Origin: Methylomonas methanica MC09
GTDB taxonomy: Bacteria > Pseudomonadota > Gammaproteobacteria > Methylococcales > Methylomonadaceae
Direction: 5' to 3'
NCBI RefSeq assembly: GCF_000214665.1
Contig: NC_015572.1
Span: 3,968,001 to 4,032,000 of the forward strand
Length of the DNA: 64,000 nucleotides
Every line of letters starts with the position of its first letter. Positions within the stretch are counted from its first letter, which is position 1. Of the stretch, positions 1 to 64,000 are shown in pieces. Below the pieces are notes generated by a model. That model ran no database searches. It had not been told where the DNA came from and saw nothing but the letters and a program-made list of their open reading frames with translations. The position numbers and the translations under genes are program-made.

Positions 1-740
1 TCCGCCAAACCTTTATCTTTTTTGAAATGGTATTGCGCTTCGAAATAGCCGTTAGGATGCATCGGGAATTTTTGGAACATGCCGGGGCCGTTAAATGCCG
101 GACCGCTATGACAGCTGGTGCAACCCAATTCCACGGCTTTGTTCATACCGCGCACTTGTTGTTCGTTCATCGCCGATTTATCGCCTTTCACATATTTGTC
201 GTAGGCGCTGTTCGGGGTAATCAAGGTTCTTTCGTATGCGGCAATCGCCTTGGTGGCGTTGTCTTTGGAAATAGCATCTTTGCCAAATGCTTTTTCAAAT
301 GCAGCTTGATAACCTTCAATGGTTTTTAAACGGGCGACCACGTCGTCCCAACTTTTCATGCCCATCTCGATCGGGTTGGTGACGGGGCCGGCCGCTTGAG
401 CTTCCAGACTGTCGGCTCTGCCGTCCCAGAATTGGACTTTGTTGAACGCCGCGTTCCAGACAGTCGGCGCACTCCGACCGCCGGTTTGGCCGTTAACGCC
501 CATGGAGTTAGGTCGATTATCTTCCCCGCCCAGCATGGTATTGTGGCAAGACGCGCAAGATACGGTGCCGGTCGAGGACAAGCGTGGGTCGTGATACAGC
601 ATTTTGCCCAATTCGACTTTTTCAGCCGTGGTTGGATTGTCGGCAGGCGCGGGTGCCGTGGTTGGCAAGGCTTCCGCAGCCATAACAGAAAGTGAACCGG
701 TTAATGCAATCGCAGAAACCAGCATCCGAATTTTAAACAT
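1..740 (-). CDS. Di-heme cytochrome c peroxidase (MauG/CcpA family), 3' end outside the window
   Basis: Reading the minus strand from the ATG at 738-740 gives an open frame that runs off the window edge. It starts with a Sec signal (MFKIRMLVSAIALTGSLSVM, then AAEA), so the product should be periplasmic. Two c-type heme sites are visible, CASCH (about residue 62) and CTSCH (about residue 207), the spacing of bacterial di-heme peroxidases, which reduce H2O2 with electrons from small cytochromes or cupredoxins. The segment between the hemes holds the family's RSAPTVWNAAFN and FWDGRADSLEAQA stretches. A strong Shine-Dalgarno (GGAGG) precedes the ATG. The C-terminal third is missing only because of the window boundary. 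The family call is secure; the true substrate is not known. Confidence 0.93.
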   Translation of the reverse strand, partial: MFKIRMLVSAIALTGSLSVMAAEALPTTAPAPADNPTTAEKVELGKMLYHDPRLSSTGTVSCASCHNTMLGGEDNRPNSMGVNGQTGGRSAPTVWNAAFNKVQFWDGRADSLEAQAAGPVTNPIEMGMKSWDDVVARLKTIEGYQAAFEKAFGKDAISKDNATKAIAAYERTLITPNSAYDKYVKGDKSAMNEQQVRGMNKAVELGCTSCHSGPAFNGPGMFQKFPMHPNGYFEAQYHFKKDKGLA

Positions 741-988
741 GTCATCCTCCAGTATTGTTATTGTTAGTAACGAGTTTGAATTGTAAGGTAAAGCAAGCTG
801 TCAGGTAAATTTTATTGCAGCAGGAACTATTTCCGGTTACCGACATCAACCCTCTGCATTCTCAGCGATGCGAACATAATAATGCAGTACCGATTTCGGC
901 GTTTCTCCGGTAGTCGAGTTTGCAAGCAGGCTTTGCGGCCGAACACCTGAGCGTCGAAAGGCACCTATCTTTCAACCCAGGGGGAGTT

Positions 989-1327
989 ATGAACAAGTTA
1001 GCACTTATCACAGGCAGTATCATGCTGGTTTTCGGCAGCGCCGTATTCGCGGAACCGCATGCCGACGCAGCCATAAAACACGCCAAAGAAGCCGTGGAAC
1101 ATGGCAAACTCGGCCATTCGGTAGTCTTGGTGGAACACGCGGAGACCGCATTGGAACACGCCAAAAAAGCCCAGGAAGCCGCCAAGAGCGAGGACGACAA
1201 ACACCATATGCATGAAGCGGTGGAGTCGTTACAACAAGGTATCGAACACGGCAAACTGGAACACGCCGATAAAGCCACCCATGCCGTCGAAGATGCTCTG
1301 ACGCATCTTGAAGCAGGCAATAAATAG
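989..1327 (+). CDS. smbP: SmbP-like small periplasmic metal-binding protein
   Basis: A 112-aa secreted protein: signal peptide to about residue 21 (cleavage after VFA), then a repetitive helical segment rich in His, Ala, Glu and Lys, with near-heptad repeats such as IKHAKEAVEHGKLGHS and the later IEHGKLEHADKATHA. This is the pattern of SmbP, the copper- and other-metal-binding protein first described in Nitrosomonas europaea. It probably buffers Cu in the periplasm, which fits a copper-dependent methanotroph; that role is inferred. The ATG at 989 is chosen over upstream in-frame starts because of the GGGGGAG ribosome site just before it and because it gives a clean signal peptide. It converges on the sigma-54 regulator gene downstream. 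Confidence 0.85.
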   Translation: MNKLALITGSIMLVFGSAVFAEPHADAAIKHAKEAVEHGKLGHSVVLVEHAETALEHAKKAQEAAKSEDDKHHMHEAVESLQQGIEHGKLEHADKATHAVEDALTHLEAGNK

Positions 1328-1343
1328 CGTTTCTTCAGTCTAC

Positions 1344-1371
1344 GCATGCCGCACTTACTACTGCGGCATGC
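1344..1371. terminator. Hairpin between convergent smbP and regulator genes
   Basis: A perfect 10-bp stem, GCATGCCGCA with TGCGGCATGC, flanks the loop CTTACTAC just after the smbP stop. A GGGGCGTTT follows on the plus strand. It sits between two convergent genes and probably terminates smbP transcription. The T tract is short, so strength is uncertain. Confidence 0.6.
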
Positions 1372-1404
1372 GGGGCGTTTAATCAAGGCCCGACCGGGCC
1401 AAGG

Positions 1405-2835
1405 CTAACGCAGATGGTATTTCTCGATGCGGTAGCGGATTTTTTCCCGCGTCGTTTTCAAGATGCGGGCCACTTCCATGACATTGCCGTTACAGGTCGC
1501 CAGCATTTTTCTGACGATTTCGCTTTCCATTTCCTCCAGCCCCATGCTGCCGTCGATGGGAAATTGCAAATCCAGCTTAGACTGCTCCGCGGCGGTTTGC
1601 GGCGCTTCGACCTGCTCGACGGTCCGTGGGTTTGTTTCGGCAAATCCCGACTCGACAACCGCATCCGCACCGGGTAACCATTGCTCCGGCAACTGATGCG
1701 ACAGCGATAAAATCACACTGCGCTCCAAAACATTGCGCAATTCCCTGACATTGCCCGGCCAGGCGTAACGCTTCAATCGCTGCCAGGCCCTGGGCGAAAC
1801 CTGAGTCACTTTTTTACCGGCCAGGCAATTGAATTCCGCAATGAGTGCCGGCACCAAGTCGTCCAAATCCTCCAGGCGTTCCCGCAAACTAGGCAGGCGC
1901 AACTCGAACACGCTAAGCCGGTAATACAGGTCGGAGCGAAAATGCCCGTTCTTCACTTCGTCCTGCAAATTGCGATGAGTGGCGGCGATGATGCGGATAT
2001 CCACACTAAGCTCTTGCTCGCTGCCCAAGCGTCTCAATTTGCGGTCTTCCAGCACCTTAAGCAATTTGGCCTGCAAATCCAAAGGCATTTCGCCGATTTC
2101 ATCCAAAAACAACGTACCTTTGTGGGCTTGTTCGATCAGGCCGCGATGACGGGATTTGGCGCCGGTAAAGGCCCCCGCTTCATGCCCGAACAATTCCGAT
2201 TCCAACAAATCTTTCGGCAAGGCGGCGCAGTTCAACTCGACCAAGGGTTCCTTGGCCCGATCGCTGTTGTAATGCAATATCCGGGTCGCCAAGCCTTTCC
2301 CAGTGCCGGTTTCACCGGTCAAGATCAACGCGCTGTAAGGCACCTGACTGAGTTGCCGCAGCATGTTAGTGGTTTGCCGGCTGACCTTGCTGTTGCCGAT
2401 AAAGCTTTCCGGCGAATACCGCCTGCCGGCATTGACCGAATCGGTCAGAATCCGTCGTTGGGCCTGAGCGCTACGCAGCGCGCTGCGCACCACCATGTCC
2501 AATTGCTCCTGCACGCACGGTTTGGTCAAAAAGTCGAAAGCCCCCAGTCGCAAAGCGCGCACCGAATCGGGCACTTCACCGTAACCGGTCAAAAACACCC
2601 ATTCGCAATCGCTGAGATTGCCGCGGGTTTCTTCCAATAAATCCAGTCCGGTACCGTCCGGCAGGCTCAGATCGGACAAAATCAACGCCGGCCGGTTTTC
2701 CTGATCGCTCAAAATTGTCCGGGCCTGGCGGCAATCGGCGGCCCACAGGGTTTCGTAGCCCAAATCGGCATAGTAACGCTGCAATTCCTGGCCCAATAAC
2801 GGCTCGTCTTCGATAATTAAAATGGTTTCAGTCAT
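1405..2835 (-). CDS. Sigma-54-dependent response regulator (NtrC family)
   Basis: 476 aa with the full NtrC architecture. Receiver domain at residues 1-120, with acidic pocket IIEDE, phospho-acceptor D55 in LILSDLSLPDG and K105 in LTKP. AAA+ domain at about 145-375, with Walker A GETGTGK (174-180), the sigma-54-contacting GAFTGA (221-226) and Walker B LFLDEIGEM. A Fis-type helix-turn-helix ends the protein (VARILKTTREKIRYRIEKY). It activates sigma-54 promoters when phosphorylated. It overlaps the upstream sensor kinase gene by 8 bp, so the two are one operon. Good -24/-12 sites at 14.08, 15.05 and 17.78 kb are candidate targets (inference). Confidence 0.96.
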   Translation of the reverse strand: MTETILIIEDEPLLGQELQRYYADLGYETLWAADCRQARTILSDQENRPALILSDLSLPDGTGLDLLEETRGNLSDCEWVFLTGYGEVPDSVRALRLGAFDFLTKPCVQEQLDMVVRSALRSAQAQRRILTDSVNAGRRYSPESFIGNSKVSRQTTNMLRQLSQVPYSALILTGETGTGKGLATRILHYNSDRAKEPLVELNCAALPKDLLESELFGHEAGAFTGAKSRHRGLIEQAHKGTLFLDEIGEMPLDLQAKLLKVLEDRKLRRLGSEQELSVDIRIIAATHRNLQDEVKNGHFRSDLYYRLSVFELRLPSLRERLEDLDDLVPALIAEFNCLAGKKVTQVSPRAWQRLKRYAWPGNVRELRNVLERSVILSLSHQLPEQWLPGADAVVESGFAETNPRTVEQVEAPQTAAEQSKLDLQFPIDGSMGLEEMESEIVRKMLATCNGNVMEVARILKTTREKIRYRIEKYHLR

Positions 2836-4288
2836 GTTCCGGCCTGATACAGTTGAGAGTGATTTCGACGCACGCGCCCCGTGGCTGACAATTGTATATT
2901 TTCAGGCTGCCCTCGTGATTGCGGACAAAGCGTTTGACCATGGCCAAGCCCAAGCCGGTGCCGTCTTTGCGTTGGCTGACGAAAGTGCGAATCCCGTCCT
3001 GCAAAAACGCTTCGGAAAATCCCGGTCCATCGTCGCACACAGTGATGACCAATTGATTATCGCGGCATTCCGCCTGCACTCGAATCGCACCGGTATCCCC
3101 GCCCAGGGCTTGTTGCGCGTTTAAAATCAGATTCAACAGCGCTTGGCGAAATTCGCTGTCGGGTAAGCGGCACACCAGGTTCGGGCAACCTCGGTAATCC
3201 AGCGAGAGCGTTTTGGGCAGTTGATAGCGGGCCAGCATCAGTAATTCGCCGATCGCTTGATCGATCACGATGTCTTTCATCGGCTCCGGTTCATGGCGGG
3301 CGCCTTGTAAAAAATGGTTCATGGTGTCGATAATGCGCTCGATCTCGTTAATGACCAGATCAATCCTATCCAATGCATCCACGGCGACCGCAGCGGTTTT
3401 CAATTGGTTTTTCAGATTAATGCAGGCCATTTTGATGCCGGCTAAAGGATTGCGCAGTTCATGCACCAAACGCGCGGTGACTTCACCCAGGGCCGCCAAG
3501 CGCTCCGATTGCGCCATACTGCGCTGCTGGGCAATCAAAGCGCCGGCCGCCTGCTCCACTTGCTGCTCCAGGTTTTGCTGATATTGCATATGTTCGGCTT
3601 CCAATTCCGATAGCCGTACCACCATACCGTTGTAATTAGCCAGAATCGGTTGAAAAGTGGGGTCGATGCGTTCCACCGGAATTTGCTGATAATGGCGGTC
3701 GCCCAACAATTCCATCAAGTAACTCATCTGTTGCAAGGGCTCGAAGATACGCCGCCGCATTATATAGATCAAAATCGCCGCGCTGAGTGGTAATGCCAGC
3801 ATGATGGCGATACCGAACTCGAACTCGAACTTGGCCGCCGTTGCAATCGAGTCGGTTAACACTTTGTGCGCCGTGGCTTCATTCCGAAAGGCGGTACGCA
3901 GGGTTTTCAATACATTCAGCAGCACGACCTTCGGTTGCAGGGTCTGGTCGCCCAAGGCCAGTTGCGCCGCGCGCAGCCTGCCGGGGGTATCCGCGGCCAA
4001 ATGGTTGTTTTTGTCCAATAACGCTTGCAGCAGAGCTTGCAGATGACTACGAGTGCCCGGGTCCAAGGCATTGGATTCCGGCAGCAGGCGCGCCAGACTT
4101 TCTTCGGTATCGAACAGCGCGCCCTGCAAGCCTTCCAGCTGAGCAACGTGCGCCGATACCGGCGCAATGCGCTGATGCGCCTGCCAGGCCATGGCCAATT
4201 GGACGATCAACGACACCATCAATACTACGCCGAGTAATGAAACGGTGATCCAAATCGGTAAATTGGCGGTACGTGTAATTGTTTTCAT
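2828..4288 (-). CDS. Membrane sensor histidine kinase, partner of the sigma-54 regulator
   Basis: 486 aa. Transmembrane helix at about 11-33, a periplasmic domain of about 120 aa without Cys or heme motifs, a second helix at about 158-178, a HAMP-like linker, a coiled coil (about 226-265), then the H box RLVHELRNPLAG with H276. The ATP-binding domain shows the N box (LNLILNAQQAL), G1 (VCDDGPGF) and G2 (GTGLGLAMVKR). It autophosphorylates and passes phosphate to the co-transcribed NtrC-type regulator. The H-box type (HELRNPL) is that of the NtrB/ZraS-like kinases usually paired with sigma-54 activators. The signal is unknown. Envelope stress or metal is a guess based on the neighbours smbP and yfdX. 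Confidence 0.93.
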   Translation of the reverse strand: MKTITRTANLPIWITVSLLGVVLMVSLIVQLAMAWQAHQRIAPVSAHVAQLEGLQGALFDTEESLARLLPESNALDPGTRSHLQALLQALLDKNNHLAADTPGRLRAAQLALGDQTLQPKVVLLNVLKTLRTAFRNEATAHKVLTDSIATAAKFEFEFGIAIMLALPLSAAILIYIMRRRIFEPLQQMSYLMELLGDRHYQQIPVERIDPTFQPILANYNGMVVRLSELEAEHMQYQQNLEQQVEQAAGALIAQQRSMAQSERLAALGEVTARLVHELRNPLAGIKMACINLKNQLKTAAVAVDALDRIDLVINEIERIIDTMNHFLQGARHEPEPMKDIVIDQAIGELLMLARYQLPKTLSLDYRGCPNLVCRLPDSEFRQALLNLILNAQQALGGDTGAIRVQAECRDNQLVITVCDDGPGFSEAFLQDGIRTFVSQRKDGTGLGLAMVKRFVRNHEGSLKIYNCQPRGACVEITLNCIRPEHD

Positions 4289-4610
4289 GACTGCCCCTCT
4301 TAATAATTTGCCGGCAGTTAATTCGCCCAGTGATTTTGTGTAAGGTGTGCTCCGGCCGCGTTAACCGTTCCGTCTGTCGGTCTTTGACATGCAAAATCGA
4401 GTCCGGGCGCGCGTCTTCAAGCCGGAACAACGGCGGGCGCCGGTAACCATGCTATCCGGGAACACATAAATTCCGTTTTGTTCACTCTCGGCACCAATCC
4501 GTCCGGTGAATATCAGCCATATCGGTGGTTTTAACCAATACCGACTGGGGAATATTCCACAATCGCCATGCCCTCAAGCCTTTACTTCAATTAAAACAGC
4601 CAGTTAGATG

Positions 4611-4627
4611 TTGGCGCGTTATTTGAT
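4611..4627 (+). promoter_or_regulatory. Possible -24/-12 sigma-54 promoter of the YfdX lipoprotein gene
   Basis: TTGGCGCGTTATTTGAT resembles the consensus TTGGCACGNNNNTTGCW with the correct GG-to-(-12) spacing, and lies 47 bp before the ATG. The invariant GC at -12 is GA here, so this is weaker than the three matches between 14 and 18 kb. Confidence 0.35.
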
Positions 4628-4673
4628 AGGTCAATTATCGAATACATTCACGCCCATTCCTAAGGAGGCAACT

Positions 4674-5426
4674 ATGCTTACCCCTAAATCTCAGTCTCAC
4701 GCGAATCATTTTAAACTCGCCACATTCGGCGCCTTAATGCTGTTGTCGGCCTGTACCGGCAACACGAAACCGTTGGATGCCACCAAGGCAAATGCAACCG
4801 GACAAGCCGCCGCACCGGAAGAACAATGGGTCGAAGACGATTATCCGGGCTGGCGCAACCCCATGCTGGCGCACGCCGCCAAGTACGCGGGCCAAGCCTT
4901 GGTAGCCAACTTGAGATCGGCTCAGAAAGCACTGGACCTGAACGATCCGAATCCGGCCGCCCGATATCTGGACGCTGCCAGCGATTTGGCCAACGGCATT
5001 CGCACCATGATGCCGTTTACGGTGATGCTGGATCAGATTAAGGACGCCAAAGGCATCATTTCCGTCAACGCGGACTTGTTCGAAACCGATACACTGCTAC
5101 CGATTTATCAAGGCCTGGAGGAATTGGATGTCTATTCGCCGGAAGTCGCACTGCAATCCCGCACCAAAGTCAGCCAAGCCGAAAAACTGGCGAAGACCGG
5201 CAAAAGTAAGCAGGCGGTGGAAATATTGGATCAAGTCGAAGCGGATATAGCCGCCACCACCGTGTATATGCCGGTTCTTGCGGTATCCCAACACATCGAT
5301 AATGCCATTCAGGCAATGCAAACAAAACCGTTTAACAAAATAACCGTGCAGGAACAAATCGATATGGCGCTGACCAGCCTGATAGAAGACACCAAAGGGA
5401 CGGTCATTTTGAAACAAGCGGGTTAA
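4674..5426 (+). CDS. YfdX family lipoprotein
   Basis: 250 aa from the ATG at 4674, chosen because of the AAGGAGG ribosome site just upstream; an in-frame ATG at 4608 has none. A lipoprotein signal ends in LLSAC, so the mature protein should be lipid-anchored in the envelope. The rest is a helical YfdX-type domain (KYAGQALVANLRSAQKALD, DASDLANGIRTMMPF-like segment, and the paired-helix C-terminus with VYMPVLAVSQHIDNAIQAM). YfdX proteins are stress-associated and poorly understood. In enterics they sit in EvgA-controlled acid and drug resistance units. The gene converges on the cupin gene. A second, non-lipidated family member is at 13044-14000. Confidence 0.8.
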   Translation: MLTPKSQSHANHFKLATFGALMLLSACTGNTKPLDATKANATGQAAAPEEQWVEDDYPGWRNPMLAHAAKYAGQALVANLRSAQKALDLNDPNPAARYLDAASDLANGIRTMMPFTVMLDQIKDAKGIISVNADLFETDTLLPIYQGLEELDVYSPEVALQSRTKVSQAEKLAKTGKSKQAVEILDQVEADIAATTVYMPVLAVSQHIDNAIQAMQTKPFNKITVQEQIDMALTSLIEDTKGTVILKQAG

Positions 5427-5443
5427 AGTTTATCCAGCACCGG

Positions 5444-5467
5444 CTGGGTGGGCAGCGTCCCACCCGG
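5444..5467. terminator. Hairpin shared by convergent YfdX and cupin genes
   Basis: CTGGGTGGG pairs with CCCACCCGG (one G-T wobble) around a 6-nt loop, 18 bp after the YfdX stop and 17 bp after the cupin stop. There is no T tract on either side, so it is a candidate only. Confidence 0.45.
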
Positions 5468-5483
5468 CTCAGGGTAGTTCAGC

Positions 5484-5876
5484 TTACTCGGCCTTGGCCG
5501 TTGCCATTTCAAAGATGATGATTTCGGCTTCGCCCTTGCCGACGTTTTCCACGGTCATCTCCGTTCCGGTTTCCCAAAACACTTCACCGGGTTTATACAC
5601 ATGGCTCTCGCCGCTGTCTTCTACCTGCAGCCGGCCTTTCAAAACGAAACGCGGACCCGGCCCCTGGTGGGTATGCAAGGGCGTTTTAAAGCCTTTGGGG
5701 AACTTTACCCGGATGACCTTGGCATCGATCTCCGGCGTCGCCAGAGTGACGCGCTTATTTAATAATTCAGTACGCGAAAATTTAGCCTCGGCTTGCTCGG
5801 CCCGCGCGACTTCAGTGTTGAGCATTGTCAGCGCCAAACACGCCCCCTGAAACAGCAGGATTTTGGTTTTTCTCAT
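5484..5876 (-). CDS. Secreted small cupin-domain protein
   Basis: 130 aa from the ATG at 5876, which has a GGAGACG ribosome site and gives a proper signal peptide (MRKTKILLFQGACLALTML...ARA). A longer in-frame start at 5945 lacks both. The mature part is a single cupin barrel: motif 1 as FKTPLHTHQGPGPRFVLKG, with metal-ligand His residues and a late Glu position, and motif 2 as YKPGEVFWETG. Small periplasmic cupins bind a metal or a ligand; no enzyme activity can be deduced. Confidence 0.8.
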   Translation of the reverse strand: MRKTKILLFQGACLALTMLNTEVARAEQAEAKFSRTELLNKRVTLATPEIDAKVIRVKFPKGFKTPLHTHQGPGPRFVLKGRLQVEDSGESHVYKPGEVFWETGTEMTVENVGKGEAEIIIFEMATAKAE

Positions 5877-6102
5877 AATTCGTCTCCGATTTATTGTTTG
5901 TTGTGCGGGTATCCGCTTCCGCGTCCGGCAACACAGCAATGTCAACTTACGCCGCCTTGGGGAAAATACAAGTCAAGCGCTCTGCATCAGAATCCTTGCC
6001 TGACAAATGGTTCAAAATCGAGGGCTGAAAAATTCGACGCCGGGTATTGCACCATTCATCGTCCGAAACGCGAGAACACAATCCGGATGCCGGCAATAAC
6101 GA

Positions 6103-6579
6103 TTAATTTTCCGCCCCGGATGGAAAAGTCGGTTTGATTTGCCTGGCTTCGCGGGCCAGCTTGGCGTAATGGGTACGCAAAATTTCCAGCTCCTCCTCTT
6201 CCAGTTCCTCGAGATCGAGCAAGGCATTATTGGCCCCCTCCACGGCGCGAATCAACTCGTCCAGCTTCACTTGCAGCGCGTCGGTATCGCGGTTTTGCGT
6301 ATGTTGAATCAGGAAAACCATCAGAAAGGTGATGATGGTGGTAGCGGTATTGATGACCAGTTGCCACGTATCGCTAAAGCCGAAAATCGGACCGGTAATC
6401 AACCAGACGCCTACCAGAATCATGGCAATATTAAAGGCCAGCGGACGGCCGCTGATCTTGGCGCCAAATCGGGCAAAACGGTCAAACTTGGCGTTCCAGT
6501 ATTTTTTATTCCGCCATTGTTCCGCTATCCAATCCGAAGATTTAGCTACCAGATTTTTTAAATCATTTTCGGTAATCAC
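6103..6579 (-). CDS. Low-affinity iron permease family membrane protein
   Basis: 158 aa. An amphipathic N-terminus is followed by two hydrophobic helices (about 47-66, NIAMILVGVWLITGPIFGF, and about 70-92, with WQLVINTATTIITFLMVFLIQ). A TQNRDTDALQVKLDELIRA segment and a Glu-rich tail come next. The helix pair plus the IQHTQNRD.. motif is the signature of the bacterial Iron_permease family (Pfam PF04120), named after yeast Fet4. Bacterial members are short and their transport role is unproven. The gene stands alone. Confidence 0.8.
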   Translation of the reverse strand: MITENDLKNLVAKSSDWIAEQWRNKKYWNAKFDRFARFGAKISGRPLAFNIAMILVGVWLITGPIFGFSDTWQLVINTATTIITFLMVFLIQHTQNRDTDALQVKLDELIRAVEGANNALLDLEELEEEELEILRTHYAKLAREARQIKPTFPSGAEN

Positions 6580-7087
6580 AAATACCCCCCGGTAAAATTG
6601 TTCTTGTCGTGATCTCGCAACCGGCCCCCAGAATAGGTTTATTTCAGCTTTGTTTCAAGCACGACGCGGTAACATTTTGGCTGGAAACCGCCGCGATACG
6701 CTAAACGATTTGGATGACACGTAGGCTGGTAAAAACAATGCGAAACCCGGCAAACACTTTGAAGCTTAATTTCCGCAACGACTACTCAGCCTACGCGCTT
6801 AGTTTTGCATCGAAATAACACGATGGTTATCAATGCGTTTCCGTTAAAGAATTACCTGATTAGTAAGCGTCTTCGGCTAAATCCAAGAAGCCGTCACGCC
6901 AGCGGTGAGCATCCAATGCCATGGAGGCGAACTTAGCGCTACCCTTGCAACCTGAACCTCGGCATTCCCTACCGAAATAACGCGTAAAAGGGCGCGCGGC
7001 ACTGCTAAAGCATCTTACCAATCAGACTTAAAGCACGCGATTGCGCCGAATCAGTGGCATACCAACACCATTAGATTGGCGCCCTCA
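6580..7087. other. Non-coding stretch with one inverted repeat
   Basis: No convincing reading frame. The only structure seen is a 76-bp segment bounded by 9-bp inverted repeats, CGTAGGCTG (6720-6728) and CAGCCTACG (6787-6795), which has the look of a small palindromic repeat or MITE-like remnant. Confidence 0.5.
6720..6795. repeat. Small element with 9-bp terminal inverted repeats
   Basis: CGTAGGCTG and CAGCCTACG are exact inverted copies bounding about 58 bp of non-coding DNA. No flanking duplication could be recognised. It may belong to the GTAGG-type REP families seen elsewhere in this window. Confidence 0.35.
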
Positions 7088-7369
7088 TCATTCTTCCTTT
7101 TGCTCCTCGGCGGGTTTTGGCACTTCGGCGGCTTCATTATTCCCGGACTTTTGTGCCTCGGCGGCTTTTTTCGCCTTTCTTTCAGCAGCTTTTTTCGCCA
7201 GTGCTTCCCTTTGCTCTCTGGCTTGTCTCGCCGCCACCGAGCCGGTTTCGGCTTCGGCCAACACCATTGCGGTGTCTGCTTGGGTTACGACTGGCGTTAA
7301 CAGCGCCGACACTACGCAAAGACTTAGCAACACGCTAATTTTTTTTGATTTGATAGACGACATAATCAC
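7088..7369 (-). CDS. Small secreted Lys/Ala/Glu-rich protein, unknown
   Basis: 93 aa (or 91 aa from the second ATG). A Sec signal (VLLSLCVVSALLTPVVTQA) is followed by a highly charged helical tail made of AARQAREQREALAKKAAERK-like repeats and ending in EEQKEE. It is probably a periplasmic extended helix. No family was recognised. The ribosome site GGGAG upstream supports expression. Confidence 0.6.
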   Translation of the reverse strand: MIMSSIKSKKISVLLSLCVVSALLTPVVTQADTAMVLAEAETGSVAARQAREQREALAKKAAERKAKKAAEAQKSGNNEAAEVPKPAEEQKEE

Positions 7370-8028
7370 TCCCGTAGTTAAAATATTATTCTAAAAAAGT
7401 TCAACTTGGTAAGACCCGAGAATCAATAGGATCGACCTCGATTGAACCCTATCTACCCTAACCCCATCCGCGGCAATTTACCAATTTTTTTGCCTGAAAC
7501 CCTAAATTTCGCCGAATACAATACCCGCCGTTTATCCGGCCATTCCAAGCGTTATCGACATTGAAAGGCCGATTTTACGTCGGGGCAGCGCAGCTTTAGC
7601 GTTTGCACATCTGTCGACACTAACGCAATCAGCTCAGTTACCTTGGCTTTTAGAGACCGCGTTTAGGATTGTTAGCTAACCGACTGAGTCACAAATATTA
7701 ATAACACTTATCCCCAAAAGCTGTGGAAAACTCTGTGGAAAAGCGCCGAGCAACGACACTAACTGCTTAATTTTTCGAGGATTTGGTTAAAATGAACCAG
7801 TATTAGGCAATCGACAACACCCAATAAAAATCAATAACTTAAGTGGTTGTAGCATTTTAAACAAACCAAATATTTCAATATTGCTACAAAACTAAAAGCC
7901 AAACCGCAACGTGTGAATAACCGCTTTTGTCAATCTTGAAACTTTTCCGGCTTGTGCTACCACCGGTATCGACAATACAAACGAATCGGCGGCAGGAATT
8001 GCCAAAACCGCAGGCGATGGCATAAGCC
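7370..8028. other. 659-bp AT-rich non-coding region
   Basis: No gene could be supported. It contains three DnaA-box-like 9-mers within 35 bp (7708-7742) and an 8-bp inverted repeat, TTGTAGCA (7847-7854) and TGCTACAA (7882-7889), with a 27-nt AT-rich spacer. Confidence 0.5.
7708..7742. other. Cluster of three DnaA-box-like 9-mers
   Basis: TTATCCCCA (7708-7716, plus) and two copies of TGTGGAAAA (7722-7730 and 7734-7742, i.e. TTTTCCACA on the minus strand). Each is one mismatch from the canonical TTATCCACA. The surrounding DNA is AT-rich. No dnaA, dnaN, gidA or parAB is nearby, so an origin role is unsupported. A DnaA-titration site or chance are both possible. Confidence 0.25.
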
Positions 8029-8742
8029 TCACTGTGGCGGCGAAACGTTTTCGCGCATGTCGTCGAGCACCCGGGCGGCCATTCTGGCAACGTAGAACAT
8101 AACCGCAATTGTGAGTAACAGCCCAATCGCCAATAACGGCAAGGGAATTTCCGCTGAAACGGCCTGCCCCGCCGCCAAGCCGGCAATATGTTTGGCGGCG
8201 TAACCCAGATAAACCAGTGTGCCGTTGTAAATAAAAATGCCGCTGGTGGCCGCGAAGTACGGCCAAAACCGCACCGATGCCGCCGCAAAAGCGTAACTGA
8301 GCAAAGCAAAAGGCAGAGGCGTCAACCGTAGCAGCAACATTAATTTAAACGAGACCTGCCTGCTCACAAGGGCATTGAGTTTGGCGAATTTCGGCTGCCG
8401 CGCCAGCCAGCTCCTTAGCTTCCGCTTAAACAGGCTTCGCCCGAGTATGAATATCACGGTTGCCGCGCTATAAGTGGCGACAATCATGTAGAGCTCCGCA
8501 GACAGCAACGGAAACAGCAAGCCGGCGGCGAAACAGAGCGCATCCACCGAAAGCCAAAAAGGCGTCAACAGCGCAAATACCCCGATAAACCCCAAGGGCG
8601 CCCAGACGCCCAGCGCCTGGATATCTTGCTCCAGTTCTCCCAGATGCAATTCCAACTCCCGACTCAGCACGATAAGCGCACCAATAGCCAAAAGGACCGA
8701 AACCACTCTACGCATTAAAATACCATCCTTCGACTTCATCAT
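8029..8742 (-). CDS. TVP38/TMEM64 (DedA-like, SNARE-associated) membrane protein
   Basis: 237 aa with about six hydrophobic segments, in the order typical of the VTT/DedA superfamily. The characteristic central region reads LLFPLLSAELYMIVATYSAA, then the charged FILGRSLFKRKLRSWL loop and LLRLTPLPFALLSYAFAA with the conserved Arg and Pro. These proteins are implicated in lipid scrambling and membrane homeostasis; the substrate of this member is unknown. A GG-N10-GC match about 45 bp upstream (8787-8800) is a weak sigma-54 candidate. Confidence 0.85.
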   Translation of the reverse strand: MMKSKDGILMRRVVSVLLAIGALIVLSRELELHLGELEQDIQALGVWAPLGFIGVFALLTPFWLSVDALCFAAGLLFPLLSAELYMIVATYSAATVIFILGRSLFKRKLRSWLARQPKFAKLNALVSRQVSFKLMLLLRLTPLPFALLSYAFAAASVRFWPYFAATSGIFIYNGTLVYLGYAAKHIAGLAAGQAVSAEIPLPLLAIGLLLTIAVMFYVARMAARVLDDMRENVSPPQ

Positions 8743-8884
8743 ATAACTGCCCGTTTAGTGTTCATTTGACCGCCGGTTCGGCAGGAGCAACAGCACAACC
8801 CTGTTACAAAGCCTAAACGCAACTCGATTGCATGTATTTTTATGGTAACTTCGCTCTAAACAACAATCCATCTAAAACAGCGAT

Positions 8885-9394
8885 ATGCGCAGATACCAAA
8901 AAAACATAGTTTCCCAATATTTTCTTGCCGGCGTCTTGACGCTTGCCGCGTTCGCGCTGCATTCGGAAGAACCCCGGGCCGATCAAGTGTCTACGACAAC
9001 CAAGCCGGAAAGGTCGTGCACGGATTATGTGCCGGCTTATTCGCATATCTATTTGTCGAAGGATCAAACCACATCGCTGGGAATCACGCTGAGCATTCGC
9101 AACGTGGATAGCACTAAAAAAATCAGCGTTTCCCGGGTCGAATATTACGATACCCACGGCGTGCTGACCGATGTGTTGGCGGATAAATCGTTTACCTTGG
9201 GCCCGATGGCCACGGTTTCCTACGTCATAGACCAACAGGACATGCGCGGCGGCGTAGGCGCCAATTTTATCGTGCGTTGGTCGGGAGACAAACAGATTCA
9301 CCCGCCCATCACCGAAGCCGTGATGGTGGGCAGTTCCGGCACCAAAGGCTACAGTTTTTCGTCGCGGGGGGAGAATATCGCTTGTGACGATTGA
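8885..9394 (+). CDS. DUF3124 family secreted protein
   Basis: 169 aa with an N-terminal signal (FLAGVLTLAAFALHS). The body matches the DUF3124 pattern: YVPAYSHIYLSKDQTTSLG, LSIRNVDS, VEYYDTHGVL, LGPMATVSYVIDQQD, GGVGANFIVRW and TEAVMVGSSGTKGYSF. The fold is likely an all-beta periplasmic domain. Function is unknown in the family. It stands alone, divergent from the TVP38 gene. Confidence 0.8.
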   Translation: MRRYQKNIVSQYFLAGVLTLAAFALHSEEPRADQVSTTTKPERSCTDYVPAYSHIYLSKDQTTSLGITLSIRNVDSTKKISVSRVEYYDTHGVLTDVLADKSFTLGPMATVSYVIDQQDMRGGVGANFIVRWSGDKQIHPPITEAVMVGSSGTKGYSFSSRGENIACDD

Positions 9395-9474
9395 GGCGCA
9401 TCCCTGATTATTCGAACCTTGGACGGCAAAACTATCTCTCTTGGCAAAACGGTGTAGTGCCTGCAATGAAGATA

Positions 9475-9553
9475 GTAGCTCCGATTAGCGCAGCGTAATC
9501 GGAGGCATGGGAATTAACATTCGTCCGATTACGTTTTACTAATCGGACCTACG
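9475..9553. repeat. REP/BIME-type double palindrome (GTAGCTCCGATTAG family)
   Basis: Two adjacent hairpins: CCGATTAGCG-CAGC-GTAATCGG, and GTCCGATTACG with CTAATCGGAC. A closely related unit in the same layout is at 24587-24670. This is the arrangement of paired REPs between genes. Confidence 0.7.
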
Positions 9554-9594
9554 AGATCTACGAGGTCTTTAATTTGCCCATATTGATTTCTTGG

Positions 9595-10251
9595 TTAGGC
9601 GAGTTGCTTTGCTTCATACTCATATATTTCTGATTCCGTTGGCAGCGCCACACCCGGAAAATTACTATGCCAAGCATCTTTAATAGCTGGCAAAAGTTTT
9701 TCCCTGCTATCTTCTCTAGTGGCTTTTAACAAAGAAACATCAAATTGCTTCCAAAATGCATAGTTACAGAAAACGCTCTTGTAGTTGATTACAACTGCCC
9801 CCCGAAAATCCATGAGGTTGCATTCGAACATTCCGATCATCAATTGTAGGTACTCTTCAGCATTGGCCGACAAGTTTCCAAGACCTAGGTTTGGTGATGA
9901 CCCTTTAAAACCTGTACCGAAATACGCGGAGATAATTTCGATGTGACCAACAATTTTCTGATTGAACTCAGACAATTCTTCAGAAGGTACCCACAACTCT
10001 TCATGTACTTTCCCACCCACAATTTCCCTATTAAATTTCTGCGCGTAGTCATTATCTATATTAAATCTTGTCACGTAGCCAGAGAACGTATCACTTTTGG
10101 TATTCCACTCCAATGCTATTTGCTTGGCATAGCCTGCATTTAAAACAGGATAGAATATTGGCTGATCTGGCAAACGCGGAGGAAACCCCTTTAGACCAGA
10201 CTCAACTATCAGTGCTAATTCATTATGGCCAACGGGACGATAAAGGATCAT
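9595..10251 (-). CDS. Uncharacterised protein of a family often labelled ADP-ribosylation/crystallin J1
   Basis: 218 aa, cytosolic, no signal peptide. It begins MILYRPVGHNELALIVESG and continues with FPPRLPDQPIFYPVLN, YVTRFNID and ELWVPSEELSEFNQKIVG. I recognise this pattern from a widespread bacterial family whose database label (ADP-ribosylation/crystallin J1) is not backed by activity data I can cite. The gene is bordered by a REP repeat, and its codons are more AT-rich than its neighbours, which hints at recent acquisition. No catalytic residues can be named with confidence. Confidence 0.6.
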   Translation of the reverse strand: MILYRPVGHNELALIVESGLKGFPPRLPDQPIFYPVLNAGYAKQIALEWNTKSDTFSGYVTRFNIDNDYAQKFNREIVGGKVHEELWVPSEELSEFNQKIVGHIEIISAYFGTGFKGSSPNLGLGNLSANAEEYLQLMIGMFECNLMDFRGAVVINYKSVFCNYAFWKQFDVSLLKATREDSREKLLPAIKDAWHSNFPGVALPTESEIYEYEAKQLA

Positions 10252-10345
10252 TGTTCGAGTTTTTCGCCTAGCAATGTAATAAAAAGTTTCCGCCTATAAT
10301 CCCACACAGTCAGATAACCCGTTTCTTTTTATCCTCACACCAAAA

Positions 10346-12850
10346 TCAAGGCCTCCTATGAAAATGCAAATGCATGGACTCGCCTACAGTCGCCAAAAAC
10401 CGTTGCCGGCCCGGCAGGCTATGATCCAGATGCCGGTAAACCAGCAATTTCAAACCGTCCTCTATGCCCATCCAGAACAAGCAATAACCCCAGATCAGGC
10501 CTATGCTTTGCCAGGAAATCGGTGTGACGAACCAGCCCTGGCTGGCGATCAGCATCGCGACGATTTGCGTGCCGAAAATGGCCAGTAAGAGTATCGGCGC
10601 GGGATGCGGCGAGGTCAAAAAACAATGTTTGGTGCGGGCGACGAACAATGTCAGGTGACCGGCGATGGCCAGTTTTAAAAAAATAATGGTGCGCAGTTCG
10701 TCCACCCCGATATGAAAATGGTTCTTGGCTACAATCAGCAGCAAAAAGGTTTCGAACACGCCGACCACGCCCAACACGGTGGCGACGGTCAGCACCCGGC
10801 GCATTTCCCAATGCACGGGTTTCGCAGGCAGATGGGTATTGTCCTTGGCAATGGTCAGGATAGGGATATCGTTCAGTAGCGCCAGCAGGATGATCATCAC
10901 GGCGGTGATGGGATAGCTGTTGTACACCAGAATGGCGGTGACCATGAACAACATGACACGGATGGTTTCGGTAATCCGGTAAATGGCATAGGCATTCATC
11001 CGCTCGAAAATGCGCCGGGCTTCCTCGATGGCGGTAATGATGACGCTCAGGCCCGGCGCCGTCAGCACCAGATCGGCGGCGGCGCGGGCTGCGTCGGTGG
11101 CGCCGGTGACGGCGATGCCGACATCGGCCTGTTTTAAGGCCGGCGCATCGTTGACGCCGTCGCCGGTCATGCCGACCAAATGGCCGTCCGCTTGCAGCTG
11201 TTTTACCAGCTGGTATTTATGTTCCGGAAACACCTGCGCATAACCGTCAGCCTGTTCCAGGATTAAGTGTTTGTCCGAGCCACTGCCGGCAAGCTGGTCC
11301 GCCAAAACGATGTGCTGCCCCAAACCCAGTTCGCCGCAGATTTGCTTGGCGATGGCGATATTATCGCCGGTCACCATTTTGACCTGCACGCCATGCTGTT
11401 GGGCTTCCAGCAAGGTTTGCTTGGCATCTTCGCGCGGCGGATCGTATAAAGACAGCAGGCCCAGCAACCGCCACCGGCCTGCCGCGTCGGTGCGCGCCAC
11501 ACCCAGCGCCCGAAAACCGGCGGCGGCAAAGCGGTCGACCGTCTGTTCCAGCTGTTCGCAGGTCTTGGCATCGGCTTGGCACAAAGCCTGAATCACCTGC
11601 GGCGCGCCTTTGCTGACTTTAAACGGCCCCTGCGTCGCATGGCTGATGCTGGCCTCGCTGCGTTTTTGTACCGGATCGAACGGCACGAAAGCGTTTTTTT
11701 GATACGCGGACAAGGCGCTGCTATCGCTTAAACCTTGCAGGATAGCCGTATCGATGGCGTCCGGGCTGTCGGTTTCCGATGCCAAGGCGGCGGACAAAAT
11801 GACTGCGTCCGTGTCGGCACCGTTAAATGTCGCCACCTCGCCCAGGGTCAGTTTATTTTGGGTCAAGGTGCCGGTTTTGTCGGAACACAAAATATCCATG
11901 CCGGCGAGTTCTTCGATGGCTTCCAAGCGTGAGACGATGGCTTTCAGTTTGGCCAGCGTGGTGGCGCCGACCGCCATGGTTACCGACAGCACCGCCGGCA
12001 TGGCCACCGGGATGGAGGCTACCGTCAGAATCAAGGCAAACTGGATCAGCTCCATCAACGGCAAGTGCCGCTCCAAACCGACCAGAATCAATACCGCCAC
12101 CAAGGCCAGACTCGTGAAGATCAGGTAGTCGCCGATAGTCAGCACGGCTTTTTGAAAATGCGATACCGGTTGCGCGGCACCGACCAGCTTGGCGGTTTTA
12201 CCGAAATAGGTGGCGGTACCGGTAGCCACCACGACCCCGTCCATTTCGCCTTGCTTGGCCACGGAACCCGAGAAGACCAGCTCGTCGATTTTCTTATCCA
12301 CCGGCAGCGATTCGCCGGTCAAGGCGGACTGATCAATACTGAGATAGTCGCCGGACGTCAGAAAAATATCCGCCGGTACGATGTCGCCCAGGCGGATATT
12401 GACGCTATCGCCCGGCACCAAATGCTGGGCATCGATTTCTGTCCACACGCCGTCCCGGCGCACCCGCGATTTGACGGCCAGTTGCTTTTTCAATTGTTCA
12501 ATAGCGTTGTCGGCTTGGTATTCCTGCCAAAAGCCGACCACGGCATTGAATACCAGCAACACCAGAATAATCACCAGATCGTCTATATTGTGCACTGCGG
12601 CCGACAGGATGGCGGCGGCTTCTATCATCCAGGCGATCGGCCCCCAAAAGAACGATAAGAATTTCAGCAGCGGGTGCTTGCGAGGCGCTTTGATGGTGTT
12701 CAGCCCATACCATTGCAATCTAGCAGCGGCATCGTCGCTGTTTAAGCCCTGCGCCGACACTTGAAAATGGCGAAGCACATCGCCGTGGGACAGCGATGTT
12801 AAAGCGTTTCTATCGAGCGGATCTGGGTAACTGTTGCCATTAGTGTTCAT
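10346..12850 (-). CDS. P-type ATPase, plasma-membrane H+-ATPase type (P3A)
   Basis: 834 aa. All P-type motifs are visible: actuator TGES (ALTGESLPVDKK), phosphorylation DKTGTLT near residue 325, nucleotide-binding KGAPQV, and hinge GDGVNDAPALKQADVGIAV. About ten membrane helices are predicted. There is no N-terminal CxxC or His-rich metal domain, and the LTVASIPVAMPAVLSVTMAVG helix 4 is that of H+-exporting P3A pumps (Pma1, and archaeal and bacterial homologues). It would export protons at the expense of ATP, which suits pH homeostasis next to the ClC exchanger, SulP and YfdX genes. Transcribed alone. Confidence 0.93.
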   Translation of the reverse strand: MNTNGNSYPDPLDRNALTSLSHGDVLRHFQVSAQGLNSDDAAARLQWYGLNTIKAPRKHPLLKFLSFFWGPIAWMIEAAAILSAAVHNIDDLVIILVLLVFNAVVGFWQEYQADNAIEQLKKQLAVKSRVRRDGVWTEIDAQHLVPGDSVNIRLGDIVPADIFLTSGDYLSIDQSALTGESLPVDKKIDELVFSGSVAKQGEMDGVVVATGTATYFGKTAKLVGAAQPVSHFQKAVLTIGDYLIFTSLALVAVLILVGLERHLPLMELIQFALILTVASIPVAMPAVLSVTMAVGATTLAKLKAIVSRLEAIEELAGMDILCSDKTGTLTQNKLTLGEVATFNGADTDAVILSAALASETDSPDAIDTAILQGLSDSSALSAYQKNAFVPFDPVQKRSEASISHATQGPFKVSKGAPQVIQALCQADAKTCEQLEQTVDRFAAAGFRALGVARTDAAGRWRLLGLLSLYDPPREDAKQTLLEAQQHGVQVKMVTGDNIAIAKQICGELGLGQHIVLADQLAGSGSDKHLILEQADGYAQVFPEHKYQLVKQLQADGHLVGMTGDGVNDAPALKQADVGIAVTGATDAARAAADLVLTAPGLSVIITAIEEARRIFERMNAYAIYRITETIRVMLFMVTAILVYNSYPITAVMIILLALLNDIPILTIAKDNTHLPAKPVHWEMRRVLTVATVLGVVGVFETFLLLIVAKNHFHIGVDELRTIIFLKLAIAGHLTLFVARTKHCFLTSPHPAPILLLAIFGTQIVAMLIASQGWFVTPISWQSIGLIWGYCLFWMGIEDGLKLLVYRHLDHSLPGRQRFLATVGESMHLHFHRRP

Positions 12851-13043
12851 CGTCGCGTCCCTCGTCTAATCGCGTGACGTTTCCGCAGCGCTCGGCGCCG
12901 CTCTTATCAACCGAATCGAAAAAAACCGGCCCAAAAACCTTATTTTGATTTTCCGGCCGGCAGAAACGGCTTTCGCCGCATTGTGACACCACCTATTAGG
13001 AGAAAACACCCGGACACTAGGTGAAAATGCCCGGGCGTGGGTG

Positions 13044-14000
13044 CTACAAATGTTTTTTGATACTGTCTTCCAAATGCGCTATACGTTGTTTGACTTTATC
13101 CCAAACGGCCGCCGAACGCTCGGAACGAATCACGTCGTCAATGCCGTCTATGCTGTCGTATAAATCTGCGTAATCGTCATCGGTGCCGTAGCCGAGCAGT
13201 TGCGAGAGTTTCAGCTTATCCTTGGCCGCATCGGTCAACTCCATAATGTCGTGTCTGGCATCGGCTTTACTCAAATCCGCCTTATGTTCCAATTCCGCTG
13301 CCGCCGTCAGCAAGGTTTCGGCCTGCAATACCGGCAAAGCGTAAACTTCAGTGGTTTTCACCAGCGAACCCAGCACGTCGGCCAATACCACTTTGGCTTG
13401 ATCCGCCTTCTGGTCGTCGATTTCCACGATGGCTTCCTTGATCGCGGGCGGAAACGTGCCCAGCGGGATGCTGACCGTGGTCAAGCGGATTTCGCTGACC
13501 AGATTATCCAGAATCCGCCGGGCGTCCTGTACCCTACTGTCGCCCAATAAATCGTCCGCTCTGCCTACCAATTTTTTGACTTGGTCGACACTGTCGTCCA
13601 GATCGTAAATCCGCGCCGACACGTCCGCCGGAATCAACGCCAGTCCGGGGCGTTTGGTCAGTAATATATCGAGTTTGCCCAATACATCCTGCAACTGCGA
13701 GCGGGCTTTGGCCGAATCGCCACTCTCCAACATCAAAAGTGCGTTATGGGTGCCGATAATCGCCTCGCTGGCTTCGTCGACGATTTGCTGTTTTTTATCA
13801 TCCATCAGTTTCTGCTTTTCCTGATCCGACAGTTCGCCGGGAACGGTAACCGGGTGGTCGAACGTCGCGGCTATATGATGAATCACATGCCGTGGTGCCG
13901 TATGCGTCTGCGCCGCCTGGACAACAGGTACCGCCGCTCCGGCCAGGAATGCCGCTACCAATACGGCTATCGGTTTTTTGGGATAGATGGTGTTTTTCAT
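13044..14000 (-). CDS. yfdX: YfdX family periplasmic protein
   Basis: 318 aa with a signal peptide (IAVLVAAFLAGAAVPVVQA). The mature region is almost entirely helical and carries the YfdX domain: IVDEASEAIIGTHNALLML, then LDILLTKRPGLALIPADVSA, VSEIRLTTVSIPLGTFPPAI and VYALPVLQAETLL. It is longer than typical family members because of an added C-terminal acidic helix (DDDYADLYDSIDGIDDV). It is probably a periplasmic stress protein. A strong sigma-54 promoter match ends about 70 bp upstream of the start, and a GGAGGTTCCC-type ribosome site precedes the ATG. Confidence 0.85.
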   Translation of the reverse strand: MKNTIYPKKPIAVLVAAFLAGAAVPVVQAAQTHTAPRHVIHHIAATFDHPVTVPGELSDQEKQKLMDDKKQQIVDEASEAIIGTHNALLMLESGDSAKARSQLQDVLGKLDILLTKRPGLALIPADVSARIYDLDDSVDQVKKLVGRADDLLGDSRVQDARRILDNLVSEIRLTTVSIPLGTFPPAIKEAIVEIDDQKADQAKVVLADVLGSLVKTTEVYALPVLQAETLLTAAAELEHKADLSKADARHDIMELTDAAKDKLKLSQLLGYGTDDDYADLYDSIDGIDDVIRSERSAAVWDKVKQRIAHLEDSIKKHL

Positions 14001-14070
14001 GGGAACCTCCGGGGTTGCTTGGCAGGCTTTTGTGCTTGCTCAATAAGAAACAATTCGTTTGCTTGTACTA

Positions 14071-14088
14071 AAGCAATAGCTGTTCCAA
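14071..14088 (-). promoter_or_regulatory. Sigma-54 (-24/-12) promoter upstream of yfdX
   Basis: On the minus strand TTGGAACAGCTATTGCTT carries GG at -24, exactly 10 bp, then GC at -12 within TTGC. It matches TTGGCACGNNNNTTGCW at all core positions. The start site would fall near 14060, giving a 5' leader of about 60 nt before the ATG at 14000. Confidence 0.7.
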
Positions 14089-14387
14089 CTTGGAGATGCG
14101 TAGATGAAAATCCTTGCAGGGCCTTGATACATCTGGCCTGAGAGAGAGTGGAGGCAGTGAATACACCTAACGAACGCAATGCAATCGCGGGTTGCCGTAC
14201 CTCTTGGCTGCGGGATTGGTTAATATTCCCCGATCAGCTGGTTGATAAACCCCATGCCGGTTTGGGCAAAAGGCAGTGGCTAATATTCCCCAAATGAGTC
14301 GCTCTGGGGGCGGACGCTTTAAGCGTTTCAGTTGCGCAAAGATACACGCCCTGCGCGGCTTAAAGCGCAGCTTCTCCGCCCCGAAAA

Positions 14388-14957
14388 TCAGTCTTCGTCG
14401 TCCTTGGGAAGGATGGCACCCACCGATTTGGCCAGGTAACGGTACAAAGACAGCAGGGCAACCGCCGAGGCAATCAACACGGCGACATAATGTTCCATAT
14501 AGGCCACCATAATCAGACAGAACCCCAAAAACATGCCCAATAATCGAAACAGCCAACCGGTGCTAATACCGCTTAGATACGTACCCAACGCCAGCACCAG
14601 CAGTAAAATTAAACCGGTGGTCTGATTATCCAGGCTGCCGATTTCGCGCAAAATAAAAGTCAAATAAAATGCGGCCGCCACACCCAACCAATGCTGAACC
14701 TGCACCAGTAAAACTTCTTTGCGCGACACGCTGGCGTGTTTGATGGCCTGCCATTCCAAATACAGACAAGCGCCGAAAAATACCGGCACCATGCCCACCC
14801 AATACCAATGGGCGGCATATTCAAAGGCATCGGCAATACCAACCCCCAAAATCGATAAAAAAATTAATGCGGTAAATATATAAATATCGTGCCGTACCGA
14901 TACCAATCCTCTGCCGGCGCTTCGTTTGGTTTGTAGCCATAGTTCTTGCGTATTCAT
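14388..14957 (-). CDS. Small polytopic membrane protein, unknown
   Basis: 189 aa from the ATG at 14957, chosen for its GGGAGAACGGT ribosome site. About five or six transmembrane helices (YIFTALIFLSILGVGIADA, WVGMVPVFFGACLYLEW, WLGVAAAFYLTFILREIG, TGLILLLVLALGTYL, LLGMFLGFCLIMVAYM, VAVLIASAVALLSLY) and an acidic C-terminus (ILPKDDED). I do not recognise the family. A sigma-54-type promoter sits about 80 bp upstream, linking it to the yfdX and 17.5-kb peptide genes. Confidence 0.7.
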   Translation of the reverse strand: MNTQELWLQTKRSAGRGLVSVRHDIYIFTALIFLSILGVGIADAFEYAAHWYWVGMVPVFFGACLYLEWQAIKHASVSRKEVLLVQVQHWLGVAAAFYLTFILREIGSLDNQTTGLILLLVLALGTYLSGISTGWLFRLLGMFLGFCLIMVAYMEHYVAVLIASAVALLSLYRYLAKSVGAILPKDDED

Positions 14958-15037
14958 ACCGTTCTCCCACTGATTAAGATAATTGTTATAGGCCAAAAGG
15001 AATACCCTATCCGATTCCGGCCGTCATAAAATCGCTA

Positions 15038-15055
15038 AAGCCAAAATCATGCCAC
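15038..15055 (-). promoter_or_regulatory. Sigma-54 (-24/-12) promoter upstream of the 14.4-kb membrane protein gene
   Basis: On the minus strand TGGCATGATTTTGGCTTTA has GG (15052-15053), 10 bp, then GC (15040-15041). It is nearly the same as the site at 17771-17790. The -12 element reads TGGC instead of TTGC. Predicted start near 15029, leader about 72 nt. Confidence 0.55.
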
Positions 15056-15282
15056 GCTTCCCGAAATTTCCGTAACGAACGACAAATTGATATAAGGATA
15101 AAGACAGCGATCCGTGTCGGCCCTGCCAAAATCTATCGCACGGGCCCGAACATTACAACCGCGCTGCTCTTGGGGTATGGTCGGAAATAACGTCGCGGCA
15201 TTCGGATTAGGCCGAATCGTTCGTAGGAAATCGTCTAAAACCCTTTCGACCGAGGCAACCTTAGAAAGCGTCCATCGCCGCT

Positions 15283-16614
15283 TCAGGCTTTTGGATTGTT
15301 GGCCAAATTCATGCGCGACAAGGCGTCGTATATCGGCGGACTGCCCAGCCAATCGGCAATAAACAACGCCGAAAAACAAGCGATCAGCAAGGGCAGTATC
15401 AATGCATAATTAGCCGTCATTTCGATAATCAGAATAATGCCGGTTAACGGCGCCTTGACCACGGCGCTAAAAAACGCCGCCATGCCAACCACGGCAAATA
15501 ATTTAGCATCGACATGCAGCGCCGGGAAAACAGCATGTGCGGCTTCACCCAAGCCCCAACCCAACAGCGCGCCTATCACCAAGATGGGCATAAAAAAACC
15601 GCCGGCGGCACCCGAACTGGCACTGCCGATGGTCAGCACGAAGCGAATCAGAAAAAACAACGCAATGGTCTGCAAGGAAAAGGTTTCGCCGCCTTGCAAT
15701 ACCCGATTGACGAAGTTCTGTCCGCCGCCCAACAATTCCGGATTAACCCAGCCCGTCAGCGTAATGGCGCCCGCCAGAAAACCCCAAAAAACCATCTTCG
15801 GCCCCAAGGCCAATCGCGGCAGGCGCTGTCCCCACAGCAAGGCACGGGTAAACAAGTTTCCCAACAAGGAGGACAAGATGCCGACCGGCACAAACGCGAT
15901 CAGCAAATTCAACGGCGGCGCGCCGGAGACCACCACATGAAACTCCGGATGCTGGCCGAGCATCAAGCGGCACAGCATGTCGGCTGCCAGACAGGCAATC
16001 GCCGCAGCGAAAAATTCCAGCGACGCGCATTGGCGTTCCAGTTCCTCCAACACGAATACCAACCCCGACAGCGGCGCGTTGAAGGCGGCGGCCAGGCCTG
16101 CACCGCCGCCCGCCGCCACCAGAATGGAACGATCGGCGCTTTTCCAATGCGACAAGCGGTCGGCGAAGGCCTGGCCGATCGCGCTGCCCATATGCACGCT
16201 GGGGCCTTCCCGTCCCAGCACCAGCCCGCCGGTACTGCCGATCAAGGTGCTGATAAATTTAACCGGTAACACCCGCCAATAACGAAACGACCCCTGCCCT
16301 TGCAAGATCGCCTTCAGATGCGGAATGCCGCTGCCAGCGGCCTCGGGCGCAAGCCAGCGCACGACTTCCGCCGAAATCACCACCGCACTGAACACAAGCA
16401 ACGACAACGCAACGATGCCCCACAAGGCACCGGCATGAGCCAGACCGATCAAATGATTGCGCAAGGCCTCGCCGGCATCGATGCAAAGATGAAAACCTAC
16501 CGATAAACCACCGGTCAGCATGCCGATCAAAACTGCCGGCAGCATCAGCCGATGACGCTGTTGTTCCTTGAAAGTCGCCGATTTTGGGGCTGGGAACGCC
16601 CGCTTCAGTGCCAT
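15283..16614 (-). CDS. clcA: ClC family chloride channel / H+-Cl- exchanger
   Basis: 443 aa, about ten hydrophobic helices. The ClC selectivity motifs are present in order: GSGIPHLK near residue 97, GREGPSVH near 135 with the gating Glu, and GGFFMPIL near 337. The EELERQ segment retains the internal proton-pathway Glu region of the exchangers. There is no CBS domain after the membrane part, as in E. coli ClcA. It likely swaps Cl- for H+ during acid stress, complementing the nearby proton pump. The gene ends within an otherwise empty region and starts 78 bp after the mlaC stop, so the two may be co-transcribed. Confidence 0.9.
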   Translation of the reverse strand: MALKRAFPAPKSATFKEQQRHRLMLPAVLIGMLTGGLSVGFHLCIDAGEALRNHLIGLAHAGALWGIVALSLLVFSAVVISAEVVRWLAPEAAGSGIPHLKAILQGQGSFRYWRVLPVKFISTLIGSTGGLVLGREGPSVHMGSAIGQAFADRLSHWKSADRSILVAAGGGAGLAAAFNAPLSGLVFVLEELERQCASLEFFAAAIACLAADMLCRLMLGQHPEFHVVVSGAPPLNLLIAFVPVGILSSLLGNLFTRALLWGQRLPRLALGPKMVFWGFLAGAITLTGWVNPELLGGGQNFVNRVLQGGETFSLQTIALFFLIRFVLTIGSASSGAAGGFFMPILVIGALLGWGLGEAAHAVFPALHVDAKLFAVVGMAAFFSAVVKAPLTGIILIIEMTANYALILPLLIACFSALFIADWLGSPPIYDALSRMNLANNPKA

Positions 16615-16692
16615 GATTTACTTTAATCCTGGATAGGCAGCAGGGCCTAAGCCCGGCTGTTTCGAAAGTGCTGTTCGGGCCGGCCGACAAAG

Positions 16693-17334
16693 CTACCGAT
16701 CGTTGGCATCCGCCTCTCGGTTGCGTTGATTCAATTGGTCTATCACTTTGTCCAGCGAACCGCCTGCATTTGAGATATCGTCTTGAAAAGAACTACGGTA
16801 GGTGGTCACCAAACTGACCCCGTCTATCAAAATATCATAGACCTTCCAGACGCCTCGTTCGGACAGCATGCGGTAATCGACCGCCACCGGTTTGCCCTCG
16901 GCCTGTATCACTTGGGTTTTAACGTATGCCTTACGGCCGTCGCCATCTTGATGAAACGGTAAAAACTTAAGCGTCCAGTTATTGAACTCCACAAAACCTC
17001 TGGAATACACCCGAAGCAACAAGGTTTTGAAGGCCTGTTTGAACCTGTTCCGTTCGTCGACTGTGGCTGTTTTCCAATATTTACCCAGCACCAGCACCGA
17101 GACCAAGTTGAAATCGGTGTGCGGCTCGATAACCGACGATACATAGTCGGTCACCTGCTTGAAGTCCTGCGTGAATGTTCGGTCCTGCAAGCGGGCCTGA
17201 ATTTTATTGGATACGTCCGCGATAATGGTTTGCGGATCTTCAACGGGCGCTACCGCCGTATCGCCGGCCCAGCCCGGGCTGCCGGACATCAGGAATGTCC
17301 AGGCCATCATTATGCCGAATAGTTTCGTAGTCAT
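16693..17334 (-). CDS. MlaC/Ttg2D family periplasmic phospholipid-binding protein (orphan)
   Basis: 213 aa with a signal peptide (LFGIMMAWTFLMSGSPGWA). The MlaC fold is visible in the order FTQDFKQVTDYV, WKTATVDERNRFKQAFKTLL, RVYSRGFVEFNNWTLKF, and YRMLSERGVWKVYDILIDGVSLV with NYRSSF-like ending TYRSSFQDDI. MlaC ferries phospholipids between the outer-membrane MlaA complex and the MlaFEDB ABC transporter. None of those partners is adjacent, so this copy is an orphan or paralogue, as is common near hopanoid or stress genes. A 12-bp palindrome lies just before the start. Confidence 0.87.
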   Translation of the reverse strand: MTTKLFGIMMAWTFLMSGSPGWAGDTAVAPVEDPQTIIADVSNKIQARLQDRTFTQDFKQVTDYVSSVIEPHTDFNLVSVLVLGKYWKTATVDERNRFKQAFKTLLLRVYSRGFVEFNNWTLKFLPFHQDGDGRKAYVKTQVIQAEGKPVAVDYRMLSERGVWKVYDILIDGVSLVTTYRSSFQDDISNAGGSLDKVIDQLNQRNREADANDR

Positions 17335-17358
17335 AACCGCACAACACCTTCTAATGAC

Positions 17359-17388
17359 TTGTGCAGATCAATCCGCTGATCTGCACAA
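17359..17388. promoter_or_regulatory. Perfect 12-bp inverted repeat upstream of the mlaC-like gene
   Basis: TTGTGCAGATCA and TGATCTGCACAA are exact inverted copies around ATCCGC, 25 bp before the mlaC start codon. It could be an operator for a dimeric regulator, a 5'-leader hairpin, or the terminator of the upstream small gene. No T tract follows on the minus strand. Confidence 0.5.
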
Positions 17389-17513
17389 CGCTTAAGTGCA
17401 CAAGCAGAAAGTATAGTTGTCGCACATCGGATTTCGGTGTTTTTCTTCTCCCTCCCCTATCCATCAAGTGATTGAATTAAGGCACCGAGATTCGGCATGC
17501 AATATACGTCTCT

Positions 17514-17699
17514 CTACTCCTCTTGTTCCTTTTGTTCTTTAATAAGATTTGTTTCAATAAGATCGCCGTCTAGGTTGACTTCCACAGGCGCCATTCTGGA
17601 AGTTTGTTTCGATTCCGCATACGCATCGATTGAAAACGGCAAAGCGGAAATTAGCACCAAGGCAGTATATTTGGCAATGTTATGAATGTAGTTTCTCAT
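17514..17699 (-). CDS. Small secreted peptide, unknown
   Basis: 61 aa from the ATG at 17699 (ribosome site AGGAG, 8 bp upstream; the longer start at 17732 has none). A signal peptide, AKYTALVLISALPFSIDAYA, leaves a mature acidic peptide of about 36 residues ending KEQKEQEE. No family recognised. It is preceded by one of the best sigma-54 promoter matches in the window, so it is likely a regulated envelope peptide. Confidence 0.6.
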   Translation of the reverse strand: MRNYIHNIAKYTALVLISALPFSIDAYAESKQTSRMAPVEVNLDGDLIETNLIKEQKEQEE

Positions 17700-17770
17700 C
17701 GTTTTACTCCTTAAGTAATTCACGAAGAACAAGTCATTCCCGGCCTGTTTGACCTATGACTCGACATCCT

Positions 17771-17790
17771 TAAAGCGATTATCATGCCAA
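17771..17790 (-). promoter_or_regulatory. Sigma-54 (-24/-12) promoter upstream of the 61-aa secreted peptide
   Basis: TTGGCATGATAATCGCTTTA on the minus strand: GG at 17787-17788, 10 bp, GC at 17775-17776. It differs from consensus at the T of CATG and the C of TCGC. Predicted start near 17763, leader about 64 nt. Confidence 0.65.
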
Positions 17791-17967
17791 CGACACGAAA
17801 CCCGCGGCAAACAAGGGCTGGCGGATGGAGTTCGATAACCGCCCCGGTATTCTTCATCACTGAGTGTTGAAAATAACCACCAATACCCGGAATTTAAACC
17901 AATTCCGCGTGCCGCCCCAAAGCTATCGAGGTACTAGGCCGAAAAACGACGGTATTGACCGTCCGAT

Positions 17968-19596
17968 TCAACCGCGCATTTTCCGCGCCGCCACCACCGC
18001 ATCGTCCACACTCCAAAACAGCGCATCGGCAAAGCTATCGCCGGCCAAGGTCCGCAATAAATCGGCAATCGGATCCTTAACCCGGGCCAACAGCAGTTTT
18101 TGCCGGTGCAACCGCAGTTCCGCCGCCAATTCGATCAAACATTCGGCGGCGGTGGCATCCAGGTCGGCGCTTTCTTCCAGGCTGACCACCAGTATCCGCA
18201 CATTGCCGCGCGCCGACAGCTGTTTACGCGCTTCCGCCAAAATACCTTCCGCGCTGGCAAAAAACAGCGGCTCTTCCGGACGCAATACCAGAATATTATC
18301 GTGCGGCAAAGCCGCCGGGTGGTTTTGCCTATCCACATAATCGTGGCCATGTTCCAGCTCGGCCAGTTCCCTGACAAGTGGGCGGCTGAACGAACGAATG
18401 GCCGCCGCCAACGACAAGGCCACGGCCAACAACATGCCGTGCAAAACGCCGAATACCAGTACACCGGCCACGGCGGCCAACGCCAAGTATTGATCTCTGT
18501 CGATGCGCCACAGTTTCAGCAATGCGGCGGGGTTTAGTGCGTGCCGCAGGGCATTGATTACCGCGGCGGCCACCAGCGGTTCCGGAATTCGGGCTATCCA
18601 CTGCCGGCCGAATACCGCCATCAGCAACAATATCAGCGCCGCCATCGCGCCGGCCAGCTTACCGGTGGCGCCGGCCTGTTCATTGGCGGAACTGGCCGAA
18701 AATCCCGCACCGACAGGCATGCCGTGCAATAGGCCGGACACCAAGTTGGCGGTACCGAGCGCGCACAGTTCCCGATTGGGTTCTACCGTTTTGCCGTGCA
18801 GCAAGGACAGGCTGCGGATACTGCCCCAAGACTCGGCCACGATAATCACCAGCAAACCGAAAGCCAGCTCCGCCAGCCGCAGCCATTTATCCATGGAAAG
18901 CGCCGGCAAACCGAGCGCGGTCGGTTGCAACTCCAAACTGCCGACCAGCGCAACCTGCTGAGCGGTCAAATCGACCGTGCTGTTCAAGCCGATGCCGGCC
19001 GCCAGCACCAAAAAGGCCCCGGGCAGCTTGGGGAAACGCGTCAAAAGCCACAGCAGCAATAAAGCTATGCCTCCCAATACCGTACTATAAGGATTCCAAT
19101 CCGGGTAGCGGGCAGTCAATTCCAGCAAGATATGCAGAGGATCGTTAGCCTGGGCAGTGACGCCCAGCAGCTTGGGCAATTGCTTGACTATGATGGTAAT
19201 CGCCAAGGCGAAGGAAAAGCCATGCAACACAGGCCTGGAAACAAACGCCGACAGCTGCCCCAAACCGACCTTGGCAATGGCCAACAGTCCGGCTCCCGTC
19301 AGTATTACCAAGGCTGCGCCCATCTCGGCGTAAGCATCGGCACCGTCCGGCCGCAGCGACATCACCACCGCAGCCAGTAGCGCGGCCGCCGACGAGGTGG
19401 CCGAGACGATCGCATAGGGACTTTTGCCCAACCAGGCATAGCATAGCAAGCCGGCCAGCGCCGCCGTGATCGCCGCCTGAATACTCAAATGCGCAATCGC
19501 GGCATACGCCACCGCCTCCGGCAGCAGAATAAAGGCCACCGACAAGCCGGCGGCAATGTTGGTCAATAAAAAATTACGGTTGAGCCAGATGTGCAT
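17968..19596 (-). CDS. SulP family anion transporter with C-terminal STAS domain
   Basis: 542 aa. The hydrophobic core of about 400 residues opens with the SulP entry region (NIAAGLSVAFILLPEAVAYA). It includes GLLHGMPVGAGFSASSANEQAGATGK, the conserved substrate-site segment between TM8 and TM10. A STAS domain follows at about 425-535 (ILVVSLEESADLDATAAECL). SulP proteins move sulfate, bicarbonate, chloride or dicarboxylates; the substrate here is not decidable. The gene stands alone. Confidence 0.88.
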   Translation of the reverse strand: MHIWLNRNFLLTNIAAGLSVAFILLPEAVAYAAIAHLSIQAAITAALAGLLCYAWLGKSPYAIVSATSSAAALLAAVVMSLRPDGADAYAEMGAALVILTGAGLLAIAKVGLGQLSAFVSRPVLHGFSFALAITIIVKQLPKLLGVTAQANDPLHILLELTARYPDWNPYSTVLGGIALLLLWLLTRFPKLPGAFLVLAAGIGLNSTVDLTAQQVALVGSLELQPTALGLPALSMDKWLRLAELAFGLLVIIVAESWGSIRSLSLLHGKTVEPNRELCALGTANLVSGLLHGMPVGAGFSASSANEQAGATGKLAGAMAALILLLMAVFGRQWIARIPEPLVAAAVINALRHALNPAALLKLWRIDRDQYLALAAVAGVLVFGVLHGMLLAVALSLAAAIRSFSRPLVRELAELEHGHDYVDRQNHPAALPHDNILVLRPEEPLFFASAEGILAEARKQLSARGNVRILVVSLEESADLDATAAECLIELAAELRLHRQKLLLARVKDPIADLLRTLAGDSFADALFWSVDDAVVAARKMRG

Positions 19597-20084
19597 AAGG
19601 TTAATTGGTGATTGCGGACGCTTCTGGAACAGCTTTCATTGTTCCCGATTAACGCATCAAAGGCCAGAGCAAAACAACAGGAAATAAATTAACTTTGCCG
19701 GACCGGAAAGCGCGGTCAGATGTGAAAGCGCCCGACTAAAATGCGCCGAACGCCTAAACCAGAGGTTGTGGGTAGAGCAGATTTAAAAACCGACAATGAC
19801 CGGTATTATTCAAACCAGATGCAGGATACGCAGGTTATCGACCCACTTTTTGGCGGAGTAGCGCGGGGCGGGGTATTCACCCCGCTCCAAACGTTTTTGC
19901 AAACTTTTACCTATCGTTGCAACATTCAGGACGATGAGCACACTCGATACCGCCGGGGTACAGAATTTACCTAAGGTAACTCTGTTCCGAATGCCCACGT
20001 CCACCGCGCCCGCGCAGTCTGAAAGGTACGCAAGAGACGGAATGACTGGCGGGCCGCAATTCCCCAATAGTTGCCGGCGCCTTC
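19597..20084. other. 488-bp intergenic region
   Basis: Between the SulP and hydrolase genes. An 85-codon minus-strand frame (19810-20067) has no ribosome site and no recognisable domain, so nothing in this stretch is called. Confidence 0.4.
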
Positions 20085-21815
20085 TTAAACCTTAGTCAAA
20101 ACCAATAAAATACCCGCCACGTACAAGGCGCTAAACAATACATCCCGCCATTGCCGCACGCTTAAATCCGGCCAAATAGCGCTCCCGGTCAGGTAAAGCA
20201 AGTAAATTATACTTAACCATAGCAGCGGCGCTGCTTTGCCGACGGCACTGACTAAAAGCGACTGTTTATGCTCCTTGATAGGTGCGGGTAGTTCGTCGGT
20301 TTTACCGGTAATCACAAAGTCGGCAATCGCGTCCCAATTATCCTCATGCAAGGCCGCGCTGTGCGCACCTTTGACGTAGCGGATCTGTTTGACTTGCTCG
20401 GACTGGAAGCCGTTATGCCCGGCACCGCCCAAGTCTTGCCAGTTGAGCATTTGCATCGCGTTGGGAAACCAGGCCACTACCCAATCGCCGGACGCGATGT
20501 AATTCAACACCTGTTCCACCCGCCCCTGCTTTAGAAGCTCCGCCCAAGCATAATCGGTTCTGACCACGCTGCCGGCCAACACCACCTGTTTGAAACGGCA
20601 ACACGGGTATTCGGTTAAGGCTTTGGTCAGCAAGTAGGTACCGTGACTGTGTCCGACATAGGAAAAGCGGGCATTGGGATATTGCGCCAGACCTTCGGCG
20701 TATTGGTCCATCAGCCATTCCACCTTCTCGCGACGCCGCCAGGGGAACAGAAAGGACAGCATTGGAAAATAGCCGTAACTGGAGGTTTCTGTTTCGAAGA
20801 CCTTCTGATATTCCTTGCCGCGCTGTTTAACCCGGCGGGCAATTTTGTGTGTCCAGTATCCCGGATCGCGGATGCCGTGAATGACAAAAATCAGATCGGT
20901 AACCTCGTCGCGTTTGCCAGGCAAACGCTCGTCTTGCGGCAGCTGATTGTATTGCTGCCTTAAGGTTGCTTCGTCGTTCAGCAGCGCGGCGCGAAATTTC
21001 CGTTTGCGGTCTTGCGCCGCGGGGCTGTCGTCCATGTCTATGATGTTGGCATGGCCGGATTTGGCGACATCCAGATAAATAAAATCGCTACCGCTAACCA
21101 AATCGATATTGTCTTCCGGGCTGACCAAATCGTCGATGGAGCCCAATAATTGCACCGTCAGGGCATTACCGACACCTTTATCCTTAGCAGCGTAACGCAT
21201 AGCCAACCATTGAATGCGCAGATTGGTAACATACGGCGCGCCGCGATGGATATGCATGATAGCGAGTTTTTTGCGGGTTAACGCCTGCCATAAACCGCCC
21301 AAGGCAACTCCCACGCTGAATCCCACGGCTTTTGCCGGCGACATGTTATGCGAAATACGCCAGCCGCGATTCATACCCGCCAGCAAGATAATCCGCTCCA
21401 CTTTAGCGGCCCAGGGCCGGGCGGTTTTTCGGGTAATGCCCGGTTCGAATGGGGCTTTAGCGGTTTCGCCGCAGGCGTAGGCATACAACTTTCTACCCAA
21501 CAACGCTCCATAGCTGTGGCCGACAATGGTGATGCTCTGATAAGCAGCACCGTATTGGTCTATCCTGGCTGCCCACAAAGCGTCAATCTGCTGCAAAAGC
21601 TGATTGCACAGCGCCACCGGATCGGCACAGGAGCTTCTTGACAGCGGCAATTCGGGCATAAAAATATCCGCTCCACAATTGCCATGGCTTTCGGCGATGA
21701 CCGCTTTAACGTGCTTCATGCTGTCGGCGTTATGGGTAAAGGCATGCAACAGCACCACCAGCTTCCTGGCGGATGCATAGCGGGTCAACGATTTTGCGTC
21801 GAGGAGGTTGGACAT
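20085..21815 (-). CDS. Membrane-anchored protein with two alpha/beta-hydrolase domains
   Basis: 576 aa. First hydrolase half (about 15-290): VVLLHAFTHNADSM oxyanion strand and nucleophile elbow GHSYG in TIVGHSYGALLGR. Second half (about 305-520): LIFVIHGIRDPGYW and a second elbow GHSHG in FSYVGHSHGTYLL. One hydrophobic segment (about 530-552) and a final one (about 560-575) would anchor it in the inner membrane with both domains cytosolic. Each half has its own Gly-x-Ser/His-x-Gly motif. The second has His rather than Tyr after Ser, as in some lipase-like and PGAP1-like proteins. An esterase/lipase role is likely; the substrate is unknown. Confidence 0.75.
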   Translation of the reverse strand: MSNLLDAKSLTRYASARKLVVLLHAFTHNADSMKHVKAVIAESHGNCGADIFMPELPLSRSSCADPVALCNQLLQQIDALWAARIDQYGAAYQSITIVGHSYGALLGRKLYAYACGETAKAPFEPGITRKTARPWAAKVERIILLAGMNRGWRISHNMSPAKAVGFSVGVALGGLWQALTRKKLAIMHIHRGAPYVTNLRIQWLAMRYAAKDKGVGNALTVQLLGSIDDLVSPEDNIDLVSGSDFIYLDVAKSGHANIIDMDDSPAAQDRKRKFRAALLNDEATLRQQYNQLPQDERLPGKRDEVTDLIFVIHGIRDPGYWTHKIARRVKQRGKEYQKVFETETSSYGYFPMLSFLFPWRRREKVEWLMDQYAEGLAQYPNARFSYVGHSHGTYLLTKALTEYPCCRFKQVVLAGSVVRTDYAWAELLKQGRVEQVLNYIASGDWVVAWFPNAMQMLNWQDLGGAGHNGFQSEQVKQIRYVKGAHSAALHEDNWDAIADFVITGKTDELPAPIKEHKQSLLVSAVGKAAPLLWLSIIYLLYLTGSAIWPDLSVRQWRDVLFSALYVAGILLVLTKV

Positions 21816-22076
21816 GGGCGTTCCTTATAATCAATCAGGACATAATGATTTTAGTCAGTGGCAGCAAAAAGCACCAAGCGCTATTACCGGACTGCATTTT
21901 CTTTGATATAACGGATTTGACTATTCGAGACTTATCAGCAACGGTGCGGATATTCCGCCTGACGCAACCCTTCAAAGTCGGGATAATCTTGCTTGCGACG
22001 TTCAGCCGTGTAAGGATTGCGCTGAAAACCCGACAATTGCAATCAACCCAGTCTCTACTCTGTCCGACATTTGCCC

Positions 22077-23054
22077 ATGAATACACCGACCACGGCCAGC
22101 ATCCACGCCGACATTACCGTCCCGATTATTTCCGTGCGGGGCGTTAACAAGACGTACGCTGGGGGTTTCCAAGCCCTGAAAAATATCAACCTGGACATCC
22201 GGCGCGGCGAGATATTCGCCCTGCTCGGCCCCAACGGCGCCGGCAAGACTACCTTGATCAGCATCATCTGCGGCATTGTCAACGGTAGCGCCGGCACTAT
22301 CGTCGCCGACGGCCACGACACGGTGCGCGACTACCGCGCGGCGCGTGCCAGCATCGGTTTGGTGCCGCAGGAACTGCATACCGACGCCTTCGAGTCGGTG
22401 TGGGCCACGGTCAGCTTCAGCCGAGGTTTGTTCGGCAAAGCGCCCAACCCGGCTTATCTGGAAAAACTGCTGCGAGACCTGTCCTTATGGGACAAGCGTA
22501 ACCAGAAAATCATGGCACTGTCCGGCGGCATGAAACGCCGGGTGTTGATCGCCAAAGCTTTGTCGCACGAACCGGCGATACTGTTTCTCGACGAACCGAG
22601 CGCCGGTGTAGACGTCGAGTTGCGCCACGACATGTGGCGCATGGTCCGTGAATTGCGCGCGCAAGGCACGACCATCATTTTGACCACGCATTACATCGAA
22701 GAAGCCGAAGACATGGCGGACAGGATCGGCGTCATCAGTAAAGGCGAATTGATCCTGGTGGAGGACAAACACGTCTTGATGCGCAAGCTCGGTAAAAAAC
22801 AGCTGACCCTAACCTTACGCCAAACCCTGACCGTCATCCCGCCCGGCCTGAACGCTTGGCCTTTGGAATTGGCCGACGATGGCCAGACACTGGTATATAG
22901 TTTCGATAGCCAGAAAGACGAAACCGGTATTGCCGAATTAATGCGCGCACTCAGCGAACACGGCATCGAATTTAAGGATTTACGTTCCAGCGAAAGCTCG
23001 TTGGAGGACATTTTCGTCAGCTTGGTACGCCAACCTCGGGAGACTACGACATGA
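22077..23054 (+). CDS. ABC-2 exporter ATP-binding protein
   Basis: 325 aa from the ATG at 22077 (a TTG two codons earlier is also possible). Walker [12 protein letters not shown] loop [10 protein letters not shown], signature LSGGMKRR, Walker [14 protein letters not shown] and H-loop [11 protein letters not shown] are all present. The C-terminal about 90 aa is the DrrA/NodI-type regulatory extension. It overlaps the permease gene by 4 bp (ATGA). The pair resembles the YadG/YadH-type transporters, whose substrate is unknown. Confidence 0.93.
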
Positions 23055-23812
23055 ATTTTTATGGTATTCGGGCGATTTACCGGTTTGAAATGGCCCGCAC
23101 CTTCCGCACCTTGCTGGAAAGCGTTGCCGCCCCGGTATTGACTACCTCGCTGTATTTCATCGTATTCGGTAAAGCCATCGGCGGGCGAATGGGCGACATC
23201 GACAGCATCGGTTACGGCGCTTACATCATTCCCGGTCTGGTGATGCTGAGCTTGCTGAACGAGAGCATCTCCAACGCCTCGTTCGGTATCTATATGCCCA
23301 AATGGGCGGGCACGATTTACGAGTTATTATCGGCCCCAGTGTCCTGGATTGAGGTGCTGATCGGTTATGTCGGCGCGGCCGCGACCAAGTCGGTGATGCT
23401 GGGCTTGCTGATTCTGGCCACCGCCCGCTTTTTCGTACCCTATCAGATAGCCCATCCAGCGTGGATGATAGGCTTTTTGCTACTGACCGCGGTGACCTTT
23501 AGTCTGTTCGGCTTCATCATCGGCTTGTGGGCCGATAATTTTCAGAAGCTGCAGGTAATACCGATGCTGATCGTTACCCCACTGACCTTTCTGGGCGGCG
23601 CGTTTTATTCGATCAGTATGCTACCGCCCATCTGGCAGAAAATATCCTTATTCAATCCAGTAGTGTATCTGATCAGCGCCTTTCGCTGGAGTTTTTACGG
23701 CGTCGCCGATGTGGACGTGGTGATGAGTATAACCATGACTTTCGGCTTTCTGATCGTCTGCCTGACGTTCGTCTGGTGGGTGTTTAAATCGGGGTACAAG
23801 ATAAGGCGCTAA
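23051..23812 (+). CDS. ABC-2 type exporter permease
   Basis: 253 aa with six hydrophobic helices and the ABC-2 signature region ([22 protein letters not shown]) before helix 5. Translationally coupled to the ATPase gene. Length and the [26 protein letters not shown]-terminal helix fit the YadH group. Confidence 0.92.
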
Positions 23813-23831
23813 GAGAGGATGGCCGTAAAAT

Positions 23832-24227
23832 TCAGAGTTCCCAAACCCGCACCTCCGGCGCAATACCGGCGTTGCGCGCAGCTTTGCAGAAGTCGCGATC
23901 GAAGGTGTGCATTAGAGCTTTGCCGCAAGCAGCCAAATGCAAAGCATCGGCAAAGTCGGCACCTTGCGCGTACCACTCCAGCGCGTGACTGACGGCTTCG
24001 GCATCTTCGACCACAGTGTTGTCGATTTCCAGCAATGCCGTGAAAAATACACTGAGTTGGTCGCGGGTTTTCTTGTAGCGAGCGCGCAGGACCCATTCGG
24101 TTTCCAGTAGAACCGTGCGCGAGATAAAAATGCTGTCGCTGGCAATCAATTGCCGAACCACATCGACTTGTTCCGGATGATCGTTCACCAACACCCGTAC
24201 CAACAAGTTAGTATCAAAAGCGATCAT
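23832..24227 (-). CDS. vapC: VapC-type PIN-domain ribonuclease toxin
   Basis: About 131 aa from the ATG at 24227 (MIAFDTNLLVRVLVNDHPEQ). PIN residues are in place: the first Asp in AFDTN, the Glu in LLETEWVL, the Asp in GADFADALHLA and the Asp in TFDRDF. It likely cleaves RNA unless bound by the AbrB-type antitoxin encoded just upstream, whose gene end overlaps this start by 14 bp. The start at 24254 would lengthen the overlap and adds residues atypical for PIN toxins. Confidence 0.87.
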   Translation of the reverse strand: MIAFDTNLLVRVLVNDHPEQVDVVRQLIASDSIFISRTVLLETEWVLRARYKKTRDQLSVFFTALLEIDNTVVEDAEAVSHALEWYAQGADFADALHLAACGKALMHTFDRDFCKAARNAGIAPEVRVWEL

Positions 24228-24498
24228 GCTTTGCGTCCTGGCCGCTCTCTTCATTCAGGTCGACCGGCTTGCATAACGCTTCAGTGGATAGCGATGAGCC
24301 GTCGTGCTGGAGCATACCGATCAAGTCCGCCAAATTGCGACCGGTTTTCTTCGGTACCGCTTTGAGCGTAACGCCGGACGCATTCGAAACCAGAGTTAGC
24401 TCAGTGCCGGCAGCCCAATGCTGTTCATCGCGAATTTCCTTGGGGATGACAACCTGACCTTTGCTGGATAGAGTAATAATGGCGGTAGACACCGGCAA
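24214..24498 (-). CDS. vapB: AbrB/SpoVT-type (VapB) antitoxin
   Basis: 94 aa. The swapped-hairpin AbrB DNA-binding domain occupies residues 1-50 (TIITLSSKGQVVIPKEIRDE and GTELTLVSNASGVTLKAV). The C-terminal half (DLIGMLQHDGSSLSTEAL) should bind the toxin. Antitoxin precedes toxin with overlapping ends, the normal layout for autoregulated pairs. Confidence 0.88.
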   Translation of the reverse strand: MPVSTAIITLSSKGQVVIPKEIRDEQHWAAGTELTLVSNASGVTLKAVPKKTGRNLADLIGMLQHDGSSLSTEALCKPVDLNEESGQDAKHDRF

Positions 24499-24586
24499 CC
24501 TCCTTCAGGTAAGACAAAAAGTAAGCCGGATTATCGGCTGACGATGAATGTTTTACAAGCAGCCGCTGGCTTTTTGGGCTTGTTTT

Positions 24587-24670
24587 GTAGCTCCGAATAG
24601 CGAAGTGTATTCAGAGGAATGAAAGCTTTCCATTCGTCCGATTACTTTCCACTAATCGGGCCTACGGCCC
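24587..24670. repeat. REP/BIME-type double palindrome, second copy
   Basis: Related to the unit at 9475-9553: TAGCTCCGAATAGCGAAG..., then ATTCGTCCGATTAC...CTAATCGGGCCTACG. The left hairpin is diverged, the right one conserved. Confidence 0.65.
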
Positions 24671-24741
24671 CGTGAAAAAATAGGTTCCGCCCTGAACACG
24701 ATTGCGTCGATAGTTTGACATGGCGTAAGTTTATTTTATTC

Positions 24742-24771
24742 GGCGGATGACGCAAGCTTATCCGCCCTACG
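24742..24771. repeat. REP element, GGCGGATGACGC family
   Basis: GGCGGATGACGCAAGCTTAT followed by CCGCCCTACG forms an imperfect hairpin. Near-identical elements are at 27703-27734 and 30345-30377. These are typical targets of RAYT transposases, one of which lies in ruins at 27.8-28.3 kb. Confidence 0.7.
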
Positions 24772-24787
24772 GCCCGTTAACCCGCAG

Positions 24788-25198
24788 CTATTCAGCAATT
24801 TCAGTAAAATACACCTTCAAGTCGTCTTTTTTTCCGTTCGTTATCCGCTTGAGTACTTTGGCAAGCGGGAAAATCCAGGTTTCGCCATCCAGCAAGCCGA
24901 TGGCTTGGAGGTCGTGGTTGATTTGCCATTCACCGCCCTTGTTGCGGCGGTAGACCTCGCCTATGTAGCTGCCGAGCATTTTACAAACATTTTGCACGTC
25001 GTTTTCCGACGGCTGCTTGCGAAACAGCTTGGCTATGACGCCTTTGGGACGGGTATGAAACAGCCGGTTGGCCAACGTTTCGACTTGATCTATGCTCTCG
25101 ACGGTAAAATCAAGCGACACGCCAAAATTGCTGTGGGCGAAATTAACCGCATTGGCCGCGTAGGCGGCCATAATTTCATTCGGACTCGGTTCGGTCAT
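24788..25198 (-). CDS. Hypothetical cytosolic protein
   Basis: 136 aa, no signal peptide or membrane helix. It starts MTEPSPNEIMAAYAANAVNF. A central VQNVCKMLGSYIGEVYRRNKGGEW segment recurs in small uncharacterised proteins of the type that follow immunity or stress genes, but I cannot name a family. A GGAATTCC stretch precedes the ATG without a good ribosome site. Flanked by REP elements. Confidence 0.55.
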   Translation of the reverse strand: MTEPSPNEIMAAYAANAVNFAHSNFGVSLDFTVESIDQVETLANRLFHTRPKGVIAKLFRKQPSENDVQNVCKMLGSYIGEVYRRNKGGEWQINHDLQAIGLLDGETWIFPLAKVLKRITNGKKDDLKVYFTEIAE

Positions 25199-25550
25199 CG
25201 GGAATTCCTAAAAGAAAAATGGCTTTTGAATTCAGGCGGTTTTTATCGGCCGGCAAAAAATCCCGCCGGGCAGTGCCTGATTAATTCGACTCTATTTGTT
25301 TCAAAATAACACACTCCTTGCGGAACCCGCGTCTTCTATTGCGCGGCTCATCAAACATTCCCGCTGCGCGAGTTGCAATTATGCCCAGCCTAAAATATAA
25401 ATAGGTAAAAAATTCACAAATACCGGCCGAAAGCTAAATATTATTTAGCGTAAAATACCCATTGATTCCCCCAGGTTCCGCACCCTCCCCCTAGCCCGCA
25501 AGTGCTGGCCGGATGGCGAGCCGACGCTACACTAAGTACTTCGATATTCC
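25199..25550. other. 352-bp intergenic region
   Basis: Holds the divergent upstream regions of the hypothetical gene and the acyltransferase gene. AT-rich around 25390-25460. No gene, repeat or clear promoter could be recognised. Confidence 0.4.
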
Positions 25551-27665
25551 ATGACAACTCTACATCCGCACCTCTCGCACCCTAAATATCGACCGGACAT
25601 CGACGGCTTACGGGCGCTTGCCGTACTCTCGGTAGTGGCTTTCCATGCCTTTCCGACCGGATTGAAAGGCGGCTTTATCGGGGTTGATATCTTTTTCGTG
25701 ATCTCCGGCTACCTGATTTCCACGATTATTTTCCAAAACCTGGAAAAAGGTACTTTCAGCTTTACCGAGTTCTATATCCGCCGCATCAAGCGTATCTTTC
25801 CGGCACTGATTCTGGTGCTGGCAACCAGCTACGCCTTCGGTTGGTTTGCACTGTTCGCGGACGAATACAAGCAATTGAGCAAGCACATCGCCGCCGGTGC
25901 AAGTTTTGTTTCCAACATCGTTTTGTGGGACGAGGCCGGTTATTTCGATAACGCCACGGAGACCAAGCCGCTGTTGCATTTATGGAGTCTGGGTGTAGAG
26001 GAGCAGTTTTATTTGGCTTGGCCTTTGATACTGTGGTTTGCTTGGGGTAGAAACTTCAATCTGCTAACCGTGACCATAGTGGTCGCCATTGTGTCCTTCT
26101 ACCTGAATATTAAGGGCATACTGACCGATTCCGTGGGCGCGTTCTACTCCCCGCAAACCCGCTTTTGGGAATTGCAGTGCGGCAGCTTGCTGGCCTGGAT
26201 AACACTCTACAGAAAAGACGCGTACGCCGGTTTTAAAACCGGTCTGGACAAATGGCTGGCGGCTGTGGTTTATCGGGACTCGCGCCATCAAGTCGACGGC
26301 AAGACTCTGAATAACGCGTTCTCGTTCGCCGGTTTAAGCTTGCTGGTTTACGGCTTTTACGTCATCAATAAGGATCTTGAGTTCCCTGGCAAGTGGGCTA
26401 TTGTGCCGATACTGGGCGCGGTGCTGATTATCGCCGCCGGCCCGCATGCCTGGGTTAACCGCATCGTATTATCAAACCGGCTGGCGGTATGGTTCGGCCT
26501 GATCAGCTTTCCGCTGTATCTGTGGCACTGGCCCTTGCTGTCTTTTGCCCGGATCGTGGAAACGGAAGTGCCGAGCGCCACGATTCGTATCGTCGCGGTG
26601 GCTATTACCATTCTGTTGGCCTGGCTGACTTACATGCTGGTGGAAAAGCCGATACGTCTGGGCAAACACAGCGGCGTCAAAACCGTGGCACTGATAATGC
26701 TGATGCTGGTCGTCGGTAACGTGGGTTATGTATCGTACTTAAAAAACGGGCTGGAATTCCGCCAAGCCGACGCGCCCGCCAAGACCAAAATGTTTGCCGA
26801 TGTAAAAGGCACGGTTCTTTATAACACCCCCGAGGACTGGGTCGACGAGCGTTGTCATTCCGCCTTAGGCACCCGCTACGACTATTTAATCTGCCGCTTT
26901 ACCACCGCCACGCCGAAGACGCTGGTGGTAGGCGACAGCCATGCCGCGCAATTCGCCTACGATTCCATTTCCAAGGGTTCCAACGATCTGGCCTTGGTAG
27001 CCGTCAACGGCTGCCTGCCGTTTATCGATCTGGTCACCATCAATCCGACCGAGGAATTCGAAGAAAAATCGTCCCGCTGCAAAGTGGTGATGCCGATTGT
27101 GCTTAAGCTGCTACGGGATTTTCCGTCCATTCAACGCGTGGTGTTCGCCACCCGTGGCGCGATGTACATCGAAGGCTCCGGTTACGGCGATACGGAGAAA
27201 AAGAATAACTATCGGATTATCAAAGACCCGGACGACCGTCTGGCGGAAAATTACAATCAATTCATCTCCGGCTACGTGGCTTCCATTAACGAGATTTTAA
27301 AGTTCGGCAAAGCCGTAGTATTCATTGAAGACGTTCCGGAAATTGGCGTCAGCGCCAAAAATTGTCTGGACGACCGGCCGTTCCGCATCTCGGACAAGGA
27401 TAGACCGGGCTGCAATGTGTCCCGACAATCCTTCGACGAGCGCAACGCCAAATACAGAAAAGCCGTGGACTCCATAGTCGCCGCCACCCATAACCGGGTG
27501 CGGATTTTCCCCGCCTATGAGTATTTGTGTAACGAATCGACTTGCGACGGCTTGAAAGACGGCGCGTCTTACTTTTACGACGACGACCATCTCTCCATGC
27601 GCGGCAGCAGTTATATTTTCGGCAAATTTGCCGAATGGCTGAAACAAGTGACGCCGAAACTTTGA
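25551..27665 (+). CDS. OafA/YrhL-type O-acyltransferase with C-terminal SGNH domain
   Basis: 704 aa. The N-terminal acyltransferase-3 domain has about ten helices and the family opener YRPDIDGLRALAVLSVVAFH with its catalytic-type His. It also has GGFIGVDIFFVISGYL and FYIRRIKRIFPAL. The C-terminal periplasmic SGNH hydrolase-like domain starts near residue 455, with block I GDSHAAQF and block V DDDHLSMRG. Such fusions acetylate O-antigen or exopolysaccharide sugars. The gene stands alone, bordered by REP repeats, but the EPS cluster at 46-54 kb provides a plausible substrate (inference). Confidence 0.93.
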   Translation: MTTLHPHLSHPKYRPDIDGLRALAVLSVVAFHAFPTGLKGGFIGVDIFFVISGYLISTIIFQNLEKGTFSFTEFYIRRIKRIFPALILVLATSYAFGWFALFADEYKQLSKHIAAGASFVSNIVLWDEAGYFDNATETKPLLHLWSLGVEEQFYLAWPLILWFAWGRNFNLLTVTIVVAIVSFYLNIKGILTDSVGAFYSPQTRFWELQCGSLLAWITLYRKDAYAGFKTGLDKWLAAVVYRDSRHQVDGKTLNNAFSFAGLSLLVYGFYVINKDLEFPGKWAIVPILGAVLIIAAGPHAWVNRIVLSNRLAVWFGLISFPLYLWHWPLLSFARIVETEVPSATIRIVAVAITILLAWLTYMLVEKPIRLGKHSGVKTVALIMLMLVVGNVGYVSYLKNGLEFRQADAPAKTKMFADVKGTVLYNTPEDWVDERCHSALGTRYDYLICRFTTATPKTLVVGDSHAAQFAYDSISKGSNDLALVAVNGCLPFIDLVTINPTEEFEEKSSRCKVVMPIVLKLLRDFPSIQRVVFATRGAMYIEGSGYGDTEKKNNYRIIKDPDDRLAENYNQFISGYVASINEILKFGKAVVFIEDVPEIGVSAKNCLDDRPFRISDKDRPGCNVSRQSFDERNAKYRKAVDSIVAATHNRVRIFPAYEYLCNESTCDGLKDGASYFYDDDHLSMRGSSYIFGKFAEWLKQVTPKL

Positions 27666-27702
27666 ACCATCGGCTGGCAATTTGTTCGCAATTTAAGACT
27701 GG

Positions 27703-27734
27703 CTGTAGGGCGGATAAGCGCAGCGTCATCCGCC
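27703..27734. repeat. REP element upstream of the RAYT pseudogene
   Basis: GTAGGGCGGATAAGCGCAGC followed by GTCATCCGCC, a bulged palindrome, oriented opposite to the copy at 24742-24771. With the element at 30345-30377 it originally bracketed the RAYT. Confidence 0.75.
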
Positions 27735-27763
27735 AAATCGGTTAAACTTTTTTCACGCCAAAC

Positions 27764-28308
27764 TATCGACGCAATCGCATTCCTGGCGGCACCTATTTGT
27801 TCACCGTTAACCTGCTCGAACGAAAATCGACGTTGTTAGTCGAGTATATTGCAGAGTTACGGGAAGCGGTGCGAGTGGTTCGGGAAAAACAGCCATTTCA
27901 TATCGATGCCTAGGTGGTTTTACCTGATCATATGCATGCGATTTGGACATTACCGACCGGTGACGATCAATATTCCAACCGATGGCGGGCGATAAAAAAA
28001 GCCTTCTCGAAATCGATACCTAAAACAGAATATCGCTCCGCAACCAGAATAAAACGTCACGAACGTGGCATTTACCCAAAGGGCACAAGTGGCAACGTCG
28101 TTTTTGGGAACATACCATTATCGACGATGCCGATTATTCGGCATATATGGATTATATCCATCACAATCCGGTCAAGCATGGTTGGGCTGTCACAGTTAAG
28201 GATTAGCCATATTCAACTTTTCATCGCTTGGTCAAGACGGATATTTATCCGTTAAATTGGGCGGGGTTAGACTTGGCATTGTTGGAAACAGGTGAACCGG
28301 ATAATTGA
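27764..28308 (+). pseudogene. REP-associated tyrosine transposase (RAYT), inactivated
   Basis: Joining frames gives a Y1-transposase-like sequence: YRRNRIPGGTYLFTVNLLER, then FHIDA, a TAG stop at 27911-27913, VVLPDHMHAIWTLP (the HUH motif appears as DHMHAIW), RWRAIKKAFSK, a frameshift near 28080, FWEHTIIDDADY, YIHHNPVKHG, a second TAG at 28204-28206, then YSTFHRLV up to the TGA at 28308. This is the RAYT signature. RAYTs mobilise REP sequences, here the elements on both sides. A hairpin (AACCGG/CCGGTT followed by TTTT) ends the gene. Confidence 0.88.
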
Positions 28309-28320
28309 CCGGTTTTATCG

Positions 28321-30344
28321 ATCGGGTCAGAGGAGGCCGCAGCCTCCGTCTGCCCACAGAACCGTGCGTACGGGTCCGTACACGGCTCATCACGCAAGAC
28401 TCACCCATTGAGAGACTTCAAACCAGTGCGCCAACTTCTGGTCGGATCGGATAGCTTGGCCTTTACCCTTTATAAACCAATCGTTAGGATAGGCTCTGGA
28501 TACTGCCACTGTCTTGCTAAGCGCCCATCGTTTCCGATTTGTAAACGCTACGGCAGCCGCTTTGGGCGACACCCCTCTTTTGACCAACGTCCGATATAGA
28601 TTTCTCTTATTCTTCTGCTGATCAACCAACCTAGCCCTCAGTCGTCGTCGGATATGCGCCTCTATCTTCACTAATTGCGCTGGATAGTGGCTTAGACTGA
28701 AATAATTCGACCAGCCTACATACCATTGATTGATCGACTTTAGGGTGGTTTCTATATCCTTATTGGTGCCTCGTGGCGTTAGGGCTTTGACATTATCCAT
28801 GGCCGTTTGCAGGGCTTTTCGCGCAATCGCAATCGTCCCGTTCACTACCGTAAAGCCCAAAAACTTTACCCTTTCTGATCTTGCCACTTGGCTTTTCGCC
28901 CGGTTCACCTTGAGCTTGAGCTTGCTTTCTATGAACTGGCTGACCGTTTCCATCACACGTTCCGCCGCTTTTTGTGACTTCACGAAGATATTGCAGTCAT
29001 CGGCAAACCTACAAAATTCCAGGCCGCGTTTTTCCAGTTCTTTATCCAGTTCGTCCAGCACAATGTTACTCAGCAAGGGGCTTAGCGGCCCGCCTTGCAT
29101 CGTGCCTTCCTCGCTCCGAACCACCACGCCGTTGATCATGATGCCGCTTCGCAGCATCAGTCCGATCAGACGCAGTATCCGTTTGTCGGTGATCCGTTGT
29201 CCTATTCGGGCTATCAGCCGGTCATGATGGATTCGGTCAAAGAATTTCTCCAGATCAATATCCACCACATACGACTTACCGCTGTTTATGATGCTTTGCG
29301 CCGCCTGTACCGCTTGGTGTGGATTCCGTCCGGGACGAAAACCGTAACTATGCGGCGAAAAATGCGGTTCAAACATCGGCTCCAGCAGCAGCTTCAAGGC
29401 TGTTTGCACCACGCGATCCCGTACCGTCGGGATGCCCAGCCGTCTTACCCCGCCTTGCGGCTTGGGAATTTCCACTCGGCGCACCGGCGATGGCTTGTAA
29501 GTCCAGTTCAGCAATTCCTGCTGTAACCGACTTAGCTCTTCTTCTAACCGGAATTCAAAGTCATGTATGTTCACCCCATCAATGCCGGGCTTGCCTTTGT
29601 TTTCCTTGACCTGTTCGAATCCTATCCGCAGATAAGACGCGTAACAGAGATTTTCGAAGAGTCTTTCGTCCTCAATGTGTTGGCTCATGTCGTTTATTTC
29701 ACTCGTGTTTGCAGAGGGTTTTCAATAATCTCGCGTGATTGATTCGTTCGCTGTTTACGTTGCAAATAGTCAATCGCTCCTATTAGGCTGATCTCAACCC
29801 TCCGGTCTTTAATTAACGGCTATGGCCGCTTTCGTGTTCCACCCTTCGTCTCCAACGTCCTGTTACTTTCTCGGTGTTTTACCCTCTTCCATATCACCAT
29901 GAAATCATCGGCACCGACTTTTACGACTACTACGGCTTCATCTGCGGACCCTTGGTTCATCACGTCAGCATTGCTGCCGCGCTTAGGGCTTATAGAATCG
30001 CAGTTATTCCGACCCAAACCAACGGCCCTTCACTGGGTAAGGTAGTCCCCACTGTCTCGATCCACCTACCTTCACTACAGCCACAGTTTACGGTGAGAAT
30101 TTAGGGCTTAAGTGGCTCACGGCACCTTACCCACTGTGGTTGCCTTACGAAGGTTCACTTTCGTTTAGGTGACCGATTTGGTTCCAGCTTCCTTCAGATT
30201 CCGCATTGGCTCTGTATTACCGCAATCCCCTTTGGGTAGCAATACCGAGTTTCTTTGGACACCCTTGCCTTCACCTACATTTTCCCTTCTCACGGGGCAA
30301 TGGCTGGACTTCCACCAGCTTGCTGACTACCATGCCAGTCGCAC
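28321..30344 (-). mobile_element. Group II intron with encoded reverse transcriptase (class C-like), apparently complete
   Basis: The minus strand starts with the group II 5' signature GTGCGAC (30344-30338) and ends CTGACCCGAT at 28321. Domain V is clear at 28388-28359 as GAGCCGTG...CACGGTTC, followed by a GC-rich domain VI hairpin (GGAGGCTGCGGCCTCC). About 650 bp of structured RNA precede the reverse transcriptase frame. The intron sits immediately 3' of a REP hairpin on its own strand, which fits class C introns that insert after hairpins. The 3' exon is the terminator region of the dead RAYT. Exact ends rest on sequence signatures, not on folding. Confidence 0.85.
28390..29688 (-). CDS. 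ltrA: Group II intron reverse transcriptase/maturase
   Basis: 432 aa. RT blocks are in order: GKPGIDGVNI, VEIPKPQGGVRRLGIPTVRD, SYGFRPGRNPHQAV, VVDIDLEKFFD (first Asp pair), GTMQGGPLSPLLSN, and FCRFADDCNIFV (FADD active site). The maturase X domain follows (INQWYVGWSNYF). There is no HNH endonuclease domain after it, as in class C introns, so it would prime from nascent strands. The gene looks intact and its stop lies next to domain V. Confidence 0.93.
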   Translation of the reverse strand: MSQHIEDERLFENLCYASYLRIGFEQVKENKGKPGIDGVNIHDFEFRLEEELSRLQQELLNWTYKPSPVRRVEIPKPQGGVRRLGIPTVRDRVVQTALKLLLEPMFEPHFSPHSYGFRPGRNPHQAVQAAQSIINSGKSYVVDIDLEKFFDRIHHDRLIARIGQRITDKRILRLIGLMLRSGIMINGVVVRSEEGTMQGGPLSPLLSNIVLDELDKELEKRGLEFCRFADDCNIFVKSQKAAERVMETVSQFIESKLKLKVNRAKSQVARSERVKFLGFTVVNGTIAIARKALQTAMDNVKALTPRGTNKDIETTLKSINQWYVGWSNYFSLSHYPAQLVKIEAHIRRRLRARLVDQQKNKRNLYRTLVKRGVSPKAAAVAFTNRKRWALSKTVAVSRAYPNDWFIKGKGQAIRSDQKLAHWFEVSQWVSLA

Positions 30345-30377
30345 GCGGATGACGCTACGCTTATCCGCCCTACGGCC
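30345..30377. repeat. REP element serving as group II intron insertion point
   Basis: GCGGATGACGCTACGCTTAT followed by CCGCCCTACGGCC abuts the intron 5' end directly. On the intron's strand the exon ends in the REP right arm GTCATCCGC, then the intron's GTGCG begins. Confidence 0.75.
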
Positions 30378-30418
30378 CTTTTTTTGGTATTAATCGCCGT
30401 CATGAACGGCATAGGTAA

Positions 30419-31678
30419 TCAGTCTGCTGCGACCGGCAGCTTGATACTGCGCCAGCCGTAATAGGCGATATACAGATAGCACACTATCGGTAAACCCAGC
30501 GCCAACTGGATGCCCAGCCGGTCCGCCAACAGACCCTGCAGCACCGGCACGATAGCGCCGCCGACGATGGCTGCACATAAAATGCCGGAACCTTGTCCGG
30601 CATGCCGGCCCAAGCCGGCCAGTGCCAGCGAAAAAATGGTCGGGAACATGATGGAGTTGCATAAGCCGACCGCCAGTAAGCTCCACATCGCCAGCCAGCC
30701 GCTGCCGAATACGGCGGCTGATACCAACAAAGCGGCCATCAGCGCATTAAACGCCAATACCGCACCGGGTCGCAGCACCCGCATTACCGCCGCGCCGATA
30801 AAACGTCCGAGCATAGCCCCGCCCCAATAAAACGACACATACTTGCCGGCCTCGTGCTCAGCCAAGCCGGCTATCTCGGGTTGGCCTAAAAAGTTGATCA
30901 TGAAGCTGCCTATCGCCACTTCGCCGCCGACGTACACAAAAATCGCCAACGCGCCCAACACCAGATGCGGATACTGCCAGGCACTGCCCTGCCCGGCTTC
31001 AGGTTGCGATTCAGGCGCCATGGCGATCTCAGGTAACTTCAACACGGCAAACAGCGCCGCCAAACCGAACAACACCGCCGCCAGAAACAAATACGGATTT
31101 TGCACGGCCGCCGCCTGAGTGGCTTGATAGGCCGATAGTTGCTCGGCATTCAGCAGGCCGATGTCATCGGCGCTTTTCACGGCGGTCGACAAAATCAGCA
31201 AAGCGCCGAAATACGGCGCCAACGTGGTACCCAACGAATTAAAAGCCTGGGTCAGCGTCAAGCGGCTGGAGGCCGTTTCGGCCGGTCCCAATACCGTCAC
31301 ATACGGATTGGCCGCCACCTGCAGCAAGGTAATACCGGAGGCCAACACGAAAAATGCCGTCAAAAACAGAGGATAAACATGCAATCCGGCAGCCGGGTAA
31401 AACAACAAACAACCCAGGCCGGCAATCGACAGCCCGGCAATTATGCCGCCTTTGTAACCGATTTTTTCCACCAGCAAACCGCTGGGCACCGACACCACAA
31501 AATAGGCGGCGAAAAAGCAGAACTGCACCAACATGGCCTGAAAATAACTCAGCGTAAATACGGCCTTTAAGTGCGGTATCAAGATGTCGTTCAGGCAGGT
31601 GATAAAGCCCCAAATAAAAAACAAAGACGTCAATACCGTCAAAGCCCCGGTATACCCTTGACCTGGTTGCTGATTCAT
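30419..31678 (-). CDS. FucP-type sugar:proton symporter (MFS)
   Basis: 419 aa, about 12 membrane helices. It opens with the FucP-subfamily stretch [20 protein letters not shown] and carries [17 protein letters not shown] and [12 protein letters not shown], the latter typical of FucP/GluP. It likely imports a monosaccharide with protons. Its gene starts 13 bp after the beta-glucosidase stop, so the two form one operon: the enzyme releases glucose in the periplasm and this protein imports it (inference). That is unusual for an obligate methanotroph and may serve scavenging or glycogen/EPS turnover. Confidence 0.9.
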
Positions 31679-31691
31679 CGCGAAACCCGGC

Positions 31692-33941
31692 TCAATTGGC
31701 CAGCACGTTGAAGCGAACCGTTTCGGCGCCGACCATCACCTCGAATTCGCCCGGCTCGACGATACGGCGCTTGTCCACGCCGATAAACGACATGTCCTCC
31801 GGCCTCAGCGTGAAACTCAGGGTTTGCCGCTCTCCGGGCTGCAACTCGACTTTTTTAAAGGCCTTCAATTGCTTGACCGGCCGGGTCACCGAGCCGACCA
31901 GATCGTGCAAATACACCAGCACCGCCTCCTTGCCGGCGCGCTTGCCGGTGTTTTTAACCTTGACGCTAACCTCGACAGAGTCGCCCAAGGCAATACTGTT
32001 TTTATTCAACGTTAAACCGCCGGTTTCGAATTGGGTATAACTCAGTCCATGACCGAACGGATACAGCGGCCTGTATTGATTGGCCTCGAAGGCTTCCATA
32101 GGCTTATGATCGTAAGGCGTCACATCGTTGGCGGCGCGCGGATAACTCAACGGCAATTTGCCGCTGGGGTTGACGTCGCCGAACAAAATATCCGCCATCG
32201 CCGCGCCGCCTTCCATGCCCGGCAAAAATCCCAGCAGCACGGCCTGTGCCTGCTCGGCGATCTCGGTAATGATGCGCGGCCGGCCGCCGAAGGTCACCAA
32301 AATCACCGGTTTGCCCGCCGCAAAAACGGCCCGCGCCAGCTGTAACTGCACCGGCGGCAAAGTCAGGCTGTCGATATTGCCGACGGTTTCGGTATAAGTA
32401 TTTTCGCCCAACGCCAATATCACCACGTCATGTTCGCGGGCCTGAGCCACGGCCTGTTCGATATTGATTTCCTCGTCGTAGCGCTGGCCGCCGACATAGG
32501 TAACCTTACCGGTGGTTTTTTGCTGCAGGGCTTTTAACAGGGTTAATTTATCCTGCGGATACCACTGCTCAGCATCGCCTTGCCAGGTGATGGTCCAGCC
32601 GCCGTTCATCACACTGAGCAAATTGGCGGTGGGGCCGGTTACCAAAATACGGGTTTGCTTGCTTAACGGCAAAATACCGTTGGCGTTTTTGGCCAGCACG
32701 ATGGCTTCTTCGGCTGCCTGACGATTGACGGCTTGCGCATCGGCAGTCGCAAAGTTGCCGGCGACCGGTATAGACGGCTCGCGGCGCTCGAACAATCCGC
32801 TTTGCAGTTTGACCCGCAAAATACGCCCTACCGCTTCGTCGATCCGACTCAGCGGCACTTCGCCGGTTTTGGCCAGATCCAGCAGCAAATCGTAAAACGA
32901 ATAATCGAACGGCACCATGCTCATATCCACGCCGGCCATCACGGCAATCTTGACCGCCTCGCGCGGCGACGCGGCCAGTTTGTCGCGGGTATACAAGCGG
33001 ATAATGTCTTCCCAGTCCGACACGGTAAAGCCGCTAAAGCCCATTTCGCCGCGCAGAATTTCAGTCAGGTAATGGTAATTGGCATGGCCCGGCATGCCGT
33101 CCACTTCCGCCGAATTAATCATTACGGTCGGCGCGCCGGCCAACACCCCGGCCTGAAACGGCGGCAGAAAATATTCCCGCAAAGCCCGCTCGCCTATCCA
33201 GGCAGGGGTGCGGTCCTTGCCGTTCAGCGGATAGCTGTAACCGACATAATGCTTTAAACAAGTCGGCGCTTTATCGGCAGCGGCAAAATCGTCGCCCTGG
33301 TGGCCGCGAATATAAGCGCTGCCCATGGCGCCGGCCAAATGCACGTCTTCGCCGTAGGTTTCCCAAAAACGCGGCCACAAAGGCTGGCGGCCGATGTCCA
33401 TCACCGGCGAAAAATCCCAATCCAGCCCCGACGCTTTAACGGCCCGCGCGGTGATTTCGCCGGCTTTTTCGGACAGCTCGGTATTAAAGGTGGCGGCCAT
33501 GCTGATGGCCTGCGGAAACAACGTCGCCCCCTGGGTATAAGTGGCGCCGTGTATGGCGTCGATGCCGTAGATCACCGGGATCTTCAGCCGGGTTTTGGCG
33601 GCGGTATCCCGGATAAGCTGCGTCATCTTGCGCCATTTTTCGATAGGCTGAGCTTTGTTATTCGGGGTGGTGGGCGTATTCAGGATCGAACCGACATGAT
33701 GGTTAAACAAAGCGTCGTCCAACTTGGCTTGATCGATGGGATTGTCGGCATCCTGGCCGTTCTCTACCGATATCACGCTGAAGTCGATTTGCGTCATCTG
33801 CCCGACTTTTTCTTCCAAGGTCATTTGCGCCAGCAAGTCCCTGACGTGATTTTCGGTGACATCGTTTGCTTGTTGTGCTCCCACGGCAGACTCCCATCCA
33901 GCGGTTAAAAATAAAATGAATAAAAGGGTTCTCGTTTTCAA
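31692..33941 (-). CDS. bglX: Periplasmic beta-glucosidase, GH3 family (BglX-like)
   Basis: 749 aa with a signal peptide ([17 protein letters not shown]). GH3 N-domain: [40 protein letters not shown], the KHYVGYS motif, and the catalytic nucleophile Asp in FTVSDWEDI near residue 312. The second domain and C-terminal fibronectin-III-like domain (about 655-745) complete the BglX architecture. It hydrolyses terminal beta-glucosyl residues of oligosaccharides. Upstream partner in an operon with the FucP-like transporter. Confidence 0.95.
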
Positions 33942-34067
33942 GTGTGTTTACTTAGGTCAGAAAGGAAAGCTCGGTGTAACGTAGTGCACAGCATATACGA
34001 GCCATAGGGCATTTCAACAACTATTCACGCGGGCCGGCCGCCGCACAGTCGAATGGGATCTCATGGG

Positions 34068-37000
34068 TTAAAGTTGCTGAATAAAAGCCAGGGCAATCCC
34101 CTTTGCGGCCGTTGCCGGATCGGCGAAATTGAAGCTGAAATCCACCAACGTGAGTGGCTTTTGCTTGTAAACACCTCGCACGCGCACTTTGTCTATCGCC
34201 GGAACCGGAAACAATTGCCCGGTTTCCCATTCGATAGCGTTGATTTTCGGAATTTCGCCCACACCGGCTTTAACGGACGCAGCGATGGTATCGGCGATAT
34301 TCTGTCTGGCGATATGCTGTTGCCAGACATCCTTGGCCTTATGAGCGGCGAGCTTTTGCGCCGGCACTTTTTCGATAAACGCCAACGCCTGTTTTAAATG
34401 TTTTTTGGCGGATCGGGCGGCGGCGGAATAGTCCCAGATACTTTTTTCATAGTGAAACGGAAACACCTCTATTTCAACTTTGGCTGCCAAAGCCGTTTTG
34501 ATCAAGGCGATGATGATTTTTTTGGTCGCTTCCGCATCGGCTGTTTCCAGGTGGCCGGCAACGTTTTTCAGTTGGTCGGCGATGGCTTTGGCTTGTTTCC
34601 GGCCCTCGCTGCGCGACTTGCCTTTCACCGGCCATTTGGCGTGATCCTTTATCTGCGCATCCACCATGGCCGGCAATTCCTTGGCGAATCGAGTCAGATA
34701 TTTCGCCAAACCGTTGGCAATAGACATATTGCCGTTATAAGCGTTGGCGAGATGTTCCCATTCGCCGTAGCTGTTTTTCACTTGGTGAGCGATATCCTCG
34801 GCGATAGCGGAAAAACTTTGCAGAAAATGTCCGCTAAGCGTGCTGATATCGATCTCTCCGCGCACGCCGATTGCATGGCTTTTGCGCGAATCGATGTAAA
34901 ACACGAAGAGTGCATCAACGCCAAAAAACCGAGTAGCTTCCAGTTCTATGCTCAGCCCGTATTGATCGAAGCTGGCGGTGGCCTGCTGGGAAATGTAGGC
35001 GCCGTTTTTCCCGTACACCCATTCGAAACGGCCGAATATAAACACTCGTTTGGCCTCGATATGAAAGCCGCCCTTCAACCTGCACCGCTCGCCCGCCAAG
35101 CGTAAAACCACAGCCATATCGAACGAGGCCTTCCCCACCTGCACGGTCGTGGCCACGCCGATCAATTCGGTATCCCGCAAACGTAAGGAACAATCGCCGT
35201 GTACTGTAGTATTGCTTTGCCGGTCGATCCGGATGTCGCCCTGAATGCGCAAGGTTAGCAACGTAGCGATAGTGCCCTGCAGCACAAAGCCGGTCTCGAA
35301 GCCGCCTTCGTTATCCGCGGCATAGTGTTGTTTGGCCGTCAACGCCATACCGAAATAAGCCTTGACCTCCAGCAACGGCGCTACGCCGGCCTCGCCCATC
35401 AGCATCACCACAAACCCTTTGCTATAAGCCGCGCCTCCGGCTTTTTTAGGTAAAGACTGTAAAACATCCTGCTGATTTAGTTCGCCTAACACTGCGCTGG
35501 CCTGTGGATTAGGCAATATGCCCGATACCAATTCCTGCTGGGTGGCGATACACCAACCCAGCCCTGCGCTGAACGTCAGCGGTCCGAACCTGACGGCATC
35601 CCGCATCCGGCCCAGCCTGTACCAGGTTTGTTGCGCCGGGTCGTGTAACGGAATCGCGGTAATCAGATAAGCGGGATTACCGGTCTTAAGACTATCCAAT
35701 AGCCGCTTCAACGATTCGCCGGCCGGCAATGCCGGCGTAACCGCCTGGGTTTGACCTAGCGTTTTGCCGCCGATAAATTCGGGCAAGGCGATGAAATTGG
35801 GGCCGATTTGAAACTGGATATCGAAACCGTCCCGCGCCTGTTCCGACAGCAAAAAATCCTTTTGGCTGAAAAACCGCAGCAAATCGCTGCCGGTCGCTAA
35901 TAGATCCATCCGTAACCGATTTTTCCAGTCCGTGGTTAGTCCCAAGCCGGTCCAGCTGCGCAGCTCCCATTGCAAATCGTCGTAAAACAGCGGGATAGGC
36001 ATCGGAAAAGCCGGCGGCAGCACCGCCAACGTATTCGCTAAGGTCAAGCGGTTACGAAACCCCTTGGCGTCCACGCCCGGCAGCACGGCAACGGCAAGAG
36101 TAACGACGTCGAAATAGTCCAGCCGACCGTCCACGCCCAGCAAACCCAATCCGCCGCCGATTTGCCCCAGCGACAGCCGCTTCAGTTGTACCCCCAGCAA
36201 CCCCGGCGGCATGGCCGCAAACCAGGGCAGCATAAACTTTAGCGGCTCGGCGTCGTCGGTGCGCAAGCTTAACGTCGGGCCGGCGGTATCGATGTCGAAA
36301 AAAATCGACTCCGGTATGTGCAGGGTCAAATACTCCAGCAAATCGGCCGGCATGGCCTTTTCTATGCCGCCTACCACAGCGCCCAGCGCATCCAGCATTT
36401 GTTGCAGTAATGTCCGCAATAGCGGCTGTCCGTTCAATGCCTGCCAGACCTGTTGCCCGGCCAACTTCGGCAACTCACTGCCCAGGCGGGTCAAATCGAT
36501 GGCATCCGGAATAGGCACGCTATTGGGCACCAGCTCCGTACCCGGGATGCCCAACTGCCGCATCAAAAATTTGACCGGCGCCAACGGAACCGCCAACGGC
36601 CCGTGGCGCATGCCGAAGGAGCCTTGCCAGGCGCCGCCGTGAAAACTCAGGGTCGGCACCTGAAAGCTGAACTGTCCCACCGCGCCCAAATCCCAGCGGC
36701 AAAAACCGTCCCGGTCTACCTGCAACGCCCGCAAAGGCGACGAGCCGTTAATCAGCGTCAAACCGATACCGGCCCGATTGACGGTTAGTTGCAAGTCGAC
36801 GGACGGATTCAAGAACACGGTCGTGGGCCGGAAATGTTCGTCCCAGCCCAGCAGGCGGTTCAGTTCAGCCGGAATTGCAACGGTTAAATTTGCACCCAGT
36901 GCCGGTTGTTGCCCCAGATCGAGATTCATGCTGCGTATCGTCACCAGCGGGTTGCCGAGCGGCACTTCCAGATCGGCCAGTTTTATCGCCAACGGCCCGA

Positions 37001-39272
37001 AATCCAGCTGCTGCTCGATGGCACAGTACAAGGCAATTTTCCCGGCATCGATTGCCAGCTGCCCGCTACAGGGGCTGGGCAAATAGCGCCGCAAGGCGTC
37101 CGGAATACCGTCCAAGCTAAGGGTGGCAGCGCCGGCAAACGACCAGTGCCGGTCATGCGCAAGGATCAATTTGTCCACGGCAATCTCGGCGCTTACGCCG
37201 GGCGCCAGCGGAATAGCGGGGATTTTGGGGTTGGGCGCCACAATCAGCAAACGCTTTGAAATACTGTCCAATTCGATATGGGCCGAGGCCTCCAACAGTG
37301 CAGGAATGTTAACCAAACCCTCGCCCGTCGCGGCAAATCCCCAGTGCGCTTGTGTTGAGCCGGCATCGGCTGTGCGTGTAATACCGATCTGGAAGCGGCC
37401 GAAACTTGCGGACGCAAATGCTTCGTCAAGCAGGGCAAGCGGCTTTGGGTAGCGGAGAGTGAACAGACCCTGGTCGAATCCGGCCCGCCAATCGGTATGG
37501 GTTTTGCCGAACAGGCGCACCGTAACTTCGCCGTTCAGCGTCCAACCGCTGCCGGTGTCGAAGCCGGCTCGCAAGCCTTCGCCCGGCAAACTCAAGCTTA
37601 AATCGTTACCCAGCCCAATTGACCCGGCCAAAGTAAAGCCGCCTGCGACCGATAGCGTCTGCGCCGCATCGGCACCCAACGTCAGCACAATGTTTGTCAA
37701 CTCAAAATGCTGCGCCGCCGAGGCCGGAAACGCAAAACGTTGCTCGGCAACCAAGCTCAATTGCCAGCCTCCCTGCTCCAGGTCGACATCCAGACTCAAG
37801 GACGACAGACTGATGCCGGCCATGCCGGCTGGTACCGGAATGTTAAAGGTTTGCGCCAATACCGTGAAATCGGCCGCCACCGAGGCTTCGAAATGCAGCG
37901 AACCGTTCGATTCCAGGTTGATTAACACATACCGCAGCTCGATCTCCGGCATCGCCTTGGGCAAACCCGGCAAACGGACCGCCAAAGCGGACAGCGGCAG
38001 GCTGTCCAGCGTACCGCCGAGCGTTAAGGTCTGGTTCAAGTCGCCGTAAAGGCCGATGTAGTGCCCTGCCAGTTTTAACAAGGCCGTCGCCGTGCCGTGA
38101 ATTTTCGGCGTATCGTCCGGCGTCAAAACCAGCTGCAGGCGCAGATTTTCCAATGCCAGCCCCGGCAAGATGGTCACTTCGTCGTCGCAGCTCAAAGACG
38201 CGCTGACATGACTGATCGCTGCGTTTTGCCCAGCCAGCTCGACGCGAAACGCGCCCAGGTTTAAGCCGCTCAGGCGTACTAACGCCGCCGGCAAATAGGC
38301 ATTCAACGATGGCATGCCGGCTAAGCGGGCCAAACTGTCCAAGTCGGGGAGTTGAGCCTCCGCCGAACGCAATTCCAAAACAATATCACCGGTTGCAGCC
38401 TGCCGGTTAACCCCAACCTGCACGGTTCGGCCGGCCAGCGTCATCTCGGCGTCGATTGCGAACAGCGCGCGGTATTGCGCTTGCTCCGGATCGAACAGGC
38501 AACCCAGGCTAATTCGGGTCTGCTGCAATTCGATACGTCCGGCCAGCAAAGGCCACGGCAGCGTATGGGCAACCCGCAGCGACGCGCCGGCCAAGCGCGG
38601 CGCCGCCGGATCGAACAGGCATTCCATGCCGGTCAAGGCCAAACCGGTGTTTCCTTCCGGCAAGGGTAATTCGGGTAGCGGCGCCCAGTTACCTATCCAG
38701 GCCAGCAATGCCCGCAGGTTATCCAACGCAACAGGTTCGAAAGCCCCGGAAATTCGCCACAAGGCGCCGGCATCCGGCGTCGAAGGCGGCACTAGATCGA
38801 AAGGCAGCGTCAGCCCGGCCAACTTTAACGTGGCGGCATACTGTAGATGCGAGCTGACCGGTATCGGCTGCTGCTCCGCGTCAAGCGACAGCGGACCGTA
38901 TTGCCAACAGATGGACAGGTCGTTGAAAGGCAGACCCAAGGCCTTTAACACCACCAACGGCGGCCAATTTTCCGGCCAGACATGCAGGACGAAATAACAA
39001 GCGCCGTCGATGGCGCTGTATCCCAAAGTTACCGGGATGGCGGCTTCGCCGAACAACTTGGCGGTGCCCTGCACCGTTACCGCGTTCACATCGGCCGTCA
39101 GCAACGCGTCGGTAATCTGTAGCGCTTTAGGATCGAACGGCAACGACCCGGCATCGCTATCCGCGGCCAACGGCGTGGCATGCAACACCGAAACGCCGTT
39201 GGCAAGATTGCGGCGGATTTGGTCGGCCAGTTTTGCAAGCCATGCGGGCGCCTTCGCGCTATCGGCCGTCAT
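34068..39272 (-). CDS. Giant 1734-aa beta-rich protein, unknown (possibly DUF6603-like)
   Basis: No signal peptide and no membrane helix. Residues 1 to about 1450 are an extended series of alternating amphipathic strands with recurring patterns such as GLALENLRLQLVL, ISLSSLSLDVDLEQGGW and GVQLKRLSLGQIGGGLGLLG, suggesting a long beta-structure. A region near 1190-1330 (FGPLTFSAGLGWCIATQQ, LMGEAGVAPLLEVKAYFGMAL, FVLQGTIATLLTLRIQGDI) recalls DUF6603-type giant proteins, but I cannot confirm that. The last about 280 aa are helical and Lys-rich. Its start overlaps the stop of the LanM-like gene by 4 bp (ATGA), so the two are translationally coupled. GC content and codon use match the neighbourhood. 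Function unknown. Confidence 0.7.
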   Translation of the reverse strand: MTADSAKAPAWLAKLADQIRRNLANGVSVLHATPLAADSDAGSLPFDPKALQITDALLTADVNAVTVQGTAKLFGEAAIPVTLGYSAIDGACYFVLHVWPENWPPLVVLKALGLPFNDLSICWQYGPLSLDAEQQPIPVSSHLQYAATLKLAGLTLPFDLVPPSTPDAGALWRISGAFEPVALDNLRALLAWIGNWAPLPELPLPEGNTGLALTGMECLFDPAAPRLAGASLRVAHTLPWPLLAGRIELQQTRISLGCLFDPEQAQYRALFAIDAEMTLAGRTVQVGVNRQAATGDIVLELRSAEAQLPDLDSLARLAGMPSLNAYLPAALVRLSGLNLGAFRVELAGQNAAISHVSASLSCDDEVTILPGLALENLRLQLVLTPDDTPKIHGTATALLKLAGHYIGLYGDLNQTLTLGGTLDSLPLSALAVRLPGLPKAMPEIELRYVLINLESNGSLHFEASVAADFTVLAQTFNIPVPAGMAGISLSSLSLDVDLEQGGWQLSLVAEQRFAFPASAAQHFELTNIVLTLGADAAQTLSVAGGFTLAGSIGLGNDLSLSLPGEGLRAGFDTGSGWTLNGEVTVRLFGKTHTDWRAGFDQGLFTLRYPKPLALLDEAFASASFGRFQIGITRTADAGSTQAHWGFAATGEGLVNIPALLEASAHIELDSISKRLLIVAPNPKIPAIPLAPGVSAEIAVDKLILAHDRHWSFAGAATLSLDGIPDALRRYLPSPCSGQLAIDAGKIALYCAIEQQLDFGPLAIKLADLEVPLGNPLVTIRSMNLDLGQQPALGANLTVAIPAELNRLLGWDEHFRPTTVFLNPSVDLQLTVNRAGIGLTLINGSSPLRALQVDRDGFCRWDLGAVGQFSFQVPTLSFHGGAWQGSFGMRHGPLAVPLAPVKFLMRQLGIPGTELVPNSVPIPDAIDLTRLGSELPKLAGQQVWQALNGQPLLRTLLQQMLDALGAVVGGIEKAMPADLLEYLTLHIPESIFFDIDTAGPTLSLRTDDAEPLKFMLPWFAAMPPGLLGVQLKRLSLGQIGGGLGLLGVDGRLDYFDVVTLAVAVLPGVDAKGFRNRLTLANTLAVLPPAFPMPIPLFYDDLQWELRSWTGLGLTTDWKNRLRMDLLATGSDLLRFFSQKDFLLSEQARDGFDIQFQIGPNFIALPEFIGGKTLGQTQAVTPALPAGESLKRLLDSLKTGNPAYLITAIPLHDPAQQTWYRLGRMRDAVRFGPLTFSAGLGWCIATQQELVSGILPNPQASAVLGELNQQDVLQSLPKKAGGAAYSKGFVVMLMGEAGVAPLLEVKAYFGMALTAKQHYAADNEGGFETGFVLQGTIATLLTLRIQGDIRIDRQSNTTVHGDCSLRLRDTELIGVATTVQVGKASFDMAVVLRLAGERCRLKGGFHIEAKRVFIFGRFEWVYGKNGAYISQQATASFDQYGLSIELEATRFFGVDALFVFYIDSRKSHAIGVRGEIDISTLSGHFLQSFSAIAEDIAHQVKNSYGEWEHLANAYNGNMSIANGLAKYLTRFAKELPAMVDAQIKDHAKWPVKGKSRSEGRKQAKAIADQLKNVAGHLETADAEATKKIIIALIKTALAAKVEIEVFPFHYEKSIWDYSAAARSAKKHLKQALAFIEKVPAQKLAAHKAKDVWQQHIARQNIADTIAASVKAGVGEIPKINAIEWETGQLFPVPAIDKVRVRGVYKQKPLTLVDFSFNFADPATAAKGIALAFIQQL

Positions 39273-41308
39273 CGCTTTACTCCCGGCATGTTGGGCGCTT
39301 GCGGATAAACCGATTGAATGAAATCGCCTAACTGTTGATTTAGTTTTTTAGCATCGTCCGGCAGCTTGTCGCGCAGGCTGGTATTCAATAAATCCAGGCC
39401 GGTATTTTTATGGTAATGCGCAAACGCCATCTCCGGACTGTCATCCGGCCGCGGCTGATAGCGTACCACTTCGCCCCGCCAAGTCATCAAATCCCGCGAA
39501 CCGGCCTGCCGGTAATAAACCGGCACGCAGCGATCTTCGAAATCCGTGCCGTTGTAAGACGGGTATTCCAACGCATATTTGGGGTTATCCTGTCTGACAT
39601 AGCTGTCCGGCCCGCTGTCCAACCAGCGTTGTTTTGCTGTTTGATAACGCCTTGCCAGGACCCGCTCCAGCAATTCTTCGGCAGGCTGGTCGATAGCCTC
39701 TTCGGCCAACAGCCTGGCATTAAACCCGTCGGCAGCGGCCATCAGATCGCCCGTCGGCTCGGTAACATGCCGTACCACAAGATCGGCGAAACCCGACGCC
39801 TGTATCCAGTTAGCCAGCTCAGGCCGATATTTTTGCATCGTCAACAAAGCGTCCCGAATGCCTTCTTTCACCTGTAATGCGGATGAGGCGTCGTCGATAC
39901 TCAACCATTTCGCCGGTTGGCCGGCCTGGCACAGATACAATTGGTTATTGGTCGCTTTGCCGCCCATCGCATCGTATCTGCGCAGGAAAACCGGGATCAA
40001 GGTGCCGTCGTACCCGCCGGGCACCCGGCAAGGCTTGATCAAACAGTTTTCCAGATCGATGATGAACGGCTTGAGTTGATGCAAGCGCTGGTTTTGATGG
40101 TGCAAATCGGTCTGCAGCAACACGCTGGCGATACTCATCAACCGACCCCATACCCGAAACGCCGGTTTCGCCAGCGTTTCGTTATCGACTACACAATCGG
40201 GCGTGTCGCAGCCGGCCAGAGGGTCCAGCCGCCAGCGAGCGGGTTGCGACAGGTAGTCGAGAATTTTGGATAAGGCCATCGGCCCCCAATCGTTACCCAG
40301 CTCCGGCAACTGGGGTTGAAACGCCAAATATTCCAGATAGCCGTAGGATTGGTCGATGGGCAAGCGCGCGGATTGCGGATCCGGCCGCAGCCGCGAGCCC
40401 GGGTTGCGCGGCAGAATCTTATAGGTAGGCAAGGCGAGCAATGCCTCCAGACGCTGCCGGGTTTCCGCGTCTTCGGACCATGCATTCGCCAGATTATGAT
40501 TTTGTTCAAAAAACGCCAGTCTATCCAGCATTTCGAAAAAGGACTCGTGCGGTTCCGGAAACCTACCCCCGACGGATTCCTCCCGGCAGAGTTGTCGGAT
40601 TTCCAGGGTGTTTTTGCCGGCGATGCGATAGTCTATTTCCACATCGGACGGTTTATAGACCACCCGCCGTTTAGAGGCTTTACCGGCACTGCGGTAGCCG
40701 AAATCCAGAAACAGCACCCGCTTTCCGCCCTTGTGCGGATCGGAATCGGTGATAACCACATCGTCTAGCGTTTCAATCGGGTTGCCGTCCAGAAAACAGC
40801 GCGCCAAATAGCCGCGATCATTGCTGACGCGTTCGAAACACAGATCCATAGCGGTGGCGTAAAGATGCAGGGTTCTATCCACCAGCGTCATGCCCTTGGG
40901 TTGGCGGGTAGCCAGCCATAGCATGCCTTTGGGGCAATTTAATACTTGTTTGATATAAAACCTCACGGCCTCGGCGTTGTCCCGGGTCCTCGGCCTAGCG
41001 GGCAAGCCCGCTCGAAAGGCGGTTACGGCGGAGCGGGTTTCCAGGGAACGCATGAATTGCCGCAACTCGGCGGTATTCAACGCGTAATAGGGAATGTCGC
41101 CCATCAAGGCAAAGTCGAGTCTGAGGGTTTCCCGAATCGGAAACGCTTGCCAGTCGGCCAAACCGTCGCTCAAACGCCGCCAGACGCGTGGTTTGATTTG
41201 AAACGGATAGTGCCGGCTGCGCAGCAAAGCCAATAGCTTGGCTTCCTGACAGGCGAATACGCCGGCAAAGGCCGGCGCGATCAATTCAAGGGAAATCGAC
41301 GTGCTCAT
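39269..41308 (-). CDS. LanM-dehydratase-like (DUF4135-type) kinase-fold protein, standalone
   Basis: 679 aa, cytosolic. The motif order is that of the kinase-like dehydratase domain of class II lanthipeptide synthetases: RRVVYKPSDVEID (about 215-227, the LanM YKPRDL position), a middle region with LEYLAFQ, then DLHHQNQRL (401-409) and FIIDLENCL (415-423), equivalent to the LanM DxHxxN...IDxE catalytic pair. There is no LanC-like cyclase domain, so it could phosphorylate or dehydrate Ser/Thr but not form thioether rings. The partner encoded in overlap is the giant protein. No small precursor gene was found beside it. The assignment is from motifs only. Confidence 0.55.
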   Translation of the reverse strand: MSTSISLELIAPAFAGVFACQEAKLLALLRSRHYPFQIKPRVWRRLSDGLADWQAFPIRETLRLDFALMGDIPYYALNTAELRQFMRSLETRSAVTAFRAGLPARPRTRDNAEAVRFYIKQVLNCPKGMLWLATRQPKGMTLVDRTLHLYATAMDLCFERVSNDRGYLARCFLDGNPIETLDDVVITDSDPHKGGKRVLFLDFGYRSAGKASKRRVVYKPSDVEIDYRIAGKNTLEIRQLCREESVGGRFPEPHESFFEMLDRLAFFEQNHNLANAWSEDAETRQRLEALLALPTYKILPRNPGSRLRPDPQSARLPIDQSYGYLEYLAFQPQLPELGNDWGPMALSKILDYLSQPARWRLDPLAGCDTPDCVVDNETLAKPAFRVWGRLMSIASVLLQTDLHHQNQRLHQLKPFIIDLENCLIKPCRVPGGYDGTLIPVFLRRYDAMGGKATNNQLYLCQAGQPAKWLSIDDASSALQVKEGIRDALLTMQKYRPELANWIQASGFADLVVRHVTEPTGDLMAAADGFNARLLAEEAIDQPAEELLERVLARRYQTAKQRWLDSGPDSYVRQDNPKYALEYPSYNGTDFEDRCVPVYYRQAGSRDLMTWRGEVVRYQPRPDDSPEMAFAHYHKNTGLDLLNTSLRDKLPDDAKKLNQQLGDFIQSVYPQAPNMPGVKR

Positions 41309-41494
41309 AGGCGTGTTACCAGGCGTATCCGGACAAACGTCAGCCGCATATATTACCGAGGCCGGCTTGCGAAGAACTCTAGCTGAGAATCAGGATTCTG
41401 CAATTGGACTACATACGCTATCTGAACACGGCAACAGCCTGCCGAACCTCAAACCAGCGGCCCCGGCATTGCGCTTGCGTCCGGCAGCGCGTCC

Positions 41495-42389
41495 CTAACG
41501 CTGATACAAATACCGCTGAAACCCGCTAAACACCTTGCCGATCTTGTCGGGTTTGCCCAAATCCGCCACGGCATCGGCAATCGAATTGTTGTATTTCAAA
41601 TTCAGCAAGGTTTTCAGCTTGGTTTGCTCCAGCTCTTCCACGCCGACACTAACATAGTGCGCCAACACAAAATCCAGAAAGGCTTGCTGCTTGTAATTGA
41701 ATTGATGGCCTATTTCCCGCTTGGCGTAATCGGCGCGCACTTCGCGGCTGATGGGTGTCAGGGCATAGGCAATATAGGCCAGGACATCGAACAGATCGCT
41801 GTTTTCGGCGTCGATAATTTTTTGCATTTCCGCCAGTTGGTCTTTACCGAAGCCGTTTTCCGCCAATCCTTCCAGTAACTTCTTGCGAGTATCCGGCGCG
41901 CTCCAAAGGCTGCGCAATTCGTCCTCATCCTTGAAAAACTCGGGCAGCTGGCCGAACAAAGCTTCCAGGAACTGGGTTGCGGACATGGGCGTACCGTCCG
42001 GATGCCAGAAACTGGTGACAGTCATATGCTGAATGCTGCGCTCCTTGCCATCCGCCAGTTTGACTCTGGCTTTGGTTTTGTTTCGGCAGACGCAAGGCGA
42101 TTCGCCGCATTTTGGGCAAGGCTGTGGCTGACACCGGCAAGGTTGCTGTCCGCAGGTTTTGCAAGGCTGAGGTATGGGGTTTTCGCATTGGCAAGGATGG
42201 CAGCCGCATTTTACGCAGGCCTCCGGCTCAAACGGTTCGCCGTCAGCGCCTTGCCGCGTTTGCCGTGGCCTTCCAGCCTGCCCAGAGTGATGGCGTATTC
42301 GGGCCGGATGCGGCTCCCTACCACCACGCCTCAGCCCGCCGCTTTCAAGGCGGGACGATATGCAGGAGTCGGGTTTCGGCTTCGTTCAT
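41495..42389 (-). pseudogene. hsdR: Type I restriction enzyme R subunit (EcoEI type), centre deleted
   Basis: From the ATG at 42387-42389 the sequence begins MNEAETR, the usual HsdR start, then slips frame and continues LKAAG, a TGA where relatives have Trp, then GVVVGSRIRPEYAITLGRLE and GHGKRGKALTA. Directly after this come the Cys-rich linker (CPKCGESPCVC and three similar CxxC units) and the intact EcoEI_R_C domain (ATQFLEALFGQLPEFFKDED ... KIGKVFSGFQRYLYQR). The nuclease and helicase domains, roughly 500 residues, are gone. The C-terminal 176 aa remain open from an internal ATG at 42025 and might be translated. Confidence 0.9.
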
Positions 42390-42422
42390 GGCGATCTGTC
42401 AGATCCTTTGATTCAAAATGTC

Positions 42423-42902
42423 CTAACGAAATACTTGCTGCGAGCGCTTGAGGTATTCGATGAAATTTACACAGGGCACCGCAACATCCGGCAGGCTACA
42501 AACTGCAGGAATCTTGTAGTTGTAAGGTGATGAGGGAAGGTTATTTTGCCGCTTTTCATCCGAAACAAATTCAGCACCAGTGACAAAAGCTGTTGCGATG
42601 ATTAAGAGATCGTTTTCGCCAACCCCACCACCATATTTGTCACCAACGATGCCGAGCAGTGATTTCATCCTCAATGCTTCAGACAAGATAGCATTATCAA
42701 TGTCATGAGCACCTAGCTGAACCAACGCCAACCAACTGCCGCACTCTGGCGTTTTCTTTTCAACTTCCTCGAGAGCGACACTCGGCATGGCAAGCAGTCC
42801 ATTTCGTATCTGTGTTTCCATCCATTCCCACAACCCCGGAAATTGTTCAATCGGATAGTTATTCCACGCGTTAATCATCGACGATGCATCAAACATCTGC
42901 AA
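42423..42902 (-). CDS. DUF4411 PIN-like domain protein (probable toxin)
   Basis: 159 aa. It starts MQMFDASSMINAWNNYPIEQ with the PIN-type first Asp, has a conserved Glu in PSVALEEVEKK and the late acidic pair in GENDLLIIATAF and FVSDEKRQ. This matches DUF4411 (Pfam PF14367), a PIN-fold family usually encoded directly after an XRE/ImmA gene, exactly as here (14-bp overlap). It is likely an RNase toxin controlled by the upstream protein. The gene looks intact although the restriction locus around it is dead. Confidence 0.83.
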   Translation of the reverse strand: MQMFDASSMINAWNNYPIEQFPGLWEWMETQIRNGLLAMPSVALEEVEKKTPECGSWLALVQLGAHDIDNAILSEALRMKSLLGIVGDKYGGGVGENDLLIIATAFVTGAEFVSDEKRQNNLPSSPYNYKIPAVCSLPDVAVPCVNFIEYLKRSQQVFR

Positions 42903-44040
42903 GATGACGCTCCAACTGATGCAAATCAGAAACTTTTAGATTGTCGAGATAGGTACTCGCTTTAGCCAACGTGATATGGCGGGCATCCAGTGCATCCAAC
43001 ACTGTTCGGACAAAAGTATTGCCAAAAACATGCTTAGGCTCTCGATGCCGATACATCCGACTTCCTCCCTCGGAAGAAGCCGTTACACAAACCGCTTGCC
43101 ACTGTCGATACGAGGCATATTGATCTTGAGCCAAACGCCCCGCATCCAACAGGCGGCGCAGAATCATCTCGCCGCTAACACCCCACGCCTTGCGTGGCAT
43201 TTCTAACCACTCATCAAATCGGGAAACGTCACTTGGCCGCACAGCATCGTTAATATGGTGTAGAAACGCTTCGGGCACCAGCAGATGACCGGCAAAGGCG
43301 TTGGCTTCAAGCTCCCAACCTAGATGAGATTGAAAATCCTGCTCGTCGTCGATGGAGCTGGTTTTGTGCAACAACAAATGCCCCAGTTCGTGCATCAAGG
43401 TAAAGGCTTGTTGGGTTTCAAAGCGCTGTTTAATGACGATGACCGGACAATTGGCGTCATACAGCGTAAAACCTAGGATCGGGCTTTCCTTGGCAATTTG
43501 CCATTTGCCGTGATAGCCGTTGCTTCGAAAAACCAAAATACCTTTATTTTCCACGGCTGCCCGATAGGTATCGAAATCGTTTGTAGCTCCTAAATTTAAC
43601 CACTCTCTGGCAACACGGGCGGCTTGCGGAATCTCAAGCCCAGCCACGTCGGGTGGATTAAATTGCGGATGCTCGAAATCTTTAAGTTCGTCGCGCAAAT
43701 TCAAATAAATAGTACGCTGCTGCTCAACCCGCTCGATCAGTCCCTTCAATTTGGCGGATAACTCAGGTTTTTGGTTTGCTAAGGTTCTGAATTGAGCCGT
43801 GTGTACTAGCTCGTCATTAACAGGTGTTGTTTCCAGAAAGAAAAGTACGCCACGACCAAAATACTCGGCTATTTTGCGTAACTGGCCGAACGTGAGCCCC
43901 GCTTCGCCAGCCATCACGCGCTCCATGCTGGCTTTAGCAATGTCCAATTCAGACGCAAGCATTTCCGGCGTTATGCCATGATCGGTACAACACCATGTAA
44001 TTCTGTCTGGGTTGATTAGCTGAATACGTTCCATAGCCAA
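42889..44040 (-). CDS. XRE-HTH / ImmA-IrrE metallopeptidase (probable antitoxin-regulator)
   Basis: 383 aa. N-terminal helix-turn-helix of the XRE type at about 20-70 (LASELDIAKASMERVMAGEA and FGQLRKIAEYFGRG). The ImmA/IrrE domain is at about 150-300, with the zinc site HELGH in FTLMHELGHLLLHK and a downstream Glu (LEANAFAGHLLVPE). The C-terminal extension of about 90 aa ends LKVSDLHQLERHLADV. Such proteins repress or proteolytically control the co-encoded DUF4411 partner. Confidence 0.88.
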   Translation of the reverse strand: MAMERIQLINPDRITWCCTDHGITPEMLASELDIAKASMERVMAGEAGLTFGQLRKIAEYFGRGVLFFLETTPVNDELVHTAQFRTLANQKPELSAKLKGLIERVEQQRTIYLNLRDELKDFEHPQFNPPDVAGLEIPQAARVAREWLNLGATNDFDTYRAAVENKGILVFRSNGYHGKWQIAKESPILGFTLYDANCPVIVIKQRFETQQAFTLMHELGHLLLHKTSSIDDEQDFQSHLGWELEANAFAGHLLVPEAFLHHINDAVRPSDVSRFDEWLEMPRKAWGVSGEMILRRLLDAGRLAQDQYASYRQWQAVCVTASSEGGSRMYRHREPKHVFGNTFVRTVLDALDARHITLAKASTYLDNLKVSDLHQLERHLADV

Positions 44041-44068
44041 GAATTATATCGACATTAGCCTGGCGCGT

Positions 44069-44461
44069 TCAGCTTTCATCCGCTAGCAGCTGTTCAAGAA
44101 TCTCCGGAGTCATGCCTGCTTGTTCGGCGACATCGGCGGTTTCGTCAATAGTTTTGCTCAAACGGTCAGCACAAAAGGCGCGGATGGCTTCATCGTCGGT
44201 AGAGGTTTGCATTGTGGCTTCCCGAATATGGCGGTGACAGCTTAAATTGTGGACAACTCGTTCGAATAGGTCAACTTGAGCGTTAGCAGTTCCCTGCGGC
44301 TTAAAGCTGGCCGCTGAAACCTGGTGTAGTAGGGATTTTTTCAGCTCGTTGAGGGCGGCGAGTTTTTGTTGGTATATGGCTTCTAGGCACTGAATTTTGG
44401 ATTCAATTTCTCGGATTTGATCTACAACAGTATTTTGCGCAACAAATCCAGGCATTCTCAA
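44069..44461 (-). pseudogene. hsdS: C-terminal remnant of a type I specificity subunit, plus short unknown tail
   Basis: The first about 45 codons encode the HsdS terminal coiled coil (IESKIQCLEAIYQQKLAALN, then ELKKSLLHQ) that normally ends the second conserved spacer. The expected AFSGQL ending is replaced by VSAASFKPQ, and the frame runs on in a different, probably unrelated sequence. From an internal Met (MQTSTDDEAIRAFCADRLSK...) this may be a separate 48-aa protein. Upstream hsdS sequence is missing; an IS630 element begins 4 bp before this frame. Confidence 0.8.
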
Positions 44462-44464
44462 AAC

Positions 44465-45590
44465 TAGTGTTTAATTGCGCAAATAGCATTTAGTATAAGC
44501 TATACTAGGCACCATGCCTAGAAAAGCGATAGAAATAGTACTGACGACCGAGCAAACACAGCAGCTCGAAAAAATAGTCCGCAGCCATAGCGCCGAGCGT
44601 CGGCAAGTTGAGCGCGCACAAATCATTTTAGAGTGCGCGACTGGAAAACAAAACCAAGAGATTGCGGAAAAATTGAACACCTCCGTCCTGCGAATTGGTA
44701 AATGGCGAAGGCGGTTTGCTGAAAAAGGACTGGCGGGGCTCGACGATGAGCCGCGACCCGGCAAGCCAGAAACGTATGGAAAAGCCTTTAGGGATCGATT
44801 GCTTGCTAAATTAGAAGAAAAACCGCCGGAGGGCTTGGCTCGATGGGACTGTCCGACTTTGGCGGCTGCCTTGAATGCCAGTCAACATGCTGTTTGGCGG
44901 GCGTTGAAAAAAGAAGGTATTTATTTGCATCGCTCACGGAGTTGGTGTGTCAGTACCGATCCTGAATTCACCGAAAAGTCGGCCAACATCATTGGGCTTT
45001 ACTTGAACCCGCCTTTGAATGCTTTGGTGATCAGTGTGGATGAAAAACCCAGCATTCAAATAATAGAGCGGACAACGGAATTTGTTGAAACGCGAGATAA
45101 AACGATTGTTGCTGCTTGTAAAAGCACCTATAAAAGACATGGCACCTTAAATTTATTTGCCGCGTTGAATGTGGCGACCGGGCAGATTAAGGCGCAGACC
45201 ACGCAAACTAAAACACGTGATGACTTTCAGGACTTTATGGATCTTGTCATGACGGAAGTCCCCGAAGAGAAAGAAGTACATGTCATTTTGGACAATTATT
45301 GTACGCATAAGAAAAATGACGCGTGGCTCGAAAAATACCAGGGTCGAGTGAAATTTCACTTTACGCCGACTTCGGCCAGCTGGTTAAATCAAATTGAAAT
45401 TTGGTTTGGCATTTTGGCCCGCAAAACACTCAAGGGAGCCAGCTTTGCAAGCGCTGAGGAACTAAAAAGTGCGATTGAGGCATTTATCAAAAGACATAAT
45501 CAAAATGCCCAACCTTTTAAATGGCGCCGAAGAGATGTCCGAGGTGGTCAGATTAAAAATACGATAGCGAATTTACGCAATTAAACACTA
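44465..45590 (+). mobile_element. IS630-family insertion sequence
   Basis: 1126 bp. Near-perfect terminal inverted repeats: TAGTGTTTAATTGCG (44466 side) and its inverse CGCAATTAAACACTA (45576-45590), extended with one mismatch to CAAAT/TAAAT. The element is bounded by TA dinucleotides, the IS630 target. One full transposase gene. The left flank is the hsdS remnant. The right flank is unrelated, so a deletion accompanied or followed insertion. Confidence 0.92.
44514..45584 (+). CDS. IS630 family transposase
   Basis: 356 aa, intact. N-terminal helix-turn-helix domains (GKQNQEIAEKLNTSVLRIGK; LAAALNASQHAVWRALKKEG) followed by the DDE core: Asp in VISVDEKPSIQ, Asp in VILDNYCTHKK, Glu in WLNQIEIWFGIL. 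The TA-targeting IS630/mariner superfamily is supported by both the motifs and the ends of the element. The copy could be active. Confidence 0.95.
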   Translation: MPRKAIEIVLTTEQTQQLEKIVRSHSAERRQVERAQIILECATGKQNQEIAEKLNTSVLRIGKWRRRFAEKGLAGLDDEPRPGKPETYGKAFRDRLLAKLEEKPPEGLARWDCPTLAAALNASQHAVWRALKKEGIYLHRSRSWCVSTDPEFTEKSANIIGLYLNPPLNALVISVDEKPSIQIIERTTEFVETRDKTIVAACKSTYKRHGTLNLFAALNVATGQIKAQTTQTKTRDDFQDFMDLVMTEVPEEKEVHVILDNYCTHKKNDAWLEKYQGRVKFHFTPTSASWLNQIEIWFGILARKTLKGASFASAEELKSAIEAFIKRHNQNAQPFKWRRRDVRGGQIKNTIANLRN

Positions 45591-45687
45591 GCTCCTTTGT
45601 CTTTGCGATTGGCAGATACACTATTCGAACTGTTAAGCTTAATCGCCAGCCGGCCAACATTCGGCACTTCTGCGCCAAGGGGTAACA

Positions 45688-46080
45688 ATGGGCAAATCTC
45701 CACTTTTAGCGTTTTGGCTGGTCGTACTGCCAGCCTGCACTCACAGCAAGTCGTTAAGTCCCGACGCGCCTGACGCCAACCGCGGCTATTTTGCCGATGC
45801 GCTGAACTGCCGCCAATCCGCTCTGCGCACAGAAGCGATAAAGGTACCGACCGCCCATTCAATGAGTGTTATTGAAGTACCGACCACTTACGACACCGGG
45901 AAATTTGTGGTTTGCATGGCATATGCGGAACGACCCGTGTCACGCGTCGATTTAAGCGATTACCTGAATATCTCGAGTACCTGCCTTAATGAAGCCCGTA
46001 ACATGGCTAATCCCGATGACGCTTATGCCGACTGTATCCAACGCAGCCGGTTGAATATAGAGATCATTACCGACAAATAG
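45688..46080 (+). CDS. Small lipoprotein, unknown
   Basis: 130 aa. A lipobox ends the signal: FWLVVLPACTHSK. The mature part has five further Cys (LNCRQ, VVCMAY, SSTCLN, YADCIQ). Pattern and length suggest a periplasmic disulfide-bonded domain. AAGGGG precedes the ATG. No family recognised. It is the first gene to the right of the IS630 element. Confidence 0.6.
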   Translation: MGKSPLLAFWLVVLPACTHSKSLSPDAPDANRGYFADALNCRQSALRTEAIKVPTAHSMSVIEVPTTYDTGKFVVCMAYAERPVSRVDLSDYLNISSTCLNEARNMANPDDAYADCIQRSRLNIEIITDK

Positions 46081-46132
46081 GCTATCCTGGAATCTGCCAC
46101 CGATGCCGCCCACTTTGACAGATTACTAAACT

Positions 46133-46723
46133 ATGGATATTGAAAAAGGCAAACTACTTCGCTGGATAGATGAAAAAGGCTTCGGATTTATCAAGCCGGA
46201 AAAAGGCGGTGCCGATATTTTTATCCACATATCTGCCTTGAAAAGCATGAGCCGTCCGCCAGTCGTTGGCGACATTATCCATTACGAAACCAGCCTGGAC
46301 GACAAGGGAAAACTTCGCGCGATCAACGCAAAAATAGAAGGCGTTTCGCAAGTTTTGACCGTTAGCCCTATCGACAGGAAACGTAAAACGCAACCAGCCC
46401 ATCAGCCCCGGCAACAGCCTTATAGAAGTCGCAACACTTACAGACCGCCGTACAAGAAAAGCGGCTTCAGGCTTGTGCCTGTGCTGCTGATTGTTGCGGC
46501 TGTTTCGATCTACAGCAAGTTTGCAAACCAACACGTATCCAACGTAAGCCCCCTATCTGCGGTTATTGAGCCACCAAAACCGGTTCAACAGTTTCAATGT
46601 CAGGGCAAGGTCTATTGTTCCGAAATGACTTCTTACGACGAGGCGCTGTTTTATCTTCGCAACTGCCCAGGCACAAAGATGGATGGCGATAACGACGGCA
46701 TTCCGTGCGAACAGCAGTTTTAA
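46133..46723 (+). CDS. Cold-shock domain fused to a membrane helix and an Excalibur domain
   Basis: 196 aa. Cold-shock domain at 1-65, with RNP1 KGFGFI and RNP2-like DIFIHISAL. A basic linker (KRKTQPAHQPRQQPYRSR) comes next, then one transmembrane helix (FRLVPVLLIVAAVSIYSKF, about 113-131). A C-terminal Excalibur calcium-binding motif holds two Cys and DGDNDGIPCE. The cold-shock part should face the cytosol and bind nucleic acid, with the Excalibur part in the periplasm. The layout parallels CSD-DUF1294 membrane proteins, with Excalibur instead. Confidence 0.85.
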   Translation: MDIEKGKLLRWIDEKGFGFIKPEKGGADIFIHISALKSMSRPPVVGDIIHYETSLDDKGKLRAINAKIEGVSQVLTVSPIDRKRKTQPAHQPRQQPYRSRNTYRPPYKKSGFRLVPVLLIVAAVSIYSKFANQHVSNVSPLSAVIEPPKPVQQFQCQGKVYCSEMTSYDEALFYLRNCPGTKMDGDNDGIPCEQQF

Positions 46724-46932
46724 AGGCACTTACTTTAGATAGAGACGATTAAGTATTTTTTAGCGAGTGCCGCGTCGGTATTATGACTCTACCGGCGAGC
46801 TGAAACCTCTGCAGCTGCCTGATTACCGGCGATTGGTCAACACCCGGCTCTTTCAGAAACGATTATCGGGTAGTTGCTATAATCGCAACTGCGTAACGAA
46901 CTAAGAAACCGGTTCCTTGGCGAAAATATCTC

Positions 46933-47649
46933 ATGACCCTTAACATCTTAGATAACCTTAAAATCAGGTATCGCCGCATCCGGATTGCCTCAAGTTTACA
47001 CAGGAACGATACTCTTGGCGCCTTACATCGTGCATGGGCTTATGTGTATGCAACCGTGCTTCCGGGAGACTATTACGAATTCGGCGTCTACAAAGGCACT
47101 TCGCTTATTAATAGCTGGCTTTCTCAGCAATACTTTCACCAGCGTTTAGAGCGCTCTGAGCAGCTGCCGTTTAAGCGGACAGGAACAGTGGCGCGTTTTC
47201 TGGCCCAGGCACCCACATTCTACGGGTTCGATACCTTTAACGGCATGCCCGACAACAGTGAGGGCGAAGACGCACTGGCACCGGGATCCTTTCGAAGCGC
47301 CATCGCTGACGTTACCCGGCGATGCGCGGTGGCAGGACTTCACTCGCCTGAAGTCCGTCTTGTTCCCGGTTTATTTTCAGAAACCAAGAATCAAATCGGC
47401 CCCAATCAGGCCGCTATTGTCCACATCGACTGCGATCTATACGGGTCTACGGTTGATGCTCTTGATGCTATTGCCCCTCGTCTGACTCAAGGAACAGTCC
47501 TTTTATTCGACGATTACAACCTATTCCGTGCCAACAAAAATCAAGGTGAACGGCGCGCTTTGACAGAGTTTACTCAGAAAACCGGATTATCAATCGAACC
47601 CTGGTTTGCCTATGGCCCTGCCGCACAGGCGTTTTTGTGCCATCGATAA
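46933..47649 (+). CDS. TylF/MycF-type macrocin-O-methyltransferase-like protein
   Basis: 238 aa. SAM-binding region YYEFGVYKGTSL (about 36-47), FYGFDTFNGMPD (about 95-106), and the metal-ligand segment AIVHIDCDLYGSTVDAL with the later LFDDY. These are the TylF family signatures. Members O-methylate sugars or are found in polysaccharide and glycopeptide loci. Here it sits at the edge of an EPS/RiPP region, so a sugar of the EPS is a plausible substrate. Confidence 0.85.
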   Translation: MTLNILDNLKIRYRRIRIASSLHRNDTLGALHRAWAYVYATVLPGDYYEFGVYKGTSLINSWLSQQYFHQRLERSEQLPFKRTGTVARFLAQAPTFYGFDTFNGMPDNSEGEDALAPGSFRSAIADVTRRCAVAGLHSPEVRLVPGLFSETKNQIGPNQAAIVHIDCDLYGSTVDALDAIAPRLTQGTVLLFDDYNLFRANKNQGERRALTEFTQKTGLSIEPWFAYGPAAQAFLCHR

Positions 47650-47870
47650 AGCCAGCAACACTCAATATTGATAGTATGCCGCTTTCAAGATCGCTAAGTT
47701 TTTCAATAACAGGTTTACCAATGTCCGTCCTTACAATTGGAACCATCAAAAAGCAAACACTAATAATGCCCCCTATTCAATGCACGCAATTGAGCCGCGT
47801 AACGACGACGTTCGAAGGATTAATTTTTTATCTAATTACATGCTGAAGCACTTAGCCAGAAACAGCCTCA

Positions 47871-49157
47871 TTGGCCTTTAACTACATGCCTTTACACGAC
47901 AGCGATACCACCCGAGTACTTATTCTGGATATCTTGCGCCTTTCTCCAACGCTACCGGATTCTTCGCAACTACTTCGCATGAAAGAGCCGGACTGGGATT
48001 ACCTGATTAGGGTGGCTGGAATGCACCGGCTTGGTCCGGTGCTTCACGACTGTATTCTTCGTAAAAACTTATTACCGCTTACCCCTCCCCGGGTGGTAAA
48101 GGTTTTACAAAAAACAACACGCAAACATTCCCTTCGTAACCTGGCCCTCTATCAGGAACTGATTGCCGTTACTCGGTTGCTTGCCGCCTCGAAAATACCG
48201 TCGCTTGCACTAAAAGGGGCATTCCTTGCCAACTTCACCTACCAAGCAATAGGCCTCCGGCCAATGCGAGATATTGATCTGTTAGTTCCCAAAACGCATG
48301 TCGTCAAAGCGTTCGAACTGCTAAAAGAAAATGGATATCAAACTGGTTACGACGGCCTACCGGAAGCCCATCTTGAAGGTAAAAAAATCCATCTCCCACC
48401 GTTAGCCCGGCCCAATGGTATACCCATAGAACTCCATCACCGCCTGACCTTTCCCCATCCCAATGGCGTTACGGACGAATACGAATCGGCTATCTGGACG
48501 CGCAGCATTTCAAAACGAATGGGCAATACGTCCATCAAATTTCCCTGTGTGGAAGATCTGCTGCTTCACCTTTGCTATCACGCAACGGAGGGGCACCAAT
48601 TTTCCATCGGTCCCCTGGCGTTAATGGATGTGGCATTACTGATCCAGGACAATCAAATCGATTGGGACGAGATTGTGCGGATGGCGTCCAACGGTTGGCG
48701 ACACTATCTACTCGCCCCGCTTTATCTGGCAAAATTGCACATTGGCGCCGACATACCCGAATGGGTGATGGAGGCATTGGACGTAGGACGCGATAAAACC
48801 CAATGGCTGGAAAGCGCCGAATATCTGCTGTTTTCGGAACTTGGCGACCACATGCTATTGAATTCCAGCATGCAGAAAATTTTGTGTTCTGAAAATCTGC
48901 ACGAGCGCATCTGGTCTGTTACCGAAATTCTCTTCCCGACACGCGCCACGATTGCAACGCACTTCCCGGTCCGTCCCGACGCGTTCCGGGCCTTTCTATA
49001 CTACCCGAGTCACTGGCGGCGCTTAATGAAAAAAAAGTTACCGCTCTTAATATCCAGGCTGCTACAACAACCCGCTGAAATCGAAAAACTGGCTGCTCAC
49101 AAACAGGCGTTCAGCAGTTGGTTGGAAACCGATACCGGCCGAACACCCGATCAATAA
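47871..49157 (+). CDS. Nucleotidyltransferase-family protein (NTP_transf_5 type), RiPP/EPS-associated
   Basis: 428 aa. A short helical N-terminus, then the nucleotidyltransferase core: LALKGAFLANFTYQAIGLRP with MRDIDLLVP (the GxR...DxD pattern, about 120-145). The helical half ending the protein contains CVEDLLLHLCYHATEGHQF. Proteins of this family recur in lasso peptide loci next to HPr-kinase-like enzymes and in EPS loci. A role in nucleotidylating the peptide or a sugar is possible. Its 3' end overlaps the convergent glycosyltransferase gene by 7 bp. The start could also be the ATG two codons later (47886). Confidence 0.75.
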   Translation: MAFNYMPLHDSDTTRVLILDILRLSPTLPDSSQLLRMKEPDWDYLIRVAGMHRLGPVLHDCILRKNLLPLTPPRVVKVLQKTTRKHSLRNLALYQELIAVTRLLAASKIPSLALKGAFLANFTYQAIGLRPMRDIDLLVPKTHVVKAFELLKENGYQTGYDGLPEAHLEGKKIHLPPLARPNGIPIELHHRLTFPHPNGVTDEYESAIWTRSISKRMGNTSIKFPCVEDLLLHLCYHATEGHQFSIGPLALMDVALLIQDNQIDWDEIVRMASNGWRHYLLAPLYLAKLHIGADIPEWVMEALDVGRDKTQWLESAEYLLFSELGDHMLLNSSMQKILCSENLHERIWSVTEILFPTRATIATHFPVRPDAFRAFLYYPSHWRRLMKKKLPLLISRLLQQPAEIEKLAAHKQAFSSWLETDTGRTPDQ

Positions 49158-50596
49158 GCGTTTTTGCCGGTAAAGCCTCCCCTAACGGTCATCCAGACAA
49201 TTTTCATATCCAGCCGCAACGACCAATTCCGGATATATTGAAGATCGTAATCCACCCGTTTCTGCATTTTTTCGACTTTATCGGTCTCGCCTCGCAAACC
49301 ATTGACCTGCGCCCACCCGGTAATACCCGGCTTAACTTTATGACGCAACATGTAACCGTGAATCAGGCAGCGATATTGTTCGTTGTGTACCACCGCGTGC
49401 GGCCGCGGCCCCACTACCGACATCGTCCCTTGCAATACATTGATGAACTGCGGCAATTCATCGAGCGAAGTTCGCCTCAGAAAACGGCCGAAACGCGTGA
49501 CACGCGGATCGGCGGGCTTAGCCTGCCGGATATCATCGCCATCCTCGCAGACGTTCATCGAACGAAACTTCCAGACATACACCGGTTTGCCGTCCAAACC
49601 ATAGCGCTTCTGTCTAAATATGACCGGTCCGGGCGAAGACAGTTTTAGCGCCGCGGCGATAAGCAACATGGGGAGCGCAAGCAACGTCAGAATAGCCGAA
49701 CCGAGTAGAACATCCTCCAGCCGTTTAAGCGAACCACCAATACCGGTTAGCGGGGTTTCGTGAACGCTGACCACCGGTATCCCGTTCAAATTAACCCATT
49801 GCGCATGTTCCAATTCGAATGCGAAGAAATTCGGCATAAAGTATACCGAGACCGTTGTATCCGCCAGTTTTGCCAGCAACTCCAGAATAGTTTCCCTGGC
49901 TTGCTCGGGTAACGCGACATACACCACGTCTATCATGCCTTCGCGCGCATCCTCCACGAGCTGGGACAAGTCCCCCAACAGCTCAACCGACGTGTTCCAT
50001 AGCGAACCCTCCACCGGGCGATCGTCGTAGAAACCCTTTAACACCAGCCCCGTCCAGGGCATCGCATTTAATTCGTCCGCCAATCGGGCCCCGGCGCGAT
50101 TAGCGCCGGCAATCGCAACCGAGCGGGTGTTGCGCCCGTGGCGGCGTAGTTCGCGCAAAAATACACGAACGCATACCCGCACCGCCATTAGCGATAGAGG
50201 TGCCAGAAGCAACCACATGAAAAGCGTCTCCCGCAACGAATGCCCGGCAGCCTGATTGAAAAACGCCACCGCCAACACCAACCCAAACGCCGTCAGACAC
50301 GTCACGGCAACCAAACGCAGTTCGTTACCGAGCGAATTCATACGCCAGGAACCGTAAATACCCTTAGCCTCGCCTGCGGCGTAAAAACCGAGCGCGCCCA
50401 CTACGGCAATCTGCAGCCTATTGGCGTCGAAAACGCCTCCGCTCTGCAAAGAGCACACATACAGCGTTAGCACTAAAACCACTGCGTCCAGTAAGCGCTG
50501 TAACACGGCGACACTGGATGAATAGGGTCGTATATACCCTTTTGACGAACGTGCGGATTGCGGGCGGCGGTTAATTCTCATGTCGGCCAAAACCAC
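49151..50596 (-). CDS. Undecaprenyl-phosphate sugar phosphotransferase (WcaJ/EpsB-type initiating enzyme)
   Basis: 481 aa. Five N-terminal membrane helices, a Rossmann-like CoA_binding_3 segment (AIAGANRAGARLADEL), then the bacterial sugar-transferase domain: SPGPVIFRQKRYGLDGKPVYVWKF-type motif, RFGRFLRRTSLDELPQF, GPRPHAV, and KPGITGWAQVNGLRGET. It loads the first sugar phosphate (often glucose) onto undecaprenyl phosphate to begin EPS repeat synthesis. Its start overlaps the upstream WecG-like gene by 26 bp. Confidence 0.93.
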   Translation of the reverse strand: MVLADMRINRRPQSARSSKGYIRPYSSSVAVLQRLLDAVVLVLTLYVCSLQSGGVFDANRLQIAVVGALGFYAAGEAKGIYGSWRMNSLGNELRLVAVTCLTAFGLVLAVAFFNQAAGHSLRETLFMWLLLAPLSLMAVRVCVRVFLRELRRHGRNTRSVAIAGANRAGARLADELNAMPWTGLVLKGFYDDRPVEGSLWNTSVELLGDLSQLVEDAREGMIDVVYVALPEQARETILELLAKLADTTVSVYFMPNFFAFELEHAQWVNLNGIPVVSVHETPLTGIGGSLKRLEDVLLGSAILTLLALPMLLIAAALKLSSPGPVIFRQKRYGLDGKPVYVWKFRSMNVCEDGDDIRQAKPADPRVTRFGRFLRRTSLDELPQFINVLQGTMSVVGPRPHAVVHNEQYRCLIHGYMLRHKVKPGITGWAQVNGLRGETDKVEKMQKRVDYDLQYIRNWSLRLDMKIVWMTVRGGFTGKNAY

Positions 50597-51347
50597 GCGG
50601 TAAGCTTTTGCTCATCCGAGCGCGAATAAGCAATCCCAAGAAACACAGATTGGTAAACGCGTATCGCCGAAACAGGCGGCCCGGTTCCTGCCCCAATCGA
50701 AACAGCCATTCAAGCCCATAGCGCTGCATCCAAACCGGCGCGCGCCGCAACCTACCGGAAACGACATCGAACGAACCGCCCACGCCCATCCCCACCGATA
50801 CACCCAAGTGCTGCCAATGCGCCTGCAGAAAATGTTCTTTTTTCGGCGAGCTGATACCTATAAACAAAATGCCCGCTCCCGATCCGCGAATTGCCTCGAC
50901 AATATCCTGTTCCTCGTATTCGCTAAAATAGCCGTCGCGAATCCCGGCAACTTTTAAACCGGGCTCGATTTCCGCCAAGCGCCGGGCAGCGGCCCGCACG
51001 ATCTCGGGACGGGCTCCCAACAGATACACGCTTCGATCCAATCCGGCAGCCAAACCACATAGCTCGGCCATCAGATCAATGCCCGCGCGTCGCTCCGGCG
51101 GCGCAATCCCCAACACTTTCAACCCAAAACTAATACCCGCGCCATCCATATGCACCACTTCCGCTTCGCGCAACGCCGCCATCAGCGCCGGATTGCCGCG
51201 CGCATCAACCAGCTTGGCCACGTTTAAACCCTCAATACGCAAGCGCGTCCGGCCTTTCAATGCCATGGCGGCACGCTCTAAAACCTCGTGGGGTGCGATC
51301 AAGTCCAACGGACATCCCAAAAATAACGTGCGCGCCGCCGCCTTCAC
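50571..51347 (-). CDS. WecG/TagA/CpsF family glycosyltransferase
   Basis: 258 aa. GT26 family features: NVAKLVDARGNPALMAALRE, DGAGISFGLKVLG, DLMAELCGLA, SVYLLGARPEIVRAAA, GIRDGYF, LFIGISSPKKEHFLQAH, and GVGGSFDVVSGRLRRAPVW. It adds the second sugar (ManNAcA- or ManNAc-type in characterised members) to the lipid-linked primer. Four-bp overlap with the GT4 gene. Confidence 0.93.
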   Translation of the reverse strand: MKAAARTLFLGCPLDLIAPHEVLERAAMALKGRTRLRIEGLNVAKLVDARGNPALMAALREAEVVHMDGAGISFGLKVLGIAPPERRAGIDLMAELCGLAAGLDRSVYLLGARPEIVRAAARRLAEIEPGLKVAGIRDGYFSEYEEQDIVEAIRGSGAGILFIGISSPKKEHFLQAHWQHLGVSVGMGVGGSFDVVSGRLRRAPVWMQRYGLEWLFRLGQEPGRLFRRYAFTNLCFLGLLIRARMSKSLPRGFGRHEN

Positions 51348-52432
51348 ACCGCCCCCTGCATTTTATCGGCATCGTCATAAAGGGCGGAAATTCGGTGGGT
51401 ATTGCGCTCCCAGGTAAAATGCTCGCGGACAGTACGTTGAACCTTATCGGAGAGCGGCCGGGTAGCGACCCTGTTTATCTGCTCCGCCATACGAAGCACA
51501 TCCCCCACCGGAAACAGCACATCCTGCTCCAGTAAATCGAGGACGGCCCGGTTACCGGGAATGTCGCTAGCGACTACCGGCAAGCCCATAAGAATCATTT
51601 CAATCAACACCGTTGGCATGCCTTCAACCGCGGAAGGCATGACGAAAACATCAGCTGCGGCGGCCAGCCGCGCCACATCGGCATCTTCGGCGAAACCATA
51701 AAACTTTACCCGCGCGCCAACCCCAAGGTCGCTAACCAAGGCGGCCAATCGCTCCGCGTCCGGGCCTCGCCCGACAATATGTAATACTGCGCCCGACAGC
51801 GTGGGGTAGGTTAGCGCTTTGATGGCATCGTCAAGGCGTTTGACCCGGTCCAGCCGGCCTACGGACAACAGGGCAGGCGCTCCCGGCAGCTTGCCGCCGC
51901 GAGAGACGCGGCGCGCCTCCACGTCGCGCCCGAGAACGCAATTGGGAACAATCACGGGGTGGGTCACGCGCAGCTGCCTGGCGGTCAAATAGTGCAGCCA
52001 ATGCTCGGACAATAAAATTACCGCATTGCTGTTCAGCAACAACCAACGTTCGATAGAGACATCCCACGCGCACTTGGCAAGCCTTTTAAGTCCGCGGGCA
52101 TCATCGTAATAGCAATGCGGCGTGTAAATCACCCGTCGTCCGCACAGCATCGCCAGGAAAGCCGCGAATGCGGCAAACGGCTTACGCGCGCCATGAATGT
52201 GCAAAATATCCGCCCAGACTATATGGCGCCATACCCCGAGCCATCCCGCCCGCTCAACCTGATAGGTTCCACCGCCTGCCGGGCAATCGACCACTCTTGC
52301 TACCACGCGAACGCAATTGCCCTGATTTACCAATATTTCCGCTAAGCCGGCAATATGCCGGGCCACGCCGCCACCGCCCTTGTCGGGCTCGAAATCGCTA
52401 TAAACCTGAAGAACATTACCAATCAATGACAA
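51344..52432 (-). CDS. Glycosyltransferase family 4 protein
   Basis: 362 aa, GT-B fold. N-terminal DKGGGGVARHIAGLAEIL, central LLSVGRLDRVKRLDDAIKAL, and the donor-site motif FVMPSAVEGMPTVLIEMILMG with the EGMP..E nucleotide-sugar contact. It extends the EPS repeat unit; donor and acceptor are unknown. Confidence 0.92.
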   Translation of the reverse strand: MSLIGNVLQVYSDFEPDKGGGGVARHIAGLAEILVNQGNCVRVVARVVDCPAGGGTYQVERAGWLGVWRHIVWADILHIHGARKPFAAFAAFLAMLCGRRVIYTPHCYYDDARGLKRLAKCAWDVSIERWLLLNSNAVILLSEHWLHYLTARQLRVTHPVIVPNCVLGRDVEARRVSRGGKLPGAPALLSVGRLDRVKRLDDAIKALTYPTLSGAVLHIVGRGPDAERLAALVSDLGVGARVKFYGFAEDADVARLAAAADVFVMPSAVEGMPTVLIEMILMGLPVVASDIPGNRAVLDLLEQDVLFPVGDVLRMAEQINRVATRPLSDKVQRTVREHFTWERNTHRISALYDDADKMQGAV

Positions 52433-52590
52433 TTCCTTAATATTATTCCGATTTTATTCTACCCAAATCCTAATCAGCCTGATTATCGTCAACGGCGTTA
52501 TGCGAAACCGAGTAACCTTAGGCGCCGGGCGATATTCGAATTGCCTCGGCCAAACCTAAATGCAAACATCTTGAATATAGCTTAAACGAT

Positions 52591-53928
52591 CTAGCGGCCG
52601 TCTCCGGCAGACATCCGCTGATCGCGCAACTCAAGTGATGCAGATAAACGGGACAGGTGCGCGGTGCGAACCGCACCACCGGCCATCAACCAAGGAGCCG
52701 CCATACCGGACAGAGTCAGGATATGATCCGATGTCACCAAAGTAGAAGAGAAACCCACCAACAAAACCGCTACCGTCCAAGCCAATCCTCGTTCGCCGGC
52801 ATCGCTGGCGACCAGCAAGCGGATACAATTCACATAAAACCAAAGGAATATTAAAGCGCCCGGTAATCCCAGTTGAAACGCAATTGAGAAGAAGGCGCCC
52901 TCGCCGCCGCCGATAACCTCCGATTTACTCTGCGCGGCGATCGCTCCCTGACGCCCAACCCCTTCGCCGAGCACCAGTATTTGGGGAAATTCCACCAGAT
53001 TCTTCCGTAACGCGTTCCAATGACTGATAGTTGAGCTGTCATAGCCGGAAAGATCTGTGTAAATAGCATGAAATGTCAGCAAAAGCGCCAATCCTCCCAA
53101 CCCTCCTACGACGCCCCAACGCCAAGCGCGTCTGATTCTCAACAAGCCGCTACGCGCCGCCAACACGCCCAGAACACCAACCCCCGCTACGATCATGGCT
53201 CCGCGGGTACCGGATTGCCAGATTCCGAAACCCATAAATCCCGTGAACAACACCGCTATTATGCGCCAACGGTGAGCAAACAATGCCAGCATCATCACCG
53301 ACACAGCGGCCAGAAATGCACCCTGCGCCAACGGCGCAGCCAACAACCCCGCCGCCCGACGCTCCATTTCCAAACTCCTGAAAAAATTCCAGGGCAACTG
53401 AGTAATCGGATCCAGCCCTAACTCAACCCGCTTAACTTCGGTCATATACTCCGGAAACCGTATGGTATCGATCCAAAATTCCGTATGTTCAATTTCCCAC
53501 ACGCCGAAAACGGTACTACAGAGAGCCAGCAATATCCAAATCGCCAGGACGGTATGCAATTCCCTATCGAAACGTAAGCAGTAGTAACCGACCAAAAATA
53601 AAAACATCGGCAACACCAAAGTACCGGCCGATAACAATGCAATTTGACCGGGTATCCCGTCCTTTAGCCCCACGCCAAGAAAAAAAGCGACGAAGGCGAA
53701 ATAAAACACTATAGGCAGCCCCAACATACGAGGGATACGCACGGTTCCAAGACATAGCATAGCGACGACAACAATGGAGACATCTCTCAGGCTGCGCAGC
53801 GTGGCCGCCAACGGCGAACCGCCACCGTACAACCAAGCTGTCACGATGTCGAGCACCGGGAACGCCGATGCCAGAATCAACACATAATAAAACCTTAGCG
53901 AATTACAGGGCCGCACAACACCGACCAC
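52591..53928 (-). CDS. O-antigen ligase / polymerase-like membrane protein
   Basis: 445 aa with about 11 hydrophobic helices and a large periplasmic loop before VLGEGVGRQGA, an Arg/Gly-containing motif near the Wzy_C domain. It probably polymerises or ligates EPS units. First true enzyme gene of the four-gene minus-strand EPS operon. Only 11 bp separate its start from the stop of the truncated B2 homologue, so the two are transcribed together. Confidence 0.8.
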   Translation of the reverse strand: MVGVVRPCNSLRFYYVLILASAFPVLDIVTAWLYGGGSPLAATLRSLRDVSIVVVAMLCLGTVRIPRMLGLPIVFYFAFVAFFLGVGLKDGIPGQIALLSAGTLVLPMFLFLVGYYCLRFDRELHTVLAIWILLALCSTVFGVWEIEHTEFWIDTIRFPEYMTEVKRVELGLDPITQLPWNFFRSLEMERRAAGLLAAPLAQGAFLAAVSVMMLALFAHRWRIIAVLFTGFMGFGIWQSGTRGAMIVAGVGVLGVLAARSGLLRIRRAWRWGVVGGLGGLALLLTFHAIYTDLSGYDSSTISHWNALRKNLVEFPQILVLGEGVGRQGAIAAQSKSEVIGGGEGAFFSIAFQLGLPGALIFLWFYVNCIRLLVASDAGERGLAWTVAVLLVGFSSTLVTSDHILTLSGMAAPWLMAGGAVRTAHLSRLSASLELRDQRMSAGDGR

Positions 53929-53939
53929 CCGAAACGTCT

Positions 53940-54161
53940 TCAGCCAATAAAACCAACCTGCTCAGAAACAAAGCATCCTAACTTGGTAAAACGGCCGAAA
54001 CCCGCACCGCCGGTTATGCGAAAAGGAACAAACAGAATCAGTAACCGAGCCATCCGCGGCAATAGCCAAGCCGGCAATAACCAGGCTTTCTCAAACCGGC
54101 CGAGCCGCCCAAAGCTTTGCAGCCTGCGGATGATTAAGAGCAATAACATAGGTTGAGTCAC
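53940..54161 (-). pseudogene. Lasso-peptide B2 leader peptidase homologue with its catalytic core deleted in frame
   Basis: The open frame of 73 aa joins two pieces of a B2 protein. N-terminal: RRLQSFGRLGRFEKAWLLPA, WLL, RMARLLILFVPFR (B2 proteins begin with this helix and end it in PFRxxAxxLG). C-terminal: ITGGAGFGRFTKLGCFVS, the usual last strand pair of B2 (VTGGxxFGxFTxxGCF). The join is near 54017-54020. Complete B2 proteins are about 145-150 aa, and the missing about 75 residues contain the transglutaminase-like catalytic Cys and the HAWV His. As it stands it cannot be a peptidase. It might still fold as a small membrane-associated remnant. Confidence 0.75.
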
Positions 54162-54482
54162 GATGAAATGGTTATTTCGCCAGTAAAATTATCGGAACGC
54201 GTCGGATGCTACTCTACGCGGCAATGCGAGCAAATCGTAAATAAAGCATAGCATAGGCGTCGTTACGTCCGCACCGAGTCGGCCGTCTGATCAAGCGCCG
54301 TCATTTCAAATGTCCGCTTAGGATACTTCAAACCGAGCCACTGGCAATCAAGCATAAGGTTGGTTTCTAATGCGCTCCCATGCGCGCGGTAGCGCCTGCT
54401 ACGCGATACGGCAATTTCGAAGTATTGTAACTAAGCGCTTCAATGTATAGAATGAGTCTGAACGTAGTCAAAATATTATCTC
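54162..54482. other. Divergent intergenic region before the PqqD-kinase operon
   Basis: 321 bp between the B2 remnant (minus) and the PqqD gene (plus). No additional gene or precursor-like frame was seen. It must hold promoters in both directions; no strong -35/-10 or -24/-12 match was recognised. Confidence 0.45.
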
Positions 54483-54794
54483 ATGACCCGCATCCGGCAG
54501 TTACTATCCCTGTCTTCGGCTATCCGCCGCAGCGAAAACAGTTTGAGCGCCGAAGTCGATGATACCGTGGTGTTAATGTCTATCCAACAAGGCGCCTATT
54601 ACAGCCTCGACAGCATAGGCGCCGAGATTTGGCGACGGCTAGACCGGCCCATGCTGGTAACTGAACTGTGTGCGATACTTAAACAGGAATATGATGCCGA
54701 ACCAACCACCATCCAGCGTGATGTGCTGGCCTTGCTCGAATCTCTCGATAAGGAATGCCTGATTGAGATAGTTCCGGAACCGACAGCCCGATAG
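54483..54794 (+). CDS. PqqD family RiPP recognition protein (lasso B1-like)
   Basis: 103 aa. The winged-helix RRE fold is visible in VDDTVVLMSIQQGAYYSLDS, then IGAEIWRRLDRPM, ELCAILKQEYD and IQRDVLALLESLDKECLIEI. Stand-alone proteins of this type (B1) bind the leader peptide of lasso and other RiPP precursors at a YxxPxL-like motif, and the 58.5-kb peptide has WxxPxL. It is followed after 11 bp by the kinase gene. The start ATG has a weak ribosome site. Confidence 0.9.
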   Translation: MTRIRQLLSLSSAIRRSENSLSAEVDDTVVLMSIQQGAYYSLDSIGAEIWRRLDRPMLVTELCAILKQEYDAEPTTIQRDVLALLESLDKECLIEIVPEPTAR

Positions 54795-54805
54795 GCTTAC
54801 TGCGA

Positions 54806-55771
54806 ATGCAAGGCGACCTCACTCTATGCGGCTGGCGCGTCCGCTCCGAACTCGCCTTACCGGAGCTGCTTCCATGGCACGACAACTTAAAACCGGTGGA
54901 CATCGAAATTTCCTTCGGCGCCGTCCCCAGCCCCACCCTGCCGCCGCTATTCGAGTTGCCGCACAGTAAACTGTGGGCCAACCGTTGCTTCCTGCTCCAA
55001 TTAGAAAACGTCGGGAAATTCTGGGTGGAAAACGGCAGGCGTATTATTCTGGAACCCGCCCAAAATGCCGACGAATCGGAGCTGCGTACTTTCCTGCTCG
55101 GTTCGGTACTCGGTGTTTTATGTCACCAGCGCGGATTGCTACCCGTACACGCGTCGACTACCCGCATCAACGGTCGTTCCATCCTGATCGCAGGCGACTC
55201 GGGCAGCGGAAAGTCCACGTTAGCAGCGGCCCTGGGGGCTCGCGGCCAGGCATTGGTAGCGGATGACATTTCGGCTTTCGACGCACAAACCGCAATGCTG
55301 CTGCCGGCTTTCCCCCTGCATAAACTCTCGAGCGATGTGCTTGATAGACTGTCATTACCAAACCAAGGCCTAGTAGCAAACCGTCCGGGCCAACCCAAAT
55401 TCAATGTGCCGGCAGCGAACGGCTTCACGCCGACACCGTTACCGCCATCGGTAATCTACGTCCTGCATTCCGACAGGCGCGTTAAAGGCGTTACCATTGA
55501 GCGCGCTTCGCCTGCAATGGCCATGACCCTGCTTGACCGCATGATTTATCGCCGCGCGGTCGGCTTAAAAATCCAGTCCCGGCAATCACTGTTCCTGGCC
55601 TTATCCACACTGGCAGGACTTGCTCCTGTCTACCGGTTGCGGCGGGAATCCGGTTTATCGCTGGATCATCTGGATGCGCTTGCGGAACGCGTCGAAGCGC
55701 ACGCTTACGCAATACACGAACAAAAAACCGCCGAAAAAATCCACCTTCACTCTGAAACCATCACGGAATGA
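54806..55771 (+). CDS. HPr-kinase-like P-loop protein (lasso tailoring kinase type)
   Basis: 321 aa. An N-terminal beta-rich substrate domain (about 1-105) is followed by the kinase core: LLPVHASTTRINGRSILIAG, P-loop GDSGSGKST (about 131-139), ALVADDISAF with the HprK-type Asp pair, and PLHKLSSDVLDRL. It is much longer than HPr kinase and lacks the LarA-type context. The same family in paeninodin-type lasso clusters phosphorylates the peptide's C-terminal Ser; the candidate precursor here ends in Ser. Its stop overlaps the sulfotransferase start (ATGA). Confidence 0.87.
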   Translation: MQGDLTLCGWRVRSELALPELLPWHDNLKPVDIEISFGAVPSPTLPPLFELPHSKLWANRCFLLQLENVGKFWVENGRRIILEPAQNADESELRTFLLGSVLGVLCHQRGLLPVHASTTRINGRSILIAGDSGSGKSTLAAALGARGQALVADDISAFDAQTAMLLPAFPLHKLSSDVLDRLSLPNQGLVANRPGQPKFNVPAANGFTPTPLPPSVIYVLHSDRRVKGVTIERASPAMAMTLLDRMIYRRAVGLKIQSRQSLFLALSTLAGLAPVYRLRRESGLSLDHLDALAERVEAHAYAIHEQKTAEKIHLHSETITE

Positions 55772-56601
55772 CGGGTTATTTCTGGCTGGCCTCTTACCCC
55801 AAGTCCGGCAATACGTGGCTGAGACTTTTTCTTGAAAGCCTGAACACGGACGGCGCGATGCCCGACATCAACGCCATGACTTTCAGCTCCGGCCATGCGG
55901 CGATGCGGGACGAATTCGAGCGGATACTCGACATCGAATCCAACGACCTGACCGACGCGGAAATTGCCTGTGCACGGCCGCGCTTTTACGAACTGAAATC
56001 CCAAACCGCAAGTTCGGCAATGATATGCAAGGTACATGACGCCTGGGGAATGACACCTGCCGGCGAACCGTTGTTTCCGCCCGAGCTGACGCTGGGCGTA
56101 ATCTATTTGATCCGCGATCCGCGCGACGTGGCGGTCTCGTTGGCCCATCACATGCGACAGAGTGTGGATCAAACCATAGAACGAATGGGCAACACCGACG
56201 CCATGATGTCCATGTCCAAACGGTTTATTCCCAAGCAACTGCCGCAACGGCTGAATTCATGGAACGGCCACATCGAAAGTTGGCTTAGCGCGCCGGTAAA
56301 ACGCCTGTTGCTAAAATACGAGGACATGCTTTCCGACCCTGTGCGACACTTCGGCGCGACGGCCCGTTTCCTTGGCATTCACACCGACGATGCCAAAATT
56401 GTTGCCGCTGTGGAAGCCGTTACTTTTGAACGCTTGCGGGCGGCTGAAAAGGCCGATGGATTTATCGAAGCGCCGCCCGGGGTGGACGATTTCTTTCGCC
56501 GAGGCATGGCCGGCGGCTGGCGCGACAGCCTTACCTCGGCGCAAATCGCGCGCATAGAATCAGACCACGGCGCCATGATGCGCAGATTCGACTATCTGTG
56601 A
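55768..56601 (+). CDS. PAPS-dependent sulfotransferase
   Basis: 277 aa. 5'-phosphosulfate loop WLASYPKSGNTWLRLFLES (about 4-22), catalytic-type His/Lys region MICKVHDAW, 3'-phosphate motif VIYLIRDPRDVAVSLAHH (about 110-127), and C-terminal FRRGMAGGWRD, the cofactor-binding segment of cytosolic sulfotransferases. Overlapped by 4 bp with the kinase gene, so PqqD-kinase-sulfotransferase are one unit. The acceptor may be the RiPP or the EPS. Confidence 0.93.
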   Translation: MTGYFWLASYPKSGNTWLRLFLESLNTDGAMPDINAMTFSSGHAAMRDEFERILDIESNDLTDAEIACARPRFYELKSQTASSAMICKVHDAWGMTPAGEPLFPPELTLGVIYLIRDPRDVAVSLAHHMRQSVDQTIERMGNTDAMMSMSKRFIPKQLPQRLNSWNGHIESWLSAPVKRLLLKYEDMLSDPVRHFGATARFLGIHTDDAKIVAAVEAVTFERLRAAEKADGFIEAPPGVDDFFRRGMAGGWRDSLTSAQIARIESDHGAMMRRFDYL

Positions 56602-56762
56602 AATCCGACAAAAATTCCTGAATTATTCGCCATTCTGAACTATGCTGACCCCGGTCGGCTGATTAACGGCCTAGTTGTTTCGCCGATAACCCAGGTCAAT
56701 ACCGCTGTAATCACTTCCTTGACCAGGCTCATTTAACCGTATCATTCGCGGGAGGATAGACG

Positions 56763-57302
56763 ATGGACTCATATCTAGGAGAAGTTAAGCTCTGGGCGCT
56801 CAACTTCGCACCCAAGGGCTGGCATTTATGCGACGGCACCCTAATGCCGGTCGCGCAAAATCAGGCGCTTTTCTCACTGCTCAACAACTACTACGGCGGT
56901 GACGGCAGAACCAACTTCGCGCTACCCGACTTGCGCGGGCGCGTGCCGGTTGCTACCGGGCACAATAGCCAAACCGGCGCCAATCCGCAGCTTGGCGACA
57001 AGGGCGGCACGGAAACCACAACGCTGACTCAACAACAAACACCGCCGCATAATCATGCGGTAAATGTCCGCGGCGATAACGGCAATCAAGCCGGCGGCTT
57101 GAACCGCCACATCGCCGCGGCGGTCGCCTCGACACCGCCCGGCGGCGCGATACCGCTGTATGCATCGGACGGCGCATCAGTGGCACTAGCCCCCGAGACG
57201 GTCAGCATTGAGGGCGGCGGCGAAGCGCACAATAACATGCAGCCCTATCTGGCTCTGAACTATTACATCTGCACAAATGGCGTTTACCCGCCGCGTCCCT
57301 AA
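56763..57302 (+). CDS. Tail-collar domain protein 1 (MdpB-like)
   Basis: 179 aa. Collar domain at 1-60 (YLGEVKLWALNFAPKGWHLC, DGTLMPV, GDGRTNFALPDLRGRVPV), a His-containing central motif (PPHNHAVNVRG) and a conserved tail (MQPYLALNYYICTNGVYP). Homologues are called microcystin-dependent protein or tail fiber protein. A GGGAGG ribosome site precedes the ATG. First of three tandem paralogues. No capsid, tape-measure, baseplate or lysis gene is near. Confidence 0.9.
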   Translation: MDSYLGEVKLWALNFAPKGWHLCDGTLMPVAQNQALFSLLNNYYGGDGRTNFALPDLRGRVPVATGHNSQTGANPQLGDKGGTETTTLTQQQTPPHNHAVNVRGDNGNQAGGLNRHIAAAVASTPPGGAIPLYASDGASVALAPETVSIEGGGEAHNNMQPYLALNYYICTNGVYPPRP

Positions 57303-57324
57303 ACCGTCTCCTGGAGGAATCATC

Positions 57325-57864
57325 ATGGCTGATTTTTACATTGCTGAAATCAGGCCCTTCGCGGGCATGACGAATCGAGTTCCCGCCGGCTGGCATCTAT
57401 GCGACGGAACCCTGCTGCCGATTTCCGGTTACGAAACCCTGTATTCGCTAATCGGCATCGCTTTCGGCGGCGACGGCATAACCAACTTTGCCCTGCCGGA
57501 CTTAAGGGGCAGATTGCCTCTCGGATCGGGCCGGGGCGCCGAACTGGTTGGCAACTATGCCTACGCATCTCACGGCGGTACCGAAACGGTGACGCTGACA
57601 TCCGTCCAGACGCCGGCCCACACACACGCCTTTCAGGTAAGCACCGCGGCGGCAACCAGCAACGCACCCGCTAATAACCGGTTTGCCGATCCGGCCCCGA
57701 ACAGTTTTTATGCCACTACGAAAACACAGGGCTCCCAAGACCAAGTACTCGGCGCCGACACCGTCTCGACCGCCGGCGCGGGGCAAGCCCACCCGAACTG
57801 CATGCCTACGTTGGCGATCAACTACATGATTGCCCTAGTGGGCATTTACCCTCAAAGACCCTAG
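57325..57864 (+). CDS. Tail-collar domain protein 2 (MdpB-like)
   Basis: 179 aa from the ATG at 57325, preceded by CTGGAGG; an earlier in-frame start inside the previous gene has no ribosome site. Same plan as its neighbours: FYIAEIRPFAG, GWHLCDGTLLPISGYETLYS, GDGITNFALPDLRGRLPLGS, PAHTHAFQVS, and MPTLAINYMIALVGIYPQRP. Only 22 bp separate it from gene 1. Confidence 0.9.
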   Translation: MADFYIAEIRPFAGMTNRVPAGWHLCDGTLLPISGYETLYSLIGIAFGGDGITNFALPDLRGRLPLGSGRGAELVGNYAYASHGGTETVTLTSVQTPAHTHAFQVSTAAATSNAPANNRFADPAPNSFYATTKTQGSQDQVLGADTVSTAGAGQAHPNCMPTLAINYMIALVGIYPQRP

Positions 57865-57876
57865 GAGGAAACCGAT

Positions 57877-58440
57877 ATGTCAGATCCTTATATTGGCGAG
57901 ATTCGCCCTTTCGCGTTCGGTTATTACCCCGGGGACGACAACTGGCTGCCGTGCGATGGCGCTACCGTAAGCATCCAGCAGTATCAGGCGTTGTTCGCGG
58001 TGATCGGCACGCTTTACGGCGGCAATGGCAGCAGTACCTTCCGCTTACCCAATTTGCCGGGTCTGGCCATGCTGGGAACAGGCCAAGGACCGGGGTTGCA
58101 AAACCACACCCTTGGGCAACAAAGCGGCCAGACCTACGTAACACTCAATGAAAATCAGATGCCGCCGCACAATCACACCGTTACCGGCATCAACGCAAAA
58201 ACTGCCGACACATATTCGGCACCTAACAACGTTTCTCGTCTCAGCCGGTATTTTTCATCCGGGACGGTAAATTTCGCTTACACCGATCAAGCGCTGACCG
58301 CAGGCGCATCGCTGTCCGAGGATACGTTCACCCCGTATACCGGCGGCGGCACCGACGCCCAGCCGCATGACAACCGGCAACCCTGGCTGGCGTTTACTTA
58401 CGCCATTGCCTGCAACGGCATTTTTCCGGTACCCGAATAA
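57877..58440 (+). CDS. Tail-collar domain protein 3 (MdpB-like)
   Basis: 187 aa, ribosome site AGGAGG. YIGEIRPFAFGYYPGDDNWL, PCDGATVSIQQYQALFAVIG, GGNGSSTFRLPNLPGLAMLG, MPPHNHTVTG and RQPWLAFTYAIACNGIFPVP. Last gene of the trio; an intrinsic terminator follows. It converges on the precursor-like gene of the opposite strand. Confidence 0.9.
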   Translation: MSDPYIGEIRPFAFGYYPGDDNWLPCDGATVSIQQYQALFAVIGTLYGGNGSSTFRLPNLPGLAMLGTGQGPGLQNHTLGQQSGQTYVTLNENQMPPHNHTVTGINAKTADTYSAPNNVSRLSRYFSSGTVNFAYTDQALTAGASLSEDTFTPYTGGGTDAQPHDNRQPWLAFTYAIACNGIFPVPE

Positions 58441-58453
58441 GCCTGCTAATGTC

Positions 58454-58488
58454 CCGGGGCCGGCCAAGGAAGGAAACGCCCCGGTTTT
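58454..58488 (+). terminator. Intrinsic terminator of the tail-collar operon
   Basis: CCGGGGC (58454-58460) pairs with GCCCCGG (58478-58484) around a 17-nt loop, followed by TTTT, 13 bp after the third collar gene's stop. It also lies just past the end of the convergent precursor-like gene. Confidence 0.65.
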
Positions 58489-58509
58489 ATCGCCATTCCG
58501 CAACCCTAT

Positions 58510-58677
58510 TTACGACAAGGTGGATGACCCTAAGCCATCGCTACCGGGGGTTCCTCCGTTCTCGGTCAAGCCCGCAATCGACTCGGAAGTAAGTTGCGGC
58601 GCAAACCAGGCTTTCTTTTCCGGCTGGCCGGTTTCGCCGCCATGCGGTTCCGGGTTACGGTCGTTGTCTATGCTCAT
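58510..58677 (-). CDS. Candidate lasso-like RiPP precursor peptide, 55 aa
   Basis: I translated this frame from the raw sequence: ATG at 58675-58677 with AGGAG 6 bp upstream, TAA at 58510-58512. Residues 1-20 are polar (MSIDNDRNPEPHGGETGQPE). Residues 21-29, KKAWFAPQL, contain W24-x-x-P27-x-L29, matching the YxxPxL leader motif that B1/PqqD proteins bind in lasso precursors, with Trp for Tyr. Then comes SESIAGLTENGG (31-42), and a tail rich in Gly, Thr, Pro, Ser and one Asp (D47) ending STLS. T38 could be the leader Thr at -2. Cores starting at N40 or G41 would put D47 at ring position 8 or 7. The last residue is Ser, as in kinase-tailored lasso peptides. It is 65 bp downstream of the cyclase-like gene on the same strand. 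Confidence 0.75.
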   Translation of the reverse strand: MSIDNDRNPEPHGGETGQPEKKAWFAPQLTSESIAGLTENGGTPGSDGLGSSTLS

Positions 58678-58742
58678 GACGCACTCCTATTCGAATTGAT
58701 GGGCACAATCTAGCATGAATGCTCAGCTAAACAAACATCGGC

Positions 58743-60668
58743 TTATAGGTTTCCGGCGTCGGCCCAGCGCAGGAAATATCCGACATGCAACGCGCGCGGC
58801 AGCATCTGGGTAATTTCGGTCACGTCGCGCCAATCGCGGACAATGGCCGCCAAGCGCGCCAAATCCAGCATATAATCCGCGGCGGGTATCTGTTTAAGAC
58901 TGTCTATTTCAGCCGCCAGTTTAGGACGCAGCGCAGCCATCCGCAGCATGATTTCCGGGTTCTGACTACCGATAAGACGATTTTCCAACACGCTGGCAGG
59001 TAAGCGCCCCGCCATGGCCCGGCGCGGCAGGCGGCGAAATTCGCCGTTGCAAAGGAACTGCGCGTCCGGTAACGACAGACAGAACTCCAATAAACGCACG
59101 TCCAGCAGCGGCGTACGGGTTTCGATGCCGGAAAGCGCGCGCAGCGCGGTGAATATGTCGCGTCCGTGTTCCAATCCGCGCAACAAGTGTAAACGCGCCG
59201 CCAGCGCGTCATCAGGCCCGATCAGAGCGGGATGATGCCCGGCCTGGCGGCAGCGCTCCGCCAAACCGATATCGCGGGCAAAATCCGGGCGGATAGCGCT
59301 AAAGCCCGACCACAATTCGCTTCCGCCGTTTCCGAGCGATCGGCGCCATTTTGTCAGCGCAACCGGTTCGAGCGGTCTCAGCACTTCTCTGCGTAATATC
59401 GCCAGCCAATCGAAGCCGTAAGGCCGGGTTCGGCCGCCCAAGCGAAGCTCGCGAGCCAAGCGCAGCCAACGTCCGCTACGGAACAGCGTATTAAGCGTGC
59501 GCAAGCCGTCGTAGCTCCAGGCCGGATTACCGCCTTCGCCGGTCAGCATAACGCGGATACCCTCTGCCTTAATCTGATCGTAGCCCGGTAACAGCCAGCC
59601 GATATTGGTAATGTTTCGGGCGGGAAGCCCCCCCGCCGCAAAAAATAATGTCGGGTCGGTTTCTACCCAGTGAGGCTGATCCGAACTGGCCAGCATGGTG
59701 TCCATATTAGGGTACATGGCTTTTATGGCGGCAACATAGGGGCGTTCGTCGTTATACCAGCTGGTACGCGGTTCCGGCAGGACCAATCCCTCGGGCGGCA
59801 CGGATGTGACGGTGACTAATTTACAGGGTGCCAACAGCTCGGCCGCCGTCGCGGCTACGGACGAGGAGTCCAGCCCTCCGCTCATTGTCGAGGCAACGCC
59901 ATCCTTAGCCCGCAAGCGACGGGCCACCGCCTGCCGCAGATGCTCGTACGCCGCCTCCGCGTAATCCGCGTCTGATGGCAAGCGCAGCCGAGCTTTGGGC
60001 TCGGGCGTCCAATAGCGTTCAAATCTCAGGCTGTCGGCGGTGAAATGCGCGGCGGTCGCCGCCGGTACCCGGCGCACGTCCCGATAAAACGTCTCCACCG
60101 GATGTCTGATGTTAAGAATCAGAAAATCGGCCATGCCGAGTTCGTCCAGCTGTCTCGGCACACCGGGCAACGCCAGCAATGCCCTATAGCTGGTGGCAAA
60201 CGCAACGAAACCTCGCCCCTGGTGGTAATACAACGTGCGCCGGCCCAGTTGGTCGCGCGCCAATATCAACGTGCGCTTCGGCGCGTCCCACAACGCCAGC
60301 GCGAAATCGCCAATCAGGCGGGGCAATGCCGCCGCACCCCATTTCTCCAGTGCAGTAAATAACAACTGTCCGTCCGCCACCGCTTCGCCGCTCAACGATA
60401 TACCCAGAGCCGAAGCGATTTCATCGCGGTTGTCGAGGCGGCCGTCATAAACAAAAGCCGACCTGCTATCCCCGCTCGTCCAGGGCTGACGCTCGAAACA
60501 GTCTTCATGGGTAATATGACGTTGACAGACCAACAGAGCTACACCCTTCTCGATCCAACGAACCGCACCCTCTACATCCGGCTCGGCCATGCGGCCGGCC
60601 GCGGCATCCAAGTCCGCCGACTGAAGCGGCGCACCGGAAAACCGCACAATACCGGCAATAACGCTCAT
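58743..60668 (-). CDS. Asparagine-synthetase-like lasso cyclase (C protein)
   Basis: 641 aa. N-terminal glutaminase-fold domain (about 1-200) and C-terminal ATP-pyrophosphatase domain with the AMP loop TMSGGLDSSSVA near residue 263 and later GEGGNPAWSYDG. True glutamine-dependent enzymes need Cys at position 2; here the start is MSVIAGIV, so Ser replaces it and ammonia cannot come from glutamine. That loss is typical of lasso cyclases, which use ATP to join the core N-terminus to an Asp/Glu side chain. Its start overlaps the methyltransferase stop by 4 bp. The candidate precursor follows downstream. Confidence 0.83.
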   Translation of the reverse strand: MSVIAGIVRFSGAPLQSADLDAAAGRMAEPDVEGAVRWIEKGVALLVCQRHITHEDCFERQPWTSGDSRSAFVYDGRLDNRDEIASALGISLSGEAVADGQLLFTALEKWGAAALPRLIGDFALALWDAPKRTLILARDQLGRRTLYYHQGRGFVAFATSYRALLALPGVPRQLDELGMADFLILNIRHPVETFYRDVRRVPAATAAHFTADSLRFERYWTPEPKARLRLPSDADYAEAAYEHLRQAVARRLRAKDGVASTMSGGLDSSSVAATAAELLAPCKLVTVTSVPPEGLVLPEPRTSWYNDERPYVAAIKAMYPNMDTMLASSDQPHWVETDPTLFFAAGGLPARNITNIGWLLPGYDQIKAEGIRVMLTGEGGNPAWSYDGLRTLNTLFRSGRWLRLARELRLGGRTRPYGFDWLAILRREVLRPLEPVALTKWRRSLGNGGSELWSGFSAIRPDFARDIGLAERCRQAGHHPALIGPDDALAARLHLLRGLEHGRDIFTALRALSGIETRTPLLDVRLLEFCLSLPDAQFLCNGEFRRLPRRAMAGRLPASVLENRLIGSQNPEIMLRMAALRPKLAAEIDSLKQIPAADYMLDLARLAAIVRDWRDVTEITQMLPRALHVGYFLRWADAGNL

Positions 60669-61558
60669 AATCGTGCCTTTTTGCGAAACACGGCGTCGTT
60701 ATACAATCCGTTCTCCAGCTTACAATTATCGCGGCCGAATAACGGTGTATCGGCACGCTGTAGCGCTTGGTCAATCCGATAAACAACGTCGAAGACTTTG
60801 GCTGTGGCGGCGTCGGAAAAACGGAAATTACTACCCAAAATCACCAACAAACCGCCTGGCTTCAGACAGTGGCACAGCCCATTCACGATGTGTTCAAAGT
60901 CTGTAAAACGAATCAAATGGTCGCAGCGTTCGGCCCGGTTTGCGGTAAGATCGCCGTGGCGCAACACCGACAGACACAACACCGCGTCGTAGCTATCGGC
61001 CACTTGGTCCCATGGCGTCGCGGCGCGCGCAAAACGGATACGTCCGTCGCCGCTACGGCGCAGTTTCTTCCGGCAAACATCGATACTGCGCGGGTTAATA
61101 TCGATTCCGACTATTTCCGCTTGCGGGAAATAATCGCGCAGGCTGAAGACTTCTTCCCCCGTCGAACAGCCATAGGACAGAATTCGCCTTGCGGTGCCGT
61201 CTGAAAGTTGCTCGCGAATAAAGGCAAAGACCCGCGAATGTCGGTCGAACACCGTGCATCCGTAGGGTTGAAACAAATGCTCGGGGCGCGCACGCGCAAG
61301 CCGCCATTCGCTACGGTACGCCGGATCGCCAAGAATACGGCAGAGGCGAGCCAGCCGCGCGACTCCTGGAACCTTACGGAGCGCGGTTTTCAAGGATCTT
61401 AGGGCAATAATCAAATGCGGCACTGGGCGTAGGGTCCCATGGAAATGGGTAAAATGGTAACATAGCCATTCGTTAGCCCGACCGTCGATATTGTCGGCAT
61501 TCCGTTCGAACCGCGCTTGTTCAGCCGAGAGAAACCCGCCCCGACTCAAAACACGCAT
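60665..61558 (-). CDS. SAM-dependent methyltransferase (CheR-like/class I), start uncertain
   Basis: Up to 297 aa. The core begins ILSYGCSTGEEVFSLRDYFP (motif I, GCSTGEE as in CheR-type enzymes), then AEIVGIDINPRSI (motif II), FDEVAD-like YDAVLCLSVLRHG (motif IV), and LKPGGLLVILGS (motif V-VI). The first about 50 codons look unlike a protein and overlap the divergent GNAT start by 2 bp, so the real start may be a GTG/TTG near 61430-61420 within RPVPHLIIALRSLKTAL. It is coupled to the cyclase gene, so the peptide is a possible substrate. Confidence 0.8.
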   Translation of the reverse strand: MRVLSRGGFLSAEQARFERNADNIDGRANEWLCYHFTHFHGTLRPVPHLIIALRSLKTALRKVPGVARLARLCRILGDPAYRSEWRLARARPEHLFQPYGCTVFDRHSRVFAFIREQLSDGTARRILSYGCSTGEEVFSLRDYFPQAEIVGIDINPRSIDVCRKKLRRSGDGRIRFARAATPWDQVADSYDAVLCLSVLRHGDLTANRAERCDHLIRFTDFEHIVNGLCHCLKPGGLLVILGSNFRFSDAATAKVFDVVYRIDQALQRADTPLFGRDNCKLENGLYNDAVFRKKARL

Positions 61559-62054
61559 GCATCCGCCCGATCCGCAATTGTATATACGCCCGGAAACCGC
61601 AAATGACAGCGATTTTCTGCTTCGCCTCCATCGTTCGACACGGGAGGATTTATTGCTGACCGGTTTGCCGGATCAAATGCTGGAACCATTACTCGCCATG
61701 CAATGCCATGCCCAACAGAGCGGTTACCGCCAACGCTTTCCGGATGCCGCGTTCTCTGTCATTGAGAAACACGGTACAGCTATCGGGCAGCTGATAGTAC
61801 ATAGAGGCGGCGCGGGCATTCGGCTGGTGTATCTGGCCTTGTTACCCCAGCATAGAAGACGCGGATACGGGCGTAGCGTGCTGCGGGCATTGCAAGAAGA
61901 AGCAGCCGTTAAGTGTATACCCGCAAGACTTTCGGTTTCGCTACAAAACATCGCGGCGCAACGGCTTTACGCCTTGTTGGGATGGTCCGTGATCGGTAAC
62001 GATGGCGCCAGCCTGGAGATGATCTGGCTTAAACCGGACGTAACAGATTGGTAG
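61557..62054 (+). CDS. GNAT family N-acetyltransferase
   Basis: 165 aa from the ATG at 61557. GNAT core: LYIRPETANDSDFLLRLHRS, VHRGGAGIRLVYLALLPQHR, and the acetyl-CoA loop RRRGYGRSVLRALQEEA. Then LSVSLQNIAAQRLYALLGWS. GNATs of this kind commonly sit beside tail-collar genes in proteobacteria, in my recollection. The start overlaps the annotated methyltransferase start on the other strand. The 3' end runs into a displaced Rhs fragment on the minus strand. Confidence 0.88.
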   Translation: MHPPDPQLYIRPETANDSDFLLRLHRSTREDLLLTGLPDQMLEPLLAMQCHAQQSGYRQRFPDAAFSVIEKHGTAIGQLIVHRGGAGIRLVYLALLPQHRRRGYGRSVLRALQEEAAVKCIPARLSVSLQNIAAQRLYALLGWSVIGNDGASLEMIWLKPDVTDW

Positions 62055-62209
62055 TCGGCCAGGGTTTGGCCGTTGGCGATGTGTTTGACGCCTTTGAGCC
62101 GGTTGGCGTTGTCCAGGCCGTAGCCGATGGTGCCGCCGTTGAATGCGTCGGTCCGTTCCAGGCGGCTGGCGGCGTCGTAGTGGTATTGCATCTGGAAGCC
62201 GTGGAGGGC
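62048..62209 (-). pseudogene. Displaced Rhs/YD-repeat fragment
   Basis: About 54 codons of YD-repeat sequence: ALHGFQMQYHYDAASRLERT, then IGYGLDNANRLKGVKHIANG and QTLADYQ. After that the frame simply runs through the antisense of the GNAT gene. It begins 20 bp after the immunity gene and is a leftover of an older Rhs core, as is usual where toxin tips have been exchanged. Confidence 0.8.
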
Positions 62210-62229
62210 CCGGTGCGTACCCTACCGGG

Positions 62230-63042
62230 CTACGGGCTAATTGGGTTTATACACGGCACATAGCTCACGCCTTTTAGATTGGCGCTCTGGGCTTTGGCGT
62301 AGAGTTCTTGGGAAATAATCACCATTCTCCAAGCGCTGGCGCCGCTGCCAAAATACTGGTTAGACCTGAACATTGCCGCATTCGTAGCAGCAGGGGCAGG
62401 CATAAAGCGTCCGGTGAGGGGCAAATATTTCGACCGCCCGCAAACGTCGCAGGTCTCGACCCGCGCATCATCCAAATCATGAAGTTCCACTTGCTCCGTC
62501 AGCTCAAGTTGCACCACGGAATCCAACTCCCTGCCGCTCTTATCCAGCACAACCGGTCGGCAGCCGATGCCGAACGGTTCGAAGTCTTCTTGCCAAATCT
62601 CGGATTTAACAAAATATTCGTCAAAAATCCAATTCAATTGAAGGATGTTTTTTTGTCCCCAAACCGGCGATTTCTTAAAGCGGAATGGCGCTTTCTGGCG
62701 CTTTCCAATACCGCACTTTGGGCAATACTCATCAAGATTGTAAGTTAGTTCTCGATATTCATTGGTATCCGACGGCTCCGGATAGCCGTGATGCCAATTT
62801 GGTGTAATCTTCAGATATTTAGCCGCATTGAATTCTTTTTTTGAAAATTCGGCTATCAAGGTATGGCCGCATTGAACTAGGTCAAACGGCTTTAACAGCT
62901 CGCTTAGCTCGGGCCATTTTGGATGGTTCTCCGCAATTTTGCAGACGCAAATAAAACCGTCTTTGAATGGGATACCCAACTCGGTAATGATTGTCTTGAT
63001 TTTGCTATCGTAGCGAAAGGTAATTCGGTGAATTATTTTCAT
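62230..63042 (-). CDS. Double-CXXCG motif protein, probable immunity protein of the Rhs toxin
   Basis: 270 aa, cytosolic. Two zinc-ribbon-like motifs, DEYCPKCGIGKRQ (about 107-119) and VETCDVCGRSKYL (about 195-207), spaced as in the double-CXXCG family found as immunity partners of Myxococcus SitA-type and Rhs-type toxins. It follows the toxin gene on the same strand, 43 bp after the original end of its reading frame, the usual immunity position. The AT content is higher than in its neighbours, common for tip/immunity cassettes. Confidence 0.75.
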   Translation of the reverse strand: MKIIHRITFRYDSKIKTIITELGIPFKDGFICVCKIAENHPKWPELSELLKPFDLVQCGHTLIAEFSKKEFNAAKYLKITPNWHHGYPEPSDTNEYRELTYNLDEYCPKCGIGKRQKAPFRFKKSPVWGQKNILQLNWIFDEYFVKSEIWQEDFEPFGIGCRPVVLDKSGRELDSVVQLELTEQVELHDLDDARVETCDVCGRSKYLPLTGRFMPAPAATNAAMFRSNQYFGSGASAWRMVIISQELYAKAQSANLKGVSYVPCINPISP

Positions 63043-63084
63043 CTTGTGTCAGTCTTTATGCTTCGTTCGGACGGAAGTTAGTCT

Positions 63085-63264
63085 TCATTTTCCGCCTGTA
63101 TATGATGTATAGCCACCACTGGCCGCATTCGCGGAACCTGCGGCGCCGGCAAGGCCTAATGCACTGAGGATTGCCGGACTGCTCTCATAAATCTTTGCGG
63201 CTGCTTTTAATACTGTTTCAGCAGTGGCGCTCTCAGTTCCGGCCCCATACCCAATTTCACTGCG
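63085..63264 (-). pseudogene. Severed C-terminal tail of the Rhs toxin domain
   Basis: In the same frame, just past the TGA at 63265-63267, 59 sense codons continue to a TGA at 63085: RSEIGYGAGTESATAETVLK, AAAKIYESSPAILSALGL, then a Gly/Ala-rich end. Relatives of this toxin read NAWR.EI.YG here, so the stop most likely arose from TGG (Trp). The tail would be translated only on stop readthrough. Confidence 0.75.
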
Positions 63265-64000
63265 TCAGGCATTGGTAATCGCCTGATGCTCAGCTTTGGG
63301 TAGTGCAACAGAAAGCATTTCTCTAGCCTTAACGCCTAAAACATCTGCAAAACGCTTCTCAATCAGATGATGCGCTTCGAGCTCCATTCCTTTAATGGCG
63401 GGGCGCAGCTTACTATAGGCTTGAATACCGAACTGAGTTATTCGAGCTGCCGCGAGGGCGCAAGCTGGTGTTGCCGGGCCACATAATCCCAACGGATCCA
63501 CCGCCATAATCGGATTCCCCCCGAGATAGGCATACAGGTTAAGCCCTCCCTCAAACCCGATCGGGTCCTCGCTGATGAACCTACCGGTATCCGCATCATA
63601 GTACCTGGCCAGCATGTAGTACAAGTTGTTGCCTTCGGCTTGGATGCCCACTTGCCCGGCGTATTGGAACGGCTGCGGGATGGCTTCGGTTTTGGCCATC
63701 AGTTTGCCGTAGGGGTCGTAGGCGTAAGTGTTTACGGTGTGCTGGCTTTGATCGGTTATCGCCACGGTATGGCCGGTGCCGTCGAAGTGGTAGACGTAAA
63801 GCTGGCCGGTTTGAGCGTCGACCATCGCGGTCAGGCCTTGGCCGTAGATGTAGTACCGGGTGATGGTGTTGTTTTGGTCGGCTTCGGCCAGCAGGTTGCC
63901 GGCGGCGTCGTAGATGTATTTTGTTGTTTGGCCGTTTCTTGTCGCCTTGATGCGATTGCCGACGCCGTCGTAGACATACGTGCTGTTGCCTTGGCTGATC
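63265..64000 (-). CDS. Rhs-family polymorphic toxin, C-terminal part with nonsense-truncated tip (5' end outside the window)
   Basis: The frame enters from the right edge with YD repeats (YVYDGVGNRIKATRNGQTTK, YIYDAAGNLLAEADQNNT), followed by the Rhs core end RYYDADTGRFISEDPIGFEG, then GLNLYAYLGGNP and DPLG. The variable tip starts after DPLG and contains ELEAHHLIEKRFADVLGVKA and LPKAEHQAITNA, a His-rich nuclease-like motif of a type seen in many Rhs tips (fold not proven). A TGA then ends the frame before the conserved WR..I.YG segment. The toxin is probably inactive. Confidence 0.87.
   Translation of the reverse strand, partial: ISQGNSTYVYDGVGNRIKATRNGQTTKYIYDAAGNLLAEADQNNTITRYYIYGQGLTAMVDAQTGQLYVYHFDGTGHTVAITDQSQHTVNTYAYDPYGKLMAKTEAIPQPFQYAGQVGIQAEGNNLYYMLARYYDADTGRFISEDPIGFEGGLNLYAYLGGNPIMAVDPLGLCGPATPACALAAARITQFGIQAYSKLRPAIKGMELEAHHLIEKRFADVLGVKAREMLSVALPKAEHQAITNA

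Follow-up and report, generated by a model that had tools for sequence, protein, structure and literature searches.

Gene content around the 55-codon frame

In the window (the whole 64-kb stretch of DNA that was analysed, G000:C1:3968001–4032000 of a single-contig genome of 5.05 Mb), a 55-codon open reading frame lies between an AsnB-type cyclase gene and three tandem genes for tail-collar proteins, near genes for a PqqD-like protein, an HPrK-like kinase and a sulfotransferase (Table 1). The minus strand carries, in order, the methyltransferase, the cyclase and the precursor, and the plus strand PqqD, the kinase, the sulfotransferase and the three collar genes. The PF14907 nucleotidyltransferase gene forms a pair with a TylF methyltransferase gene (46933–49157, plus strand), 5–8 kb upstream of PqqD and, by eye, in exopolysaccharide-related surroundings; a comparable TylF/nucleotidyltransferase pair was seen by eye near other lasso genes of M. 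fluvii (L018, 4247–6215). The cluster is also adjoined by Rhs/YD-repeat-like fragments, named by eye, at 61967–62191 and 63265–63825 (both minus strand).

Table 1. Position of the features in the window, with functions as predicted.
Feature	Position	Strand	Remarks
PF14907 nucleotidyltransferase	47871..49157	+	Possible extra tailoring gene; cluster membership uncertain
Local B2 remnant	53940..54161	-	N- and C-terminal parts share one frame; catalytic middle gone
PqqD-like leader-binding protein (B1), 103 aa	54483..54794	+	Pfam PqqD, 69.6 bits, over cut-off
HPrK-like peptide kinase (K), 321 aa	54806..55771	+	H115, G130-G135-K136-S137, D153-D154
PAPS-type sulfotransferase	55768..56601	+	Pfam Sulfotransfer_1, 90.8 bits; start overlaps kinase stop
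Tail-collar protein 1 (PF07484)	56763..57302	+	
Tail-collar protein 2 (PF07484)	57325..57864	+	
Tail-collar protein 3 (PF07484)	57877..58440	+	Convergent with precursor
Precursor peptide gene (A), 55 aa	58510..58677	-	ATG at 58677, TAA 58512-58510
Precursor leader, residues 1-39	58677-58561	-	
Predicted core, N40-S55	58560-58513	-	NGGTPGSDGLGSSTLS
AGGAG ribosome site	58684..58688	-	6 bases 5' of precursor ATG
AsnB-type macrolactam cyclase (C), 641 aa	58743..60668	-	SGGLDS; Ser for Cys at position 2
SAM methyltransferase	60665..61558	-	Overlaps cyclase start
GNAT acetyltransferase	61557..62054	+	

The geometry of the small frame is that given in the initial annotation (55 codons, AGGAG, TAA, the strand of the cyclase, a gap of 65 bp to the end of the cyclase-like gene), and its peptide reads as claimed there, with K21-K22-A-W24-F-A-P27-Q-L29, T38, N40, D47 and a C-terminal S55. 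The three collar genes, the kinase-paired sulfotransferase, the broken local B2 and the distant B2 described below fall outside the coordinates of that annotation and go unnamed in it. No NCBIfam or Pfam model matches the 55-aa peptide, and scans of 58300–58800 gave no promoter (0.4 in shuffles) and one terminator (0.6 in shuffles). A peptide search of three cyclase-bearing genomes found a relative of 52 aa in M. fluvii (G023; E 3.6e-6), whose gene lies downstream of the cyclase gene and faces three convergent collar genes, and weak matches in the other two (best E 0.16). In strain WSC-6 two contigs break inside collar gene 2 and inside the cyclase gene, so that the precursor slot would fall between them, and the matches elsewhere in that genome are weak. 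A third copy occupies the corresponding slot in the MAG 'Proteobacteria bacterium SKS3.bin86' (locus L026), whose cyclase is 67% identical to that of the window. From the Trp of the leader motif to the stop, the window, M. fluvii and MAG sequences (TENGGTPGSDGLGSSTLS, TENMGNPGNDGSGTSTLS and TEGMLNPGNDGAGTSTLS, respectively) align over 32 residues without a gap, with frame, length and core kept. Counted across these 32 codons (W24 to stop), the differences at codon positions 1, 2 and 3 number 8, 9 and 20 between the window and L026, and 9, 10 and 23 between the window and the M. fluvii locus L027; over the final 18 codons of the latter pair they number 2, 4 and 16. This concentration of substitutions at third positions points to purifying selection on the precursor protein. 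The initial annotation had named a lack of frame or motif conservation in related strains as one observation that would speak against the gene; we looked for it, and found frame and core conserved in two relatives. A frame this short, overlapped by a 110-codon frame on the opposite strand, might arise by chance, yet with two relatives that keep frame and core and with the third-position bias we regard a chance reading frame as scarcely conceivable. On this comparative evidence the 55-aa ORF is a genuine gene.

Within the genus (37 genomes) the kinase (E<=1e-15) and the B2 leader peptidase occur in the same four genomes, a coincidence with a probability of 1.5e-5 if the genomes are taken as independent, and the cyclase (E<=1e-40) occurs in three of these four and nowhere else. 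A wider collection of 84 loci, which counts two places twice (L017/L027 and L021/L028) and includes several stretches of the window's own genome, holds PqqD in 71, the kinase in 71 and B2 in 52. In L026 a single stretch carries B2, GNAT, methyltransferase, cyclase, precursor, three collar genes, sulfotransferase, kinase and PqqD. The genome of the window has a second cluster (C1:4064–4076 kb), which comprises two kinases, two sulfotransferases and a separate WxxP precursor; this second precursor (L019, 11919–12104, minus strand, near 4076 kb of G000:C1) has 61 aa, ends in KWVSPTLVDIDVRSKTAHSIGPIYTDGSFAPKAS and lies directly upstream of the second cyclase. Other precursors were noticed in passing. 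One in M. fluvii (L114, 7254–7475, plus strand) carries two tandem copies of its leader motif KAWTTPEIR; its cluster also has a kinase, a sulfotransferase, PqqD and B2, and a cyclase-like match in two frames. In a Sphingomonadaceae-family genome (L117, 5740–6633, minus strand) three tandem paralogous WxxP precursors adjoin collar genes, and tails such as TDGNIGASTSLS resemble the SDGLGSSTLS of the window. Our literature search found no paper that treats a lasso peptide together with Methylomonas.

Predicted ring, tailoring enzymes and leader peptidase

The segment W24-F-A-P27-Q-L29 satisfies the lasso leader motif [Y/W]xxPx[L/V/I/F/A]; the two relatives have WQAPRL and WSAPKM, the latter ending in Met and thus falling outside the quoted motif. 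The proposal that WxxPxL is the B1-binding motif is supported. WxxP is stated, of Bacillota, to be nearly invariant in paeninodin-like lasso leaders (PMC13381572, available part). Window, L026 and L027 share Thr at position -2 (T38 in the window), an acid at core position 8 (D47 in the window) and a C-terminal Ser (S55 in the window), and core position 1 is Asn in the window and in L027 and Gly in L026. The assignments of T38 to position -2, of D47 as ring acid and of the terminal Ser as candidate kinase target are all upheld. The core had been placed at N40 or G41: N40 is supported by its alignment with the Gly of L026 and the Asn of L027, whereas G41 is not, as both relatives have Met at that place, and the seven-residue ring that would start from it was rejected for the same Met. 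Thr at -2, Gly or Asn at position 1 and Asp8 together favour cleavage after E39 and an eight-residue N40–D47 ring, which is the predicted structure.

The same positional rule was looked for in ORFs at most 1.5 kb from cluster genes and scarcely overlapping them in 82 loci, the acid being left unused for selection. Ser-terminated ORFs made up 35% (59/170) of those with WxxP and 8–13% for seven other first letters (for instance YxxP 15/112 and RxxP 79/887). An acid stands at W+22 to W+24 in 41 of the 59 Ser-ending WxxP tails (mean 17.6 and maximum 30 in 2000 shuffles), and Thr at W+14 in 29, the 59 rows including about 11 apparent chance ORFs, judged by eye, as well as double rows for one ORF in L065 and L114. 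Among the 18 tails that have no acid at these positions, about 8 look like chance ORFs by eye, while those of L039, L042, L043, L052, L068, L075 and L100 resemble real precursors with a different spacing; the first four come from collar-linked loci. Across the wider family, rings with more or fewer than 8 residues are common. The rule (WxxP, Thr or Ala about 13–14 residues on, an acid at core position 8 or 9, a C-terminal Ser) yields dozens of candidate precursors.

Among the enzymes, the cyclase matches Asn_synthase and GATase_7 in Pfam, and the best of its 9 NCBIfam matches is NF033535 lass_lactam_cya ('lasso peptide isopeptide bond-forming cyclase'; 319.6 bits, cut-off 525). A glutamine-using asparagine synthetase requires Cys2; in the 84 aligned rows, window included, position 2 is never Cys (Ser 59, Thr 13, other 10, gap 2). 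For B1 the best NCBIfam match is the lasso PqqD model (NF033536 lasso_PqqD_Bac; 68.4 bits, cut-off 80). The methyltransferase gene occurs in 5 of the 84 loci (the window, L026, L029 and a WSC-6 contig counted twice as L021/L028), and relatives of the GNAT protein occur in 14 of 15 collar-bearing loci and in none of the others. In M. fluvii two genes stand between cyclase and precursor, a Polbeta nucleotidyltransferase and a weak HEPN-type match (L017, 12548–13356, plus strand). Look-alike proteins of 254–261 aa, for which a Pfam scan gave no match, are encoded upstream of the cyclase in L017 (9688–10470, plus) and L026 (7708–8469, plus); no counterpart was noticed adjoining the window cyclase.

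The kinase carries the His, the P-loop GxxGxGKS and the DD of HPrK-type tailoring kinases, residues of which the His, the P-loop Lys and the Asp-Asp pair are reported as necessary in lasso kinases (available parts of PMC9266682 and PMC10368454). Sulfotransferase relatives occur in 24 of the 84 loci, and in 22 of these 24 the kinase lies directly 5' on the same strand. The two others are L020, the sole sulfotransferase locus that has no kinase, and L100, where both profiles match one 648-codon frame (6977–8920, minus strand), apparently a natural kinase–sulfotransferase fusion, in a cluster that holds several WxxP precursors. This fixed pairing, together with the apparent fusion, suggests that kinase and sulfotransferase may act on one substrate, the target of the sulfotransferase being possibly a Ser or Thr of the tail or the phosphate itself. 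A sulfotransferase gene and a nucleotidyltransferase gene have been noted in Firmicutes lasso clusters (review PMC8498205, available part), and no characterised lasso sulfotransferase was found in the literature as far as it was accessible.

The local B2 gene is an in-frame remnant: its 73 codons match residues 20–61 of the WSC-6 B2 (62%, E 3e-15) and then residues 153–178 (54%, E 3e-8), and the middle part with both catalytic residues is missing. The catalytic Cys and His are kept in 49/49 B2 relatives above 90 bits, the copy of the window's own genome included (a count that sets aside 5 weaker hits out of 54). WSC-6 (L112) has an intact B2 at the equivalent place, where it diverges from PqqD and where kinase, sulfotransferase and collar genes come next, so that B2 once belonged here and was broken in the window, which contains no intact B2 in its 64 kb. 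In the whole genome a single PF13471 match passes the cut-off; it is at G000:C1:4093901, 67 kb from the precursor, and has both Cys and His. Its identity to the WSC-6 protein is 52%, compared with 80% for the cyclase (first 262 residues, where the contig is cut) and 76% for the kinase, so that it is a different copy and may belong to the second cyclase cluster of the genome. In M. fluvii the B2 gene about 3 kb beyond the kinase contains an internal stop, and both species with a broken local B2 retain another, stop-free B2. That the local B2 is a remnant devoid of its catalytic middle, and that the sole clear B2 lies 67 kb away, is new here. The distant enzyme may cut the window precursor in trans, and the locus offers a test case for the sharing of a leader peptidase among several lasso clusters of one genome.

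Taken together, the gene, its neighbours and the positional rule bear out the proposed lasso-type precursor, and the ORF very probably codes for the precursor of a lasso-type peptide that is paeninodin-like and tailored by the HPrK-like kinase. Points that weigh against this reading are the scores of cyclase and PqqD below their NCBIfam cut-offs, a peptide matched by no model, a window devoid of an intact B2, the low identity of the distant B2, the internal stop in the M. fluvii B2, the plug-free tail and the 18 WxxP tails that depart from the acid rule. We infer the following chemistry. W24-x-x-P27-x-L29 would dock on the PqqD-like B1, which would present the precursor to the kinase for phosphorylation, most likely at the C-terminal Ser55; the kinase-coupled sulfotransferase would place a sulfo group on either the tail or the phosphate; cleavage after T38-E39 would be by a B2 peptidase; and the AsnB-type cyclase would activate the D47 side chain with ATP and join it to the N40 alpha-amine. 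The predicted product is an eight-residue ring, NGGTPGSD, with an eight-residue tail, GLGSSTLS, and any threading is putative, as a stable thread is not assured with a tail that has no bulky plug residue. Export would be by an ABC transporter encoded outside the window, for which a candidate at C1:4046296 is 74% identical to an exporter near the M. fluvii cluster.

Two readings would change the product or its present formation. The short flexible tail that has no plug and the loss of the local B2 are what one would expect if the product were branched-cyclic, or merely a phosphorylated linear peptide, and not a threaded lasso; for the linear form there is a precedent in the linear polyphosphorylated peptides (LPP) of Bacillota, a family with HPrK, a discrete RRE and an NTP transferase among its core genes (PMC13381572, available part). 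We consider such a product improbable, since in the window and in L026 a Cys2-less cyclase is the neighbour of the precursor (in M. fluvii a two-gene insert separates them) and the ring acid keeps its position in window, L026 and L027. The B2 remnant, the internal stop in the B2 near the M. fluvii cluster and the 52% identity of the remaining copy could also mean that the cluster is decaying, the precursor being made but left unmatured since the local B2 lost its catalytic middle. This would concern the present activity of the gene, not its nature, and is compatible with a lasso-type precursor; it is rather unlikely, given that the frames of precursor, cyclase, PqqD, kinase and sulfotransferase are all open, that cyclase and kinase motifs are present, that the precursor is under purifying selection and that a stop-free B2 persists in each of the two species whose local copy is broken.

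Tail-collar genes beside lasso-type clusters

All three collar proteins match PHROG tail fibre families, and a 30-sequence collar profile matches chains of T4 gp12 and of the cyanophage A-1(L) tail fibre. The predicted collar model has a mean pLDDT of 70.6 and is weak past about residue 60, so nothing beyond the tail-fibre assignment is supported by it. Among the 78 loci recruited with the cyclase (up to 10 kb on each side, some stretches being short) 13 contain collar genes: three in ten loci, six in L051, two in L063 and one partial in L042. These 13 comprise M. fluvii (L027), the MAG locus L026, ten alphaproteobacterial titles (Pseudolabrys twice, Asticcacaulis, Niveispirillum, Ancylobacter, Novispirillum, Sphingomonas twice, Novosphingobium and Sphingomonadales) and one Bacteroidota genome, Acidiluteibacter ferrifornacis (L063). 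In the genus, tandem collars are confined to the three cyclase genomes, and 19 others have one or two collar matches, never in tandem. Placed on the 84-row cyclase tree, the collar label requires 8 changes (17.5 with shuffled labels), of which at least 7 fall on starred branches; the label is therefore clustered, yet has been repeatedly gained or lost.

The link was also approached from the collar side, by PF07484 and kinase profile searches of 119 genomes of the family of Sphingomonas asaccharolytica (G061, locus L069), with tandem loci and kinase counts taken by eye. PF07484 occurs in 24 of the 119, and ten have tandem collars as separate ORFs; among the matches listed, at least five of these ten, G061 included, have a long kinase match within 10 kb. 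As G061 was chosen for having the link, the figure to retain is the one without it: at least four of nine tandem loci among the matches listed, where 0.10 would be expected (P 1.7e-6 under random placement, a value that overstates the evidence because the genomes are related). Six linked loci were read, four tandem and two single-collar. Five of them hold cyclase, PqqD and sulfotransferase, with B2 in four of the five, and all five have a Ser-ending precursor-like ORF, of the WxxP type in L115, L116 and L117 (three copies) and of the YxxP type in L118 and L119; the sixth, L120, lies at a contig start and has PqqD, kinase and B2 and no cyclase. The precursor occupies the same slot in L118, in L119 and in the window, between the cyclase and the convergent collar genes. 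From these gene neighbourhoods, lasso-type clusters recurrently adjoin tandem tail-collar genes, a link that is new and in no paper that we found; new, too, is the combination of features in the window cluster. The literature search gave no text linking a lasso peptide with a tail collar or PF07484, and in the available parts of texts naming both a lasso peptide and a tail fiber no link between them was found. A table in PMC10040529 gives for Sphingomonadales relatives a lasso B2, a nucleotidyltransferase, sulfotransferases, PqqD and an AsnB-type protein under neighbouring cluster numbers, with 'tail fiber protein' distant in the list and no link drawn in the part available.

Lasso-type peptide and tail-collar proteins might form one system across Proteobacteria and in one Bacteroidota genome, a view that we hold tentatively, at somewhat less than an even chance; a phosphorylated, possibly sulfated ring peptide would then be bound, displayed or delivered by, or aimed against, a multi-component assembly resembling the tip of a phage short tail fibre. 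The three collar genes may instead be passengers unrelated to the peptide, such as a tail-fibre cassette with a preference for the same genomic islands, which we place just short of even. Passengers would account for the five of ten Sphingomonadaceae tandem loci and the seven of nine single-collar genomes that have no long kinase match within 10 kb among the matches listed (G107 being on separate contigs), for the absence of lasso genes from all four of the unlinked tandem loci that were read (of five), and for the 65 of 78 cyclase loci that show no collar gene in the stretch examined, some stretches being short. They account less readily for a linkage above chance under random placement and independent genomes, for its recurrence in Methylomonas, alphaproteobacteria and a Bacteroidota genome with at least 7 of the 8 tree changes on starred branches, and for the shared slot of the precursor.

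With this work a methanotroph genus would gain a kinase- and sulfotransferase-linked lasso-type cluster. More important than the new cluster is the recurrent and quantified link of such clusters to tandem tail-collar genes. To our knowledge few lasso peptides have an established natural role, and a conserved protein partner would offer a testable handle on that role.

Comparison with known systems

The tips of T4 gp12 short tail fibres bind cell-surface lipopolysaccharide. The window collars share with them the matches to PF07484, to PHROG tail fibre families and to gp12 chains; they differ from phage tail fibres in being stand-alone tandem proteins of 179–187 aa, with no other phage gene noticed alongside.

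The initial annotation had taken Trp in place of Tyr and an Asn start as signs of a divergent or new class, which is not borne out: WxxP is the usual form in the paeninodin-like leaders cited above, and metanodin, a gammaproteobacterial lasso peptide, has Asn at position 1 by mass spectrometry (PMC12670498, available part). With both features precedented, the window peptide does not represent a new class. Metanodin shares with it Asn as first ring residue and Thr at -2 and differs in a ring of apparently nine residues (nine linearised ring forms), and the available part of PMC12670498 does not mention a kinase. Bradymonas BsfA/BsfK, in which B1 aids both the kinase and B2, likewise pairs a lasso-type precursor tailored by a kinase with a ring acid at Asp8, but has a Tyr leader motif, Ile at -2 and the phosphate on Ser3 (PMC10368454, available part).

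The closest likeness is to the paeninodin-like set (PadeA/PadeK, ThcoA/ThcoK, SyanA/SyanK and pseudomycoidin), with which the window cluster shares the WxxP leader, the B1, B2 and cyclase complement, an HPrK-type kinase with the H/K/DD motif and a C-terminal Ser. It differs from this set in its gammaproteobacterial host genus, in a 16-residue core that has no plug residue, in its three tail-collar genes, in its broken local B2 and in that NF033524, the model of the paeninodin family, gives no match to the peptide of the window at E values of up to 1; among eight relatives L051 alone matches this model (22.3 bits, cut-off 27). Atypical lasso clusters have been reported inside capsule loci (PMC13381572, available part). 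As far as gene content and motifs allow, the window cluster would work like a paeninodin-type phospho-lasso system that lies outside the NF033524 model, its lasso topology being putative.
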